DNA of 55,184 nucleotides from an uncultured Pelagibacteraceae bacterium (GTDB lineage Bacteria; Pseudomonadota; Alphaproteobacteria; Pelagibacterales; Pelagibacteraceae), in contig CACIPT010000005.1 of the NCBI GenBank assembly GCA_902588595.1, positions 1 through 55,184 of the forward strand, written 5' to 3'. Position 1 is the first letter of the stretch. Every line of letters starts with the position of its first letter. Of this stretch, positions 1 to 55,184 are shown piece by piece. The notes under the pieces are model-generated. The model saw only the letters and a program-made list of their open reading frames with translations. It ran no database searches and was not told the origin of the DNA. A program made the translations under genes and the position numbers.

Positions 1-1
1 G

Positions 2-73
2 GATACTTTTGTTGAAGAGACAGAATCATTAAAAATTGGAGCGGCAGGGGCAGGATTAACTGACAATGATTGA
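2..73 (+). CDS. C-terminal tail of a truncated gene, unidentified
   Basis: An open frame enters from the left edge and stops at TGA 71-73, giving 23 residues ending in GAAGAGLTDND. It overlaps the start of the next small gene by 8 nt, as is common in this compact genome, which supports it being the real end of a gene. Too little is present to name the protein. Confidence 0.5.
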   Translation, partial: DTFVEETESLKIGAAGAGLTDND

Positions 74-227
74 AGATACAGATGAAAATAAAATAATTGA
101 AAAAGAATTAGATGATATTTGTGAAGAATGTAAAAAAACTGACGAGAGTGTTACGGAAAATTTAATGCTTACAGGATATAAACTTTGTAAATCTTGCAGA
201 ACATCAAAAACTTTATTTCCAATTTAA
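66..227 (+). CDS. 53-residue zinc-ribbon-like small protein
   Basis: This short frame encodes an acidic 53-residue protein with two CxxC knuckles, C19-x2-C22 and C41-x2-C44, separated by 18 residues. That is the layout of a small four-cysteine zinc ribbon. It begins inside the last codons of the upstream gene (8 nt overlap), suggesting translational coupling. Its stop overlaps the stop of the convergent Yip1 gene by 4 nt. Metal binding is inferred from the cysteine pattern. The function is unknown and no catalytic motif is visible. Confidence 0.6.
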   Translation: MIEDTDENKIIEKELDDICEECKKTDESVTENLMLTGYKLCKSCRTSKTLFPI

Positions 228-769
228 CTAATATTACCGATAGGTAAAGCATCCATTCTACTCATAACAAATGAGATAGATAAAAAAGCTATAATTAAAA
301 AAGATAAAAATACAATTCCAAAAGCTTTAAAACTAGATTTCAAATTTAAAATTTGTTTTGTGGCAATTATTAAAGACGCAAAAATCCAAAACTGAGTTAA
401 AAATACGATAGGAATAACAAAATCTGGCGTAACAGCAAAAAATCTTAACAAACCAGGCGCATGAGCATACCCAACGGCGATTAATATTTTTTTAAATGTT
501 ACTCTTGTTTCTTTGTCAGAAAATAATTTAACTCCAACAACATAAATAAAAATTGCCCAGACTAACCAAGTTAAAACTGCAGTTAACCCAGAAATACCTA
601 TAGATGTTTTGACTATTGAATTTGCGGCTACAGCTCCAGCTATACCATCCAAAATCATTATTAAACCAGCAAAATAAATTCCAGCTTCACCAAAAAATTT
701 ATTATCGCTATATAAAGTTTTATCTAGTTTTATTGAACTAACTACAATACTTAAAAATTGTGCAAACAT
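224..769 (-). CDS. Yip1-family integral membrane protein
   Basis: The 181-residue product has about five hydrophobic segments: roughly residues 30-50, 55-80, 92-110, 115-138 and 148-168. The pattern, with short basic loops and a Tyr-Ala-His-Ala-Pro stretch near residue 101, fits the Yip1 domain family of bacterial inner-membrane proteins. The family is structurally defined but has no established bacterial function. It sits downstream of the betaine operon but beyond a good terminator (841-874), so it is probably transcribed separately. The family call is from overall pattern. Confidence 0.6.
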   Translation of the reverse strand: MFAQFLSIVVSSIKLDKTLYSDNKFFGEAGIYFAGLIMILDGIAGAVAANSIVKTSIGISGLTAVLTWLVWAIFIYVVGVKLFSDKETRVTFKKILIAVGYAHAPGLLRFFAVTPDFVIPIVFLTQFWIFASLIIATKQILNLKSSFKAFGIVFLSFLIIAFLSISFVMSRMDALPIGNIS

Positions 770-840
770 ATCTTGGATTTAAATTATAAACATTTCTTTA
801 GTAATAAAAGAAAATTTTACTAGCAAATTTAATTTAAATT

Positions 841-874
841 GAAAAATAGGGGAAATAATTAATTTCCCCTATTT
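841..874 (-). terminator. Intrinsic terminator of the betaine/C1 operon
   Basis: Arms AAATAGGGGAAAT (844-856) and ATTTCCCCTATTT (862-874) form a perfect 13-bp stem with a 5-nt loop. Read on the minus strand the stem is followed by TTTTT. It lies 8 nt past the stop of the GcvT-like gene at 882, where an operon terminator is expected. Confidence 0.8.
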
Positions 875-881
875 AAAATTA

Positions 882-2240
882 TTAACCTTTAACTACTTCT
901 CTAGTATTTGCGTTAAAAGATTCTTTAAACGGTATATCAACCACTACTGCATCAACAGGTTTTCCAGGAGTATCTGAATATTTAGCAGGTAAATGAACTT
1001 TGTATTTAGTTCCCACTTTACCTTTAGGAAAACCATTTGCATTTAAAGTTCCATCAAATGGGACATATCCCATTGCAATATTTTGTTTTTTTTCAGGATG
1101 AAACCAAGGAGAAGTTATAAAACCAACTGGATCTCCACCATCAGCATTTGAAATTAACCAAAAGTCCGGTGCGTATTCTTCAATTGGTTTTCCACCTAAT
1201 TCAAGACCAACTAATTGAAGTTTGTAAGGTTTCTTGCCTGCTTTAATTTCATCACGCATTTTTTCTAAAACGGCTTTACCAACATAATCTGTTTTTTTAT
1301 TCCATTCACCTTTACCAGATAAAGAAACTTGATAACCAAGATTACATTGAAAAGGATTATGTTCTGTGTCCATATCTTGACCCCAAGATAGAATTCCAGC
1401 TTGTATTCTTCTATGGTGAGCGGGAGCAATTACCATCAAATTATGTTTTTTTCCTGCTTCAAGAACAGCGTTCCACATATCTTCAGCATACAAAGTTGCG
1501 TTTCTTAAATATATTTCATAACCAGCTTCTCCAGAAAAACCAGATTGTGAAATAACACAACTTCTTCCAGCAACTTTAACTTCGGCTAGACCATAGAAAG
1601 GCATGTTGTTCAGATCAACTTGGTCACCTAATAAATCTTTCATTAAAGCTTTTGATTTAGGACCTTGAATTTGTACTGGGCAAGCGTCAATCTCTTCTAC
1701 TCTACAATCAAATCTTCCATCAGCATTAACTCCTTGTAGATACATACCAATATCAGAGTCTGAAAGTGAAAACCAAAATTCATCTTTTGAAATTCTAAGA
1801 AGAATTGGATCGTTTAAAACCCCACCATATTGATTACATAAAATTACATATCTTGCTCTCATAGGTGAAATTTTAGTAGCGTCTCTAGTTATTACGTAGT
1901 CAGTAAATTTTTCTGCATCTGGACCTTTAACTCTTATTTGTCTTTCAACAGCAACATTCCACATTGTTACATGATTAACAATTGCATCATACTCTACCAT
2001 TGCTCCACCATCTTCTGGTTTTACATAACCTCTTGGATGGTAAATTCGGTTATAAACTGTTGCTCTCCAACAACCAGCTTGCATTGATAAATGCCAATAA
2101 GGTGACTTTCTTACTCTTGTTGAAATTAACATTTCAACTTTTGTAGGGCCGCTTTGTCTTAAATTGTATGGAACTTCACGATCAGTTTGATCAACTGAAG
2201 TTACATGTTTTAGTTTAGTATAATCAAATTCATTAGACAT
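882..2240 (-). CDS. DmdA-related GcvT-family folate-dependent methyltransferase
   Basis: The 452-residue protein has the aminomethyltransferase (GcvT) fold: an MWNVAVERQ stretch at 93-101, GPDAEKF at 106-112, QIQGPKS at 190-196 and FSGEAGYEIYL at 235-245, then a C-terminal GcvT domain. Its opening resembles the DMSP demethylase DmdA, but it is longer (DmdA is about 370 residues), so I would not call it DmdA. Members of this family move a methyl or methylene group from a substrate to tetrahydrofolate in the cytoplasm. The MetF-like gene overlaps its start by 8 nt. Together the pair suggests substrate demethylation to 5-methyl-THF followed by oxidation. The substrate is unknown; a betaine or other methylated osmolyte is likely from context. 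Confidence 0.8.
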   Translation of the reverse strand: MSNEFDYTKLKHVTSVDQTDREVPYNLRQSGPTKVEMLISTRVRKSPYWHLSMQAGCWRATVYNRIYHPRGYVKPEDGGAMVEYDAIVNHVTMWNVAVERQIRVKGPDAEKFTDYVITRDATKISPMRARYVILCNQYGGVLNDPILLRISKDEFWFSLSDSDIGMYLQGVNADGRFDCRVEEIDACPVQIQGPKSKALMKDLLGDQVDLNNMPFYGLAEVKVAGRSCVISQSGFSGEAGYEIYLRNATLYAEDMWNAVLEAGKKHNLMVIAPAHHRRIQAGILSWGQDMDTEHNPFQCNLGYQVSLSGKGEWNKKTDYVGKAVLEKMRDEIKAGKKPYKLQLVGLELGGKPIEEYAPDFWLISNADGGDPVGFITSPWFHPEKKQNIAMGYVPFDGTLNANGFPKGKVGTKYKVHLPAKYSDTPGKPVDAVVVDIPFKESFNANTREVVKG

Positions 2241-2961
2241 ATTTGTTCTCCATCAACCACTTGTTTGTTTCCTTCAAGCCGCCGAATGTATAAATGTGGA
2301 AAAAATCAGTATGTGATTTAACTTTCCCAATTAAATCATTTGGGTCTTTAGGTTTCATTAAATCTAACGCCTTACTAAAATTAGATTTAAGAAAGTTTAA
2401 GGAATTTTTTGCACCGACAATATTAGCAAATTTAATTAAGCTAGCTATTTTTAGTGGCCCAGTAATTCCAACATGAACTGGTACTGTTTGTTTAGAAATA
2501 AAATCTATGATTAGCTGAGGGTGTAATAACCACTGTGTTACTATATAGTCAGCATAAGGCTTTTTATCATTCATAGCTTTTTCTAATTTTGAATCGGATA
2601 TATCAGGACTCCCATTGGGATGTCCAGCGATTCCTATCTTCATCTGTTCAAAATATCCGGTCTCCAAAAGTTGAATTGAGCTATCAAAATCTCCAACCGG
2701 TTCTCGACTTCCTCCAATAATTAAAGCTTGTTTAACCCCCACATCTTTACATCTCGAAACATATTCTTTTAATTGGGAGGCATTTTCTATTGATCTTGCA
2801 GGAAAATGAGGAACCGGATTACATCTTTTTTTAACCAGTTCTTCAGCTTTATCAACGGTTTCTTTGAAATCCCCACCAGGCAAAAAAGTGATGTAAACAT
2901 CCTTTAAATTAGGAAGAGTGTCTAGATCTGTCATTGGACCAATTTCTATAGAAAAATTCAT
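2233..2961 (-). CDS. Methylenetetrahydrofolate reductase (MetF)-like protein
   Basis: At 242 residues this is a compact TIM-barrel protein of the MTHFR family. Visible marks are an early acidic residue in the FSIEIGP strand, PHFPARS at 51-57, an IIGGSREP strand near 80 and GIAGHPNGSPD at 110-120. MTHFR interconverts 5,10-methylene-THF and 5-methyl-THF using FAD. It is shorter than typical MetF (about 290) and divergent. It lies between the betaine permease and the GcvT-like gene, which it overlaps by 8 nt. By analogy with LigM/MetF demethylation systems, it may re-oxidise methyl-THF made by its neighbour (inference). It may not be the biosynthetic MetF. Confidence 0.75.
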   Translation of the reverse strand: MNFSIEIGPMTDLDTLPNLKDVYITFLPGGDFKETVDKAEELVKKRCNPVPHFPARSIENASQLKEYVSRCKDVGVKQALIIGGSREPVGDFDSSIQLLETGYFEQMKIGIAGHPNGSPDISDSKLEKAMNDKKPYADYIVTQWLLHPQLIIDFISKQTVPVHVGITGPLKIASLIKFANIVGAKNSLNFLKSNFSKALDLMKPKDPNDLIGKVKSHTDFFHIYTFGGLKETNKWLMENKYV

Positions 2962-3028
2962 TCATGGATATTTATTTATTTTGAAATATCTGTCTATAAA
3001 AATCGGAGATTAAAAATAGTTAAGAAGA

Positions 3029-3913
3029 CTATCTTTTTATTCCTCTGTGCTTTTGTATTCTATGACCATACTCTTGGGCAATTCTATCAAAAATAATTGC
3101 TAAAGCCACTATAGCTAAACCATTAAAAAGTCCTAAGGCAAGATATTGGTTCAAAACGGCTCTTAAAATAGGAACACCTAAACCTTTTACTCCAATCATC
3201 GAGGCAATAACCACCATAGCTAAAGCCATCATAATTGTTTGGTTAACACCCGCAAAAACTGTAGGAAGAGCCAAAGGTATTTGTACAGTCTTTAATCTTT
3301 GTATTGGAGTAGCACCAAAAGCTACACTAGCTTCAATTGTTTCTTTATCGACTTCTCTTATTCCTAAATTTGTTAATCTTATTATTGGTGGAACAGCATA
3401 TATACAAATAGCTATTAATCCAGGAACTTTTCCTATTCCTAATAACATTAATATTGGAATTAGATATACAAAGCTTGGAATTGTTTGCATCATATCTAGA
3501 ACAGGCAAGATTGTTCTTTCAGTTCTATCAGAACGAGCCATCAGTATTCCTACCGGTATTCCCACAACCATACATATAATTACACAAACAGTTATAATTG
3601 CCACTGTTGCCATAGTATCTTTCCACATACCAAAGTAACCAATAAGAAAGAAGGCGACCGCAGTTCCAACGACAAGCTTCCAGTTTCTTGAACCTAACCA
3701 TGCTAAACCACAAATAATAGCTATAATTATTATCCATGGAGAATTAATTAATAATTTTTCTAATCTGACTAAAAAAAATAATAATGGATCGAAAAAAGCT
3801 TCTATACTATCGCCGTAAGCTCTAGAAAAATCCCTAAAAGCAAAATCAACTCCTTTTCTGAATTCCATTAGAGCTTGACGCTCCATAACGGGAAATTTAT
3901 TAAAAAAATCCAT
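3029..3913 (-). CDS. proW: Glycine betaine/proline-type ABC transporter permease (ProW/OpuAB-like)
   Basis: The 294-residue protein has about six to seven membrane segments and the binding-protein-dependent permease signature near residues 195-220 (EASVAFGATPIQRLKTVQIP, the EAA loop that contacts the ATPase). Length and N-terminal cytoplasmic extension fit ProW/OpuAB permeases for quaternary amines. It follows the binding-protein gene, from which it is separated by a hairpin (3931-3960). No ATPase gene (proV/opuAA) is found beside it, so the transporter must use an ATPase encoded elsewhere. Confidence 0.88.
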   Translation of the reverse strand: MDFFNKFPVMERQALMEFRKGVDFAFRDFSRAYGDSIEAFFDPLLFFLVRLEKLLINSPWIIIIAIICGLAWLGSRNWKLVVGTAVAFFLIGYFGMWKDTMATVAIITVCVIICMVVGIPVGILMARSDRTERTILPVLDMMQTIPSFVYLIPILMLLGIGKVPGLIAICIYAVPPIIRLTNLGIREVDKETIEASVAFGATPIQRLKTVQIPLALPTVFAGVNQTIMMALAMVVIASMIGVKGLGVPILRAVLNQYLALGLFNGLAIVALAIIFDRIAQEYGHRIQKHRGIKR

Positions 3914-3930
3914 TTAGTTCCTAAAAAAAT

Positions 3931-3960
3931 TAACGAGCCTAATAAATTATAGGCTCGTTA
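3931..3960 (-). terminator. Intra-operon hairpin between binding protein and permease
   Basis: TAACGAGCCTA (3931-3941) and TAGGCTCGTTA (3950-3960) make a perfect 11-bp stem with an 8-nt loop. On the minus strand it is followed by a run of T (3922-3928). It lies 14 nt after the opuAC stop and 17 nt before the proW start. It probably acts as a partial terminator or 3'-end stabiliser that gives more binding protein than permease (inference). Confidence 0.75.
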
Positions 3961-3974
3961 AATAAATTATATTT

Positions 3975-4994
3975 TTAAAGACCAACTTTGATTTTTTTAG
4001 CCGCATCTGAAGATACCCATTTACTCCAAACATCTTCATGCTTTTTCAAAAATTCTATTGCTGCATCTGAACCTTTTGCTTGGTTATCTGCCATATACAC
4101 AAGCATTCCATTCATTACAGGGCCTGGGTAAGTACGTTTCTCAACATATGACAAAACATCTTTTCCTCCAGTTTTAGCAAAGTTTGCTGTAACAAGTGAA
4201 TTTACTTCTGACTCAATCCAAGAAGATGGTTTTGGATTTGCACATTCTTGTTCAGGCTTAACTATACATGTATTCCAATTTTCATCACCTCCATAGGGCA
4301 CACCAAAATCAACTGGTTGTAAATCATATTTTCCAACCATTGAAGTAGGGTTCCAATAGTAACCAAACCAAGGATCTCCTGAATCAGCAGCTTTAGAGAT
4401 AGAACCATCTAAACCTGCAGCAGAACCTGGATCAATTAATACCCAACCTTTTTTTTCCATTTCAAAAGCTTTGAATAGATTTGCATTAGCTAACTGACAT
4501 CCCCAACCTGCTGGACAACCCATGAAACCTCCTTTTGATGGATCTTCTTTATAAGGAAACCATTCTGGATGTTCCAAAATTTCAACAGCAGTCATATCTT
4601 TTATTTGTGGGTATTTTTTTATAGTTCCTGGAGTTATCCACCAACCTTCTCCGAGACCAGTAATTGGAGCTTTATTAGCTACAATTATTCTTTTTTCTGT
4701 CACTGCTTTTTTTAATGGTTCATATACAGCATTAGCCCATTGTTCTGGGTTCATGTCAGGTGTTCCTTTATCATTCATTGAAGTAAAAGTAGGCATAGTA
4801 GCACCTGGTACAAGTTCTACTTCACAACCATATCCTTTTTCTAAAATTATTTTATCTACATTGGCCATTAATTCAGCTGATGCCCAGTTTTGCTCTGCAA
4901 TAACTAATTTTCCGCATCCTGCGTTAGCTACACTAGTGAAAGCACCAAATAGAAATACTGACAATATAGAAAAAAATATCTTTCTTATTTTCAT
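3975..4994 (-). CDS. opuAC: Glycine betaine-type ABC transporter substrate-binding protein (OpuAC/ProX family)
   Basis: The 339-residue protein starts with a signal peptide (MKIRKIFF..., cleavage likely after SVANA near residue 25) and is then a periplasmic OpuAC-type binding protein. Many tryptophans (WW near residue 118, others near 145, 164 and 210) could form the aromatic box that binds trimethylammonium groups. The start has a strong ribosome site, AGAGG a few bases upstream. It sits between the DMG dehydrogenase and permease genes, so the likely ligand is glycine betaine or a related osmolyte; the exact ligand cannot be read from sequence. Confidence 0.88.
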   Translation of the reverse strand: MKIRKIFFSILSVFLFGAFTSVANAGCGKLVIAEQNWASAELMANVDKIILEKGYGCEVELVPGATMPTFTSMNDKGTPDMNPEQWANAVYEPLKKAVTEKRIIVANKAPITGLGEGWWITPGTIKKYPQIKDMTAVEILEHPEWFPYKEDPSKGGFMGCPAGWGCQLANANLFKAFEMEKKGWVLIDPGSAAGLDGSISKAADSGDPWFGYYWNPTSMVGKYDLQPVDFGVPYGGDENWNTCIVKPEQECANPKPSSWIESEVNSLVTANFAKTGGKDVLSYVEKRTYPGPVMNGMLVYMADNQAKGSDAAIEFLKKHEDVWSKWVSSDAAKKIKVGL

Positions 4995-5074
4995 TTTTTC
5001 CTCTTACGTAAGTTTATTTACTTAAGAAAACATATTTTTGAAAATAAATCAAACTTGTTTCAACTTATGCTAGA

Positions 5075-7480
5075 TTATGATCTCATTTTTATTCCATTTG
5101 GGTCATAAAGAGGCTCTTTTATCACTGAACAATTATAAAAGTCTCCATTAATTTCCACTTGGAATTTTTCATTACTCTTTGAAATTTTTTTATCTAAATA
5201 AGAATAAGCAACACTTTTTTTCACATAATGAGCAAAACCACCAGAAGTAATGTAGCCAATACTTTTTCCATCTTTTACTACTGCTTCATTGTTTGTAACA
5301 TCGATATCATCTGTTTCGATAATTAAAGGAGTAAGTTTTAGTTTACTGTTATCTTTTTTTGCATTTTCTTTGCCAATAAAATCTTTATTCCAATCAATAA
5401 AAAAATCTAATCCAGATTCTTTTGCTGTAAAATCCGGTCTAAAATCTAATGTCCAAGCACCCCAATTTTTTTCTAATCTCATAGACATTAATGCTCTACT
5501 GCCAAAAGGTTTTAAATTAAATTCTTTACCAATAGCTTCTATTTCTTCATATAATTTTAGTTGAAAGTGAGGAGATACATATATTTCATAACCAAGTTCT
5601 CCAGTAAAAGAAATTCTATTTACAATAGCAGGGACTCCAGCAACAAACATTTCTTTAACATCCCTAAATTTAAAATTTTCATTTGAAATGTTTTCTCTAA
5701 CTAATTTTTGTAATAAATCTCTGGATTTTGGCCCAGAAAGAGCAAGACCATGAAAATCATCTGATCTGTTTTTGTAAACAACATCGAAATCTTTTAAGTG
5801 ATTTTCAAACCACCTTCTATGCATTTCTTGTACTGTACCAGAACCAAAAATTATAAATCGATTTTCATTAATACAAGCAACTGTCAGGTCTCCACAAAGT
5901 TTACCTTTTGGCGTTAACATTGGATTTAAACAAATTCTTCCAGGTTTTGGAATCCGACCTGCCAAAATATAATTTAAAAATTTTCTTGCATCAGGTCCTT
6001 GAAACTCGTGTTTAGAAAAGTTTGCAACTTCCATAACTCCTACATTTTCTCTAACATTTTTGACTTCTTTTAAAACATATTCGTGAGATCTAGATCTTTT
6101 TATAGTTGGTTCCTCATATGCATCTTCTGGACTATTTGCAAACCACAAAACACTTTCTAATCCAAAACTATCTCCCATAACTGCACCTTTAGAAATAAAA
6201 CGATCGTACAAAGCTGTAGTTTTTTGTTTTCTGCCTTTTGGTAAAGTTTCATTTGGAAAAGTCATTATGAATCTTCTTTCATAATTTTCTGAAGATTTTA
6301 TTGTTCCATAATGTGGAGAAGCATAATCTCCAAATCTTGCAACGTCCATCGCCCAAACATCAATTGAAGGTTCACCGTCTATAATCCATTCTGCTATACA
6401 TTTTCCAACACCGCCGCCTTGGCAAAATCCGGCCATTACACCAACAGCTACCCAGTAATTTTTCATACCAGGAATTGGACCTATTAAAGGACTTCCATCT
6501 GGACCGAAAGTAAAAGGACCATTAACAATGTTTTTTATTCCAGCTTTTTCTAAAGCTGGCATTCTTTCAAAACCGATAGCCAGTCTATCTTGTATATTGT
6601 CTAGTTTTGGTTCTAAAAGTTCATGACCAAAATTCATTGGTGTTCCTTCAACTTTCCAAGGAGTAGATTTTTGTTCATAAGTGCCAAGCAGCATTCCTTT
6701 CCCTTCTTGTCTAAAATAAATGTTGCCTTCAAAATCTGTTCCTATCGGCAATCTTTGATCTCCCATTGCCTCTATTTCTGGGATTGTTTCTGTAATTAAA
6801 TAATGATGTTCCATTGGTTGAACTGGCAAATTTAATCCAGCTAATTTACCAACTTCTCTAGCCCATAAACCTCCAGCATTGATAATTATTTCAGCATTAA
6901 TATTTCCTTTGTCTGTAATTACATCCCAGCTTCCATCTTTCTTTTGCTTAGTGTCTTTTACAGTTGTGTGAGTATAATATTTTCCACCATGAACTTTTGC
7001 TGCTTTAGCAAATGCATAAGTTACTCCTGATGGATCAACTTCACCATCGATCGGATCCCACAATGCTAATAAATATCTTTTTGGATCAATTAATGGATTT
7101 TTTTTTTTAACTTCTTCAAGAGAAATAAACTCTTGATCGAGACCCATATATCTTGCTTTTGATCTTTCTCTTTTTAAATAATCTGCCCAAACTTCATTAG
7201 AAGCTAAATAAAAACCTCCACTTGGTTTAAATCCAGTCGCGTGACCAGATTCTTCTTCGATTTCTTTATAAAGACCAATGGTATAAGCCATCATTCTTGA
7301 AATATTAGGATCTGAAGAAATGACATGAACATTACCAGCTGCATGCCAAGAAGAACCTGAAGTTAGTTCATTTCTTTCTAGAAGAATACAGTCTTTTAAG
7401 CCAAATTTGGAAAGATGATAAAGGATTGAGCAACCAACAACGCCACCGCCAATTATTACTACTTTGGCATTTTTCTCCAT
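5075..7480 (-). CDS. Dimethylglycine dehydrogenase-type FAD/folate oxidoreductase
   Basis: The protein is 801 residues. An N-terminal DAO fold (GGGVVGCSILYHL near 11-23) contains SSWHAAG near residue 46, whose His carries covalent FAD in mammalian DMGDH/SARDH. It is followed by a GcvT-type folate domain from about residue 420 to the end. The reaction is oxidative N-demethylation with transfer of C1 to THF and electrons to ETF. I place the start at ATG 7480, which shares its A with the BhmT stop (TGATG), not the preceding TTG. Directly after bhmT, whose product is dimethylglycine, the natural substrate is DMG. Sarcosine is possible. Confidence 0.85.
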   Translation of the reverse strand: MEKNAKVVIIGGGVVGCSILYHLSKFGLKDCILLERNELTSGSSWHAAGNVHVISSDPNISRMMAYTIGLYKEIEEESGHATGFKPSGGFYLASNEVWADYLKRERSKARYMGLDQEFISLEEVKKKNPLIDPKRYLLALWDPIDGEVDPSGVTYAFAKAAKVHGGKYYTHTTVKDTKQKKDGSWDVITDKGNINAEIIINAGGLWAREVGKLAGLNLPVQPMEHHYLITETIPEIEAMGDQRLPIGTDFEGNIYFRQEGKGMLLGTYEQKSTPWKVEGTPMNFGHELLEPKLDNIQDRLAIGFERMPALEKAGIKNIVNGPFTFGPDGSPLIGPIPGMKNYWVAVGVMAGFCQGGGVGKCIAEWIIDGEPSIDVWAMDVARFGDYASPHYGTIKSSENYERRFIMTFPNETLPKGRKQKTTALYDRFISKGAVMGDSFGLESVLWFANSPEDAYEEPTIKRSRSHEYVLKEVKNVRENVGVMEVANFSKHEFQGPDARKFLNYILAGRIPKPGRICLNPMLTPKGKLCGDLTVACINENRFIIFGSGTVQEMHRRWFENHLKDFDVVYKNRSDDFHGLALSGPKSRDLLQKLVRENISNENFKFRDVKEMFVAGVPAIVNRISFTGELGYEIYVSPHFQLKLYEEIEAIGKEFNLKPFGSRALMSMRLEKNWGAWTLDFRPDFTAKESGLDFFIDWNKDFIGKENAKKDNSKLKLTPLIIETDDIDVTNNEAVVKDGKSIGYITSGGFAHYVKKSVAYSYLDKKISKSNEKFQVEINGDFYNCSVIKEPLYDPNGIKMRS

Positions 7481-8526
7481 CAATATTTATCTTTCATGCT
7501 TGTATTTATCTCTAAAAATGACTTATCTTTTCCATGAAGCCAGTGTCTGCTCATATCCGGATAATATTTATATGAAATTGGTTTTCTACCAAGTGCAACT
7601 GCCATTTCTCTAACATGATGAGGCTCAGCTCCACAACAAATTCCTATAAAGTTTATTTTTTGTTTTTCACAGTCCTTTGCAAACTCAGCCATTTCGAATC
7701 TGTTGCAATATAGGTTATCTAATGCAACAGGAAATGCATTACCACCAGGAATACAATCACACTCATGATCAGTTTGATTTAAAAATCCTGGTTGTTCTTC
7801 TGTTGTTCTATAAGGAACTGGTAAAGCAGCAACATGACATGAGACTTTTTTCCTTATTTCAGGTAAAAGTTTCATAGTCATTTTTGGTCCTCTATAACAG
7901 TTTAAACCAACTACATCAGCACCAAGATCTTCCATAATTTTACAAGCTTCACCAGGTGTATGTCCTTCTCTGGTTTTGTCACCTTTTTTGATTGAAAAAT
8001 TAGTTACCGCAATCAATCCTTCGTCTTTAATCGCTTTAAGAGCAATTTTCATTTCCTCTGTCCAATTTATTGTTTCAGCAATTATAAAATCTACTCCTGC
8101 TTCCTTTGCCCAAGCAACCTGTTCCTCATACATTTTTTGACATTCAGAATGGCTTTTTTTGTTATTGGGATCATAAATATTAGTATTTGCAACGTCGCCA
8201 CAAACCAATAAGTTGAGATCTTTAAATTCATCTCTTGCATCTTTTGCAATCTGCAAAGCATTTTTTTGTAAAGGTTCTAATAGTTTTTCTTTACCGATTA
8301 AACGCAGTTTTTCTCTATGACCATAATAAGTAAATGCCTGAACAACATCTGAACCAGATCTTATAAATTCTCTATGTAATTGTGAAACTACTTCAGGATG
8401 TTCTAAAACAACTTCTGGAACAAACGCTCCCGCTGATAAATATCCTCTTCTTTCCATAGCAAAAAGATATCCTTCTGCACAAAGAATAGGTCCTTCATTA
8501 AGTCTTTCTATTAAATTTTTTCCCAT
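7480..8526 (-). CDS. bhmT: Betaine-homocysteine S-methyltransferase
   Basis: This 348-residue TIM-barrel zinc enzyme moves a methyl from glycine betaine to homocysteine, giving dimethylglycine and methionine. The three zinc cysteines are visible: C210 in GLNC and C297-C298 in GICCGAEP, with the spacing of BHMT. It is the first gene of the minus-strand betaine operon, and its stop overlaps the DMG dehydrogenase start by one base. I looked for a SAM riboswitch in its 5' region (8527-8600) and saw none. Other homocysteine methyltransferases share the fold, but the operon context favours betaine. Confidence 0.88.
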   Translation of the reverse strand: MGKNLIERLNEGPILCAEGYLFAMERRGYLSAGAFVPEVVLEHPEVVSQLHREFIRSGSDVVQAFTYYGHREKLRLIGKEKLLEPLQKNALQIAKDARDEFKDLNLLVCGDVANTNIYDPNNKKSHSECQKMYEEQVAWAKEAGVDFIIAETINWTEEMKIALKAIKDEGLIAVTNFSIKKGDKTREGHTPGEACKIMEDLGADVVGLNCYRGPKMTMKLLPEIRKKVSCHVAALPVPYRTTEEQPGFLNQTDHECDCIPGGNAFPVALDNLYCNRFEMAEFAKDCEKQKINFIGICCGAEPHHVREMAVALGRKPISYKYYPDMSRHWLHGKDKSFLEINTSMKDKY

Positions 8527-8615
8527 AAATTATTTCTTTTTTGAAAGATGTAACCATACTTTTAATAATTTTAAAATATAATTGTTAAGTTTAATATTTA
8601 TTGATAGCCTTAAGA

Positions 8616-9245
8616 ATGGCTGACAAAGACGTAAGCAAAAAGGTTCCTATTTATAAGTTAAAAACCACAGAAGAAATCATGAAATATTATGATGAGTGGG
8701 GAAAAAACAATAAGTACGATAAAGATATGGTTGAATGGGATTATACTGGCCCTAAAGAAACAGTAGAAGCATTTAAAAAGTACGCAAATAATAAAGAAAT
8801 AAAAATATATGATGCCGGATGTGGAACTGGACTAGTTGGTGTTGAGTTAAAAAATAGTGGCTACACTAATTTTGATGGAGTTGATTTATCTCAAAAATTA
8901 TTAGATCTAGTCCCTAAAGGCCTCTACAAAAATCTTTCAAAGGCTGATCTAAATAAATCACTAAATATCAAAGATAATGAATATGATGCAGTTTTGTGTG
9001 TTGGAACTTTTACTTTTGGACATGTTAAACCCCTAGCTCTAGATGAATTTATTAGAATTACAAAAAACAAAGGGTTATTATGTTTTACAATTAATGAAGG
9101 TATTTACGAAGAATATGGTTTTGATAAAAAAATTGAGGAATTAACGGAAAGTAATTTATGGAAAAAGAAAGAATTTTTCAAATCAAATTATATATCAAGC
9201 AAAAACGTAAATGCATGGTTGGGACTTTACGAAGTTATTAAATAA
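8616..9245 (+). CDS. Class I SAM-dependent methyltransferase
   Basis: The product is about 209 residues with the Rossmann motif I IYDAGCGTGLVG near residue 65, an acidic motif II (GVDLS) and a later YDAVLCVGTF strand, typical of class I methyltransferases. I prefer ATG 8616; a TTG five codons upstream (8601) is also in frame, and neither has a clear Shine-Dalgarno. It opens the plus-strand catabolic cluster, diverging from bhmT, and its stop overlaps the Rieske gene by one base (TAATG). The substrate is unknown; a small-molecule N-, O- or S-methyl transfer is plausible. Confidence 0.75.
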   Translation: MADKDVSKKVPIYKLKTTEEIMKYYDEWGKNNKYDKDMVEWDYTGPKETVEAFKKYANNKEIKIYDAGCGTGLVGVELKNSGYTNFDGVDLSQKLLDLVPKGLYKNLSKADLNKSLNIKDNEYDAVLCVGTFTFGHVKPLALDEFIRITKNKGLLCFTINEGIYEEYGFDKKIEELTESNLWKKKEFFKSNYISSKNVNAWLGLYEVIK

Positions 9246-10420
9246 TGTCAGAGATTTATAATATTATTGAAAAAAAAAAATTAGATATTGTTGGTAATTC
9301 AATAGAAGAATCTCATGGCTTACCAAACGAGTGTTACACAAGTGAAGTATACACAAAAATAGAGAGAAAAAAATTATTCGAAGATAAATGGGTTGTTGTT
9401 GGAATTGCAAGCGCCATACCAAAAATTGGAGACGCAAAACCTTTTGATTTACTTGGTATTCCACTGATTATTTTAAGAGATAAAAAAAATAAAATAAGAG
9501 TTTTTCATAATGTTTGTAGTCATAGAGGTTACAAACTTATACAAAAAAACTGTAAAATAAAAAATGTAATTAGATGTCCTTATCATTCTTGGTCTTATGA
9601 TACTGAAGGAAAATTAGTTGCAACCCCTCATCTTGGAGGTATGAATAAACATAATTCAGTAAAATTTAATAAATCAAAAAGTAATTTAAAAGAAATTAGA
9701 TCTAGCGTTTGGTTAGACTTAATTTTTGTAAATATAAGTAATAATGAAATTACATTTGATAAATACATAAAACCTTTAAGTGATCGATGGGAAAATTTTT
9801 GGCCAAAAAAAGATAGACAATTAATAGTTCATTCAGATGATTATGGATATTTTAATTTAAATGCAAAGTGCAATTGGAAGTTTGCTATAGAAAATTACTG
9901 TGAGAGCTATCATTTACCTTGGGTTCACCCTGGATTAAATTCTTATTCAAAAATTGAAGATCATTATCATATACAAGGTTTACCAAATCGTTTTGCTGGC
10001 CAAGGAACAACAGTTTATAATCCAAAGTTAAAAGGCAAAGAAAAATTTCCGTGTTTTCCTAATTGGCAAAAAGGTAAAGAACATATTGCTGAATATGTGG
10101 CTTTATTTCCAAATGTAATGTTGGGTATTCATAAAGATCATTTTTATTCTTATTGGTTGGAACCAATTGATCACAAATACACTAAAGAACACATGGAAAT
10201 ATATTATGTTGGTGAAAAAGCAGCTAATTCAAATAAATTTAAATCTTTAAGAAAACAGAATCATAAATTATGGAAAAGTGTTCAGTCCGAAGATGTTGGT
10301 ATAATAGAAGGTATGCAAGAAGGTCGAAATTCACCTTCTTATAATGGTGGAAATTTTTCACCAATTATGGATAATCCCACGCACCATTTTCATAAATGGG
10401 TAGCAACAAATTTGATATAA
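9245..10420 (+). CDS. Rieske non-heme iron oxygenase, alpha subunit
   Basis: The 391-residue protein carries a Rieske [2Fe-2S] motif (C91-x-H93 and C111-x2-H114) and a mononuclear iron site: E220, H223 and H228 in NYCESYHLPWVHPGL, with D350 in QSEDVGIIEG as likely third ligand. This architecture is shared by choline monooxygenase, glycine betaine demethylase (GbcA) and carnitine oxygenase (CntA), so a quaternary-amine substrate is possible, though aromatic-ring enzymes share it too. No reductase partner (GbcB/CntB-like) is evident nearby. It sits between a methyltransferase and a SET protein in a continuous operon. Confidence 0.85.
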   Translation: MSEIYNIIEKKKLDIVGNSIEESHGLPNECYTSEVYTKIERKKLFEDKWVVVGIASAIPKIGDAKPFDLLGIPLIILRDKKNKIRVFHNVCSHRGYKLIQKNCKIKNVIRCPYHSWSYDTEGKLVATPHLGGMNKHNSVKFNKSKSNLKEIRSSVWLDLIFVNISNNEITFDKYIKPLSDRWENFWPKKDRQLIVHSDDYGYFNLNAKCNWKFAIENYCESYHLPWVHPGLNSYSKIEDHYHIQGLPNRFAGQGTTVYNPKLKGKEKFPCFPNWQKGKEHIAEYVALFPNVMLGIHKDHFYSYWLEPIDHKYTKEHMEIYYVGEKAANSNKFKSLRKQNHKLWKSVQSEDVGIIEGMQEGRNSPSYNGGNFSPIMDNPTHHFHKWVATNLI

Positions 10421-10425
10421 AAAAA

Positions 10426-10854
10426 ATGTATAGACCTCTACCAGAATGCCTTACCATAAAAAAATCACCTATTGAAGGTCTTGGTATTTATGCAACTAGA
10501 GAAATTAAAGCAAATACTTTTTTAGGAATTACTCATATCTTAGATGAAAATTTTGAAAACAATTATATTAGAACTCCATTAGGAGGTTTTTATAATCATT
10601 CAAATAATCCAAATATTAAAAGAATGGTTTCAAATTTACTGCCCAAATTTAAATGTTGTGATGGAAAGCAAATTAAGGAAAAAGCAAAAGAATTAGACGT
10701 CAAAAAGTCTAGTAGAGATGATTTATATCCAGAAATTAATGCAAAGTATATGTATGTAGTTACTACTAGAGATATTAAATCAGGTGAAGAAATAACTGCA
10801 AATTATAATTTGTACACCTATCCTAAGACTGGAATAGGAATACAGATGCTTTAA
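10426..10854 (+). CDS. Small SET-domain protein
   Basis: The protein is about 142 residues and almost entirely a SET domain: GLGIYATREIKA near residue 20, GGFYNHSNNPN near 50 (the NHS/N motif that binds SAM), a long insert, and GEEITANYN with the catalytic-type Tyr near 125. SET domains transfer methyl groups to protein lysines. ATG 10426, 5 nt after the Rieske stop, is my preferred start; ATG 10396 would overlap the Rieske gene by 25 nt. A SET protein inside a metabolic operon is unusual. It may methylate a cluster enzyme or act outside the pathway. Confidence 0.7.
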   Translation: MYRPLPECLTIKKSPIEGLGIYATREIKANTFLGITHILDENFENNYIRTPLGGFYNHSNNPNIKRMVSNLLPKFKCCDGKQIKEKAKELDVKKSSRDDLYPEINAKYMYVVTTRDIKSGEEITANYNLYTYPKTGIGIQML

Positions 10855-10858
10855 TTTA

Positions 10859-12094
10859 ATGAAATTCGATAGAAAAATTATTCCAGATACAAAATCAAAA
10901 CAAAATTTCATAACAAAAAAAAGATTAAGAGAAGACGAGATTAATTTTGAGAAACTTAGATCTTATAGATTGGATAGAGTTAAAAAAGAATTAGAAAAAA
11001 ACAATTTAGAAGCATGTATATTATTTGATCCTGTTAATGTCAGATATGCTTTAGACACTACAAATATGAGTGTTTATCATATGCATAATCTTACCAGATA
11101 TTGCTTTGTACCAGTTAATGGACCAGTAATTTTATATGAATATTTTAACTGCGAAGGACTATCTAGCCATTTAAATTTAATAGATGAAATAAGACCAGCA
11201 ATAAGTTGGGATTATTTTAGTAATGGTGACCAAGCAAGTGTACAATTAAAAAAATGGGTTAATGAGATTGAAGATTTATCAAATTCTTATTTTAAAACTA
11301 AAAAAGTAGCAATTGATGTTATTAATGGTCCAGCAGTAACAGCTTTAAACAAAGCAGATATTAAAGTAGTAGATGCAAAATTAATTCTTGAACAAGCAAG
11401 AGTTATAAAATCTTCTGAAGAATTAAAATGCATGAAGGCAGCAGTAGAAGTTGCTGAAATTGGAGTTGCTAAAATGCGTAATGAATTAAAAGCTGGTATG
11501 ACCGAAGATGAACTTTGGTCAATTTTACACAAAACAAATATTGAACATGGTGGTGAATGGATTGAGTGCAGAATACTTTCATCTGGTGAAAGAACAAATC
11601 CATGGATGCAAGAAAGTAGCAATAAAGTTATTCAAAGAGGTGAAATAGTATCTTTTGATACTGATATGGTTGGACCGTATGGATATTGTGCGGATATATC
11701 AAGAGCATTTGTAGAGGGAAATAAATTTAGCAATGATCAAAAAAAATTATACCAAATGGGAGTTGAACATATCGATCACAATTCTCGATTAATTAAACCA
11801 GGAATGTCTTTTAAAGAGTTTACTGAAAAATCTTGGAAACTTCCTGAGGAGTATTATGGAAACAGATATCCATGTATGGTTCATGGAATTGGCCTTTGCG
11901 ATGAGTGGCCACTGATAAAATACCCAACGGATGGAGGTCAAAGAGAAGGTTTTTTTGAAAAAAATATGACTATCACAGTTGAAACCTATATTGGGAAAGT
12001 AGGCGGCAAAGAAGGAATAAAACTTGAACAACAATATTTGGTTGGTAAAAATAACCTTGAACTTATGTCCCATCATCCTTTAGAACATCTATAA
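10859..12094 (+). CDS. dddP: DddP-like M24-family protein (candidate DMSP lyase)
   Basis: The 411-residue protein has a creatinase-type N-domain and an M24 pita-bread domain. From memory it aligns with DddP at length: LFDPVNVRYALDTTNM near 55, GGEWIECRILSSG near 231, NPWMQE near 247 and HGIGLCDEW near 342. Six acid/His metal ligands are present: D267, D269, D279, H342, E375 and E390, with nearly the spacing of the di-metal site in Roseobacter DddP. DddP cleaves DMSP to DMS and acrylate. An AcuI-type acryloyl-CoA reductase is encoded at 31184. Other M24 hydrolases, such as Xaa-Pro peptidases or creatinase, are the alternative; substrate remains unproven. Confidence 0.7.
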   Translation: MKFDRKIIPDTKSKQNFITKKRLREDEINFEKLRSYRLDRVKKELEKNNLEACILFDPVNVRYALDTTNMSVYHMHNLTRYCFVPVNGPVILYEYFNCEGLSSHLNLIDEIRPAISWDYFSNGDQASVQLKKWVNEIEDLSNSYFKTKKVAIDVINGPAVTALNKADIKVVDAKLILEQARVIKSSEELKCMKAAVEVAEIGVAKMRNELKAGMTEDELWSILHKTNIEHGGEWIECRILSSGERTNPWMQESSNKVIQRGEIVSFDTDMVGPYGYCADISRAFVEGNKFSNDQKKLYQMGVEHIDHNSRLIKPGMSFKEFTEKSWKLPEEYYGNRYPCMVHGIGLCDEWPLIKYPTDGGQREGFFEKNMTITVETYIGKVGGKEGIKLEQQYLVGKNNLELMSHHPLEHL

Positions 12095-12501
12095 TGAAAA
12101 TAATTTTAATAATGGGCTTACCTGGAGCAGGCAAAACAACTTTAGCAAATGAGCTAGCTAAACTAATAAAGTCAAAAAGATTAAATGCAGACGAGATTAG
12201 AAAAGCTGCTAATGATTGGGACTTTTCTGAAGAAGGTAGAAAAAGACAATCAAAAAGAATGGCAGAAGTTGCACTTAAAATGAAAAATGAAGACAATAAT
12301 GTAATTGCTGATTTTATTTGTCCAACACCTGAAGCAAGGAGTTTATTTCCAGCAGATTATATCGTCTGGGTTGATACTATAAAAGCAGGAAGATTTGAAG
12401 ACACCAACCAAATGTTTGTAAAACCTGAAAAATTTAATTTTCATGTAACAACTCAAGATGCTAAGATGTGGGCATCTAAAATAGCTGAGGATTTAAAATA
12501 A
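12094..12501 (+). CDS. APS-kinase-like P-loop small-molecule kinase
   Basis: The product is 135 residues with a Walker A motif GLPGAGKTT (8-16), an NADEIRK stretch near 30 and an ADFICPTPEAR stretch near 70. These match the adenylylsulfate kinase / gluconokinase-like P-loop group, but it is shorter than CysC (about 200). The start ATG shares a base with the previous stop, and its own stop overlaps the next start. Being paired with an HxGH nucleotidyltransferase, it may phosphorylate a small substrate for nucleotidyl activation (inference). A true sulfate-assimilation role is doubtful, since cysND/cysH-type genes are absent here. Confidence 0.65.
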   Translation: MKIILIMGLPGAGKTTLANELAKLIKSKRLNADEIRKAANDWDFSEEGRKRQSKRMAEVALKMKNEDNNVIADFICPTPEARSLFPADYIVWVDTIKAGRFEDTNQMFVKPEKFNFHVTTQDAKMWASKIAEDLK

Positions 12502-12875
12502 TGTCTTATAAATGGGATAATAAAAAACCAACAGCTCAAATGCTAGGTAGATGGCAACCATTTCATGATGGTCATTATGCTTTATTTGAAGAAATAATTA
12601 AAAAAACTGGACAAGTTTGTATTCAGATAAGAGATGTTCAAGGAGTAGATGATAATCCTTTTGATTTTGAAACAGTAAAGAAAAAAATAGAAGAAAGATT
12701 AAATCCAAAATACGAAGGCAGATTTAAAATTATTCTTGTTCCAAATATAACTAACATTTGTTACGGAAGAGGGGTTGGTTATAAAATAGAAGAGATAGTT
12801 ATGCCTGAAGAAATACAAAAAATTTCAGCAACAAAAATTAGAGCAAAAATGCGAGAGGATGGAGATTTGAAGTGA
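12501..12875 (+). CDS. HxGH nucleotidyltransferase-like protein
   Basis: This is a 124-residue minimal nucleotidyltransferase-superfamily protein. It has GRWQPFHDGH with H22-x2-H25 for NTP binding and a C-terminal ISATKIRAKM motif (108-117), the equivalent of ISST(x)IR. Such enzymes transfer AMP or CMP to a phosphate or sulfate group (NadM, TagD, PPAT and ATP sulfurylase are relatives). It overlaps the kinase by one base and the next oxygenase by 4 nt (GTGA), so the three are probably co-translated. The substrate is unknown. Confidence 0.7.
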   Translation: MSYKWDNKKPTAQMLGRWQPFHDGHYALFEEIIKKTGQVCIQIRDVQGVDDNPFDFETVKKKIEERLNPKYEGRFKIILVPNITNICYGRGVGYKIEEIVMPEEIQKISATKIRAKMREDGDLK

Positions 12876-13723
12876 ACGAAAGACTTAAGTCGATAGTAGA
12901 TTTAAAAAAATATCCAATTTACGACTTAAACTCTCCATCAATTAAAAATTTAATAAATAAATGTAAAGAAGAGTTAGATCAATTTAGTTGCTCTACAATT
13001 CCTAATTTTATTTTACCAAAATCATTAGAGATAATGAATTTAGAATTAGAAAAACAACTAGATGAAGTTTATATGTCTAAAGAAAGTATAAATCCTTATT
13101 TATATGCTGAAGATGATCCAAAGTTAGCAAAAGATCACCCAAAAAGAACTTTCATGAATAGATATAATGGATATTTAAATTCAGATTGTTTTCCAAAGAA
13201 TTCTGAAATGAAATATCTTTATGAAACAGATGAACTTTTAAAGTTTGTGTCAGCATGCTTAGGAGTTTCTCCAATTTATAGATGGGCAGATCCTTTGGCA
13301 TGTCATGCTTATAATGTTATGGAGCCAGAAGGTATACTTCCTTGGCATTTTGATAGCTGTGAATTCACTTTAAGTTTAATGATTCAAAAACCTGAAAAAG
13401 GCGGAGTATTTGAATATTGTCCAAATATAAGAGAGCCTGGTAATGAAAATTTTGATGAAGTTAAAAAAGTTTTAAATGGTGACAGAGCAAGAGTTAAACA
13501 ATTAAAATTAGAACCAGGCGATCTACAAATATTTAAAGGCAGATTTACTTTACACAGAGTAACAAAAATAGAAGGTCAAAAATCAAGATATATGTGTATA
13601 CCAGCCTATGTCTTAGACCCTTGGAGAGTAAACACTCCAGAGCATTCAAAAGCAATTTATGGCAAAGTATTACCAATTCATTTAGAAAGAAACAAAGCTA
13701 GAGCTGATGGCCTAGCTGACTAA
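12872..13723 (+). CDS. Fe(II)/2-oxoglutarate oxygenase, BesD/HalD-like, copy 1
   Basis: The 283-residue protein shows the facial triad H159-x-D161 (PWHFD) and H228 (LHRVT), with R239 placed to hold 2-oxoglutarate. The surrounding pattern (GGVFEY, NENFDEV, PGDLQIFKGR) resembles the family that contains the amino-acid halogenase BesD. Halogenases there have Gly in place of the Asp; here Asp is present, so hydroxylation is expected. Translation starts at GTG 12872, overlapping the upstream stop by 4 nt. A paralogue lies 227 nt downstream. The substrate is unknown; a free amino acid or small amine is plausible. Confidence 0.78.
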   Translation: MNERLKSIVDLKKYPIYDLNSPSIKNLINKCKEELDQFSCSTIPNFILPKSLEIMNLELEKQLDEVYMSKESINPYLYAEDDPKLAKDHPKRTFMNRYNGYLNSDCFPKNSEMKYLYETDELLKFVSACLGVSPIYRWADPLACHAYNVMEPEGILPWHFDSCEFTLSLMIQKPEKGGVFEYCPNIREPGNENFDEVKKVLNGDRARVKQLKLEPGDLQIFKGRFTLHRVTKIEGQKSRYMCIPAYVLDPWRVNTPEHSKAIYGKVLPIHLERNKARADGLAD

Positions 13724-13950
13724 ATTTATTGCTGACTATTCTCAAAACTGTTATTATACGTCATGAATTTGAATCTGGTATCGCACCACAATAGACTTAC
13801 AAGAGTTGGTTTTGGAGAGAAAATTACTAAAAAAATGTCAAATTTATTATTGAAAAAAATTGATTGCAAAAATCATATTAAGTCAATTACTCCCTCGACA
13901 TCTATTTAATTAAACAAATTAATTATTCTAACAATTAAGAAAGGATAAAT

Positions 13951-14796
13951 GTGCTTGATATAAAAGAGATAATAAATTTAGAACAGTACCCAATAAATGA
14001 TAGTGGGTCCTTAAGTTATAAAGATTTAATTAATTATACTAGAAAACAACTTAATGAAGATGGTTGTTGTGTTCTTTCTAATTTTATTAGACCTGATTCA
14101 ATTAAAAGGATGAAGTATGAAGTAGATAGAAACCTAAGAAAAATTTATTTTACATCTGATAAACATAATCCTTATTTTACAAAAGAAGACAAAACTCTTA
14201 ATGAAAATCATCCAAAAAGAATATTTACTGTTAGGCAAAGTGGATATTTAAATTCAGATGATTTAGAAAAAGATTCTGATCTAAATAAATTTTATGATTT
14301 AGAAGAGATGTTAAAATTTGTATCAGATAGTCTTGAAGTTTTCCCTCTTTACAAGTGGGCAGATCCTTTGGGAAAAAATCCATATAGCGTTATGCATACA
14401 GACCATTATTTTCCTTGGCACTTTGATGGAAATGATTTTACCTTAAGTGTTTTAATTCAAAAGGCGGAAAAAGGAGGACTTTTTGAATATGTGCCAGATA
14501 TAAGAAGTAAAGATAATGAAAACTTTGATGAAGTTGCCAAAGTTTTAAAAGATGATCGAACAAGAGTTAAATCTCTAGATTTAAAGCCAGGAGATTTACA
14601 GATTTTTAAAGGAAGGTTTTCAATGCATAGAGTTACAAAGATAGAAGGAAAAACTTCAAGATACATTGCTTTACCTTGTTATGTAAAAGATCCTTTAAAA
14701 ATTAATAAACCTGAACATTCTAAACAAGTTTACGGAAAAGCCTTGCCAATTCATTTTAAAAGAGAGAATATTCAAGGAGACGGATTAACAGACTGA
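13951..14796 (+). CDS. Fe(II)/2-oxoglutarate oxygenase, BesD/HalD-like, copy 2
   Basis: This 281-residue paralogue of the gene at 12872 appears about half identical by eye. The triad H157-x-D159 and H226 and the 2OG arginine R237 are kept, so it should be an active oxygenase. It begins at GTG 13951 with an AAGGA ribosome site a few bases upstream. Its stop TGA overlaps the ATG of the aldolase by one base. Copies diverge most near residues 1-40, 65-120 and around 140-160 near the HxD motif, which suggests different substrates or successive oxidations rather than a recent duplication. Confidence 0.78.
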   Translation: MLDIKEIINLEQYPINDSGSLSYKDLINYTRKQLNEDGCCVLSNFIRPDSIKRMKYEVDRNLRKIYFTSDKHNPYFTKEDKTLNENHPKRIFTVRQSGYLNSDDLEKDSDLNKFYDLEEMLKFVSDSLEVFPLYKWADPLGKNPYSVMHTDHYFPWHFDGNDFTLSVLIQKAEKGGLFEYVPDIRSKDNENFDEVAKVLKDDRTRVKSLDLKPGDLQIFKGRFSMHRVTKIEGKTSRYIALPCYVKDPLKINKPEHSKQVYGKALPIHFKRENIQGDGLTD

Positions 14797-15527
14797 TGAA
14801 AAAAAATATTAATGAAGCTGAGTGGAAAGTACGAGTAGATCTTGCTGCAATGTTTAGATTGACTCACATGATGGGTTGGGATGATACAGTTTGGAATCAC
14901 ATAACGGCAAGGACTCCAGGTACAGATCATACTTTTTTTATGCATCAATTTGGACTTTTGTACGAAGAAGTTAAAGCATCAAATCTAATCAAAGTTGATG
15001 AACATGGAAAAGTTTTGGAAGGTCCAGAAGACGTTAATACAGCAGGTTTTATAATTCATAGTGCAGTACATTTAAACCATCCAAAAAATAAATTTGTTTT
15101 TCATGCTCATCCTCCAAAAGCATTAGCTGCTACAGCTTTAAAAGATGGGATACCTTATATTGTGCAAGATTCATCCATGCTTTATGGAAAAGTTGGTTAC
15201 CATAATTGGGAAGGTTTATCAGTAGATAAAGATGAAAGATTTAGAATTGCAGAAAATCTTGGAGAAAATAAAGTTTTAATTATGAGAAATCATGGGCTAT
15301 TAACAGTTGGAGAAACTGCAGGAGAGTCTTTCATGAATATGTATTATGCTGTAAGAATGTGCGAAGTTGCAGTACAAGCCCAAGGTTCAGGATTAAAATT
15401 AGAAACAGCAGCAAAATCTTTGTGGGAAAAATCACAAAAACAATACGATGCATTTTCACCAGGCCCCAATGAATGGCCAGCATTATTAAGAAAATGTGAT
15501 GCAGTAGATCCAAGTTATAAAGAATAG
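14796..15527 (+). CDS. Class II aldolase/adducin-family protein
   Basis: The 243-residue protein has the zinc ligands of the AraD/FucA fold: H103 and H105 in HAHPP and H166 in RNHGLL. Class II aldolases cleave or epimerise sugar phosphates or hydroxy-acids through a metal enediolate. Some members instead decarboxylate or have unknown roles. It lacks an evident phosphate-binding signature that would name a substrate. It lies between the second oxygenase and a hydroxyacyl-type dehydrogenase, consistent with breaking a C-C bond next to a newly made hydroxyl group (inference). Confidence 0.75.
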   Translation: MKKNINEAEWKVRVDLAAMFRLTHMMGWDDTVWNHITARTPGTDHTFFMHQFGLLYEEVKASNLIKVDEHGKVLEGPEDVNTAGFIIHSAVHLNHPKNKFVFHAHPPKALAATALKDGIPYIVQDSSMLYGKVGYHNWEGLSVDKDERFRIAENLGENKVLIMRNHGLLTVGETAGESFMNMYYAVRMCEVAVQAQGSGLKLETAAKSLWEKSQKQYDAFSPGPNEWPALLRKCDAVDPSYKE

Positions 15528-15528
15528 A

Positions 15529-16476
15529 ATGACAAGTAATATTAAAAATGTTGCTGTCATAGGTACCGGGGTTATAGGATCAGGTTGGATTATTAGGTGT
15601 TTAGCACACAATAAAAAAGTTGTTGCCTTTGACAAGGATCTAAAATTAAAGAAAAGATTAGTTGCTGAGATAAAACGTACTTGGCCATATGTAAAAAAAT
15701 TATTTAATAAAAAAAAACTAAATCTTAAAAATTTTACATACGTTACTTCTATAGAAGAAGTTTTAAAGAAAGCTGAATTCATTCAAGAATGTGCAACAGA
15801 AAGCTATAGAATAAAAACTAAGTTAATGAGCATTATCGGCAAATACGCAAAACCAAACGCTATTATTTCATCAAGCTCATCTGGTTTACTTCCAACGAGA
15901 ATATATTCAAAATGTAAAAATCCAGCGCGTACAATGATTGGCCATCCTTTTAATCCTGTTTATATGTGTCCTGGTGTTGAAATTGTTCCAGGAAAAAAAA
16001 CAAAAAAGAAATTTTTAAATAAAGCTAATAAATTTTATAAATCAATATCAATGAACCCAATAATGGTTAAAAAAGAATTACCTGGGTATTTAGCAGATAG
16101 ACTTCAAGAAGCTTTGTGGAGAGAAGCATTACACATTGTAAATGAAGGCTATGCATCTACTAAAGATTTAGATAGATCAATTGAAGATGGACCTGGTTTA
16201 AGGTGGTCATTGATGGGAATATTTTTAACTTATCATTTAGCTGGAGGTAAGGCTGGCATGAAACATATGTTAGAACAATTTGGACCTGCTTTAAAATTGC
16301 CATGGACTAAATTAAAAGCTCCAAAATTAACTAAAAAATTATCATCCAGAGTTATTGCAGGAACTAGGCAACAAGCTAAAGGAAAATCTGTAGCGATGAT
16401 ATCAAATATTAGAGACGAATATTTAGTCAATCTTCAAAAGCTAAGAAAAAAATACGAAAATAAAATTAGAAAATGA
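15529..16476 (+). CDS. 3-hydroxyacyl-CoA dehydrogenase-family NAD oxidoreductase
   Basis: The 315-residue protein has an N-terminal Rossmann fold with GTGVIGSGW (12-20), an SSSSG stretch near 115 and GHPFNPVY (138-145) containing the catalytic His. The length and GHPFNPVY pattern fit the group containing L-carnitine 3-dehydrogenase, L-gulonate dehydrogenase and lambda-crystallin, rather than the longer fatty-acid FadB type. It would oxidise a 3-hydroxy group to a ketone with NAD. Carnitine is one candidate given the CntA-like Rieske protein upstream, but nothing in the sequence proves it. Confidence 0.75.
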   Translation: MTSNIKNVAVIGTGVIGSGWIIRCLAHNKKVVAFDKDLKLKKRLVAEIKRTWPYVKKLFNKKKLNLKNFTYVTSIEEVLKKAEFIQECATESYRIKTKLMSIIGKYAKPNAIISSSSSGLLPTRIYSKCKNPARTMIGHPFNPVYMCPGVEIVPGKKTKKKFLNKANKFYKSISMNPIMVKKELPGYLADRLQEALWREALHIVNEGYASTKDLDRSIEDGPGLRWSLMGIFLTYHLAGGKAGMKHMLEQFGPALKLPWTKLKAPKLTKKLSSRVIAGTRQQAKGKSVAMISNIRDEYLVNLQKLRKKYENKIRK

Positions 16477-16877
16477 AAAAACTTTCCCTTACAGCAAGTT
16501 GTCTTTGCGGGAGTATAAAAATAAAAACCAAAGGTTATCATAGAAATGTTTCAAACTGCCATTGCATTCAATGTCGTAAAACGCATGGAATTTATGGAGC
16601 ATATTCAAATGTAAAAGACAAAGATATTAAGTTTATCAATAAAAAAAATCTTGGATGGTTTAAATCTTCAAAGAATGCAAAAAGAGGTTTTTGTAAAAAA
16701 TGTGGAGCTAGTATTTTTTTTAAGATAAAAAATAGCGATAATATTTCAATAGCCGCTGGTATGTTTGATAAACCTACTAAACTTAAAACTATGAGGAATA
16801 TATTTGTCGGTACTAAATCAGATTTTTATAAAATTACTGACAAACTTCCAAAATTTAATAAGTACCCAAAAAATTAG
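16473..16877 (+). CDS. GFA/CENP-V-domain zinc protein
   Basis: The 134-residue protein has the seven-cysteine pattern of the GFA fold: C10-x-C12, C29-x-C31-x2-C34 and C74-x2-C77. The founding family member (Gfa) was linked to glutathione-formaldehyde chemistry, but most relatives are uncharacterised. Formaldehyde could be produced by oxygenases in this cluster, so a detoxifying role is possible. The start ATG overlaps the previous stop by 4 nt. Confidence 0.8.
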   Translation: MKKLSLTASCLCGSIKIKTKGYHRNVSNCHCIQCRKTHGIYGAYSNVKDKDIKFINKKNLGWFKSSKNAKRGFCKKCGASIFFKIKNSDNISIAAGMFDKPTKLKTMRNIFVGTKSDFYKITDKLPKFNKYPKN

Positions 16878-16879
16878 AC

Positions 16880-18100
16880 ATGACACAAATAAATAAATTA
16901 AGCGATATTGTAGATAATGGCCTATGTATTGGCTGTGGTCTTTGTCAAAGCATTACAGGAAAAGATTCTATTGAAATTACAATGTCTCCAAAAGGCAGAT
17001 TAGAACCTAAAGAATTAAAAAAAATAACTCCTGACACTTTTGGTAAAATATTAAATGTTTGTCCCGGTGTTATTGTGGAAGGCCTTCCAAAAGAACAAGT
17101 CGATACAAAATCAAAACATAATTTGGTTTGGGGTTATTATTTATCTTTATTTTATTCCTGGTCTACTGATAAAAAAATTAGGTTTGAAAGTTCAACGGGA
17201 GGATTGTTAAACGGTTTATCGCTTTATTTATTAGAATCTGAAAAAGTAAAATTTATTTTACATACTGTTACTGATCCAGAAAAACCAATGCGAAGTGTAT
17301 CTAAACTTAGTTACAATAAAGAAGAATTATTAAATTCAAATAGCTGCTCAAGATATGGACCTGCCTCACCTTTAGATAGATTTCATGAAGCTTTAAATTT
17401 AAATGAACCTTTTGCATTTGTTGGCAAGCCTTGCGATATTAGCGCTATAAGACAACTATCTAAATCAGACGAAAGAGTTAATAAGTTATGCAAATATTTG
17501 CTAACCTTAGTTTGCGGAGGCTCGACAGAGTTTACAAAATCAGAAGATTTTATTGAAAGTTTTAAGGTAAAAGAAGAAGAGTTATCTATATTTAGATACA
17601 GAGGATTTGGAAATCCAGGAAAAATGTACATTAAAACAAAAGATGGAAGAGAACATGATCGTGAATATAATTCTTTTTGGGGAGAAGAATCTACCTGGAG
17701 AGTTCACTTCAGATGCAAAATTTGTCCAGATGCAATTGGAGAAAGTTCTGACATAGCTGCATTAGACACGTGGAGAGGAGGGTCTCCTAAAGGCGAAGAT
17801 GAAGGTTTTAACGCAGCAATTATCAGAACAAAAAAAGGTTCAGATTTATTTCACGAAGCTGTAAATGCCGGTTATATAAAAATGGGCGATCAATTAGAAA
17901 TTAAAGATATTGATGATTTTCAACCACACCAAGTTAATAAAAAGAAAGCAGTTTATGCAAGGCATGAAGGAATGAGAAAACAAAATATACTAACAGTCAA
18001 AACAAATGGTTTAAGAATTAAAGAATTATATGATTTAAATTCTAAAGAGTTTAATTTAAAAGAAGAAGAAGGAATTGGTATTAGAGTTAAGAAAATTTAA
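16880..18100 (+). CDS. FrhB/FpoF-like Fe-S flavoprotein (F420 hydrogenase beta-subunit family)
   Basis: The 406-residue protein has an N-terminal cluster motif C16-x2-C19-x2-C22 with C61 in VCPG as likely fourth ligand, an FESSTGGLL segment near 95 typical of FrhB flavin domains, and a later CKICPD motif near 277. Family members pass electrons between a flavin and Fe-S clusters; the group includes F420-dependent enzymes and the plant chlorophyll reductase HCAR. SAR11 is not known to make F420, so another donor such as ferredoxin is likelier. It may supply electrons to an oxygenase or reductase of this cluster (inference). Confidence 0.75.
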   Translation: MTQINKLSDIVDNGLCIGCGLCQSITGKDSIEITMSPKGRLEPKELKKITPDTFGKILNVCPGVIVEGLPKEQVDTKSKHNLVWGYYLSLFYSWSTDKKIRFESSTGGLLNGLSLYLLESEKVKFILHTVTDPEKPMRSVSKLSYNKEELLNSNSCSRYGPASPLDRFHEALNLNEPFAFVGKPCDISAIRQLSKSDERVNKLCKYLLTLVCGGSTEFTKSEDFIESFKVKEEELSIFRYRGFGNPGKMYIKTKDGREHDREYNSFWGEESTWRVHFRCKICPDAIGESSDIAALDTWRGGSPKGEDEGFNAAIIRTKKGSDLFHEAVNAGYIKMGDQLEIKDIDDFQPHQVNKKKAVYARHEGMRKQNILTVKTNGLRIKELYDLNSKEFNLKEEEGIGIRVKKI

Positions 18101-18900
18101 TGAAAAGCCTAGACAGATATCTACAAGACTATAATGAAAATGGCTTTATATCTCCCGTTAAAATAATTTCATTTGAAGAAGCAAAAAAACATAGAGATAC
18201 ATTAGAAAATACTGAAAAAGTTTTAGGTAATATGCATTATCAATCAAAAATACATACAATTTTGAAGTCAGCTTATGAACTTGCTACACACAAAAATATT
18301 TTAAATATCGTAGAAAAAGCAATAGGTCCAAATATTTTACTTCATAATACCACTTACATAATTAAAGAACCCAAAACAGAAGCATTTGTAAGTTGGCATC
18401 AAGATTTAACTTATTGGGGTTTTAGTCATGATGATCAGATTTCAGTCTGGTTGGCATTGTCAAATGCGGACGAGATTAGTGGTGCGATGTATATGATACC
18501 AGGAAGTCATTTAGAAGGAAAAAAAGAACATAAAACGATAGAAGATAAAAATAATGTACTTTTTCAAAACCAATGCGTGCAAGATTTTAATGAAAGTAAA
18601 AAAACTTTATGTTCTCTTAATGCAGGAGAAGCTTCATTTCATCATGGATGGACAATTCATTCATCTATACCAAATAAAAGCAATGATCGAAGAATTGGTT
18701 TTAATATCCAATACGTAGCAACCCACGTAAAACAAATGAAAAATGATACCGATACAGCAATATGTGTAAGAGGTATCGACAAATATAATAATTTTGGTAT
18801 TGATATACCTGCAGTTTCTGATGAATTAACCTTAACAACTGTTGCAAAACAAAAAGAATTGCAAGAAAAGTATAAATCAATTGCTTCATCAAGAAACTAG
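18100..18900 (+). CDS. PhyH-family Fe(II)/2-oxoglutarate dioxygenase
   Basis: The 266-residue protein is a phytanoyl-CoA dioxygenase-like enzyme with H100-x-D102 (WHQD), H187 (TIHSS) and Arg197 or Arg198 for 2-oxoglutarate. The SVWLALSNAD and MYMIPGSH blocks are typical of PhyH/EctD relatives. It is the third 2OG oxygenase of the cluster but from a different subfamily than the 12872/13951 pair. The start overlaps the previous stop by one base. The substrate is unknown; marine relatives act on many small molecules, including ectoine and aminophosphonates. Confidence 0.78.
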   Translation: MKSLDRYLQDYNENGFISPVKIISFEEAKKHRDTLENTEKVLGNMHYQSKIHTILKSAYELATHKNILNIVEKAIGPNILLHNTTYIIKEPKTEAFVSWHQDLTYWGFSHDDQISVWLALSNADEISGAMYMIPGSHLEGKKEHKTIEDKNNVLFQNQCVQDFNESKKTLCSLNAGEASFHHGWTIHSSIPNKSNDRRIGFNIQYVATHVKQMKNDTDTAICVRGIDKYNNFGIDIPAVSDELTLTTVAKQKELQEKYKSIASSRN

Positions 18901-18908
18901 TTAAAAAT

Positions 18909-19682
18909 ATGAATGTTTTAGTAAAAAATTTAGGCAATGGGATAAAAAATGTAAAAATTAACGACCCAAAAAGTTATAATTCTTTATCTCTTGCAACTTT
19001 AAAAGCTCTTTTAAATGCTTTTAAAAAGCTTGATAAAGATAAATTTACTAAAGTGATAATTTTAGAAGGTGTTGGAAAAGGTTTTAGCGCTGGTCACAAC
19101 TTAAAAGAAGTAAGAAATTTAAAGAAAAGATCTAAATATCTTAAATTATTTAATCTTTGCTCAAAGTTAATGATTCAAATAGTTGAAGGAAGAAAACCAG
19201 TAATAGCTAAAGTACATGGAGCAGCATATGCTGCTGGATGTCAATTAGTTGCAAGTTGTGATTTAGCTTACAGTACAAATGATGCAATGTTTGCTACTCC
19301 TGGAGTTAATATTGGACTTTTTTGTAGCACTCCAATGGTTGCAGTAAGTAGAAAAGTAAACAGAAAAAGAATGATGAAAATGCTTTTAACAGGAGAACCT
19401 ATAAAAGCTAACTACGCAAAAGAAATAGGTTTAATTAATGATTATTATTCAAAAGCAAAATTAAATAGCGAAGTTTTAAAAACTGCAAAAACTATTGCAT
19501 CAAAATCAAATTTAACAATTAAAATTGGAAAACAAGCTTTCTACAAACAATTAGAAATGCCCTTAAGAAAAGCTTACGCTTACACAAGTAAAATGATGAC
19601 ATTAAACATGATGGCAATGGATGCTAAAGAAGGAATATCTGCATTTTTAGAAAAAAGAAAACCAAAATGGAAAAACAAATGA
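18909..19682 (+). CDS. Enoyl-CoA hydratase/isomerase-family protein, ECHDC3-like
   Basis: The 257-residue crotonase-fold protein shows FSAGHNLKE near 58 (oxyanion hole 1) and HGAAYAAGCQLVASCDLA near 103 (oxyanion hole 2), then a FATPGVNIGLFC block near 130. This pattern is closest to the ECHDC3 group, whose reaction is not well defined. It does not obviously have both catalytic glutamates of a standard hydratase. It ends the catabolic run. If the DddP-like enzyme makes acrylate, hydration of acryloyl-CoA would be one use, but that is speculative. Confidence 0.75.
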   Translation: MNVLVKNLGNGIKNVKINDPKSYNSLSLATLKALLNAFKKLDKDKFTKVIILEGVGKGFSAGHNLKEVRNLKKRSKYLKLFNLCSKLMIQIVEGRKPVIAKVHGAAYAAGCQLVASCDLAYSTNDAMFATPGVNIGLFCSTPMVAVSRKVNRKRMMKMLLTGEPIKANYAKEIGLINDYYSKAKLNSEVLKTAKTIASKSNLTIKIGKQAFYKQLEMPLRKAYAYTSKMMTLNMMAMDAKEGISAFLEKRKPKWKNK

Positions 19683-20146
19683 GTGATGATCAAATAAAAG
19701 ATATTCTTAAAAATTCAAAAACAATTGCAATGGTTGGTGTAAGTTCAGAAAAAAAGGGCGAAGACCCAAAGAATTTGAAAAGAAAACCTGCCAATGTAGT
19801 TATGAAATATATGCAAGATTTTGGCTACAGAGTAATACCAGTTAATCCATTTGCTGAAGGAGAGATAATAAATGGAGAAAAAGTTATTGGAAGCTTAGAA
19901 AAAATTTCTGAATCAATTGATATTGTTGATATATTTCGACCTTCGAAAGAAACCCCTGGCATTGCAAATGAAGCAGTTAAAATTGGAAGTAAAGTACTAT
20001 GGTTACAATATGGAATTCAAAACGAAGAAGCTGAAAAAATTGCTGAAAATTCTAACATTCAGTATGTTTCAAACAAATGTATAAAACAGGAGTATCAGAG
20101 ATTATTTCAAAAGGCCAATCCAGTATTTCCAGTACTAAAAAATTAG
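19679..20146 (+). CDS. CoA-binding (YccU-like) protein
   Basis: The protein is about 155 residues with a Rossmann CoA-binding domain: TIAMVGVSSEKKG near 14, GYRVIPVNP near 53 and VDIFRPS near 85. I choose ATG 19679, a classic ATGA overlap with the crotonase stop, over the ATG four codons earlier. Family members resemble the CoA-binding domain of succinyl-CoA synthetase, and their role is poorly defined. It could be part of the upstream cluster by translational coupling. Confidence 0.8.
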   Translation: MSDDQIKDILKNSKTIAMVGVSSEKKGEDPKNLKRKPANVVMKYMQDFGYRVIPVNPFAEGEIINGEKVIGSLEKISESIDIVDIFRPSKETPGIANEAVKIGSKVLWLQYGIQNEEAEKIAENSNIQYVSNKCIKQEYQRLFQKANPVFPVLKN

Positions 20147-20706
20147 TGAAAAAAATTATATTTTTCATATTTTACAGCTCAGTACTTTTTTCATATTCTA
20201 ATGTTATGGCAAATGAAGAAGCTAAATACGATGTAGTAAAATTAAACGAAACTTATGAAATAAGAAAATATTCTGATCGTTTGGCTATTCAGGCTCTTAA
20301 TACAAATGAAAATAATAGCTTTCGAAAATTGTTTAATTACATATCAGGAGATAATGAAACAAATGAAGAAATTAAAATGACAGTACCCGTTACTCAAATG
20401 AAAAAAAAAGGAAACATGACTATGCAATTTTATCTACCATCAAAATTTAATAAAGATAATGTTCCAAATCCATCAAGTACTGATGTTAAAATAGTTAACA
20501 TTGAAAGGGGTTACTATGCAGTAATTAGGTATTCAGGAAGAGCATCTGATAAGAATTTCATTAAACATAAAGAGATTCTAGAAAACGAATTAACAAAAGA
20601 TAATATTTCAATTGTAGGTCCTGCAATAAAAGCAACTTATAATGGACCTTTTACATTACCTATGCTTAGAAGAAATGAAGCAATGTTTGAAGTAAATTTG
20701 GAATAA
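20146..20706 (+). CDS. SOUL-family heme-binding protein, exported
   Basis: Starting at GTG 20146 (sharing a base with the previous TAG) gives 186 residues with a clean signal peptide: VKKIIFFIF..., cleavage near NVMA-NEE at residue 23. The mature part is a SOUL domain: KYDVVKLNETYEIRKY near the start, a MTVPVT stretch near 82 and GYYAVIRYSG near 125. SOUL proteins bind heme or tetrapyrroles. A longer frame from ATG 20077 is possible, but it would bury the signal peptide and overlap the upstream gene by 70 nt. Confidence 0.8.
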   Translation: MKKIIFFIFYSSVLFSYSNVMANEEAKYDVVKLNETYEIRKYSDRLAIQALNTNENNSFRKLFNYISGDNETNEEIKMTVPVTQMKKKGNMTMQFYLPSKFNKDNVPNPSSTDVKIVNIERGYYAVIRYSGRASDKNFIKHKEILENELTKDNISIVGPAIKATYNGPFTLPMLRRNEAMFEVNLE

Positions 20707-20707
20707 A

Positions 20708-21283
20708 ATGTTAGCAAAATACAAGGCTATATTTTTATTATTATTATTACAAACATCAGCATTTGCCCAAGATTTGAGAAAAGCATATTTTGCAGGTGGA
20801 TGTTTTTGGTGCATGGAAGAGTCTTTTGAAAAAAAAGAAGGTGTTCTAGAAGTAATTTCAGGTTATTCAGGCGGAACAACAAAAAATCCTACATACGAAG
20901 AAGTTACATATGGAAATACTGGTCACTTTGAAACAATAGAAATTATTTTTGATAAAAATAAAACCAATTTTAACGATTTGCTTGATCATTTTTGGAAAAA
21001 TATTGATCCTTTTGATGAATATGGTCAATTTTGTGATAAAGGATATAGTTATAGATCAGTGGCTTTCTATCAAGATGACAAGCAAAAAAATTTAATAGTA
21101 AATAGTATTATTAAATTAGAAAAAAAATTTAATAAAAAAATTGTTACTTATGTAAGAAAATTTGATAAATTCTACAAAGCTGAAGAGAAACATCAAAACT
21201 ATTATGAAGTAAAATTTTTAAATTATTTAAGATATAAAAAAGCATGTGGAAGAGAAAAAAAATTAAATAAAATCTGGAATTAA
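20708..21283 (+). CDS. msrA: Peptide methionine sulfoxide reductase MsrA, periplasmic form
   Basis: The 191-residue protein has the MsrA active site GCFWC (31-35, catalytic C32), the GYSGG loop near 54, a GHFETIEI segment and a QFCDKGYSYRS segment. MsrA reduces methionine-S-sulfoxide. A hydrophobic leader (residues 1-20, LLLLQTSAFA) indicates export, so it probably repairs periplasmic proteins. It starts one base after the SOUL stop. A late Cys near 182 (ACGRE) may be the resolving residue. Confidence 0.88.
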   Translation: MLAKYKAIFLLLLLQTSAFAQDLRKAYFAGGCFWCMEESFEKKEGVLEVISGYSGGTTKNPTYEEVTYGNTGHFETIEIIFDKNKTNFNDLLDHFWKNIDPFDEYGQFCDKGYSYRSVAFYQDDKQKNLIVNSIIKLEKKFNKKIVTYVRKFDKFYKAEEKHQNYYEVKFLNYLRYKKACGREKKLNKIWN

Positions 21284-21703
21284 ATGAATATAGTAAACTT
21301 TACTCCATTATCAGCATTATTAGGCGGTCTTTTAATTGGATTATCAGTTGCATTATTTTTTATTCTAAATGGTCGCATGATTGGAATAAGTGGAATAGCT
21401 AGTAATTTTTTAGTTTCAAAAGATAATCGATTAGAGAATTTTTTATTTCTAATTGGATTAATATTGGGACCTTTAATTTACAGTTTCACTACAAGTAAAG
21501 AAATTAATATATCAATTTCAAACTCATTATCTTTATTAGTTATAGCAGGAATTTTAGTTGGTTTTGGAACAAGATTGAGCAATGGTTGTACTAGTGGTCA
21601 CGGAATTAGTGGAATAAGTCGATTTTCTTTAAGATCAATTATAGCAACAATAACTTTCATGATAGTTGGTATAATAACTGTCTTGATTACAGGAATTTTA
21701 TGA
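21284..21703 (+). CDS. YeeE/YedE-family membrane protein, half 1
   Basis: The 139-residue protein has four hydrophobic segments and the family signature NGCTSGHGISG near residue 105, whose Cys is implicated in sulfur-compound transport in YeeE/TsuA. It is a half-size unit and is followed, overlapping by 4 nt, by the second half. Together they match the two-gene form (PmpA/PmpB-like) of this family. Transport of thiosulfate or a related sulfur species is the family-level expectation, but no substrate can be assigned. Confidence 0.8.
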   Translation: MNIVNFTPLSALLGGLLIGLSVALFFILNGRMIGISGIASNFLVSKDNRLENFLFLIGLILGPLIYSFTTSKEINISISNSLSLLVIAGILVGFGTRLSNGCTSGHGISGISRFSLRSIIATITFMIVGIITVLITGIL

Positions 21704-22104
21704 ACAAAATAGTATCGCTACTTTGTGGAATAGTTTTTGGTATTGGTCTTGTTATTTCTGAAATGATAAACCCTGAAAAAGTTTTGGGTTTTTTAAATAT
21801 TTTTAAAGACTGGGATCCTTCTCTTGCTTTTGTAATGATAGGTGCACTTATTGTTTCTACTCCTGCGTTTCATTTATTTAAAAATAAAAAAAAACCATTG
21901 TTTTCATCAAATTTTTTAATTTCATCCAACAAAGAAATAGATAAAAAACTAATAATAGGATCTGTTTTGTTTGGAGGCGGATGGGGTTTAATTGGTTTAT
22001 GTCCAGGCCCAGCTATTACTTCTTTAGCTTTATTAAATATGAGTTCTGCTTTTTTTGTAACATCAATGTTTGCTGGCTTTTATATAGCTTCAAAAGTTAA
22101 TTAA
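21700..22104 (+). CDS. YeeE/YedE-family membrane protein, half 2
   Basis: The 134-residue partner of the preceding gene has about four membrane segments and a conserved GWGLIGLCPGPAI block near 105-117 carrying the second family cysteine. It overlaps half 1 by 4 nt (ATGA), so equal expression of the two halves is likely. They probably form one pore in the inner membrane. Alternative names in databases are DUF6691 or sulfur transport family protein. Confidence 0.8.
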   Translation: MNKIVSLLCGIVFGIGLVISEMINPEKVLGFLNIFKDWDPSLAFVMIGALIVSTPAFHLFKNKKKPLFSSNFLISSNKEIDKKLIIGSVLFGGGWGLIGLCPGPAITSLALLNMSSAFFVTSMFAGFYIASKVN

Positions 22105-22674
22105 ATGAAAAAGATTTTTTTAGTTTATGGTCACTATAATGAAAAATCATTCAATGCAGCAATAAAAGATACTTTTATTAAAGCAGCAAAAGAAAATGGT
22201 AATGAAGTTGATTATGTTGATTTGTATAAAGAAAAATTTAATCCAGTGTATGCAGGTGAAGAGCCAGATGAAGTTGTAATTGATCATCAAAAAAGAATAG
22301 AAAAATCAGACATAATTGTTTTAATTGCACCTATATGGAATTTTAGAATGCCAGCGATCTTAGAAGGTTGGATTGATAAAGTTTTAGCCCCACCCTGGGC
22401 ATTTAAATTTAAAAAATTATTTGGTAATTATGGTTATCCATTAGGAAATTTAAAAGGAAAAAAAGCAATTGTTTTTTGTACATATGGATCTCCACAATTT
22501 GCAATCAGGACTTTTTTTTTAAATATGCCAACTAAAAGATTACGAAGAGGTGTATTTAATATATGTGGAATAACAGATGTTATTTATAAAAGATATTTTG
22601 CAGTCCCATTTGTAAGCGATGAAAAAAGAAAAAAATTTTTAGAAGATGTAAAAGAAACAGCTTTAAATTTATGA
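22105..22674 (+). CDS. Flavodoxin-fold NAD(P)H oxidoreductase (MdaB/KefF-like)
   Basis: The 189-residue protein begins with a FLVYGHYNEKSFNAA phosphate-binding loop and has APIWNFRMPAILEGWIDKV near 75-93, the flavin-proximal motif of NAD(P)H quinone reductases such as MdaB, KefF and NQO1. It starts immediately after the YeeE stop. A cytoplasmic FMN- or FAD-dependent two-electron quinone reductase, protecting against redox stress, is the likely role. Confidence 0.8.
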   Translation: MKKIFLVYGHYNEKSFNAAIKDTFIKAAKENGNEVDYVDLYKEKFNPVYAGEEPDEVVIDHQKRIEKSDIIVLIAPIWNFRMPAILEGWIDKVLAPPWAFKFKKLFGNYGYPLGNLKGKKAIVFCTYGSPQFAIRTFFLNMPTKRLRRGVFNICGITDVIYKRYFAVPFVSDEKRKKFLEDVKETALNL

Positions 22675-23317
22675 AAAAACTTATAGCAATATTTATTTTT
22701 TTTGTGATTAATTTAAATTTTTCTGCCAAGGCATTAGATTTACCAAAATATTATAAATTTCCTGAAAATTATTTAAAAGGTAAATTTTACGATTCTACTA
22801 AAGATTTTTTTATAGTAGCAACTGATAATCTCAATGATTCAAGATTTAAAAACGCAGTGATAATTATGCTTGACCACGATGAAAAAGGAGCATTGGGCAT
22901 TGTAATTAACAAACCGATAGGAATTTTTACTCTTGGTTCGTTATTAAAAAACTTAAATGATCAAAATATTGAAGAAAAAAAAATATACAATGTGAAATTA
23001 CCAATATATTGGGGAGGTCCACTAGATAACAATAAGATTTTTATAATTCATTCTAAAGATTATAAAAATAACAATACTAAAAATTACAAAAATGTCTCAA
23101 TTACCAGTGATTACAAAACGTTATTAGATATAGCTCAAAAAAAAGGACCAAAGAATAGTCTGGTGATAGTTGGTTTATCTGCATGGACGTTAGGTCAGCT
23201 AGATGGCGAGATTGATAAAGGACATTGGAATTTATCAGAAGTTAGTGAGGAAATTTTATTTGAAAAAAATAATGAAATTAAACATCAAATGGCTACAAAA
23301 AATAGTTTTGTTCGTTT

Positions 23318-23321
<4 letters not shown>
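22671..23321 (+). CDS. YqgE/AlgH-family protein with an N-terminal export signal
   Basis: The 216-residue protein has a hydrophobic leader (KKLIAIFIFFVINLNFSAKA, residues 2-21) in front of a DUF179 domain: FIVATDNLNDSRFKNAVI near 47, GALGIVINKP near 73 and YWGGPL near 108. Ordinary AlgH/YqgE proteins are cytoplasmic and lack such a leader, so this version probably acts in the periplasm. The role of the family is not settled. It overlaps the previous gene by 4 nt. Confidence 0.78.
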
Positions 23322-26293
<2,972 letters not shown>

Positions 26294-26294
<1 letters not shown>

Positions 26295-27043
26295 TGAAAA
26301 TACTAGTCGCAGTTAAAAGAGTTATTGATTACAACGTACAAGTAAGGGTTAAAGAAGATGGCACTGGTGTTGTTACAGACAATGTTAAGATGTCAACTAA
26401 TCCTCCTGATGATAATGCAATTGAAGAAGCTGTCAAAATAAAAGAGTCAGGTAAAGCTAAAGAAGTTGTTGCGGTTACAGTTGGAGAAGATAAAGCACAA
26501 GAAACAGTTAGGAAGGCTTTAGCTGTAGGCGCTGATAAAGGAATTCATGTTAAGGTAGACGGCATAATTGAACCATTGGCAGTTTCAAAAATTTTACAAA
26601 AAATTGTTGAAAAAGAAAAACCAGATTTAGTTTTTATGGGGAAACAGGCAATCGACGACGATTGTAACCAAACTGGTCAAATGTTAGCAGCTTTACTTAA
26701 CTGGCCACAAGCAACATTTGCATCAAAAATTGAAGTTAAAGATAAATCTTTAGAAGTAACTAGAGAAGTTGATGAAGGTTTGGAAACGATCGAGACAGGT
26801 ATACCTTCAATAGTAACTTGTGATTTAAGATTAAATGAACCAAGGTATGCATCATTGCCAAATATAATGAAAGCTAAAAAAAAACCTCTAGAGCAAATTA
26901 ATGCTTCAGATCTAGGAGTTGATACAAAACCAAGAATAGAACAAATTAAAGTTGAAGAACCACCAAAGAGAAAAGCTGGAATTAAAGTATCGAGTGTAGC
27001 TGAGTTAGTTGAAAAATTAAAAAATGAGGCAAAAGTAATATAA
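26294..27043 (+). CDS. etfB: Electron transfer flavoprotein, beta subunit
   Basis: The 249-residue protein matches EtfB throughout: [19 protein letters not shown] at the start, the AMP-binding region [15 protein letters not shown] near 116-130, and the recognition-loop region [19 protein letters not shown] near 177-195 that contacts dehydrogenases. The start shares a base with the dehydrogenase stop. With EtfA it forms the soluble heterodimer that takes electrons from the upstream dehydrogenase. Confidence 0.95.
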
Positions 27044-27996
27044 TGTCAGCACTATTAATAGCAGAACATAACAATAAAGAAGTTAAACCATTTACTTATA
27101 ATGCTATTACTGCAGCATCACAAATTGATCAAGATTTGCATGTTTTAGTAATTGGTCATTCTTGCGATGGAGTAGCCAAATCTATCTCTGAGATTCCTAA
27201 TGTTAAAAAAGTAATTCAAGTTGATGATAAGATATATGAAAATTATTTACCTGAAAATTTTACTTCTGCTGTAATAAAAAATTCAGAAAATTATTCACAA
27301 ATTGTTTGCTCAGCAAATACATTTGGAAAAAATTTAATGCCAAGAATTGCAGCTTTATTAGACACTTCACAAGTAAGCGATATTATTAAAGTAATTTCAG
27401 CTGACACTTTTTTAAGACCAATTTATGCAGGAAATGCTTTTGCAACGGTAAAAAGTACTGATGCAAAAAAATGTATAACTATTAGACCAACTTCTTTTGA
27501 TCCAGCTCCAACAAGTGGAGGTTCGGCAGAAATTGCAAAAGGTGAAAAAGGAGAAGCTTCAACACTAACCAAATTTATAAAAAGAGAAGAAGTTAAATCT
27601 GATAGACCTGAGCTTGGAACTGCTAGAGTTGTAATCTCTGGTGGCAGGGGAATGGGAAGTGGAGATAATTTTAAATTAATTACAGCAATCGCTGATAAAC
27701 TTAATGCAGCAATTGGGGCATCCAGAGCTGCCGTTGATGCGGGATATATTACAAATGATCACCAAGTAGGGCAAACAGGAAAAGTTGTTGTACCAGATTT
27801 ATATATTGCTGTTGGAATTTCCGGGGCCATTCAACATTTGGCAGGAATGAAAGAGAGTAAAATCATTGTTGCAATTAATAAAGATGGAGAAGCGCCTATC
27901 TTTAGCGTGGCCGATTATGGATTAGAAGCAGATTTGTTTGAAGCACTTCCTCAATTCTTAGATGAATTAAATAAATTAAACACTATACAAAAATAA
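27043..27996 (+). CDS. etfA: Electron transfer flavoprotein, alpha subunit
   Basis: The 317-residue protein shows the FAD-binding C-terminal domain of EtfA: VVISGGRGMGSGDNFKLI near 197, GASRAAVDAGY near 227, QVGQTGKVVVPDLYIAVGISG near 242 and GAIQHLAGMK near 262. It shares one base with the etfB stop. It holds the redox FAD of ETF and delivers electrons to ETF-QO, whose gene follows after 24 nt. Confidence 0.95.
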   Translation: MSALLIAEHNNKEVKPFTYNAITAASQIDQDLHVLVIGHSCDGVAKSISEIPNVKKVIQVDDKIYENYLPENFTSAVIKNSENYSQIVCSANTFGKNLMPRIAALLDTSQVSDIIKVISADTFLRPIYAGNAFATVKSTDAKKCITIRPTSFDPAPTSGGSAEIAKGEKGEASTLTKFIKREEVKSDRPELGTARVVISGGRGMGSGDNFKLITAIADKLNAAIGASRAAVDAGYITNDHQVGQTGKVVVPDLYIAVGISGAIQHLAGMKESKIIVAINKDGEAPIFSVADYGLEADLFEALPQFLDELNKLNTIQK

Positions 27997-28020
27997 CAAA
28001 TACTGTAGAAATTTAAAATT

Positions 28021-29640
28021 ATGTCCAGAGAAGTGATGGAATACGATGTAGTAATCGTAGGTGGCGGACCATCAGGACTTTCAACTGCTATTAAGTTAAA
28101 GCAGTTAAATCCAGATATTAATGTCTGCCTTTTAGAAAAAGCATCTGAAATTGGTGCACATATTTTATCTGGAAATGTTTTTGAAACTAGAGCTTTAGAT
28201 GAATTAATTTCTAATTGGAAAGAATTAAATGCTCCTGTTAAAACTAAAGTTACTAAAGAAAAATTTCTTTTTTTGGGAAAAATAAAATCTTTAAGTTGGC
28301 CTACTTGGTTGCTTCCTAAAGTTCAACAAAATCATAAAAATTATATTATTAGTTTAGCAAACTTATGTAGATGGTTAGGTGAGCAAGCTGAAGCCTTAGG
28401 AGTTGAAATATTTCCAGGATTTCCAGCTAGCGAAATTTTATATAACGATGATGGTTCAGTAAAAGGAGTGGTAACTCAAGATATGGGTTTAGATAAAGAA
28501 GGAAATAAAAAAGATAGCTATGAACCTGGGATGGAGTTGCATGCAAAAGTAACAGTTTTTGCTGAGGGATGTAGAGGTCATCTAGGAAAACAATTAATTA
28601 ATAAATTTGAATTAAACAAAGGAAAAGACCCTCAACAACATGGAATTGGTTTTAAAGAAATATGGGAGATTAATGAAGATAAACACGAAGAAGGACTAGT
28701 AATGCATACAGCCGGATGGCCATTAGATAATAATACCTACGGAGGTAGTTTCGTTTATCATGCTGAAAACAAACAGGTTTTTTTAGGCTACGTTATAGGT
28801 TTGGACTATAAAAATCCTCATTTATCGCCATTTGATGAGTTTCAAAGATTTAAAACTCATCCATCAATTAAAAAAATAATTGAAGGAGGAAAAAGAGTTT
28901 CTTATGGAGCGAGAGCTCTTATTGAAGGAGGCTTACAAAGTTTACCAAAAATGTATATGCCTGGTGCTTTGTTAGTAGGTTGTGATGCGGGCACACTAAA
29001 CACACCTAAAATTAAAGGATCCCATACAGCAATGAAAAGTGGAATGATAGCTGCAGAAACAATTATAGCTCACTTAAAAGAAAATAAAAATTTATCTATT
29101 TATGAAGATAAGTTTAAAAAAAGTTGGGTTTTTGAAGAACTCCATGCTGCAAGAAATGTTAAACCAAGTTTTAGTTGGGGTTTAATTTTAGCTATAATTT
29201 TTACTGGTATTGATCAAATATTATTTAGAGGAAAGTTACCATTTACATTAAGACACAAACATGCTGACCACGAAACATTAAAATCAGCCAGTGAAATGCC
29301 AAAAATTGATTATCCAAAACCTGATAACGTAATTACTTTTGACAAAACTAGCTCAGTATACCTAACAGGAACTAACCATGCAGATAATCAGCCGGTGCAT
29401 TTGAAATTAAAAGATCATAATTTACCTTTAAGTTACACACTTGAAAAATTTGATGAACCTGCGCAAAGATATTGTCCAGTAGGAGTTTATGAAATCCAAA
29501 CAGAAAATAATTCAAAAAAATTTTTAATTAATTCTCAAAATTGCATTCATTGTAAAACTTGTGATATCAAAGAACCTTCACAAAATATTAACTGGGTCAC
29601 TCCTGAAGGAGGAGGAGGTCCTAAATATGGAAATATGTAA
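28021..29640 (+). CDS. etfD: Electron transfer flavoprotein-ubiquinone oxidoreductase
   Basis: The 539-residue protein has an N-terminal FAD fold (VVIVGGGPSGLSTAIKL near 9-25), a membrane-surface hydrophobic region in the middle (around 380-400) and a C-terminal 4Fe-4S ferredoxin module (CIHCKTCDIK near 509-518, with another Cys about 30 residues earlier in RYCPVGVYE). It passes electrons from ETF to ubiquinone at the inner membrane. It is close to the length of other ETF-QO proteins. Confidence 0.95.
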   Translation: MSREVMEYDVVIVGGGPSGLSTAIKLKQLNPDINVCLLEKASEIGAHILSGNVFETRALDELISNWKELNAPVKTKVTKEKFLFLGKIKSLSWPTWLLPKVQQNHKNYIISLANLCRWLGEQAEALGVEIFPGFPASEILYNDDGSVKGVVTQDMGLDKEGNKKDSYEPGMELHAKVTVFAEGCRGHLGKQLINKFELNKGKDPQQHGIGFKEIWEINEDKHEEGLVMHTAGWPLDNNTYGGSFVYHAENKQVFLGYVIGLDYKNPHLSPFDEFQRFKTHPSIKKIIEGGKRVSYGARALIEGGLQSLPKMYMPGALLVGCDAGTLNTPKIKGSHTAMKSGMIAAETIIAHLKENKNLSIYEDKFKKSWVFEELHAARNVKPSFSWGLILAIIFTGIDQILFRGKLPFTLRHKHADHETLKSASEMPKIDYPKPDNVITFDKTSSVYLTGTNHADNQPVHLKLKDHNLPLSYTLEKFDEPAQRYCPVGVYEIQTENNSKKFLINSQNCIHCKTCDIKEPSQNINWVTPEGGGGPKYGNM

Positions 29641-30015
29641 TTAAGAAAGATCGATAGCTAATTTTTTTAATTTTTCAATAGGAATAACTTTAAGAGTATT
29701 TTCGTGAGTTTTTTTTAAATAAACAGAACATCCTTTTCCTGCGTCTATTGCTCTAGCAACCCATCCTGCACATACACACCAATTATCTCCATCCTTTAGT
29801 CCTGGAAAACCAAACTCAGGATGTGGAGTAATTAAATCGTTACCTGCTTCCTTACACCATTCTAAAAATTCATTATTAACTTTTACACAAACTGTGTGCA
29901 GTCCATGATCATTCTCATCTGTATTGCAGCAACCGTCTCTAAACCAACCTGTTAATGGATTTTTTGAACACTCTTCTAGATCTTCACCTAGGACATTCTT
30001 TTGTTTGTCAGTCAT
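29641..30015 (-). CDS. DUF2237-family protein
   Basis: The 124-residue protein is a close match to the DUF2237 pattern: NVLGEDLEECS near 7, TGWFRDGCCNT near 22, HTVCVKVN near 40 and DNWCVCAGWVARAI near 76. Several conserved cysteines suggest metal or redox involvement, but the function is unknown. It overlaps hisI by one base on the same strand and meets the ETF-QO gene stop to stop. Confidence 0.85.
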   Translation of the reverse strand: MTDKQKNVLGEDLEECSKNPLTGWFRDGCCNTDENDHGLHTVCVKVNNEFLEWCKEAGNDLITPHPEFGFPGLKDGDNWCVCAGWVARAIDAGKGCSVYLKKTHENTLKVIPIEKLKKLAIDLS

Positions 30016-30482
30016 TAAATTTTTGTTGGATTTGGTTCGTCTTTATAAACTTTTTTTGGATCAAATTTTTTTTCTTTTTCTTCAAATTTCATTTCAATCT
30101 GTCTTGCATTACTTATTTTACCTAGGGGCACTGATCTATAAAAACATGAGCGATAACCAACATGACAACTTGAACCATCACCTATATCGACAGATAACCA
30201 TATAGAATCTTGATCATCATCAATTCTTATTTCTTTAACTTTTTGGACAAATCCACTAGTTTTTCCTTTATGCCAAATTTGTTTTCTAGATCTACTCCAA
30301 TAATGTGCTTCTTTAGTTTCTATTGTTAATTTAAAAGCCTCCACATTCATGTAGGCATGCATAAGAATCTCTTTAGTTTTAAAGCATGTTGTAATTACGG
30401 GAATTAGACCATCATTATCGAATTTAGGAGATAGTAAATTTCCCTCTTCTATTTCAGCGACATTTTCTCTCTTTTTAAACAT
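30015..30482 (-). CDS. hisI: Phosphoribosyl-AMP cyclohydrolase
   Basis: The 155-residue protein is HisI: VITTCFKTKEILMHAYMN near 29, SRSRKQIWHKGKTSG near 63 and the zinc site SCHVGYRSCFYR near 105-116. It opens the ring of PR-AMP in the third step of histidine synthesis. It lacks the HisE pyrophosphohydrolase domain. It is divergent from folE across a 78-nt promoter region. Confidence 0.92.
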   Translation of the reverse strand: MFKKRENVAEIEEGNLLSPKFDNDGLIPVITTCFKTKEILMHAYMNVEAFKLTIETKEAHYWSRSRKQIWHKGKTSGFVQKVKEIRIDDDQDSIWLSVDIGDGSSCHVGYRSCFYRSVPLGKISNARQIEMKFEEKEKKFDPKKVYKDEPNPTKI

Positions 30483-30488
30483 ATATTA

Positions 30489-30518
30489 TTGATTATCTAA
30501 CATATTGGAGGGTATATT
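30489..30518 (+). promoter_or_regulatory. Candidate sigma-70 promoter for folE
   Basis: TTGATT (30489-30494) and TATATT (30513-30518) are separated by 18 nt, 43 nt ahead of the folE ATG. The fit to TTGACA/TATAAT is fair, but AT-rich sequence gives such matches by chance. Confidence 0.35.
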
Positions 30519-30560
30519 AAATATTTTAATATCAACGATTTATATATATAAAAGCACGTC

Positions 30561-31163
30561 ATGAAATTAGTAAAAAACGAAAACGAAAAAATAAATCAAG
30601 AAATCTCAGACAAAGAAGCTGAAGAAGCCTTTATCAAAATTATAAAATGGATTGGCGAAGACTCTTCTAGAGAAGGTCTTTTGGAAACTCCAAAAAGAGC
30701 AATGAAAGCTTTTAGAGAATATTTTAAAGGATATAACGAAGACGCAAAACAAGTTTTAGAAAAAACATTTGGAGATTTAGAAGGGTATGATGACATGGTT
30801 GTTCAAAAAAATATTTCAGTACAAAGTCATTGTGAACATCATATGGCACCTATAATAGGAGTAGCTCATGTTGCATATATTCCGAATAAAAGAATAGTAG
30901 GTTTAAGTAAGCTCGCAAGAGTTGTAGAAGTGTTTGCAAAAAGACTACAAACTCAAGAAAGATTAACGATGCAAATTGCAAAAACTTTAATGGAAGCTCT
31001 TGATGCCAAAGGTGTTGCAGTTTCAATAGATGCAACTCACCAATGTATGACTATGAGAGGTATTAAAAAAGAACAAGCAACAACCGTAACAAATTATTAC
31101 CTAGGTCAATTTAAAGAAGACTTAAGTTATCAAAATAGATATTTAAGATTTATAGCAAAATAA
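30561..31163 (+). CDS. folE: GTP cyclohydrolase I
   Basis: The 200-residue protein has the zinc and active-site signatures of FolE type I: SVQSHCEHHMAPIIGVAHV near 87-105, GLSKLARVVE near 115, a QERLT motif near 132 and HQCMTMRG near 160. It makes 7,8-dihydroneopterin triphosphate, the first step of folate synthesis. It complements the pab genes at 49-51 kb and serves the folate-dependent C1 enzymes in this window. Confidence 0.95.
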   Translation: MKLVKNENEKINQEISDKEAEEAFIKIIKWIGEDSSREGLLETPKRAMKAFREYFKGYNEDAKQVLEKTFGDLEGYDDMVVQKNISVQSHCEHHMAPIIGVAHVAYIPNKRIVGLSKLARVVEVFAKRLQTQERLTMQIAKTLMEALDAKGVAVSIDATHQCMTMRGIKKEQATTVTNYYLGQFKEDLSYQNRYLRFIAK

Positions 31164-31183
31164 ATCTAATATAAATAAAATTG

Positions 31184-32188
31184 ATGTCAGAAAAATTTAA
31201 AGCACTTGTAATTAATCAAGAAGGTGAAAACTTTACTAGAGAAGTAAAATCTGTAGAAAAAACTTTTTTAAAACATGGTGACGTTTTAGTTAAAGTTGAT
31301 TATTCAGGATTGAATTTTAAAGATGCATTAATATTAAAAAATGGAGCAAGATTAGTAAAAGAATTTCCTCATATACCAGGTATAGATTTTTCAGGCAAAG
31401 TTGAAGAAAGTCAAAATGATAAATTTAAACCAGGCGATGAAATAATATTAACAGGATGGAGAGTAGGAGAAATTTTTTATGGTGGCTATTCTCAGTATGC
31501 AAAAGTTAATGGAGGTTTTTTAGTAAAAAAACCAAAAGAGCTAACATCAAAACAAGCAATGATTTTGGGTACAGCTGGACTTACAGCATTATCATGTTCT
31601 TTCACAACAAAAACTGCAAAAGAAGAACTTTTTCTTGGTCAAAAAGTTGAAAATGTAATTGTAACTGGTGCATCAGGAGGTGTTGGAAGCATTGCTGTTA
31701 TGATTTTAAATAAACTTGGATGCAATGTAACTGCTGTTACTGGAAAAGAAAGTAATAAAGAATATTTAAAATCAATAGGTGCAAAAAATATAATAAATAC
31801 TAGCGAATTAATGAAAGAACCAAGACCTTTAGATAAAGGCTTGTGGGATGGTGCTGTTGATACAGTAGGTGGTCAAATATTAGCAAATGTATTAGCTCAA
31901 ACAAAAGAATCTGGAATTGTTGCAGCATGTGGAAATGCCGCTGATATAAAATTAAATACAACTGTAATGCCTTTTATTATAAGAGGAGTAAAACTTTGGG
32001 GGATTAACTCAGTGAACACATCCATAGGAAGAAGACAATTCTTATGGAACGAAGCGGCAAAATTAATTGATTTCAATTTACTAAGTCAATCAATTAAGGA
32101 GATTGATTTAGATGGTCTATTAGAAGTTTATCCAAAGATGCTTAAAGGTGAAACATCGGGTAGATATATAGTAGATTTAAATAAATAA
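31184..32188 (+). CDS. acuI: AcuI/YhdH-type NADPH-dependent acryloyl-CoA reductase
   Basis: The 334-residue MDR-family protein shows DYSGLNFKDALILKNG near 45, FPHIPGIDFSGKV near 67, GWRVGEIFYGGYSQ near 93 and VTGASGGVGSIAVMIL near 161, all typical of YhdH/AcuI. AcuI reduces toxic acryloyl-CoA to propionyl-CoA during DMSP breakdown; E. coli YhdH does the same. I choose ATG 31184 over the preceding TTG. Its stop shares a base with the LysR start. It may pair functionally with the DddP-like protein at 10859, although they are 19 kb apart. Confidence 0.82.
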   Translation: MSEKFKALVINQEGENFTREVKSVEKTFLKHGDVLVKVDYSGLNFKDALILKNGARLVKEFPHIPGIDFSGKVEESQNDKFKPGDEIILTGWRVGEIFYGGYSQYAKVNGGFLVKKPKELTSKQAMILGTAGLTALSCSFTTKTAKEELFLGQKVENVIVTGASGGVGSIAVMILNKLGCNVTAVTGKESNKEYLKSIGAKNIINTSELMKEPRPLDKGLWDGAVDTVGGQILANVLAQTKESGIVAACGNAADIKLNTTVMPFIIRGVKLWGINSVNTSIGRRQFLWNEAAKLIDFNLLSQSIKEIDLDGLLEVYPKMLKGETSGRYIVDLNK

Positions 32189-33078
32189 TGGATTGGGATA
32201 AATTAAAAATATTTCACGCAGTTGCTGAAGCCGGAAGTGTTACGAGTGCAACTGTAAATCTTAATTTAAGTCAATCAGCAATTAGTAGACAAATTCAATC
32301 TTTAGAAGATGATTTAAAAGTTAAACTATTTGAAAGACATGCAAGAGGCTTGACATTAACAGAAAATGGCGAGTATTTATTTAAAACGGCACATGAGGTT
32401 ATATCTAAGTTAAAAGAGGTCGAAACAACCTTAGGTGATAAAAAAAACAAACCATCTGGAAAATTAACCGTAACTACATTTGTAAGCTTTGGAACAACTT
32501 GGCTGACTCCAAGAATTCAAGAATTTATGCAATTAAACCCTGAAATAGAAGTCGAACTTATATTTGATGATAAAGAGCTAGATTTAAGTACAAGGCAGGC
32601 AGATATTGGAATTTGGGCAAGAAGGCCCAAACAGTTGAATTATATTCAAAAGAAACTTATTGATATTAATTATCATATATATGGATCACCAAAATACCTT
32701 GAGAAAAATGGATATCCCAAAACGATAAATGACTTAAACAAGCATAAATTTATATCTTTTGGAAAAGGAACCCCTTCTCCAGTTTTTAATCCAGATTGGG
32801 CTTTAAAATTAGGCATGAAAGATAATAAAAAAAGAAAATCTTGCATGAAAGTTAATAGTGTTTATGGTTTATTGCTAGCTGTACAAAGTGGCGTTGGCCT
32901 GGCTGCATTACCTGATTATTTAACTGTTAAACAACCAAATATTGTTAAAGTATTACCCAGTGTAGAAGGGCCTATAACCGAAGCACATTTTGTTTATCCT
33001 GAATCTTTAAAAAATGTAGCCAGAGTCCAAGCATTTAGAAACTTCTTGTATAGCAAGATCTCTGAGTGGGAGTTTTAA
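32188..33078 (+). CDS. LysR-family transcriptional regulator
   Basis: The 296-residue protein has the LysR winged helix (LKIFHAVAEAGSVTSATVNLNLSQSAISRQI, about residues 5-36, split here only for description) and a periplasmic-binding-like effector domain to the C-terminus with a VQSGVGLAALPDYL block near 232. It overlaps acuI by one base, so it may be co-transcribed with and regulate that gene; control of the downstream iron operon is less likely because a Fur-type site lies there. Effector unknown. Confidence 0.88.
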   Translation: MDWDKLKIFHAVAEAGSVTSATVNLNLSQSAISRQIQSLEDDLKVKLFERHARGLTLTENGEYLFKTAHEVISKLKEVETTLGDKKNKPSGKLTVTTFVSFGTTWLTPRIQEFMQLNPEIEVELIFDDKELDLSTRQADIGIWARRPKQLNYIQKKLIDINYHIYGSPKYLEKNGYPKTINDLNKHKFISFGKGTPSPVFNPDWALKLGMKDNKKRKSCMKVNSVYGLLLAVQSGVGLAALPDYLTVKQPNIVKVLPSVEGPITEAHFVYPESLKNVARVQAFRNFLYSKISEWEF

Positions 33079-33098
33079 TACAACCTGTGACAATCAGT

Positions 33099-33139
33099 GC
33101 GATTGATAATCATTATTATTGATAATAGTTCTCATTTTC
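33099..33139. promoter_or_regulatory. Fur-box-like operator, two overlapping or abutting sites
   Basis: GCGATTGATAATCATTATT (33099-33117) matches the classic Fur box GATAATGATAATCATTATC at 15 of 19 positions. A second weaker copy begins at GATAAT 33121 (13 of 19). They lie 40-80 nt before an Fe(III)-binding protein gene. Iron repression by a Fur-family protein is the natural reading; alphaproteobacterial Irr or Mur could also bind. Confidence 0.65.
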
Positions 33140-33178
33140 ATTAGAATAAATAAATAAAAGTGCGGAGAAAAGGATAAA

Positions 33179-34201
33179 ATGAAAAAAATATCAATTCTAG
33201 GATTATTTTTTGTGTTTATTTCAACTGTAGCTATAGCTGCAGAAGTAAACATTTTTAGTGCAAGACATTACGATTCAGATATTCAGCTTTATGAAAAATT
33301 TACTTCTAAAACTGGAATAAAAGTAAATGTTGTATCTGGAAAATCAAAAGCTTTAGAAAAAAGAATACTTGAAGAGGGAGCTGATTGTATAGCTGATCTT
33401 TACATTACGGCTGACGCTGGAAGATTGGGTGCTGCTAAAGCAAAAGGTATGCTCCAAGGTGGATTAACATCTGATGCCATTAAATCTGCTGTGCCAAAAA
33501 ATTTTAGAACTTCGCATTGGGTTGGAATAGCAAAAAGAGCAAGAATAGTTTATTTCGCACCTGAAAGAGTAAGTAGTTCAGAGCTCATGGGTTTAACTTA
33601 TGAAAGTTTGTCAGATCCTAAATGGAAGGGTAGATTAGTAATAAGAAAATCTAACAATATTTATAACCAATCACTTGTTGCTTCGTTAGTAAAAAATAAT
33701 GGAAAAAAAGCAACTGCAGCATGGTCGAAAGGTGTTGTTTCGAACATGGCAAGAACTCCAAAAGGTAATGACAGAGCACAAATTATGGCTGTTGCAGCAG
33801 GAGAAGCTGATATTGCAGTTGCTAACACATATTATTTAGCTTTGATGTTATCTGGAAAAAAAGGTGCAGAGCAACAAGAAGCTGCAAAAAAAGTTAAACC
33901 TTTTTTTCCAAATCAAAATGATAGGGGAACACACATGAATATAAGTGGAGCAGGTCTTTTAAAACATGCGCCAAACAAAGCAAATGCAATTAAATTGATA
34001 GAGTTTTTATTAAGTACAGAGGCTCAAGAACATATAGTAAATAATACATTCGAATATCCAATGATTGCAGGTGTTTCTCCTCATCCATTAGTGGTAGCTA
34101 TGGGATTAGACTTTAAACAAGATTTAAATACTAAAGTTTCATCTTACGGTGCCAAACAAGCAGACGCATTAGAAGTAATGACAGCTGCAGGATGGAAGTA
34201 A
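33179..34201 (+). CDS. Fe(III) ABC transporter substrate-binding protein (FutA/FbpA-like)
   Basis: The 340-residue protein has a signal peptide (cleavage near AIAA-EVN, residue 21) and then the IYSARHYDSD-type opening of the iron group (here FSARHYDSD). A Tyr-Tyr pair in ANTYYLALML near residue 218 fits the consecutive Fe(III)-coordinating tyrosines of FbpA/FutA. It delivers ferric iron to the permease. A ribosome site (GGAG...AAGGA) precedes ATG. It sits directly behind Fur-like sites. Confidence 0.9.
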   Translation: MKKISILGLFFVFISTVAIAAEVNIFSARHYDSDIQLYEKFTSKTGIKVNVVSGKSKALEKRILEEGADCIADLYITADAGRLGAAKAKGMLQGGLTSDAIKSAVPKNFRTSHWVGIAKRARIVYFAPERVSSSELMGLTYESLSDPKWKGRLVIRKSNNIYNQSLVASLVKNNGKKATAAWSKGVVSNMARTPKGNDRAQIMAVAAGEADIAVANTYYLALMLSGKKGAEQQEAAKKVKPFFPNQNDRGTHMNISGAGLLKHAPNKANAIKLIEFLLSTEAQEHIVNNTFEYPMIAGVSPHPLVVAMGLDFKQDLNTKVSSYGAKQADALEVMTAAGWK

Positions 34202-34369
34202 ATGAAAGAAAAAAAATTTATTTCTGATTTCAATTACAATAACTCAGCCGAGGCATGCCCCGCATGTTCTGAGGAGTGTAAAAAAATTGAAAAAAGAATA
34301 AATAAAAGAAACTTATCAGAGATTAATAACAAGGAGGTTCCGCACATCTTAAAGTTATTTAATTTTTAA
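34202..34369 (+). CDS. 55-residue cysteine-containing small protein in the iron operon
   Basis: This frame starts on the base after the binding-protein stop and encodes 55 residues. The notable segment is ACPACSEEC (residues 18-26: C19-x2-C22-x3-C26) followed by a charged KKIEKRINKRN helix. There is no signal peptide or membrane segment. Three closely spaced cysteines suggest iron, Fe-S or redox chemistry, or Cys-based sensing. Zero-gap placement between the binding protein and a hairpin argues it is translated with the transporter. I do not recognise the family. Confidence 0.6.
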   Translation: MKEKKFISDFNYNNSAEACPACSEECKKIEKRINKRNLSEINNKEVPHILKLFNF

Positions 34370-34381
34370 TAATTTCTTGAA

Positions 34382-34435
34382 TTGGTGTCCATGGTTTGGG
34401 TCTCATTGAAAAGTCTCCTTTCACATGGACGCTAA
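34382..34435 (+). terminator. Long hairpin between iron-binding protein and permease
   Basis: TTGGTGTCCATG (34382-34393) pairs with CATGGACGCTAA (34424-34435), 12 bp with two G-U pairs in RNA. Within the loop TGAAAAGTCTCCTTTCA can form a smaller hairpin. A T-rich stretch (AATTTTTATT) follows. It looks like an attenuating terminator or a stabilising mRNA structure that lowers permease relative to binding protein. Confidence 0.6.
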
Positions 34436-34481
34436 AATTTTTATTAGGAAATTACTTTTCTTTTATAAGGCGGATTATAAT

Positions 34482-36101
34482 ATGAAATTTAATTTTTGGT
34501 ATTTTACTTCATTAATTGTCTCACTAATAGTTGCAATTCCAATATTAACTATTTTTTTTAGTTTTTTTGAAAGCACTACAAACTATTTTGAAATATTAAA
34601 AAATACATTTCTTTTAGAATATATTTTTAATTCATTTATTTTACTATTAGGTGTTTTAATTCTTACATTTATCTTAGGAGTAGGAAGCGCTTACATGGTA
34701 TCTTTTTATAATTTTCCTGGTGTAAATTTTTTTAAATGGGCTCTCATATTATCTTTTGCTGTTCCTCCATATATCTATGCTTATTCTTTAACTGCCTTTT
34801 TTGAAAACTATGGAACAGCATTTACAATATTAAAATCTTTATTTGGTGAAGGAGACTACAATAGGTCTATACCTAAATTTGATGGTATGTTAGGAGCAAT
34901 TTTATCTGTTTCTTTTTCACTGTTTGTCTATGTATATATATTGACTAGAGCTTCATTTTACTATCAATCTCAAAATTTAATCGAATTAGGAAAAAACCTT
35001 GGTTTTTCAAAGCTTAAATCATTTACTTCAATAATTTTACCCTCAGCAAGACCAGCAATTGTAGCTGGTCTTTCATTGGTTGCTATGGAGACACTTTCTG
35101 ATTTTGGAGCTGTATCGTTTTTTGGAATAAATACTTTAACTACAGGAATTTATAATTCATGGATTTCATTTGATGATTTAGCATTTGCAAATCAACTATC
35201 TTTTTATTTATTAATTTTTATTTTTGTTCTTTTCATACTAGAAAATTTTTCTAGGAAAAAAGCAAGATATCACTCACCTACAAAAGGTGGTTTTAAACAA
35301 AAAGAGAAAATTAATTTAACTGGAATAAAATCATTTATGATTTTTTCAACTTGTGCATTAATTTTATTATTTAGTTTTTTATTTCCTTTGAGCCAAATGC
35401 TTTATTGGACAATAATTTTTCCAAAAAATTTTTTTGATCTTAATTTTCAACAATTATTTATAAATACAATGATTTTAGTTTTTCTGTCATGTTTAACATT
35501 AATTATATTTTCTTTTTTATCAAATTATGGAAATCGAGTTTCACGTAGCAAGTTTTTAAGTATTCTTACTACTTTTTCTATTTCAGGATATGCAATACCA
35601 GGTGTAATTCTTGCAGTTGCTTTTATAACTTTTATTGCTTGGTTTGATAATACAGTTGTTGACTTTTTTGAATTAAAATCCATCAAGAGAATTTTTATAG
35701 GCTCTATATTGGGTTTAGTGTTAGTTTATTTTATTAGATTTTACTCTTTAGCATCTAATGGAATTAAATCTGGTTATGAAAAAATAAATAGATCTATTGA
35801 TGAAAGTGCATACTTAATTGGCTATTCAAAACTTAAAACATTTTTAAATATTCATGTTCCATATTTAAGAAATTCAGTTTTATTAATTACCATACTTATA
35901 TCATTAGAAATAATTAGAGAATTACCAATAACTTTAATATTAAGGCCTTTCAATTTTGAAACTTTTGCTACTACTGCATATATATATGCTTCTCAAGATC
36001 TTTTAGAAGCAGCCGCAGTACCTTCTTTGTTTTTAATTATAATAGCAAGTTTCTTTATTTTACTTACGTCTAAATATATTTTAAGAGATAGAGATGAATA
36101 A
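34482..36101 (+). CDS. Fe(III) ABC transporter permease (FbpB/SfuB-like, fused two-domain)
   Basis: The product is about 539 residues with some twelve membrane segments and two BPD-transport domains, each with an EAA-type loop: ELGKNLGFSKLKSFTSIILP in the first half and ESAYLIGYSKLKTFLNIHVP in the second. This fused form is typical of FbpB. I choose ATG 34482, preceded by AAGGCGG, because the earlier in-frame ATG 34425 is buried in the 34382-34435 hairpin; that start would add 19 residues. It overlaps the ATPase gene by 8 nt. Confidence 0.88.
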   Translation: MKFNFWYFTSLIVSLIVAIPILTIFFSFFESTTNYFEILKNTFLLEYIFNSFILLLGVLILTFILGVGSAYMVSFYNFPGVNFFKWALILSFAVPPYIYAYSLTAFFENYGTAFTILKSLFGEGDYNRSIPKFDGMLGAILSVSFSLFVYVYILTRASFYYQSQNLIELGKNLGFSKLKSFTSIILPSARPAIVAGLSLVAMETLSDFGAVSFFGINTLTTGIYNSWISFDDLAFANQLSFYLLIFIFVLFILENFSRKKARYHSPTKGGFKQKEKINLTGIKSFMIFSTCALILLFSFLFPLSQMLYWTIIFPKNFFDLNFQQLFINTMILVFLSCLTLIIFSFLSNYGNRVSRSKFLSILTTFSISGYAIPGVILAVAFITFIAWFDNTVVDFFELKSIKRIFIGSILGLVLVYFIRFYSLASNGIKSGYEKINRSIDESAYLIGYSKLKTFLNIHVPYLRNSVLLITILISLEIIRELPITLILRPFNFETFATTAYIYASQDLLEAAAVPSLFLIIIASFFILLTSKYILRDRDE

Positions 36102-37155
36102 AAGTTTTTTAGAAATTAAAAATGTTAGTTTTCGAGCAGGAGGTAAAACTAAAGTAAAAAATGTATCTTTTAATATTGAAAAAAAAGGAGATATAATATG
36201 TCTTTTAGGACCATCTGGAGTTGGCAAAACTACAATTCTTAGAACAATTGCAGGTTTAGAAAAAATAAAATCTGGATCAATAAAACTTAAAGATAATATT
36301 TTGTCATCGGCAAAATATCATGTTGAACCCGAAAATCGAAACATATCTCTGTCATTTCAAGAAAATAGTTTATTTCCGCACTATACAGTTGAAAAAAATA
36401 TTTATTTAGGTGCTGAAGCAAAAAAGACTAATGGAAAAAAGAAAATTAATCCTAAAAAAATAATAAAATTATTAAATATAGAAAAAATATTAAATAAATA
36501 TCCTCACCAAATTAGCGCAGGAGAAGCACAAAGAGCAGCTCTTGCTAGATCATTAGTTACACAACCTGATCTTTTATTGTTAGATGAACCTTTATCGAAT
36601 GTTGACCAAAGTTTTAAAGAAGAAATACAAGTTCAATTAAAAAAAATTTTAAATGATTTACAAATCACAACTATTGTAGTTACCCATGATTCTTACGAAG
36701 CTTTTTATTTAGGAAATAAATGTGGATTAATTTTAGATGAAAAACTTAAGCAGTACGACGATCCATATAATGTTTATCATTTCCCAAACTCTATTGAAGT
36801 TGTTAATTTCCTTAATAGAGGAATTCTTATTCCTGCAAAAGTTACAGGAGAAAATAGTTTAGAAAATTTAGATTTAGGAACAATCAAGGGGAATTTTATT
36901 AAACACTATCCAAAAGGTTCAGATGTTCAGTTACTTTTACAGCCAGAAGACTTAGAGCATGATGACAAAAGTAATTTAAAATTAGAAGTCATAGATAGAA
37001 AGTTTAGAGGAACAAATTTTATTTATACTCTTAAAACAAGAAGTAACTTACATATTCCGGTATTTGTACATTCTCACCATGTACATCAACATGAAGTTGA
37101 TGAAAAATTTGGCATTAAAAGACCCATTTACATTGATCATATAGTTTGTTTTTAA
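36094..37155 (+). CDS. Fe(III) ABC transporter ATPase (FbpC-like)
   Basis: The 353-residue protein has Walker A GPSGVGKTT near 35-43, a Q-loop in SLSFQENS near 88, the signature ISAGEAQRAALARSL (variant of LSGGQ) near 138, Walker B LLLLDEP near 160 and an H-loop VTHD. The C-terminal TOBE-like domain (about 245-353) fits iron and spermidine-type importers. It energises the permease encoded just upstream, completing the transporter. Confidence 0.9.
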   Translation: MNKSFLEIKNVSFRAGGKTKVKNVSFNIEKKGDIICLLGPSGVGKTTILRTIAGLEKIKSGSIKLKDNILSSAKYHVEPENRNISLSFQENSLFPHYTVEKNIYLGAEAKKTNGKKKINPKKIIKLLNIEKILNKYPHQISAGEAQRAALARSLVTQPDLLLLDEPLSNVDQSFKEEIQVQLKKILNDLQITTIVVTHDSYEAFYLGNKCGLILDEKLKQYDDPYNVYHFPNSIEVVNFLNRGILIPAKVTGENSLENLDLGTIKGNFIKHYPKGSDVQLLLQPEDLEHDDKSNLKLEVIDRKFRGTNFIYTLKTRSNLHIPVFVHSHHVHQHEVDEKFGIKRPIYIDHIVCF

Positions 37156-37169
37156 TAAACCTTAACTAA

Positions 37170-37865
37170 ATGAATGGTAAAACTAAAAACTTTTTTAAAG
37201 CAACAATTGATGTTCTTCCATTATTAATTCCAGTTTTTCCATTTGGAATCATTTTTGGTGCTATAGGAATAGAATTGGGCTTTGGACCTTATGTGACTTA
37301 TGCTACTTCAATCATTATTTTTAGTGGTGCAAGTCAAATAGTTTTTTTTCAATTATTATCTGCTGGCGCATCCTCAATAGTTGCTATTACATCTTCATCC
37401 GTGATTAGTACAAGGCATTTGTTATATGGAGCAGTAGTAAATCAATATTTATCAAATCTATCAATTTATTGGAAAATAGGTTTATCATATATTTTAACTG
37501 ATCAAGCTTTTGCTGTTTCAAATGAATATTTTAAAAAAAATAAAAAAGATAAATTTAAACATTATTATCTATTAGGAGCTGGTGTTACGCTTTGGATTAC
37601 TTGGCAATTAACAACAATAATTGGGATTTTGTTGGGATCTATTGTTCCTGAAGAACTAGGTTTAACTTTTACAATACCGCTCACATTTATAGCATTATTA
37701 ATAAATTATTTTAGAAAGATTGATCATATAATAGTAATAATTGCTTCTGGAGTGCTTTCAGTAATTATGTACAATGCACCATTCAAATCTTATATAATTT
37801 TCTCTAGTCTAATTTCTTTATTAATCGCATATCTGATTGTTAAAATGAGGAAACAAAAGTCATGA
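37170..37865 (+). CDS. azlC: AzlC-family branched-chain amino acid exporter, large subunit
   Basis: The 231-residue membrane protein has the AzlC signature: a PFGIIFGAIGIELGF stretch near 23, FSGASQIVFFQLL near 51 and SSSVISTRHLLYGA near 77. With AzlD it forms a two-component amino acid exporter in the inner membrane. It overlaps azlD by 4 nt. It lies 14 nt after the iron ATPase but is probably functionally separate. Confidence 0.88.
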   Translation: MNGKTKNFFKATIDVLPLLIPVFPFGIIFGAIGIELGFGPYVTYATSIIIFSGASQIVFFQLLSAGASSIVAITSSSVISTRHLLYGAVVNQYLSNLSIYWKIGLSYILTDQAFAVSNEYFKKNKKDKFKHYYLLGAGVTLWITWQLTTIIGILLGSIVPEELGLTFTIPLTFIALLINYFRKIDHIIVIIASGVLSVIMYNAPFKSYIIFSSLISLLIAYLIVKMRKQKS

Positions 37866-38173
37866 ATATTTGGATATCAATTATAGTGGCTGGATTAATA
37901 AATTATTTAACAAGATTAGGCTCAGTACTTCTAATAAAACCTCAGAAATTAAATAGTACATTAAAAATTGTTTTAAATTATGTTCCATCAGCTGTTTTTC
38001 CAGCAATAATTTTTCCAGCAGTTTTTCTTGATGATTCTGGATTATTAGTTGAGTTTAATGATCCAAAAGTTATTGCAACTATAATTGCGTGTTTGACTGG
38101 AATATTATCAAAGAATTTAACCCTAACTATTTTTACTGGATTAATTTCTTATTGGATAATTTTATTTTTTTAA
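37862..38173 (+). CDS. azlD: AzlD-family small subunit
   Basis: The 103-residue protein has three to four hydrophobic segments and a TRLGSVLLIKP stretch near 17 followed by LNYVPSAVFPAIIFPAVF near 38, typical of AzlD. It is the small partner of AzlC, translationally coupled by an ATGA overlap. Confidence 0.85.
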   Translation: MNIWISIIVAGLINYLTRLGSVLLIKPQKLNSTLKIVLNYVPSAVFPAIIFPAVFLDDSGLLVEFNDPKVIATIIACLTGILSKNLTLTIFTGLISYWIILFF

Positions 38174-38193
38174 TTATAGTTAATATTACTAAA

Positions 38194-38256
38194 AAAGGGG
38201 TGTCGAAAGACTGAGATTAAACCCTAGGAACCTGTCCGGTAATTCAGAAAGGGAAA
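38194..38256 (+). promoter_or_regulatory. TPP riboswitch (thi box)
   Basis: The conserved aptamer pieces are present in order: GGGGTGTC (38197-38204), the pyrimidine-sensing CTGAGATTAAACCC (38211-38224), GAACCTGTCCGG (38228-38239) and a closing GGGA next to the ATG. The ending close to the start codon suggests control of translation initiation, thiamine pyrophosphate repressing the downstream transporter. Confidence 0.93.
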
Positions 38257-38258
38257 AA

Positions 38259-39689
38259 ATGATATCGGTAAATATATTAAGCCAATCATCTGCAATCATA
38301 TTAACCTTAATTTTAAGCTTTATATTTTTAATAAGCGGTATTTATTATTCAAGAAAGTATAAAGGATTAAATAACTATTTAATTGCAAATAGGAATATCG
38401 GAGTACTTTCTTTAACAGCAAGTTTTGTTTCTTCTGCTTTAGGAGCGTGGATTTTATTTGGTCCAGCTTCTGCTGCTACATGGGGAGGAATAGGTGCAGT
38501 TATTGGATATACTCTTGGAACAGCATTTCCATTATTTATTTTAATGTATTTAGGCGAAAAATTTAGAAAATTGTTCCCTAAAGCAAGAACTTTAATAGAA
38601 GTAGTAAGATTAAAATTTGGAAAACAGTTATTTAAATTAATATTATTTCTCACAGTTTTTTATATGGCAATTTTTTTAATTGCAGAAGTGACTGCCGTAT
38701 CAATATTAGTTAACTATATATCCGGAACAAGTTTATGGATTACAGCATTAATAGTAGTAACTACTTCATTAGTTTATACTTTATATGGGGGATTAAGAGC
38801 TTCAATATTTACTGACACCATTCAATTTATTCTATTTGTTATATTGTTAATTATTGCTTTAAGTTTTTTAGTATCTTTTAACTTTGAACAGTTTAATTTT
38901 GAATTTATTAAATTAAAAAAACCTAACTTACTGAGTTTTAATTACTTGCCGAATTTTACAGCAGGTTTAACTTTTTTTATAGCTGTTGCAGCAACAAATC
39001 TTTTTCATCAAGGAAATTGGCAAAGAGTTTATGCAGCTAAAAATAATTATATATTGAAGAAAAGTTTATTATTTTCTTTTTTTATAATTATTCCTATAGT
39101 TTTTTTCATGGGTTTTAGTGGCTTGATTGCTATCTCAGTTAATTCAACTGTTGTTCCAGATCTTGCTTTTTTCTCACTTCTATTCAAAGAAAAAATAACA
39201 ATGTTATCAGTGATAGTTGTAATTCTAGGAATATCATTAACCATCAGCAGTATTGATACTCTTATTAATGCAATTTCTAGTTTAATTATTGTTGATGGTA
39301 ATAAAGTAATTAATTTTAAAAGTGATTATTTTAAACTTTCAAATTATTTAATTATATGTATTTCAATTATTGTGTTTGTTGTTGCATCAAAAGGTTTAAG
39401 TATTTTATATCTTTTTTTACTTGCTGATTTATTTTGTTGTTCAGCAGTGTTAACTTTGTTCTATAGTTTTTATAATAAATCGATTAAAGAAAAAAATGCT
39501 TATATATCAATTTTAATTGGATTAATTGTTGGATTATTGTTATTTCCAAGTCCAGATTTCACAAAATCGATTTTAGTTGGTATATTGCTTCCTAGTAGTC
39601 TTTTTTCTGATTTTGTATCCCAATCTTTATTATTTTTGTCCTTTTTATTAGCAACATTTGTCCCTATTTTAGCTTGGAAAATTAAGTAA
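38259..39689 (+). CDS. thiV: TPP-riboswitch-controlled sodium:solute symporter (ThiV-type, HMP uptake)
   Basis: The 476-residue protein has about 13 membrane segments and the SSS-family hallmarks YLIANRNIGVLSLTASF near 40 and YTLYGGLRASIFTDTIQF near 172. A sodium symporter directly behind a TPP riboswitch in SAR11 is the arrangement described as thiV, proposed to import the thiamine pyrimidine precursor HMP, which SAR11 cannot make. The riboswitch ends at the start codon. Transport of thiamine itself or another precursor is the alternative. Confidence 0.85.
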   Translation: MISVNILSQSSAIILTLILSFIFLISGIYYSRKYKGLNNYLIANRNIGVLSLTASFVSSALGAWILFGPASAATWGGIGAVIGYTLGTAFPLFILMYLGEKFRKLFPKARTLIEVVRLKFGKQLFKLILFLTVFYMAIFLIAEVTAVSILVNYISGTSLWITALIVVTTSLVYTLYGGLRASIFTDTIQFILFVILLIIALSFLVSFNFEQFNFEFIKLKKPNLLSFNYLPNFTAGLTFFIAVAATNLFHQGNWQRVYAAKNNYILKKSLLFSFFIIIPIVFFMGFSGLIAISVNSTVVPDLAFFSLLFKEKITMLSVIVVILGISLTISSIDTLINAISSLIIVDGNKVINFKSDYFKLSNYLIICISIIVFVVASKGLSILYLFLLADLFCCSAVLTLFYSFYNKSIKEKNAYISILIGLIVGLLLFPSPDFTKSILVGILLPSSLFSDFVSQSLLFLSFLLATFVPILAWKIK

Positions 39690-39709
39690 TATTAAATATA
39701 TTAATAGAT

Positions 39710-40819
39710 ATGGCTAATTATATAATTCCTTTTATTGTTTTAATTTTAGTAGTTGTATTTATTCATGAATATGGACACTATTACTTTGCAAAGAGATATG
39801 GAGTGGGCGTCACTGATTTTTCAATTGGATTTGGTAAAGAAATTTTTGCTTGGAATGATAAATCTGGGACAAGATGGAAAATATGCTGGATTCCGTTAGG
39901 TGGATATGTAAAATTTTTTGGTGACCGAAATGTTTTTAGTCAGGCAGATCAAGAAAAAATTATAAATAAATATTCTTTAGAAGATCAAAAAAAGCTCTTT
40001 GTATTAAAACCTTTATATCAAAGAGCTATAATTGTTGCAGCAGGCCCATTTGCTAATTTTTTATTAGCAGTAGTAATATTTTTATCTATTTATATGTTTA
40101 TTGGTAAAGATTTTACCCCAGCCATGATAAATGAAGTTCAAAATGAAAGCCCAGCACAAGTCGCGGGATTAAAAAAAAATGATGTAATTTTAGAAATTGA
40201 TGGAAATAAAGTTAAAAGTATATTGGACGTTTCCAAATTAATTATGATGTCCACTTCTGAGTTTATAGATTTTAAAGTATCAAGATTTGATAATGAGTTA
40301 ATTTTAAGAGTAAAACCCAATGTTGTTGAAGCTGAAGACAATATGGGAAATAAAGTAAAAAAAAGAATGGTTGGAATTAAATTAAGCCCATTTAATAACG
40401 AAATTAAACATGTAAAATTAGGACCTGCAAAAGCCCTATATCATTCATTAAGCGAGGTTTACTTTGTAAGCATTTCTTCATTAAAATACTTGGGTTCAAT
40501 AATTGGTGGATCAGGAGATAGCTCACAGTTAGGAGGGCCAATTAGAATTGCTAAAATTACTGGCCAAGTAGCAGAGTTTGGATTTATCCCTTTTTTAAGT
40601 ATGATGGCTTATATTTCTATAAGTCTTGGTTTAATTAACTTATTTCCAATACCTCTTTTAGATGGAGGTCATTTGATGTTTTACGGTTTTGAAAAAGTTT
40701 TAGGTAGACCGCTAAGTCAAAAAACACAGGAAGGTTTTTTTCGAATCGGAATGTTTTTATTGTTGTTTTTAATGTTTTTTGCAACATTCAACGATCTGAA
40801 GGATTTAGGCTTATTTTAA
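39710..40819 (+). CDS. rseP: RseP-like site-2 protease
   Basis: The 369-residue membrane metalloprotease has the zinc motif HEYGH (19-23), a PDZ domain (about 130-215, AQVAGLKKNDVILEIDG) and the second metal motif PLLDGGHLMFY near 314-324. Family members cut anti-sigma factors such as RseA and clear signal-peptide remnants within the membrane. Here a single PDZ is visible, versus two in E. coli. In many genomes it precedes bamA; here it precedes HU. Confidence 0.92.
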   Translation: MANYIIPFIVLILVVVFIHEYGHYYFAKRYGVGVTDFSIGFGKEIFAWNDKSGTRWKICWIPLGGYVKFFGDRNVFSQADQEKIINKYSLEDQKKLFVLKPLYQRAIIVAAGPFANFLLAVVIFLSIYMFIGKDFTPAMINEVQNESPAQVAGLKKNDVILEIDGNKVKSILDVSKLIMMSTSEFIDFKVSRFDNELILRVKPNVVEAEDNMGNKVKKRMVGIKLSPFNNEIKHVKLGPAKALYHSLSEVYFVSISSLKYLGSIIGGSGDSSQLGGPIRIAKITGQVAEFGFIPFLSMMAYISISLGLINLFPIPLLDGGHLMFYGFEKVLGRPLSQKTQEGFFRIGMFLLLFLMFFATFNDLKDLGLF

Positions 40820-40866
40820 GCCATTTTTTTAATCAAAAAAAGTCAATGAAATCAATATTTTTAGAG

Positions 40867-40880
40867 CACAATATATTGTG
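40867..40880. promoter_or_regulatory. Perfect palindrome upstream of HU
   Basis: CACAATATATTGTG is an exact 14-bp inverted repeat in the 149-nt gap between rseP and the HU gene, about 90 nt before the start. It has the form of an operator for a dimeric regulator, but no regulator can be named, and chance is not excluded in AT-rich DNA. Confidence 0.35.
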
Positions 40881-40968
40881 GATATAAAAAAAATATATAC
40901 TAAAAAAAACTTGAAAAATGAAGGATTATGATAAATATGATTATAACCTAATAAACCGGAGCTAAAAA

Positions 40969-41244
40969 ATGAACAAAAAACAATTAGTCGCTAAATTGGC
41001 TGGTTCTTTAAACCAAAGTAAAGCTGATGCTGAGCGTACTTTTGATACAATTACCAACACTATTCTAGATGCATTGAAAAATGATGATTCTGTGAAAATT
41101 GCTGGTTTTGGTACATATAAAGTGGCTAAAAGAAAAGCTCGAATTGGACGTAATCCTAGAACAGGAGAACAGATTCAAATCGCTGCTTCTCAAAAAGTAA
41201 AATTTTTACCTGCTAAAGCACTTAAAGAAGTATTCAATAAGTAA
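40969..41244 (+). CDS. hup: HU-family nucleoid DNA-binding protein
   Basis: The 91-residue protein fits HU: MNKKQLVAKLAG at the start, VKIAGFGTYKV near 43-53 and the DNA-wrapping beta-arm RIGRNPRTGEQIQI near 58-71. HU bends and compacts DNA as a dimer. It has its own promoter region and a ribosome site (CCGGAG), and is followed by a hairpin terminator, so it is likely a single-gene unit. Codon use looks richer in CGT/GCT than neighbours, consistent with high expression. Confidence 0.95.
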   Translation: MNKKQLVAKLAGSLNQSKADAERTFDTITNTILDALKNDDSVKIAGFGTYKVAKRKARIGRNPRTGEQIQIAASQKVKFLPAKALKEVFNK

Positions 41245-41256
41245 TTAAAGATTTAA

Positions 41257-41286
41257 CAGCCTTGTTACAGAAATGTAATAAGGCTG
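41257..41286 (+). terminator. Terminator-like hairpin after HU
   Basis: CAGCCTTGTTAC (41257-41268) and GTAATAAGGCTG (41275-41286) form a 12-bp stem with one G-U pair and a 6-nt loop, beginning 13 nt past the HU stop. The T tract after it is weak (CTTAATGCATATATTTTA), so it may also act as a 3' stabiliser. Confidence 0.65.
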
Positions 41287-41328
41287 CTTAATGCATATAT
41301 TTTACTTAATAAGTGGGTTTTTTAGACT

Positions 41329-42303
41329 TTACTCACTTTCATTCCATAGTTTTTTATAATCTATAAACGGCGATAAACCATAACTAGAATTAACATTTGT
41401 AAAATGTACTGATAAGCTTTTTAAAGGAGAGACACAAACTTCAGTATTATAAATCTCATTTATGTATTTTTCAAAAGGATCGTGTCTATCAAGACAAGTT
41501 TTATAAAAATTATCCCAATATTTTTCTAAAAAAAATTTACTTGTCATAAAGGTACATAAAGTCTCATTAACGGTACGCCAATGTCTTTTATTACCTATTA
41601 AAACATTAGTTTTTTGATTATTCATATATAAATAAGGATAATCTGCAGGACACATAAAAATATCGCTATTTATTTGAGAAGATATTCTTTCATAAGATGC
41701 TATCATTTCCTCCATCATTGGTTCAAAATGTAGATAATCATCTTCAGCGAAAAAAACTAAATCATCAGCATTTTTTTTAGCAATTTCATAACAACAAAGT
41801 AAACTTGCAAGATTTGAGTATGTTTGTTCGTTTTTTTGCTCTTTAATTAATTCTTTATATTTTTCATGATTTACTTTAGCAATATTTATATCAATATTGC
41901 TAACACTGGTTAGGTTTTTAATTTTATTTAAATTAATTTCATTTGTATTATCATCAATTATTATCAATCTAATTTTGGCATTAGGATATTTCTCTTTACT
42001 AAAGTTAATTGATTTTAACAATGAATTTAATGATCTTAAGGTATATTCAATTTTTGGTAATTCAAATAATCTTTTTTTATTTTGATCCCAAATTTCGACA
42101 TTGCTATTTGTTCTAAATAAAACCAGTATAGATTTAACTTTTCTTGAAATTTTAACTTCACCCAGAGGAAGGACAATAGATTTATCATTTAGTATTGTTA
42201 AGTCTTTGTTAAGCTCTCTATCAAGAGTTGGTGATGTAAAATTATTTTGGTCAATTAATTCATAACCCATAATTTTACAAAGTTTAATAAATAATTTTTT
42301 CAT
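41329..42303 (-). CDS. GT-A-type glycosyltransferase-like protein
   Basis: The 324-residue protein has no membrane segments. The core runs KSILVLFRTNSN near 57, RLIIIDDNT near 111 and VFFAEDDYLHFEP near 187, where the acidic EDDY replaces the DxD metal motif of GT-A transferases. A conserved RHWRTVNETLCTF block near 243 supports a sugar transferase. It may add a sugar to a cell-surface glycan. The donor and acceptor are unknown. It is transcribed alone, divergent from the rhodanese gene. Confidence 0.55.
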   Translation of the reverse strand: MKKLFIKLCKIMGYELIDQNNFTSPTLDRELNKDLTILNDKSIVLPLGEVKISRKVKSILVLFRTNSNVEIWDQNKKRLFELPKIEYTLRSLNSLLKSINFSKEKYPNAKIRLIIIDDNTNEINLNKIKNLTSVSNIDINIAKVNHEKYKELIKEQKNEQTYSNLASLLCCYEIAKKNADDLVFFAEDDYLHFEPMMEEMIASYERISSQINSDIFMCPADYPYLYMNNQKTNVLIGNKRHWRTVNETLCTFMTSKFFLEKYWDNFYKTCLDRHDPFEKYINEIYNTEVCVSPLKSLSVHFTNVNSSYGLSPFIDYKKLWNESE

Positions 42304-42344
42304 TATATTCTTTATAATTATTATGATATATTATTTATAATGTT

Positions 42345-42731
42345 ATGGCTATAAAATCACCACAAACTCTAGTTGCCGAAGCTTTAAAAGTAGTAAAAAC
42401 CATTACTCCAGAAGAGGCAATGAAATTAGATAGTGAAAACAAATGTAATTTAATTGATATTAGAGATGGAGCTGAGCTTCAAAAGCTCGGTAGTATTGAA
42501 AATTCTTTCCATATACCGAGAGGTTTATTAGAATTTTCTATTCACCCAGAGAGCGCTTATGTTCAAAATAATCAATTAGATCTAAATAAAGAAATTGTTT
42601 TATTTTGTGCAGCAGGTGGCAGATCAGCATTAGCTGCAAAGTCACTTAAGGAAATGGGTTTTGACAACGTATCCCATATAGAAGGTGGTTTTGGTTTAAT
42701 GAGACAAAAAGGTTTTAAAATTAAAACTTAA
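42345..42731 (+). CDS. Single-domain rhodanese-like protein
   Basis: The 128-residue protein has the rhodanese fold: NLIDIRDGAELQKLG near 34 (CH2A-like), SFHIPRG near 53 and the active-site loop LFCAAGGRSA near 85-94 with the catalytic Cys. It could carry a persulfide for sulfur transfer. It overlaps the stop of the convergent ABA4-like gene by 4 nt. Confidence 0.88.
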   Translation: MAIKSPQTLVAEALKVVKTITPEEAMKLDSENKCNLIDIRDGAELQKLGSIENSFHIPRGLLEFSIHPESAYVQNNQLDLNKEIVLFCAAGGRSALAAKSLKEMGFDNVSHIEGGFGLMRQKGFKIKT

Positions 42732-43201
42732 TCATAAAGTGTTACTCTTTTCCCATAGAAAATTCTTATCAACCAATAAACAAAAATTCCAAAAGGTCCG
42801 GTAAAATAAGTTATAAATAAAGGAAAAAATACGAGAATTTTAGGCATTGAAAATTTTCTACTGTCATTCACTATCCAAGATCCACAAAATAAATTAATTG
42901 CAAGAAAATGTGTCCAAAAAATTATTAAAAAACCACTGTCATTAAATAAATCATTTAATGAATCCAAACCTAAATACAAATTAAAATTATCTATGAAATT
43001 GTATTCAGAAATATAAAAATAATAAACCAAATACAAGTAAATTACGCTTAGTATAAAAATCGGAAAAATTGAGCTTACAAAAACGCTACAAACTTTTGAA
43101 TTTGGAAAAAAAATTAATATAAACCAGAATGGAATTATACCAATATTCAACCATAAATAGATCATATCAATTGTAAAGAAAGTAGAAATTTGTTCGGTCA
43201 T
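42728..43201 (-). CDS. ABA4-like (DUF4281) membrane protein
   Basis: The 157-residue protein has four to five membrane segments. The late block HFLAINLFCGSWIVNDS near 98-114 and YFTGPFGIFVYWLI near 131-144 match the ABA4/DUF4281 family, named for a plant protein needed for neoxanthin synthesis. Bacterial members are not well characterised, though links to carotenoids are suggested. It is divergent from recX with only 28 nt between them. Confidence 0.7.
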   Translation of the reverse strand: MTEQISTFFTIDMIYLWLNIGIIPFWFILIFFPNSKVCSVFVSSIFPIFILSVIYLYLVYYFYISEYNFIDNFNLYLGLDSLNDLFNDSGFLIIFWTHFLAINLFCGSWIVNDSRKFSMPKILVFFPLFITYFTGPFGIFVYWLIRIFYGKRVTLYD

Positions 43202-43229
43202 AAGTAAATGTATTATATTACAACAATTA

Positions 43230-43793
43230 ATGATTCCTATTAAAAATAAAAAAAAAAATTTAGAAGCTACTGTTGAAGAAATGCGTAATTTTTCTTTTGC
43301 TTATATCGAAAAGTATGCACCATCTAAACAACAATTAAAGACTTATTTATTAAAAAAGTATCTAAAAGCAAAGATAACAAGTGTAAATAAATCAAATATT
43401 GCTGACCTTATTAATGTTGTGATTGAGGATTTAGAAAATACAAAATTTATAAATGATAAATTCTATTCAAATTCAAAAGCTAAAAGTTTAATTCAAAGAG
43501 GCAGTTCTATTAACAAAATAAGAAATTATTTATTGTCCAAGGGTATTAATGACAAACATGTTACCAAAACTTTAGATGAAATTAAATCTAATAATGACGA
43601 TCAAGATTTTTTTTCAGCTATAAAACTTTGCAAAAAGAAAAGAATAGGTCCTGCTAGAGATGAAAATAATAGACCTTTATTTTATAAAAAAGATATAGGC
43701 GTTTTGGCTAGATCTGGATTTGATTTTGAAACATCTAAAAGAGTTATGGATTTAGAAAAAAATGAATATTTAAAAATAATAAACTTACTTTGA
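43230..43793 (+). CDS. recX: RecX-type regulator of RecA
   Basis: The 187-residue protein is RecX-like: helical repeats with SFAYIEKYAPSKQQLKTYLL near 22, FYSNSKAKSLIQRGSSINKIRNYL near 80 (one family motif, split here) and ARSGFDFETSKRVM near 163. RecX binds RecA filaments and blocks their activity. The C-terminus overlaps a small minus-strand gene by 9 nt. No recA is in the window. Confidence 0.78.
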   Translation: MIPIKNKKKNLEATVEEMRNFSFAYIEKYAPSKQQLKTYLLKKYLKAKITSVNKSNIADLINVVIEDLENTKFINDKFYSNSKAKSLIQRGSSINKIRNYLLSKGINDKHVTKTLDEIKSNNDDQDFFSAIKLCKKKRIGPARDENNRPLFYKKDIGVLARSGFDFETSKRVMDLEKNEYLKIINLL

Positions 43794-43928
43794 TTTTTTT
43801 TTATTTTTATCACGAAGGTAATAATTAATTTTATTTCTGATATAATTTTTCACAAATACAAAAACTAGAAGACCAAAAATTGATACTGATACTATAATTA
43901 TTAGTATTATTCTCAACTGTTCACTCAT
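43785..43928 (-). CDS. 47-residue single-pass membrane protein
   Basis: The frame begins at ATG 43928 sharing one base with the cysQ stop (TAATG) and encodes 47 residues: a hydrophobic helix at about 6-27 (LRIILIIIVSVSIFGLLVFVF) and a Lys/Arg-rich cytoplasmic tail. The one-base overlap suggests it is translated with cysQ. No family recognised. It is too short for standard gene finders and overlaps recX by 9 nt at its 3' end. Confidence 0.6.
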   Translation of the reverse strand: MSEQLRIILIIIVSVSIFGLLVFVFVKNYIRNKINYYLRDKNKKKSK

Positions 43929-44701
43929 TAAAGCAATGAAGATCTTTTTAAAATTAAACTTGGATTTTTGAAATCTTTCTTTCCATATAAAATTTCTTTG
44001 TTTTCAAAATCTGTAATTATACCCCCGGCATTTTTAAGTATAGCGTGACCGGCTGCAATATCCCATTCGCAAGCTCTAGGTTCGGCTACATATAAATCAT
44101 ATTCACCTGTAGCTATGACACAAAATTTAAATGAACTTTTCATCTTAATATGTTCAGTAACATTAAATTTTTTATGCCAGTCTACAATGACAGGTTTTAA
44201 TTTATTTGAGTAAGATACAGCTTTAACTTCTCCTTTTTTTGTCAGTTTAGAGCAATCTAGTTTTTTTTCTTTGTTATCTGTTAATTCAAAGCATTTATCT
44301 TCATGATATGCATAAAAAAGTCTTTTTTTTGCTGGCGCATAAACAATTCCGATTTCTGGTCTATTATTAATTATTAATCCTGCATTTATTGTAAATTCAT
44401 CTCTGTCGTTTATGTAATCGTGTGTACCGTCTATAGGGTCAATCAACCAAAAAGTTTTTAAATTTTCATTTAATTTATTTTCAGAAGATTCTTCCGAAAC
44501 AATTTGAATATCAGGAGTTATTTTCTCAATTCTATCAGTTATTAATTTATTAACTTCAATGTCGCCATTAGTAACCGGCGTCTTATCTTTTTTTATTTCT
44601 TTTTTTAAACCTTTTTTTCTTAGTTCAAGAGAAATATTACCCGCATCAATGAATGAAGATATTAAATTTTCAGTAATTTCTTTTTTACTTTCTTCAATCA
44701 T
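43928..44701 (-). CDS. cysQ: 3'(2'),5'-bisphosphate nucleotidase (CysQ-like), IMPase family
   Basis: The 257-residue protein has the IMPase/CysQ metal motifs: VSEESSEN near 74 (Glu ligand), DPIDGTHDYI near 93-102 and WDIAAGHAIL near 215-224. CysQ removes the 3' phosphate of PAP, a by-product of sulfonation and acyl-carrier loading. It overlaps the DUF3553 gene by 8 nt. Inositol monophosphatase is the closest alternative. Confidence 0.85.
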   Translation of the reverse strand: MIEESKKEITENLISSFIDAGNISLELRKKGLKKEIKKDKTPVTNGDIEVNKLITDRIEKITPDIQIVSEESSENKLNENLKTFWLIDPIDGTHDYINDRDEFTINAGLIINNRPEIGIVYAPAKKRLFYAYHEDKCFELTDNKEKKLDCSKLTKKGEVKAVSYSNKLKPVIVDWHKKFNVTEHIKMKSSFKFCVIATGEYDLYVAEPRACEWDIAAGHAILKNAGGIITDFENKEILYGKKDFKNPSLILKRSSLL

Positions 44702-44861
44702 ATTTTTCTAATTTAATATTATCGGAGTTAATTACTTTTTTTCCTACATTTTGGAAATTAACAGTAATTTTATTATTAATTATTGATTGTACTTGTCCAA
44801 TTCCCCAATTTTTATTTAAAGGATTAATTACTTTATCTCCTGGTTCAAATTCTAAAATCAT
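44694..44861 (-). CDS. DUF3553 small protein
   Basis: The 55-residue protein starts at ATG 44861 and has the short beta-rich DUF3553 pattern: EPGDKVINPLNKNWGIGQVQS and an INNKITVNFQNVGKKVI stretch. This resembles the small Tudor-like CarD/UvrD-type modules that bind protein or nucleic acid. A longer open frame upstream on this strand covers the start of mnmA and is not a real extension. It is translationally coupled to cysQ. Confidence 0.8.
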   Translation of the reverse strand: MILEFEPGDKVINPLNKNWGIGQVQSIINNKITVNFQNVGKKVINSDNIKLEKYD

Positions 44862-44901
44862 TTTATGTACCTTATAATAGAAATCAGTATAAATATCATC
44901 A

Positions 44902-46017
44902 ATGAGTATTAAAAAAAATTCAATCGGTTTAAATAAAGATCCAAAAGATACAACAGTAGTTGTAGCAATGTCTGGTGGTGTTGATTCATCTACAGTAGCG
45001 GGAATAATGAAAGACCAAGGATATAAAGTTATTGGTATTACATTAAAATTATACGATGACACAAAAGAAGTTTCAAAATCTAAACAGTGTTGTGCGGGAC
45101 AAGATATTTTAGATGCAAAAAGGGTAGCAGATAGATTGGGAATTGAACACAAAATTTTATATTATCAAAATAAATTTAAATTAGGGGTTATAGATGGCTT
45201 TGTAGAAAGTTATTTAAAAGGTGAAACACCAATTCCGTGTATTCAATGCAATCAAACCGTAAAATTTAAAGATTTATTTCAAGAATCAAAAAATTTAAAT
45301 GCTGATGCATTAATTACTGGTCATTATGTAAAAAGCATAACCACTCACAATGAAACTAATATGTATAAAGCTATAGATGAAAATAGAGATCAAAGTTATT
45401 TTTTATTTAACACTACAAGAGAGCAGTTAAATTATTTAAGATTTCCACTTGGTAGCATGTTAAAAAATGAAACAAGAGAAATTGCCAAAAGATTCGACTT
45501 AAATGTTGCAGACAAACCAGATAGTCAGGATATATGCTTTGTTCCAAATGGAGATTATTCATCTGTAATAGAAAAATATAGACCAGATGCATATCAAAAA
45601 GGAAATATAAAAGATATCAATGGAAAAGTAATAGGAGTTCACGAAGGTATTATAAATTTTACAATTGGCCAAAGACGTGGAATAAAAGTTTCAGACAAAG
45701 AACCACTCTATGTCATAGATATAAATGCTGAAAAAAATGAAATTATTGTAGGCCCAAGAAAAAATTTAGCTCAAAGAAAAATAAAATTAAAAAATTTAAA
45801 TATTTTATGTGATCCAGATGAATTAAAAAAAGAAATATCAGTAAAAGTTCGATCAACAGGAAAATTGTTAAAAGCAAACGTAGACTTAGATAAAGACTCA
45901 GCAAGTATTAAATTGCTAGAGGATGAATATGGAATTTCTCCTGGTCAGGCATGTGTTTTTTATTATAAAAATGATAATGGTTATAAAGTCTTAGGTGGTG
46001 GATGGATAGTTAAATAA
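44902..46017 (+). CDS. mnmA: tRNA-specific 2-thiouridylase
   Basis: The 371-residue protein matches MnmA: PP-loop MSGGVDSS (23-30), the catalytic Cys region [13 protein letters not shown] near 110, [13 protein letters not shown] near 205-217 with the second catalytic Cys, and a C-terminal beta domain ending SPGQACVFY. It inserts sulfur at C2 of wobble uridine in tRNAs for Lys, Glu and Gln. It is divergent from the DUF3553 gene by 40 nt. Confidence 0.95.
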
Positions 46018-46020
46018 ATT

Positions 46021-46707
46021 TTATTTTTTTTTCCACATCAAAAAAGTTAATAAATAGAAAGATATTACAGCTACAAAAAAATCCCATTCAAGCGCGTGTT
46101 TAAAAAATTTATTACCTGGCATGCTTATTATATGTATTGATGCAATCGCAACTGCGACTAATAGTGTAACCAAAAATATTTTTAATTTTAAAATTTTAAT
46201 ATTTATTAACTTAGAAATTTTTTCTTTAATTTTATATAAATTAAAAACCAAATAACCTTGTGCGACAATTTCAAATATAATAAATAATAAAATCACCACT
46301 CTTCTGAATAATTTGTATAAACTGTTATCAAAATGAATACCTAAAAAAATTGAATGTAAAGTTAAAAGAATAGCTGAACCTATTCCAAAAAATAGAATTC
46401 TATTAATAAATTTATTATCAGGATCAAAATTTAAAATTATTTTTTTGTTGTAAAACCAGTACTTAATCAGCAAGTAAGATGTAAAAAACATTGCAGGTTT
46501 AAATATTAGATAAGTTGGAAATACTCTTGCTGTTCTACTAATTGAAGCACCACCATCAATATATGGAATTGTATTATGTAAAATGTGTTCTTGATTTGGA
46601 AATAGACTGTGAAATTGTGTAATTATTAATAAACATAAATTTAAAGAAACAAATGGTACCAAAAAAACCCATATAGATATGGATTTAACCTGTTCTATCT
46701 CTTTCAT
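46021..46707 (-). CDS. Frag1/DRAM/Sfk1-like membrane protein (tentative)
   Basis: The 228-residue protein has about six membrane segments. A loop after the first helix reads IPYIDGGASISRTARVFP, and the last loop has ALEWDFF; both resemble the Frag1/DRAM/Sfk1 family of six-pass membrane proteins. The role in bacteria is unknown. It lies 9 nt downstream of the 27-residue basic microprotein on the same strand, so the two are probably co-transcribed. Confidence 0.45.
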   Translation of the reverse strand: MKEIEQVKSISIWVFLVPFVSLNLCLLIITQFHSLFPNQEHILHNTIPYIDGGASISRTARVFPTYLIFKPAMFFTSYLLIKYWFYNKKIILNFDPDNKFINRILFFGIGSAILLTLHSIFLGIHFDNSLYKLFRRVVILLFIIFEIVAQGYLVFNLYKIKEKISKLINIKILKLKIFLVTLLVAVAIASIHIISMPGNKFFKHALEWDFFVAVISFYLLTFLMWKKK

Positions 46708-46716
46708 TTTATGAAT

Positions 46717-46800
46717 TTACTTTTTTTTATTTTTTTTTCTAGCTCTTCTTTTTTTTGACCCCATTTTTCTACGGCCTCTATGCTTTTTTGGGTATCCCAT
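46717..46800 (-). CDS. 27-residue highly basic microprotein
   Basis: A 28-codon frame starts at ATG 46800 with a strong ribosome site GAGG five bases upstream, and stops at 46717. Of 27 residues, 16 are Lys or Arg and one is His, with no acidic residue at all; the core is HRGRRKMGSKKRRARKK. The composition resembles tiny ribosomal or rRNA-binding proteins (the bTHX and bS22/COX24 type). I cannot assign it to one. The strong start signal is what separates it from a chance poly-Lys frame. Confidence 0.6.
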   Translation of the reverse strand: MGYPKKHRGRRKMGSKKRRARKKNKKK

Positions 46801-46874
46801 AATTACCTCATTTTAAAATTTTATTGACTTATTCGTGGGATATAGCATTGTCACAAATACATATCAAATTTTTT

Positions 46875-48050
46875 ATGACTAAATCATTTAAAACTTTTTT
46901 GAAACATACAGCAAAAGATTATTATAATCAGTCTGTAAATCCTCCTATAGTTAGGGCCTCAACAATTATCTTTAAAACAATGAATGAGCTACGAAAAACT
47001 CAAGCCAAAGGTAAAAAAAACCCTACTGGTGGGCATTTTGATTATGGAAGGCAAGGAACTTCAACAACATACATTTTACAAAAAATGTTAAAAGAAATGG
47101 AAGAAAGCCACCATGTATTCTTAACACCAACTGGTTTTGGTTCTGTTTTTTTATCAATTTTTAGCGTAGTACGTCCAGGTGATGAAATTCTTGTTGCTGA
47201 TCCAGTTTATTATCCAACACGGCTTTTAACTGAAGATTTCCTTAAACCATTTAATATTAAAACAATTTTTTATAATCCTCATAATTTAAATACTTTAAAA
47301 AATAAAATCACAAAAAAAACAAAATTAATTTATGTTGAAAGCCCTGGTAGCAATTCTTTTGAATTTCAGGATTTGTCTAAAATACTTTCAATAGCAAAAA
47401 AGTATAAATTATTTACAGCCATAGATAATACTTGGGCTACACCATATTTTTTAAAACCTATTAAATTAGGATTTGATATGTCTATTGTCTCTGCAACAAA
47501 ATATTATTCAGGTCACTCAGATGTAATGGGTGGAAGCTTAGCTGTTAATAAAAGAGTTTTTAAATACGTTGAAAAAGCAAATAAAATAACTGGTTTAAGA
47601 TTAGGACCTGATGATGCTTACCTTATAATAAGGGGACTTAGAACTTTAGATGTTCGTTTAGATAAACATCAAGAGAATGCAAAAAAAGTAGCAAATTTTT
47701 TATCCAAAAATAAAAAAGTGAAACTTTTATATCCATATAAAAAAGGTTCATATAATTTTAAGATGTGGAAAAAATATTACTCAGGAGCATCTGGGTTAAT
47801 GGGTTTGAAAATTAAAGCAAAAAGTAAAAAATCTGTTCTTAAATTTGTGAACTCATTAAAATTATTTGGTTATGGATATAGTTGGGGTGGCTTTGAAAGT
47901 CTAGCTTTGCAGCAAGAATTTAGAGAATTAGGAAATAGAAAATACTTAGGTTTAGCAAAAAACGAACATTTAGTTAGACTTCATATAGGTCTTGAAGATC
48001 CCAAAGATTTAATAGCAGATTTAAAAAGATCTTTAAGATTTATAAAATGA
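46875..48050 (+). CDS. PLP-dependent trans-sulfuration enzyme (cystathionine beta-lyase-like)
   Basis: The 391-residue Cys/Met-metabolism PLP enzyme has YGRQGTSTTYILQKML near 55, DNTWATPYF near 180 with the PLP Asp, and SATKYYSGHSDVMGG near 207-221 with the PLP Lys. The pattern is close to MetC (cystathionine beta-lyase). I choose ATG 46875; a TTG at 46824 would add 17 residues. It releases homocysteine from cystathionine or does a related C-S lysis. The MFS gene overlaps its stop by 4 nt. Confidence 0.83.
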   Translation: MTKSFKTFLKHTAKDYYNQSVNPPIVRASTIIFKTMNELRKTQAKGKKNPTGGHFDYGRQGTSTTYILQKMLKEMEESHHVFLTPTGFGSVFLSIFSVVRPGDEILVADPVYYPTRLLTEDFLKPFNIKTIFYNPHNLNTLKNKITKKTKLIYVESPGSNSFEFQDLSKILSIAKKYKLFTAIDNTWATPYFLKPIKLGFDMSIVSATKYYSGHSDVMGGSLAVNKRVFKYVEKANKITGLRLGPDDAYLIIRGLRTLDVRLDKHQENAKKVANFLSKNKKVKLLYPYKKGSYNFKMWKKYYSGASGLMGLKIKAKSKKSVLKFVNSLKLFGYGYSWGGFESLALQQEFRELGNRKYLGLAKNEHLVRLHIGLEDPKDLIADLKRSLRFIK

Positions 48051-49279
48051 TTCAAAAAAGTTTTATTCCTAACAAAACAGCTTTAATTACATTAATAGCC
48101 GCATGCTTAGTTGTAGTTATATCTTTAGGTATTAGACAAACTTTCGGCCTTTTCTTTTTTGACTTCGAAATTGATCTTGGTTGCACTCAAACAGAGTTTG
48201 GTTTTGCAATGGGTATACAGCTATTTTTTTGGGGTTTATTTGGACCAATTTTTGGAATAATTACAGATAAATTCAGTGGAAGAGTAGCTGTATTCATAGG
48301 TTTTTTATTTTATTTAGCTGGAATTTATTTTTTAAATTATGGACCTAACACAGGTTTTTGGTTTACTTTTGATTTAGGAATTTTAGTTGGAATAGGTCTT
48401 GCAGCAACTGCAATAAGTATTCCGGTTTCAATAGTAGCTAAGCATTTTCCACTAAATTCAAGAACTATAGCAACAGGAATTGTGACAGCTGCAGGCTCTT
48501 TTGGATATTTTGTATCTCCCATGTATACAAGATTTACGCTGATGGAATTTGGATGGAATACAACATTAGTAATTTTTGGTGCTATGATTTTAATAGGTTT
48601 GATTATTTCTCTATTTTTATCAACCCCAATGGCAGAGGTTAATCAAGAAAATGAAAGTAATCAAACAGCTGTGGAAGCTATAAAGGAAGCGTTCTCGAAC
48701 AAAAGTTTTAATTTTTTAACATTAGGCTTTTTCGTTTGCGGATGGCATATAGCTCTTGTTGCAACTCATATACCTATGCACATTAGAGATAAAGGTCTTG
48801 AGGATTGGACAGCAACAGCTATCCTGGCTCTAATAGGGTTGTTTAATGTTTTTGGAACTCTATCAAGTGGATACTTATCTACAAGAATTAGTAAAAAGAA
48901 ACTTTTAAGTGCAATTTATTTGTTAAGAGGAGTATCATTAATTTATTTCGTATTTATGCCGGCTAGTGTAGTTAACTCCTTAATTTTTGGAGCTACTTTT
49001 GGTTATCTGTGGTTATCTACCGTTCCTCCAACAAATGGTATTGTTGGACATATCTTTGGAACAAAATATATATCTTTACTATATGGTTTTGTTTTTTTAA
49101 GCCATCAAGTTGGATCATTTTTAGGAGCTTATCTAGGAGGTTTATTTCATGATTTGTATGGTTCGCTTGATTATGCTTGGTACATTTCTATTGCTTTATC
49201 TTTATTTGCAGGCTTGATACATTTACCTATAAAAGAGAAAGCAATTGAAAGACAACAACTCGCATCATTTGAAATTTAA
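48047..49279 (+). CDS. MFS transporter (OFA/monocarboxylate-like)
   Basis: The 410-residue protein has twelve predicted membrane segments, with the MFS loop-2 motif around GIITDKFSGRVAVFIGF near 72 and a ISLGIRQTFGLFFFDF opening that fits the oxalate/formate-antiporter or monocarboxylate-transporter group. It is joined by an ATGA overlap to the PLP enzyme, so it may move a substrate or product of it, such as a keto or amino acid. The cargo is not predictable. Confidence 0.8.
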   Translation: MIQKSFIPNKTALITLIAACLVVVISLGIRQTFGLFFFDFEIDLGCTQTEFGFAMGIQLFFWGLFGPIFGIITDKFSGRVAVFIGFLFYLAGIYFLNYGPNTGFWFTFDLGILVGIGLAATAISIPVSIVAKHFPLNSRTIATGIVTAAGSFGYFVSPMYTRFTLMEFGWNTTLVIFGAMILIGLIISLFLSTPMAEVNQENESNQTAVEAIKEAFSNKSFNFLTLGFFVCGWHIALVATHIPMHIRDKGLEDWTATAILALIGLFNVFGTLSSGYLSTRISKKKLLSAIYLLRGVSLIYFVFMPASVVNSLIFGATFGYLWLSTVPPTNGIVGHIFGTKYISLLYGFVFLSHQVGSFLGAYLGGLFHDLYGSLDYAWYISIALSLFAGLIHLPIKEKAIERQQLASFEI

Positions 49280-50459
49280 TCCTTATTTAGAGAAACTATA
49301 TCATTCTGATAAGGCTTTAATTATTTATAAAGTAAAAGATGGTTATAATTTATATACAGATTTTTCTAAAAAAATTATATTAACAAACAAAAATATAAAT
49401 AGTTTTTTCAATTTATTTAAAAAAAAAAAATTTAAGAAAGAAACAGATCTTTTAATAGGATTTTTTGGATATGAAATACTTTGTAATTTATTAAATATTA
49501 AAATTAAGAATCAACAAAAATTAAATTTTTACAAAGGTATTTTTTACAAGCCAGAAACATTAATAAAGATAAGAAAAGATATAAAAATAATTTCATCAAT
49601 TAAAAAACATAACTTTAATAGTTATTTTAATAAAACCCAAATTTTGAGTCCATTTAAAATGAATATTAATTATAAAAAATATAAAAAAATATTTGACTTA
49701 TTTTCAAGAAAAATAAGACAAGGTGAAACTTATCAAATCAAAATTTGTACTAAATATAAAAATAAATCAACGATTAACCCAGTTAATTTTTTTTGGAAAT
49801 TAATGAAAATAAATTCTTCACCTGAGTCTTTTATGATGAGAGACAAAAACTTTTCTATAGTTAGCTGCTCACCAGAAACACTTATTGATAAAAAAGGAAA
49901 TAAAATAATTACCAAACCTATAGCTGGAACTCTTAAAAAAAATAAAAAAATTAATAAGAAAAAAGCACTAAATTTTTTCAGAAATAATGAAAAAGAAACC
50001 AAAGAGCACAACATGATTGTTGATATGGAAAGAAGTGATTTATCAAGAATATGTAAATCTGGAACTGTAAAAATATTAAAGAAAAAATATGTAGAAGAAT
50101 ATAAGCATCTTTTTCACTATGTAACATCGATACAAGGTAAGTTAAAAAACACCACTACTTTAAAAAACATAATTAAATCCATGATGCCAGGAGGTTCAGT
50201 TATTGGATGTCCAAAGATTAGAACTCTTGAACTTTTAAATAAACAAGAAGCAGAAGATAGAAATATATTTACAGGTAGTTTTGGTTACATAAAATTTAAT
50301 CAAGATATGAAATTTAATATAATTATAAGATCAATTTTAAATTACAAAAATATGTCAGAAATATCAGCAGCATCTGGAGTTGTATTAGATAGCTCTTCTA
50401 AAAAAGAATTTAATGAAAATTTTATTAAAGCAAAATCTTTACTGGAACTTTATAAATGA
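49245..50459 (+). CDS. pabB: Aminodeoxychorismate synthase component I (PabB), with a PIAGT motif
   Basis: The 404-residue protein of the chorismate-binding family has IRQGETYQIKIC near 157, KPIAGTL near 224-230, EHNMIVDMERSDLSRI near 250 and PGGSVIGCPKIRTLELL near 309. Context (PabA- and PabC-like genes follow, each overlapping) makes it PabB. The motif, however, has Ala where E. coli PabB has a catalytic Lys (PIKGT); Ala is usual in anthranilate synthase TrpE. Only TTG starts are available (49245 or 49269), both overlapping the MFS gene. TrpE is the alternative. Confidence 0.78.
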   Translation: MKDNNSHHLKFNPYLEKLYHSDKALIIYKVKDGYNLYTDFSKKIILTNKNINSFFNLFKKKKFKKETDLLIGFFGYEILCNLLNIKIKNQQKLNFYKGIFYKPETLIKIRKDIKIISSIKKHNFNSYFNKTQILSPFKMNINYKKYKKIFDLFSRKIRQGETYQIKICTKYKNKSTINPVNFFWKLMKINSSPESFMMRDKNFSIVSCSPETLIDKKGNKIITKPIAGTLKKNKKINKKKALNFFRNNEKETKEHNMIVDMERSDLSRICKSGTVKILKKKYVEEYKHLFHYVTSIQGKLKNTTTLKNIIKSMMPGGSVIGCPKIRTLELLNKQEAEDRNIFTGSFGYIKFNQDMKFNIIIRSILNYKNMSEISAASGVVLDSSSKKEFNENFIKAKSLLELYK

Positions 50460-51013
50460 TTTATATAATTGATCATCAAGACTCTTTCACATGGAATGTT
50501 GTCCATCAATTTTCAAAATTTGATAAGGTTTATTGTACAAACTATTTTGATATAGATAAAAAAAAATTAGATCAATCAACTACAATTGTTTTATCACCAG
50601 GGCCAGGCTCTCCAAAAGATTATCCAGTAACTTCAAAAATTTATAAGAAATATAAAGGAAAAAAGAAAATAATAGGAGTATGTCTAGGTTATCAGCAAAT
50701 TTTATTTAATGAAAAAGGTAAAATAGTACAGCAAAAAAATATTTTTCATGGTTATCAGTCAAAGGTTAAAGTAACAAATGAAAGTAAATTATTTAAAAAA
50801 AACAAAACGTATAAAGTCGGAAGATATCATTCCTTAAAATTATATGAACCTTATAAGTCAAATAATATGAAAATAACAATGAGATGTGCAAAATCAAATA
50901 TTCCAATGGCTATCGAAGATAATAAAAATAAGGTATATGGTTTTCAATTTCACCCAGAATCTTTTTTAACAGAAAATGGTCACTTTATTATTAAAAAAAT
51001 CTTATCGACATAA
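50456..51013 (+). CDS. pabA: Glutamine amidotransferase, PabA/TrpG family
   Basis: The 185-residue class I amidotransferase has the catalytic Cys76 in GVCLGYQQ, an LSPGPGSP loop near 46-53 and the His/Glu pair in FQFHPESFL near 163. It supplies ammonia from glutamine to PabB, which it overlaps by 4 nt. It might serve both PabB and TrpE in this streamlined genome. Confidence 0.88.
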   Translation: MIYIIDHQDSFTWNVVHQFSKFDKVYCTNYFDIDKKKLDQSTTIVLSPGPGSPKDYPVTSKIYKKYKGKKKIIGVCLGYQQILFNEKGKIVQQKNIFHGYQSKVKVTNESKLFKKNKTYKVGRYHSLKLYEPYKSNNMKITMRCAKSNIPMAIEDNKNKVYGFQFHPESFLTENGHFIIKKILST

Positions 51014-51731
51014 AGATCTAAAAGAAATTAAATTTAACGATCTTTGGAACGCTTATGGTGTTTTTACAACTATGAGAGTAGTAGGCAGATCTGCAAAAAT
51101 TTTGTTTTATAAATCTCATATTGATAATTTAATAAACTCATTAAAAATTTATAAAATTTATAAAAAAAATTTAAAAAAAAATATTACTAATTTAATTAGA
51201 GCAAATTTAAAAAAAAATAAAAATTATGATCATTTATTTAGAGTTGCTTCTAACAATAAAATTATTTCTATTTCTTTACGTAAGAGACCAATACCCAAGT
51301 CGAATTTTAAACTTAAACTAGTTAACTATAAAAGAGTTGATGCTAAATATAAAAATTTAAAATATAAAAAAATTCTAAAAATATTGACTAAACTAGATAT
51401 AACAAAGTTTGATATTGCTCTTTACAAAAATAAAAAAATGTTAGAGTCTGGCACATCAAATATTTTATTTGTAAAAAACAAAAAAATTTATTCACCAAAG
51501 AGAGATATTTATAAAGGTGTAACTTTTAAATTTTTTTGCAAAAAAGTACAAATAAACTCTAAAAACATATTTCTAAAAAATCTTGCAAATTATGATGAAA
51601 TTATCCTTATTGGATCAGGAAAAGGAGTTGTTTCTGTTTCAGAAATTGAAAATACAAGCTGGAAAAGAAAAAGTTTCAAAATTTATGATAGATTATTTAA
51701 AATTTACAATAATAGAATTTTTTATAGTTGA
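50976..51731 (+). CDS. pabC: Class IV aminotransferase, probable aminodeoxychorismate lyase (PabC)
   Basis: The 251-residue protein has the N-terminal NAYGVFTTMRV stretch near 26, typical of PabC/IlvE fold enzymes, LESGTSNILFVKNKKIYSP near 152 and an ILIGSGKGVVSV stretch near 212. It would eliminate pyruvate from aminodeoxychorismate to give p-aminobenzoate. It overlaps pabA by 38 nt, so the two share sequence in different frames; the exact start is uncertain. Identity rests largely on the operon. Confidence 0.75.
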   Translation: MVTLLLKKSYRHKDLKEIKFNDLWNAYGVFTTMRVVGRSAKILFYKSHIDNLINSLKIYKIYKKNLKKNITNLIRANLKKNKNYDHLFRVASNNKIISISLRKRPIPKSNFKLKLVNYKRVDAKYKNLKYKKILKILTKLDITKFDIALYKNKKMLESGTSNILFVKNKKIYSPKRDIYKGVTFKFFCKKVQINSKNIFLKNLANYDEIILIGSGKGVVSVSEIENTSWKRKSFKIYDRLFKIYNNRIFYS

Positions 51732-51782
51732 TCTATTTTGCCATCTATACTAAATACTTTCATTTAAAGGGAGAGAATCACA

Positions 51783-52583
51783 ATGTTATCCATTAATCCG
51801 TTTGCAATTTTAGCAGAGACTGTATCACCAATATATATACAGTCTTTTGTTGTTTTAATGGTGTTGCTGATTGTTGTTGGAACCCTTATGGACATTATTC
51901 ATAAAAAAAATGTTAAATATTTTTTTGAAAATGCAAAAAAAGCAAAGTTATCTGCTACAAAAACTTTAAGCACAGGTGAAAAAATATCTGTAATTTCTAA
52001 AACAATTGTTAGTGATATAGCCACAACATCTGAATTAGGAGCAGGAAAAAGAAGAGCTGCTCATTTACTTGGAATGTATGGAACAATTTTATTTTGGATT
52101 GGATCAGCAATAATGATTTTTTGTTATTCTAGTTCATCATCAAGCACTCCATCTTTTTGGCCCATAATTTGGCATGTTGGTGCTATTATGACAGTTGTAG
52201 GAGGAGGATGGTTTTGGTTTTTTTTAAGAGTAGATGTTTATTCAGAGGCTCAACCTTGGTACAGGATTATTAAAGCAGATTTATTTGTACTTGCTCTTTT
52301 TGCATCTTCTTTAACTGGTTTAATTTGGTCTTATTTGCAATCTTTAAATTTAAATGACAGATGGGACGATAAAGTATTTTTAGTATTATTTATTGTATCA
52401 AACATAGCCTTATTTGGAGGAGTATATTGGTCAAAATTTGCACATATGTTTTACAAACCAGGTGCTGCAATACAAAAAAATTTGGCAGAAGCTGATGGTT
52501 CAAGAGACAATTTGCCACCAGAAGCTGATGTTCCAAAACAGTTTGGATTGGGTATAACAAGAGAAGATCCAAAACATTATTAA
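51783..52583 (+). CDS. aprM: APS reductase membrane anchor (AprM)
   Basis: The 266-residue protein has about five membrane segments and a charged C-terminus. Placed directly before aprB and aprA, this is the locus form known for SAR11, where a putative membrane subunit AprM links APS reductase to the quinone pool. A ribosome site (AAAGGGAGAG) lies just before the ATG. The role as electron conduit is proposed in the literature rather than proved. Confidence 0.83.
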   Translation: MLSINPFAILAETVSPIYIQSFVVLMVLLIVVGTLMDIIHKKNVKYFFENAKKAKLSATKTLSTGEKISVISKTIVSDIATTSELGAGKRRAAHLLGMYGTILFWIGSAIMIFCYSSSSSSTPSFWPIIWHVGAIMTVVGGGWFWFFLRVDVYSEAQPWYRIIKADLFVLALFASSLTGLIWSYLQSLNLNDRWDDKVFLVLFIVSNIALFGGVYWSKFAHMFYKPGAAIQKNLAEADGSRDNLPPEADVPKQFGLGITREDPKHY

Positions 52584-52612
52584 TATTTTATTGAAAGGAA
52601 AAAAATAAAATT

Positions 52613-53083
52613 ATGTCAACTTTTGTATACATGACTCGTTGTGATGGTTGTGGTCATTGCGTAGATATATGTCCGTCTGATATTATGCATATAGATGAAA
52701 CTATTAGACGTGCAAAAAATATTGAACCAAATTTTTGTTGGGAATGTTATTCATGCGTTAAAGCATGCCCAAATCATGCAATTGACGTTCGTGGTTATGC
52801 TGATTTTGCACCAATGGGGCATAGTGTAAGAGTTAGAAGAGAAGAAGAAAAAGGTACAATATCTTGGAAAATTAAATTCAGAAATGGAACAGTAAAAGAT
52901 TTTATTTCTCCAATTACAACAAAACCATGGGGGAAATTTATTCCTAAACTTGCAGACGGAGAAAAACCAAACCAAGGAGAAATAAATTCTCAAATTCTTT
53001 ACTCTGAACCAGAAGGTTTAAATACAAATAAAGAGCTGCCTAAAGTTGAGAAAAGTGCATTTAAAAAAGGAGTTTATTACTAA
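52613..53083 (+). CDS. aprB: Adenylylsulfate reductase, beta subunit
   Basis: The 156-residue ferredoxin-like protein has two [4Fe-4S] motifs: CDGCGHCVDICPSDIM (residues 10-25) and CWECYSCVKACPNHAID (42-58). A C-terminal tail of about 90 residues wraps AprA in known structures. It carries electrons between AprA and the membrane. It shares one base with the aprA start. Confidence 0.93.
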   Translation: MSTFVYMTRCDGCGHCVDICPSDIMHIDETIRRAKNIEPNFCWECYSCVKACPNHAIDVRGYADFAPMGHSVRVRREEEKGTISWKIKFRNGTVKDFISPITTKPWGKFIPKLADGEKPNQGEINSQILYSEPEGLNTNKELPKVEKSAFKKGVYY

Positions 53084-54939
53084 TGGCAATAAAAACTATT
53101 TTTGAAGATTGTGATGTTCTTGTAATAGGTGGAGGTATGGCAGGAACTGGTGCTGCTTTTGAAGCAAGACACTGGGGAAGAGATTTAAAAATTATCTGTG
53201 TAGAAAAAGCAAATATAGATAGAAGTGGAGCTGTGGCTCAAGGCTTGTATGCAATCAACTGTTATATGGGAATGCAATGGGGCGAAAACCAACCCGAAGA
53301 TCATGTTCGTTACGCTCGAAACGACTTAATGGGATTGGTTAGAGAAGACCTTGGTTACGATATGGCTCGTCATGTAGACTCAACAGTTCACATGTTTGAT
53401 GAATGGGGTTTACCTATGATGAGAAATAAAGAAACTGGTCGTTACCAACGTGAAGGTAAGTGGCAAATAATGATTCACGGTGAAAGTTATAAACCAATAG
53501 TTGCTGAAGCTGCAAAAAAATCTGCAGATAAAATTTACAATAGAATTATGATTACTCATCTACTTATGGATGAGACAAAAGAAAATAGGGTAGGTGGAGC
53601 AGTAGGATTTAACATGAGAACTGGTGACTATTACGTTTTTAGAGCAAAAACCGTTATAGTTGCTGCTGGTGGAGCTTCTCATATTTTTAAACCAAGAGCT
53701 GTTGGTGAAGGAATGGGTAGAACTTGGTATGCACCTTGGAGCAATGGTTCAGCTTACGCTCTTCCAATTGCAGCTGGAGCTAAAATGACTCAAATGGAAA
53801 ACAGAATTGTGTTATGTAGATTTAAAGATGGTTATGGTCCAGTTGGAGCTTACTTTTTACATTTAAAAACTTACACTCAAAATGCCAACGGTGAGAATTA
53901 TGAAAAAAAATGGTATGATAAGACTAAGGAATTGGTTGGAGAATATATAGACCATCATCCAACTCCAACATGTTTACGTAATCATGCTTTTATACAAGAA
54001 ACTATGGCAGGTGGTGGACCAATCCATATGGTTACAAAAGAAGCTTTCCAAGATCCACATTTAGAGACAGTTGGCTGGGAAAACTTCCTAGGAATGACTG
54101 TTGGCCAAGCTGTTGTTTGGGCATCACAAAATATTGATCCAAAATATACAAATCCAGAATTAACTACATCAGAACCATATGTTATGGGTTCTCACGCTAC
54201 TTGTTCAGGAGCATGGGTTAGTGGACCAGAAGACATTGCTCCTCCAGAGTATTTTTGGGGTTATAATAGAATGACAACCGTAGAAGGATTGTTTGGAGCC
54301 GGAGATACAGTTGGTGGCAGTGCTCACAAATTTTCATCAGGATCATTTACAGAAGGTAGATTAGCGGCAAAAGCAGCGGTTAAGTATATTGAAGAAGAAA
54401 AAGCTAAAGATATAAATGTAAGTGATAAACAATGTGAAGAGTTTAAAGAAATTATATTTAAACCTTTGGAAAATTACACAGTTGGAAGAAACGAAATTAC
54501 TGGAGGAACTGTTTCTCCAAGCTATATATTGCCAATCCAAGGTCTTCAACGTCTACAGAAGATCATGGATGAGTACGTTGGAGGAATATCTTATAATTAT
54601 ATGACTAATGAGAATACTCTAAAAAGAGGACTAGAGTTGCTAGAATGGTTACAGGAGGACCTTGAAAAAGTAGGCGCTGAAGACTATCACCAGCTTATGA
54701 GAGCTTGGGAACTTAAACACAGAACTCTTACATCTCAGTGTGTAACTGAACATACCCTTTTTAGGCAAGAAACACGTTGGCCGGGCTATTACTACAGAGG
54801 TGACTATATGAAATTAGATGATGAAAACTGGCATTGTTTAACATTATCAAGACGTGATCCTAAGACTGGAAAATTTACTATGGAGAAAGCACCTGTCTAC
54901 CATATAGTTGATGAAAAAGAGAAAAAAGAAGCTTCGTAA
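53083..54939 (+). CDS. aprA: Adenylylsulfate reductase, alpha subunit
   Basis: The 618-residue flavoprotein opens with CDVLVIGGGMAGTGAAFEA (FAD Rossmann) and contains the AprA substrate region (IDRSGAVAQGLYAINCYMG near 47-65), an AAGGASHIFKPRA block near 204 and RHTLTSQCVTEHTLFRQETRWPG near 560 (in two parts). In aerobes the enzyme is thought to oxidise sulfite plus AMP to APS. Here sulfite could come from organosulfur breakdown. With aprM and aprB it makes one operon. Confidence 0.95.
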   Translation: MAIKTIFEDCDVLVIGGGMAGTGAAFEARHWGRDLKIICVEKANIDRSGAVAQGLYAINCYMGMQWGENQPEDHVRYARNDLMGLVREDLGYDMARHVDSTVHMFDEWGLPMMRNKETGRYQREGKWQIMIHGESYKPIVAEAAKKSADKIYNRIMITHLLMDETKENRVGGAVGFNMRTGDYYVFRAKTVIVAAGGASHIFKPRAVGEGMGRTWYAPWSNGSAYALPIAAGAKMTQMENRIVLCRFKDGYGPVGAYFLHLKTYTQNANGENYEKKWYDKTKELVGEYIDHHPTPTCLRNHAFIQETMAGGGPIHMVTKEAFQDPHLETVGWENFLGMTVGQAVVWASQNIDPKYTNPELTTSEPYVMGSHATCSGAWVSGPEDIAPPEYFWGYNRMTTVEGLFGAGDTVGGSAHKFSSGSFTEGRLAAKAAVKYIEEEKAKDINVSDKQCEEFKEIIFKPLENYTVGRNEITGGTVSPSYILPIQGLQRLQKIMDEYVGGISYNYMTNENTLKRGLELLEWLQEDLEKVGAEDYHQLMRAWELKHRTLTSQCVTEHTLFRQETRWPGYYYRGDYMKLDDENWHCLTLSRRDPKTGKFTMEKAPVYHIVDEKEKKEAS

Positions 54940-54947
54940 AGAGATTA

Positions 54948-55184
54948 ATGAGTCTTCTAGAAAAGTCCGACGAAGAAATAATCAAAATTGCTGGACCTAT
55001 ATGGGCTAACTTGGTGAAGTCATCAAATATAAAAGACTATGGTGGTTTTACTAAAGATTTCTCATCTCAGATGCTATATGGGGCCAATGAGGTTGAGCTC
55101 GGTAAACAATGGGCTAATAACGAACTCATATCTACATTAGCAGAGGGCTGTAAAGCATTTGGCTGCCTTAAAAGAGGTCAGTAC
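54948..55184 (+). CDS. Unidentified gene after aprA, truncated at the right edge
   Basis: From ATG 54948, 8 nt after the aprA stop, an open frame runs 79 codons to the window edge without a stop. The opening MSLLEKSDEEIIKIAG and the later WANLVKSSNIKDYGGF suggest a small soluble helical protein. It is probably part of the apr operon. I do not recognise it. Confidence 0.6.
   Translation, partial: MSLLEKSDEEIIKIAGPIWANLVKSSNIKDYGGFTKDFSSQMLYGANEVELGKQWANNELISTLAEGCKAFGCLKRGQY

Follow-up and report, generated by a model that had tools for sequence, protein, structure and literature searches.

The best described relatives of the protein studied here are the crystallised Roseobacter DMSP lyases RlDddP (4RZY) and RdDddP (4B28). 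In the DddP mechanism, the substrate is bound through its carboxylate to a metal and through its sulphur to a Trp and a Tyr, an Asp abstracts the α proton and the C–S bond is cleaved; the two His residues of the M24 peptidases are replaced by Asp and Phe (PMC5395565). The metal ligands of RlDddP are Asp295, Asp297, Asp307, His371, Glu406 and Glu421, and Tyr366 and Asp377 are its two candidate catalytic residues (PMC4108388). Pelagibacterales have been listed among DddP carriers found with an HMM at E 1e-30 (PMC8520302) and SAR11 among ddd carriers in general (PMC13360808), so that the existence of SAR11 homologues of DddP was already on record. In the open-licence literature searched, we found no description of this SAR11 clade or operon, and on betaine operons with M24 genes only general background.

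The window, by which we mean the whole stretch of DNA analysed, is 55,184 nucleotides long. Its DddP-like gene is a forward-strand open reading frame of 411 codons for amino acids, with an ATG start and no internal stop, and lies among the following genes.

882..2240, minus strand: GcvT-family protein nearest to the DMSP demethylase DmdA (best PDB match 3TFH)
3975..4994, minus strand: substrate-binding protein, sole PDB match 7YLE
5075..7483, minus strand: dimethylglycine/sarcosine dehydrogenase-like (DMGDH-like) FAD + GcvT protein, below every equivalog cut-off
7480..8526, minus strand: BHMT-type homocysteine methyltransferase ('BHMT-II', a label of this analysis), the second copy in the genome
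8601..9245, plus strand: SAM methyltransferase-like protein
9245..10420, plus strand: Rieske oxygenase alpha subunit, nearest solved structure carnitine monooxygenase
10396..10854, plus strand: small SET-domain protein, variably present, overlapping the end of the Rieske gene
10859..12094, plus strand: DddP-family M24 metalloenzyme with ligands D267, D269, D279, H342, E375 and E390, and with Y337 and D348
12094..12501, plus strand: small APS-kinase-like P-loop protein, its start overlapping the stop of the DddP-like gene
12501..12875, plus strand: cytidylyltransferase-like protein, Pfam match slightly under the cut-off
12872..13723, plus strand: HalD-family homologue (Pfam PF23169)
13951..14796, plus strand: second HalD-family homologue
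14796..15527, plus strand: class II aldolase family protein, exceeding the PRK07044 subfamily cut-off
15529..16476, plus strand: 3-hydroxyacyl-CoA / L-carnitine dehydrogenase-like protein (353 bits, cut-off 414)
31181..32188, plus strand: AcuI/YhdH-family acrylyl-CoA reductase, outside the operon, 19 kb downstream

The DmdA-related protein scores 229 bits, below the 410-bit cut-off of the DmdA equivalog. The reductase at 31181–32188 is below the AcuI equivalog (344 bits, cut-off 440) and above the TIGR02823 subfamily cut-off (408 bits, cut-off 297). Among the 35 SAR11 loci with full flanks, 11 have a match to the SET-domain gene and 27 have at least one HalD-family gene near the DddP-like gene. 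The APS-kinase-like and cytidylyltransferase-like genes abut in the window (at 12501) and are separated in other SAR11 genomes by an insertion of ∼2.3–4.6 kb (L105, 11643–13960, with a 752-residue ORF; L104, ∼6835–11356; L117, ∼11643–16232); the site between them is a variable spot inside the operon.

In a phmmer search of the PDB with the DddP-like protein, the four sequences of RlDddP and RdDddP matched at E values from 1.9e-80 to 3.4e-79, and the next M24 structure, 2zsg, at E 1.4e-18. The original prediction had named six DddP metal ligands, and alignment bears this out; Asp267, Asp269, Asp279, His342, Glu375 and Glu390 align, in that order, with the six RlDddP ligands, and the spacings it gave (2, 10, 63, 33 and 15, against 2, 10, 64, 35 and 15 in RlDddP) are correct. 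Tyr337 and Asp348 align with Tyr366 and Asp377 of RlDddP, so that both candidate catalytic residues are kept. Alignment to 2zsg shows His at neither of the M24 peptidase His positions, which are occupied by Asp348, as in DddP, and by Met250, where DddP has Phe.

An AlphaFold2 model (22-row alignment, mean pLDDT 82.9, pTM 0.82) has RdDddP and RlDddP as its best structural matches, with TM 0.87–0.88 on the query and an rmsd of 2.1; prolidases follow at TM 0.62–0.72. Family match and model comparison together show the M24 'pita-bread' fold with a DddP-type N-domain. Chance resemblance to DddP is rejected by the PDB E values and by the TM scores to DddP structures, and generic prolidase identity by the wide lead of those structures in both comparisons. 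Six near-invariant DddP positions are changed (Ala103 to Tyr81, Trp115 to Tyr93, Phe140 to Asp118, Phe155 to Trp133, Trp95 to Tyr73 and Phe278 to Met250), and several N-domain positions match the majority state of family members that are not DddP.

The ligand set itself is nearly invariant in the family. Five of the six ligands are identical in all 150 aligned members, the equivalent of Asp297 is lost in three and that of Tyr366 in two. The set thus marks the family and not the substrate, rhizobial paralogues included, and we rejected it as a criterion for DMSP lyase activity. The Asp377 equivalent is lost in 23 of the 150, none of which belongs to the DddP, SAR11, AG-337-type or rhizobial-type group, and has been replaced by Gly (19), Asn (2) or Val (2); judging from the alignment these members, which include L209, L263, L264, L266, L267, L270, L272, L273, L193, L276, L278, L281 and L288–L294, probably carry out a different reaction.

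Against the NCBIfam DddP equivalog NF043017 the window protein scores 351 bits, below the cut-off of 600. A quick tree of 150 rows contains a 28-row DddP clade (SH-aLRT 99). Both crystallised DddPs belong to it, as do all 12 genome rows that exceed the cut-off and the sister-family DddP described below; L230, at 520 bits, is just outside it. The window protein groups with SAR11 and AG-337-type alphaproteobacteria (SH-aLRT 100), and that group is sister to one containing Rhizobium and Paraburkholderia (SH-aLRT 91), a relation absent from the careful trees built from 69 of the 150 rows. In the careful tree, which has no outgroup and therefore does not place the family root, and whose rows do not extend to the fungal DddPs or Oceanimonas DddP2, a 21-row clade that surrounds the crystallised DddPs excludes the window protein with support of 99/90. 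This clade comprises 14 rows that are above the cut-off, crystallised or annotated as DddP, and seven at 495–592 bits. The SAR11 and AG-337-type rows are together at 100/100.

By AU tests on groups defined after inspection of the first tree, the data are compatible both with a clade uniting the SAR11 and AG-337-type rows with DddP (p 0.25) and with one uniting them with the rhizobial group (p 0.20). The tree comparison proposed with the original prediction puts the protein outside the clade of crystallised DddPs and leaves a joint clade with DddP standing. That prediction had allowed for either a DMSP lyase or a DddP relative acting on some other substrate; the separate clade and the score of 351 bits count against the first, although the AU test is compatible with a sister position. 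On these trees the window protein is possibly a sister of DddP, with the deep order unsettled.

The 80 best-scoring of at least 587 relatives in named genomes include 64 from SAR11, labelled Pelagibacteraceae or Ca. Pelagibacter, all from single-cell or metagenome-assembled genomes, and it is on these that our assignment of the host to SAR11 is based. We also compared the window's own genome with 100 related genomes, many of them incomplete (the own genome is 64% complete); G001–G060 and the own genome (61) were assigned to the genus, and the following 40 genomes to a sister family. The DddP-like gene is carried by 20 genomes of the genus, at 77–100% identity, and a homologue at 37–38% identity by 15 of the 101 that belong to another family of the order. 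Of 385 genomes sampled from the class, 78 have a relative at E up to 1e-40 and 12 exceed the DddP equivalog cut-off.

The original prediction described the operon as non-DMSP-looking, a view that the surrounding genes do not support. The substrate-binding protein matches 7YLE at E 4e-49, and we take 7YLE to be RnDmpX because all eight pocket residues of PMC10030565 are present at their published numbers. That DMSP pocket consists of Trp35, Thr64, Trp84, Glu113, Trp152, Ala153, Tyr200 and Trp202, and mutation of Tyr200 abolished binding (PMC10030565). Seven of the eight, Tyr200 included, are kept in the putative binder of the window, and Ala153 is replaced by Gly. The DmpX-like, DmdA-related, BHMT- and DMGDH-like genes all lie 2–10 kb upstream on the opposite strand, and an AcuI-family gene lies downstream. 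A sister-family DddP, the one scored among the 15 homologues, reaches 788 bits, above the 600-bit cut-off, and adjoins (L040, 5564–11093) BHMT (80–81%) and DMGDH (79–80%) genes of the same type as those of the window. Its other flank carries genes resembling those for gamma-butyrobetaine dioxygenase, carnitine dehydrogenase and keto-acid cleavage, all of which score under the respective equivalog cut-offs. At E 1e-60, no Rieske match is present in any of the 15 sister-family carriers.

The neighbourhood of the SAR11 gene is conserved. Its Rieske protein has carnitine monooxygenase as nearest solved relative (E 8e-31); no reductase for it was recognised among the scanned neighbours in the window. 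More than 7 kb of upstream DNA is available at 47 of the 64 SAR11 loci, and a same-strand Rieske gene lies within 7 kb in all 47; at 34 of the 64 it is no more than 700 bp from the DddP-like gene. Two types of locus occur, one as in the window and one in which a divergent GcvT protein is followed by the Rieske, DddP-like and HalD-family genes, with BHMT not adjoining. Within the genus, BHMT-II is present in 17 of 20 carriers of the DddP-like gene against 1 of 41 other genomes (Fisher p 4e-11) and the Rieske gene in 20 of 20 against 14 of 41 (p 2e-7), p values that, like those for DddK/DddQ below, ignore shared ancestry. In the three carriers without BHMT-II (G030, G042 and G053), the DddP-like gene sits on a short contig or close to where a contig ends.

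The own genome holds two BHMT paralogues, 47% identical, at 7480–8526 of the window and at G000:C19 5659–6669. BHMT genes of the island type (≥79%) occur mostly in carriers of the DddP family, with G038, G062, G069, G085 and G099 as exceptions; those of the other type (47–52%) are found in SAR11 genomes with and without the DddP-like gene. One BHMT copy (G004:C4 101472–102512) has a single internal TAA and is either a broken gene or an assembly error.

Since both peptidase His residues are absent (Asp348, Met250), peptidase activity is unlikely, and elimination from an onium carboxylate is the best reading of the active site. The enzyme would be a SAR11 member of the M24 DddP branch, presumably a homodimer with two metals, that has lost the peptidase His residues and kept the DddP catalytic pair. 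Its metals would bind a small zwitterionic onium osmolyte through the carboxylate, Asp348 together with Tyr337 would take the α proton, and the onium group would leave by β-elimination, as happens when DddP acts on DMSP. The setting would be a SAR11 osmolyte island with a DmpX/glycine-betaine-type importer, the second BHMT, the DMGDH- and DmdA-like proteins and the CntA-like Rieske oxygenase, neighbours that may act in one pathway. A metal-dependent lyase of this kind, acting on DMSP or a betaine analogue and forming a clade distinct from DddP proper, is the most likely reading, to which we give about even odds. It is favoured by the conserved ligands and catalytic pair, the model match to DddP, the DmpX-type pocket, the GcvT protein whose best match is DmdA, the Rieske gene at every testable SAR11 locus, the frequent BHMT-II, and the shared BHMT/DMGDH neighbours of the sister-family DddP. 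Against it stand the low equivalog score, the exclusion from the DddP clade, the six changed positions and soil relatives that adjoin a Rieske matching a stachydrine demethylase structure, a hint of nitrogen betaines. The DmpX-like protein favours DMSP, the obvious marine substrate, whereas the Rieske protein, the second BHMT and the non-DddP N-domain positions favour a nitrogen analogue; as to the main substrate, we lean slightly towards DMSP or DMSOP over a nitrogen betaine.

As one form of such a lyase, the protein may replace DddK or DddQ as the physiological enzyme that cleaves DMSP (or DMSOP) in these SAR11 strains, a possibility that we hold tentatively and with somewhat less than even confidence. 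All catalytic residues are kept, the window adds DmdA-like and AcuI-family genes to the DmpX-like protein, and the divergence is no bar by itself, since FgDddP shares just 32% identity with RdDddP and was reported to be active in E. coli (PMC4108388). DddK is found in 6 of the 101 genomes and PF16867 (DddQ-type) above cut-off in 5, making 10 genomes together, none of which carries the DddP-like gene or a sister-family DddP. This exclusion has the expected direction but does not reach significance (Fisher p 0.16 for the genus and 0.28 for the sister family), and with an own genome so incomplete we rejected it as proof of lyase function. The AcuI-family gene lies outside the operon, the clade is separate, and the Rieske partner so constant in SAR11 is within 6.3 kb at only 1 of 19 DddP-clade loci.

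The other form, less probable in our view and held as a doubtful candidate, is an enzyme for a nitrogen betaine (for example beta-alanine betaine or a carnitine-type or hydroxyproline-type compound) that works with the Rieske oxygenase and BHMT-II and not on DMSP. It draws on the carnitine monooxygenase-like Rieske, on the N-domain positions and on relatives elsewhere. Plasmid records with a relative number 180, of which 153 are Rhizobium or Sinorhizobium; we opened 11 such regions, nine of them annotated. Three, on Rhizobium and Paraburkholderia plasmids (L187, L190 and L191), have contiguous Rieske, reductase and M24 genes, L189 has a Rieske gene on the opposite strand 2.7 kb away, and the unannotated L192 has a Rieske match 0.85 kb upstream; in the annotated regions L184, L185, L186, L188 and L194 no Rieske gene adjoins the M24 gene. 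The L190 Rieske matches 4QUP at E 3e-101 and 3VCA, which we take to be the stachydrine demethylase Stc2, at E 5e-101, and its operon adjoins a hydroxyproline epimerase and a betaine/proline transporter. BHMT and Rieske genes are near in 3 of 10 AG-337-type loci (L165, L166 and L172). At L165, and at L215 as judged from its likeness to L165, genes for BHMT, a DAO-family oxidase, a DHDPS-family protein and an aldehyde dehydrogenase are divergent from the DddP-like gene, and at L165 the Rieske gene follows this set.

The gene content of these loci points to a pattern of betaine catabolism in the relatives, and the Rieske link is not general. Outside SAR11, counting loci with at least 5 kb on either side, a Rieske gene lies within 6.3 kb at 3 of 9 AG-337-type, 5 of 13 rhizobial-type and 8 of 63 other loci, in addition to the single DddP-clade case, and we rejected a family-wide link on this sparse distribution. 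Other points against a nitrogen-betaine substrate are the lack of an obvious chemical step on proline betaine for this fold, the presence of Rieske genes in 14 congeneric genomes that lack the DddP-like gene, the absence of the BHMT/oxidase set from AG-337-type loci L169, L171 and L173, and a rhizobial sister relation confined to the quick tree. In its most specific form the proposal is rather unlikely: a branch of the DddP fold confined to SAR11 would cleave a quaternary ammonium osmolyte instead of DMSP, in a pathway shared with the CntA-like Rieske and the second BHMT. On the L191 Rhizobium plasmid, the DddP-like M24 gene (9875–11155) is 8 kb from a gene annotated 'dimethylsulfoniopropionate lyase' (19178–19768), with formaldehyde and ETF genes between them.

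That the protein is a plain M24 hydrolase, acting on Xaa-Pro dipeptides or amides and merely resembling DddP, is very improbable: the M24 fold, the hydroxyproline-type genes near some relatives and the name 'Xaa-Pro peptidase family protein', given to every named match but one (annotated as DddP) among the 60 plasmid matches listed, are set against Asp348 and Met250 at both peptidase His positions, the additional sixth ligand Asp269, the retained Asp/Tyr pair and a DddP match some 60 orders of magnitude better than any prolidase.

Returning to the proposed lyase of an onium osmolyte, its substrate matters for how dddP genes are counted. At least 40% identity to one or both of two DddP-clade proteins, one above the cut-off and one annotated as DddP and so DddPs by sequence only, is reached by 109 of the 122 family members outside the 28-row clade, and at least 40% identity to the crystallised Roseobacter DddPs by 38 of the 122. 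From these comparisons, published counting rules would not reliably separate the SAR11 group from true DddP. If the protein is a DMSP lyase, 20 of ∼61 sampled genomes of the SAR11 genus gain a route to DMS; if it is a betaine enzyme, marine surveys are counting as DMS-producing dddP a large betaine-enzyme family, including that of one of the most abundant bacteria in the ocean. We conclude that to call the carriers of the SAR11 protein DMS producers is not yet justified. What is new here is the separate clade, its constant Rieske and frequent BHMT partners, and the failure of common counting thresholds to split the groups.

Compared with known systems, the window protein shares with RlDddP and RdDddP the fold, the six ligands, the catalytic Asp and Tyr and the lack of the peptidase His residues, but it is only 35–36% identical to them and differs in score, clade and six positions as described. 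It is closer in sequence (43.9% identity) to an Oceanisphaera sp. IT1-181 plasmid protein annotated as DddP, used here as a proxy for DddP2 of Oceanimonas doudoroffii, although the proxy is inside the DddP clade and the window protein outside. The M24 proteins of the Rhizobium and Paraburkholderia Rieske operons have 42–44% identity to it, the same catalytic set and a Rieske partner; those operons include a reductase, and the one Rieske examined is of the stachydrine demethylase type, whereas the SAR11 Rieske is nearest to carnitine monooxygenase. DddK and the DddQ-type proteins, from the same bacterial order and with the same reaction proposed, belong to the unrelated cupin family.
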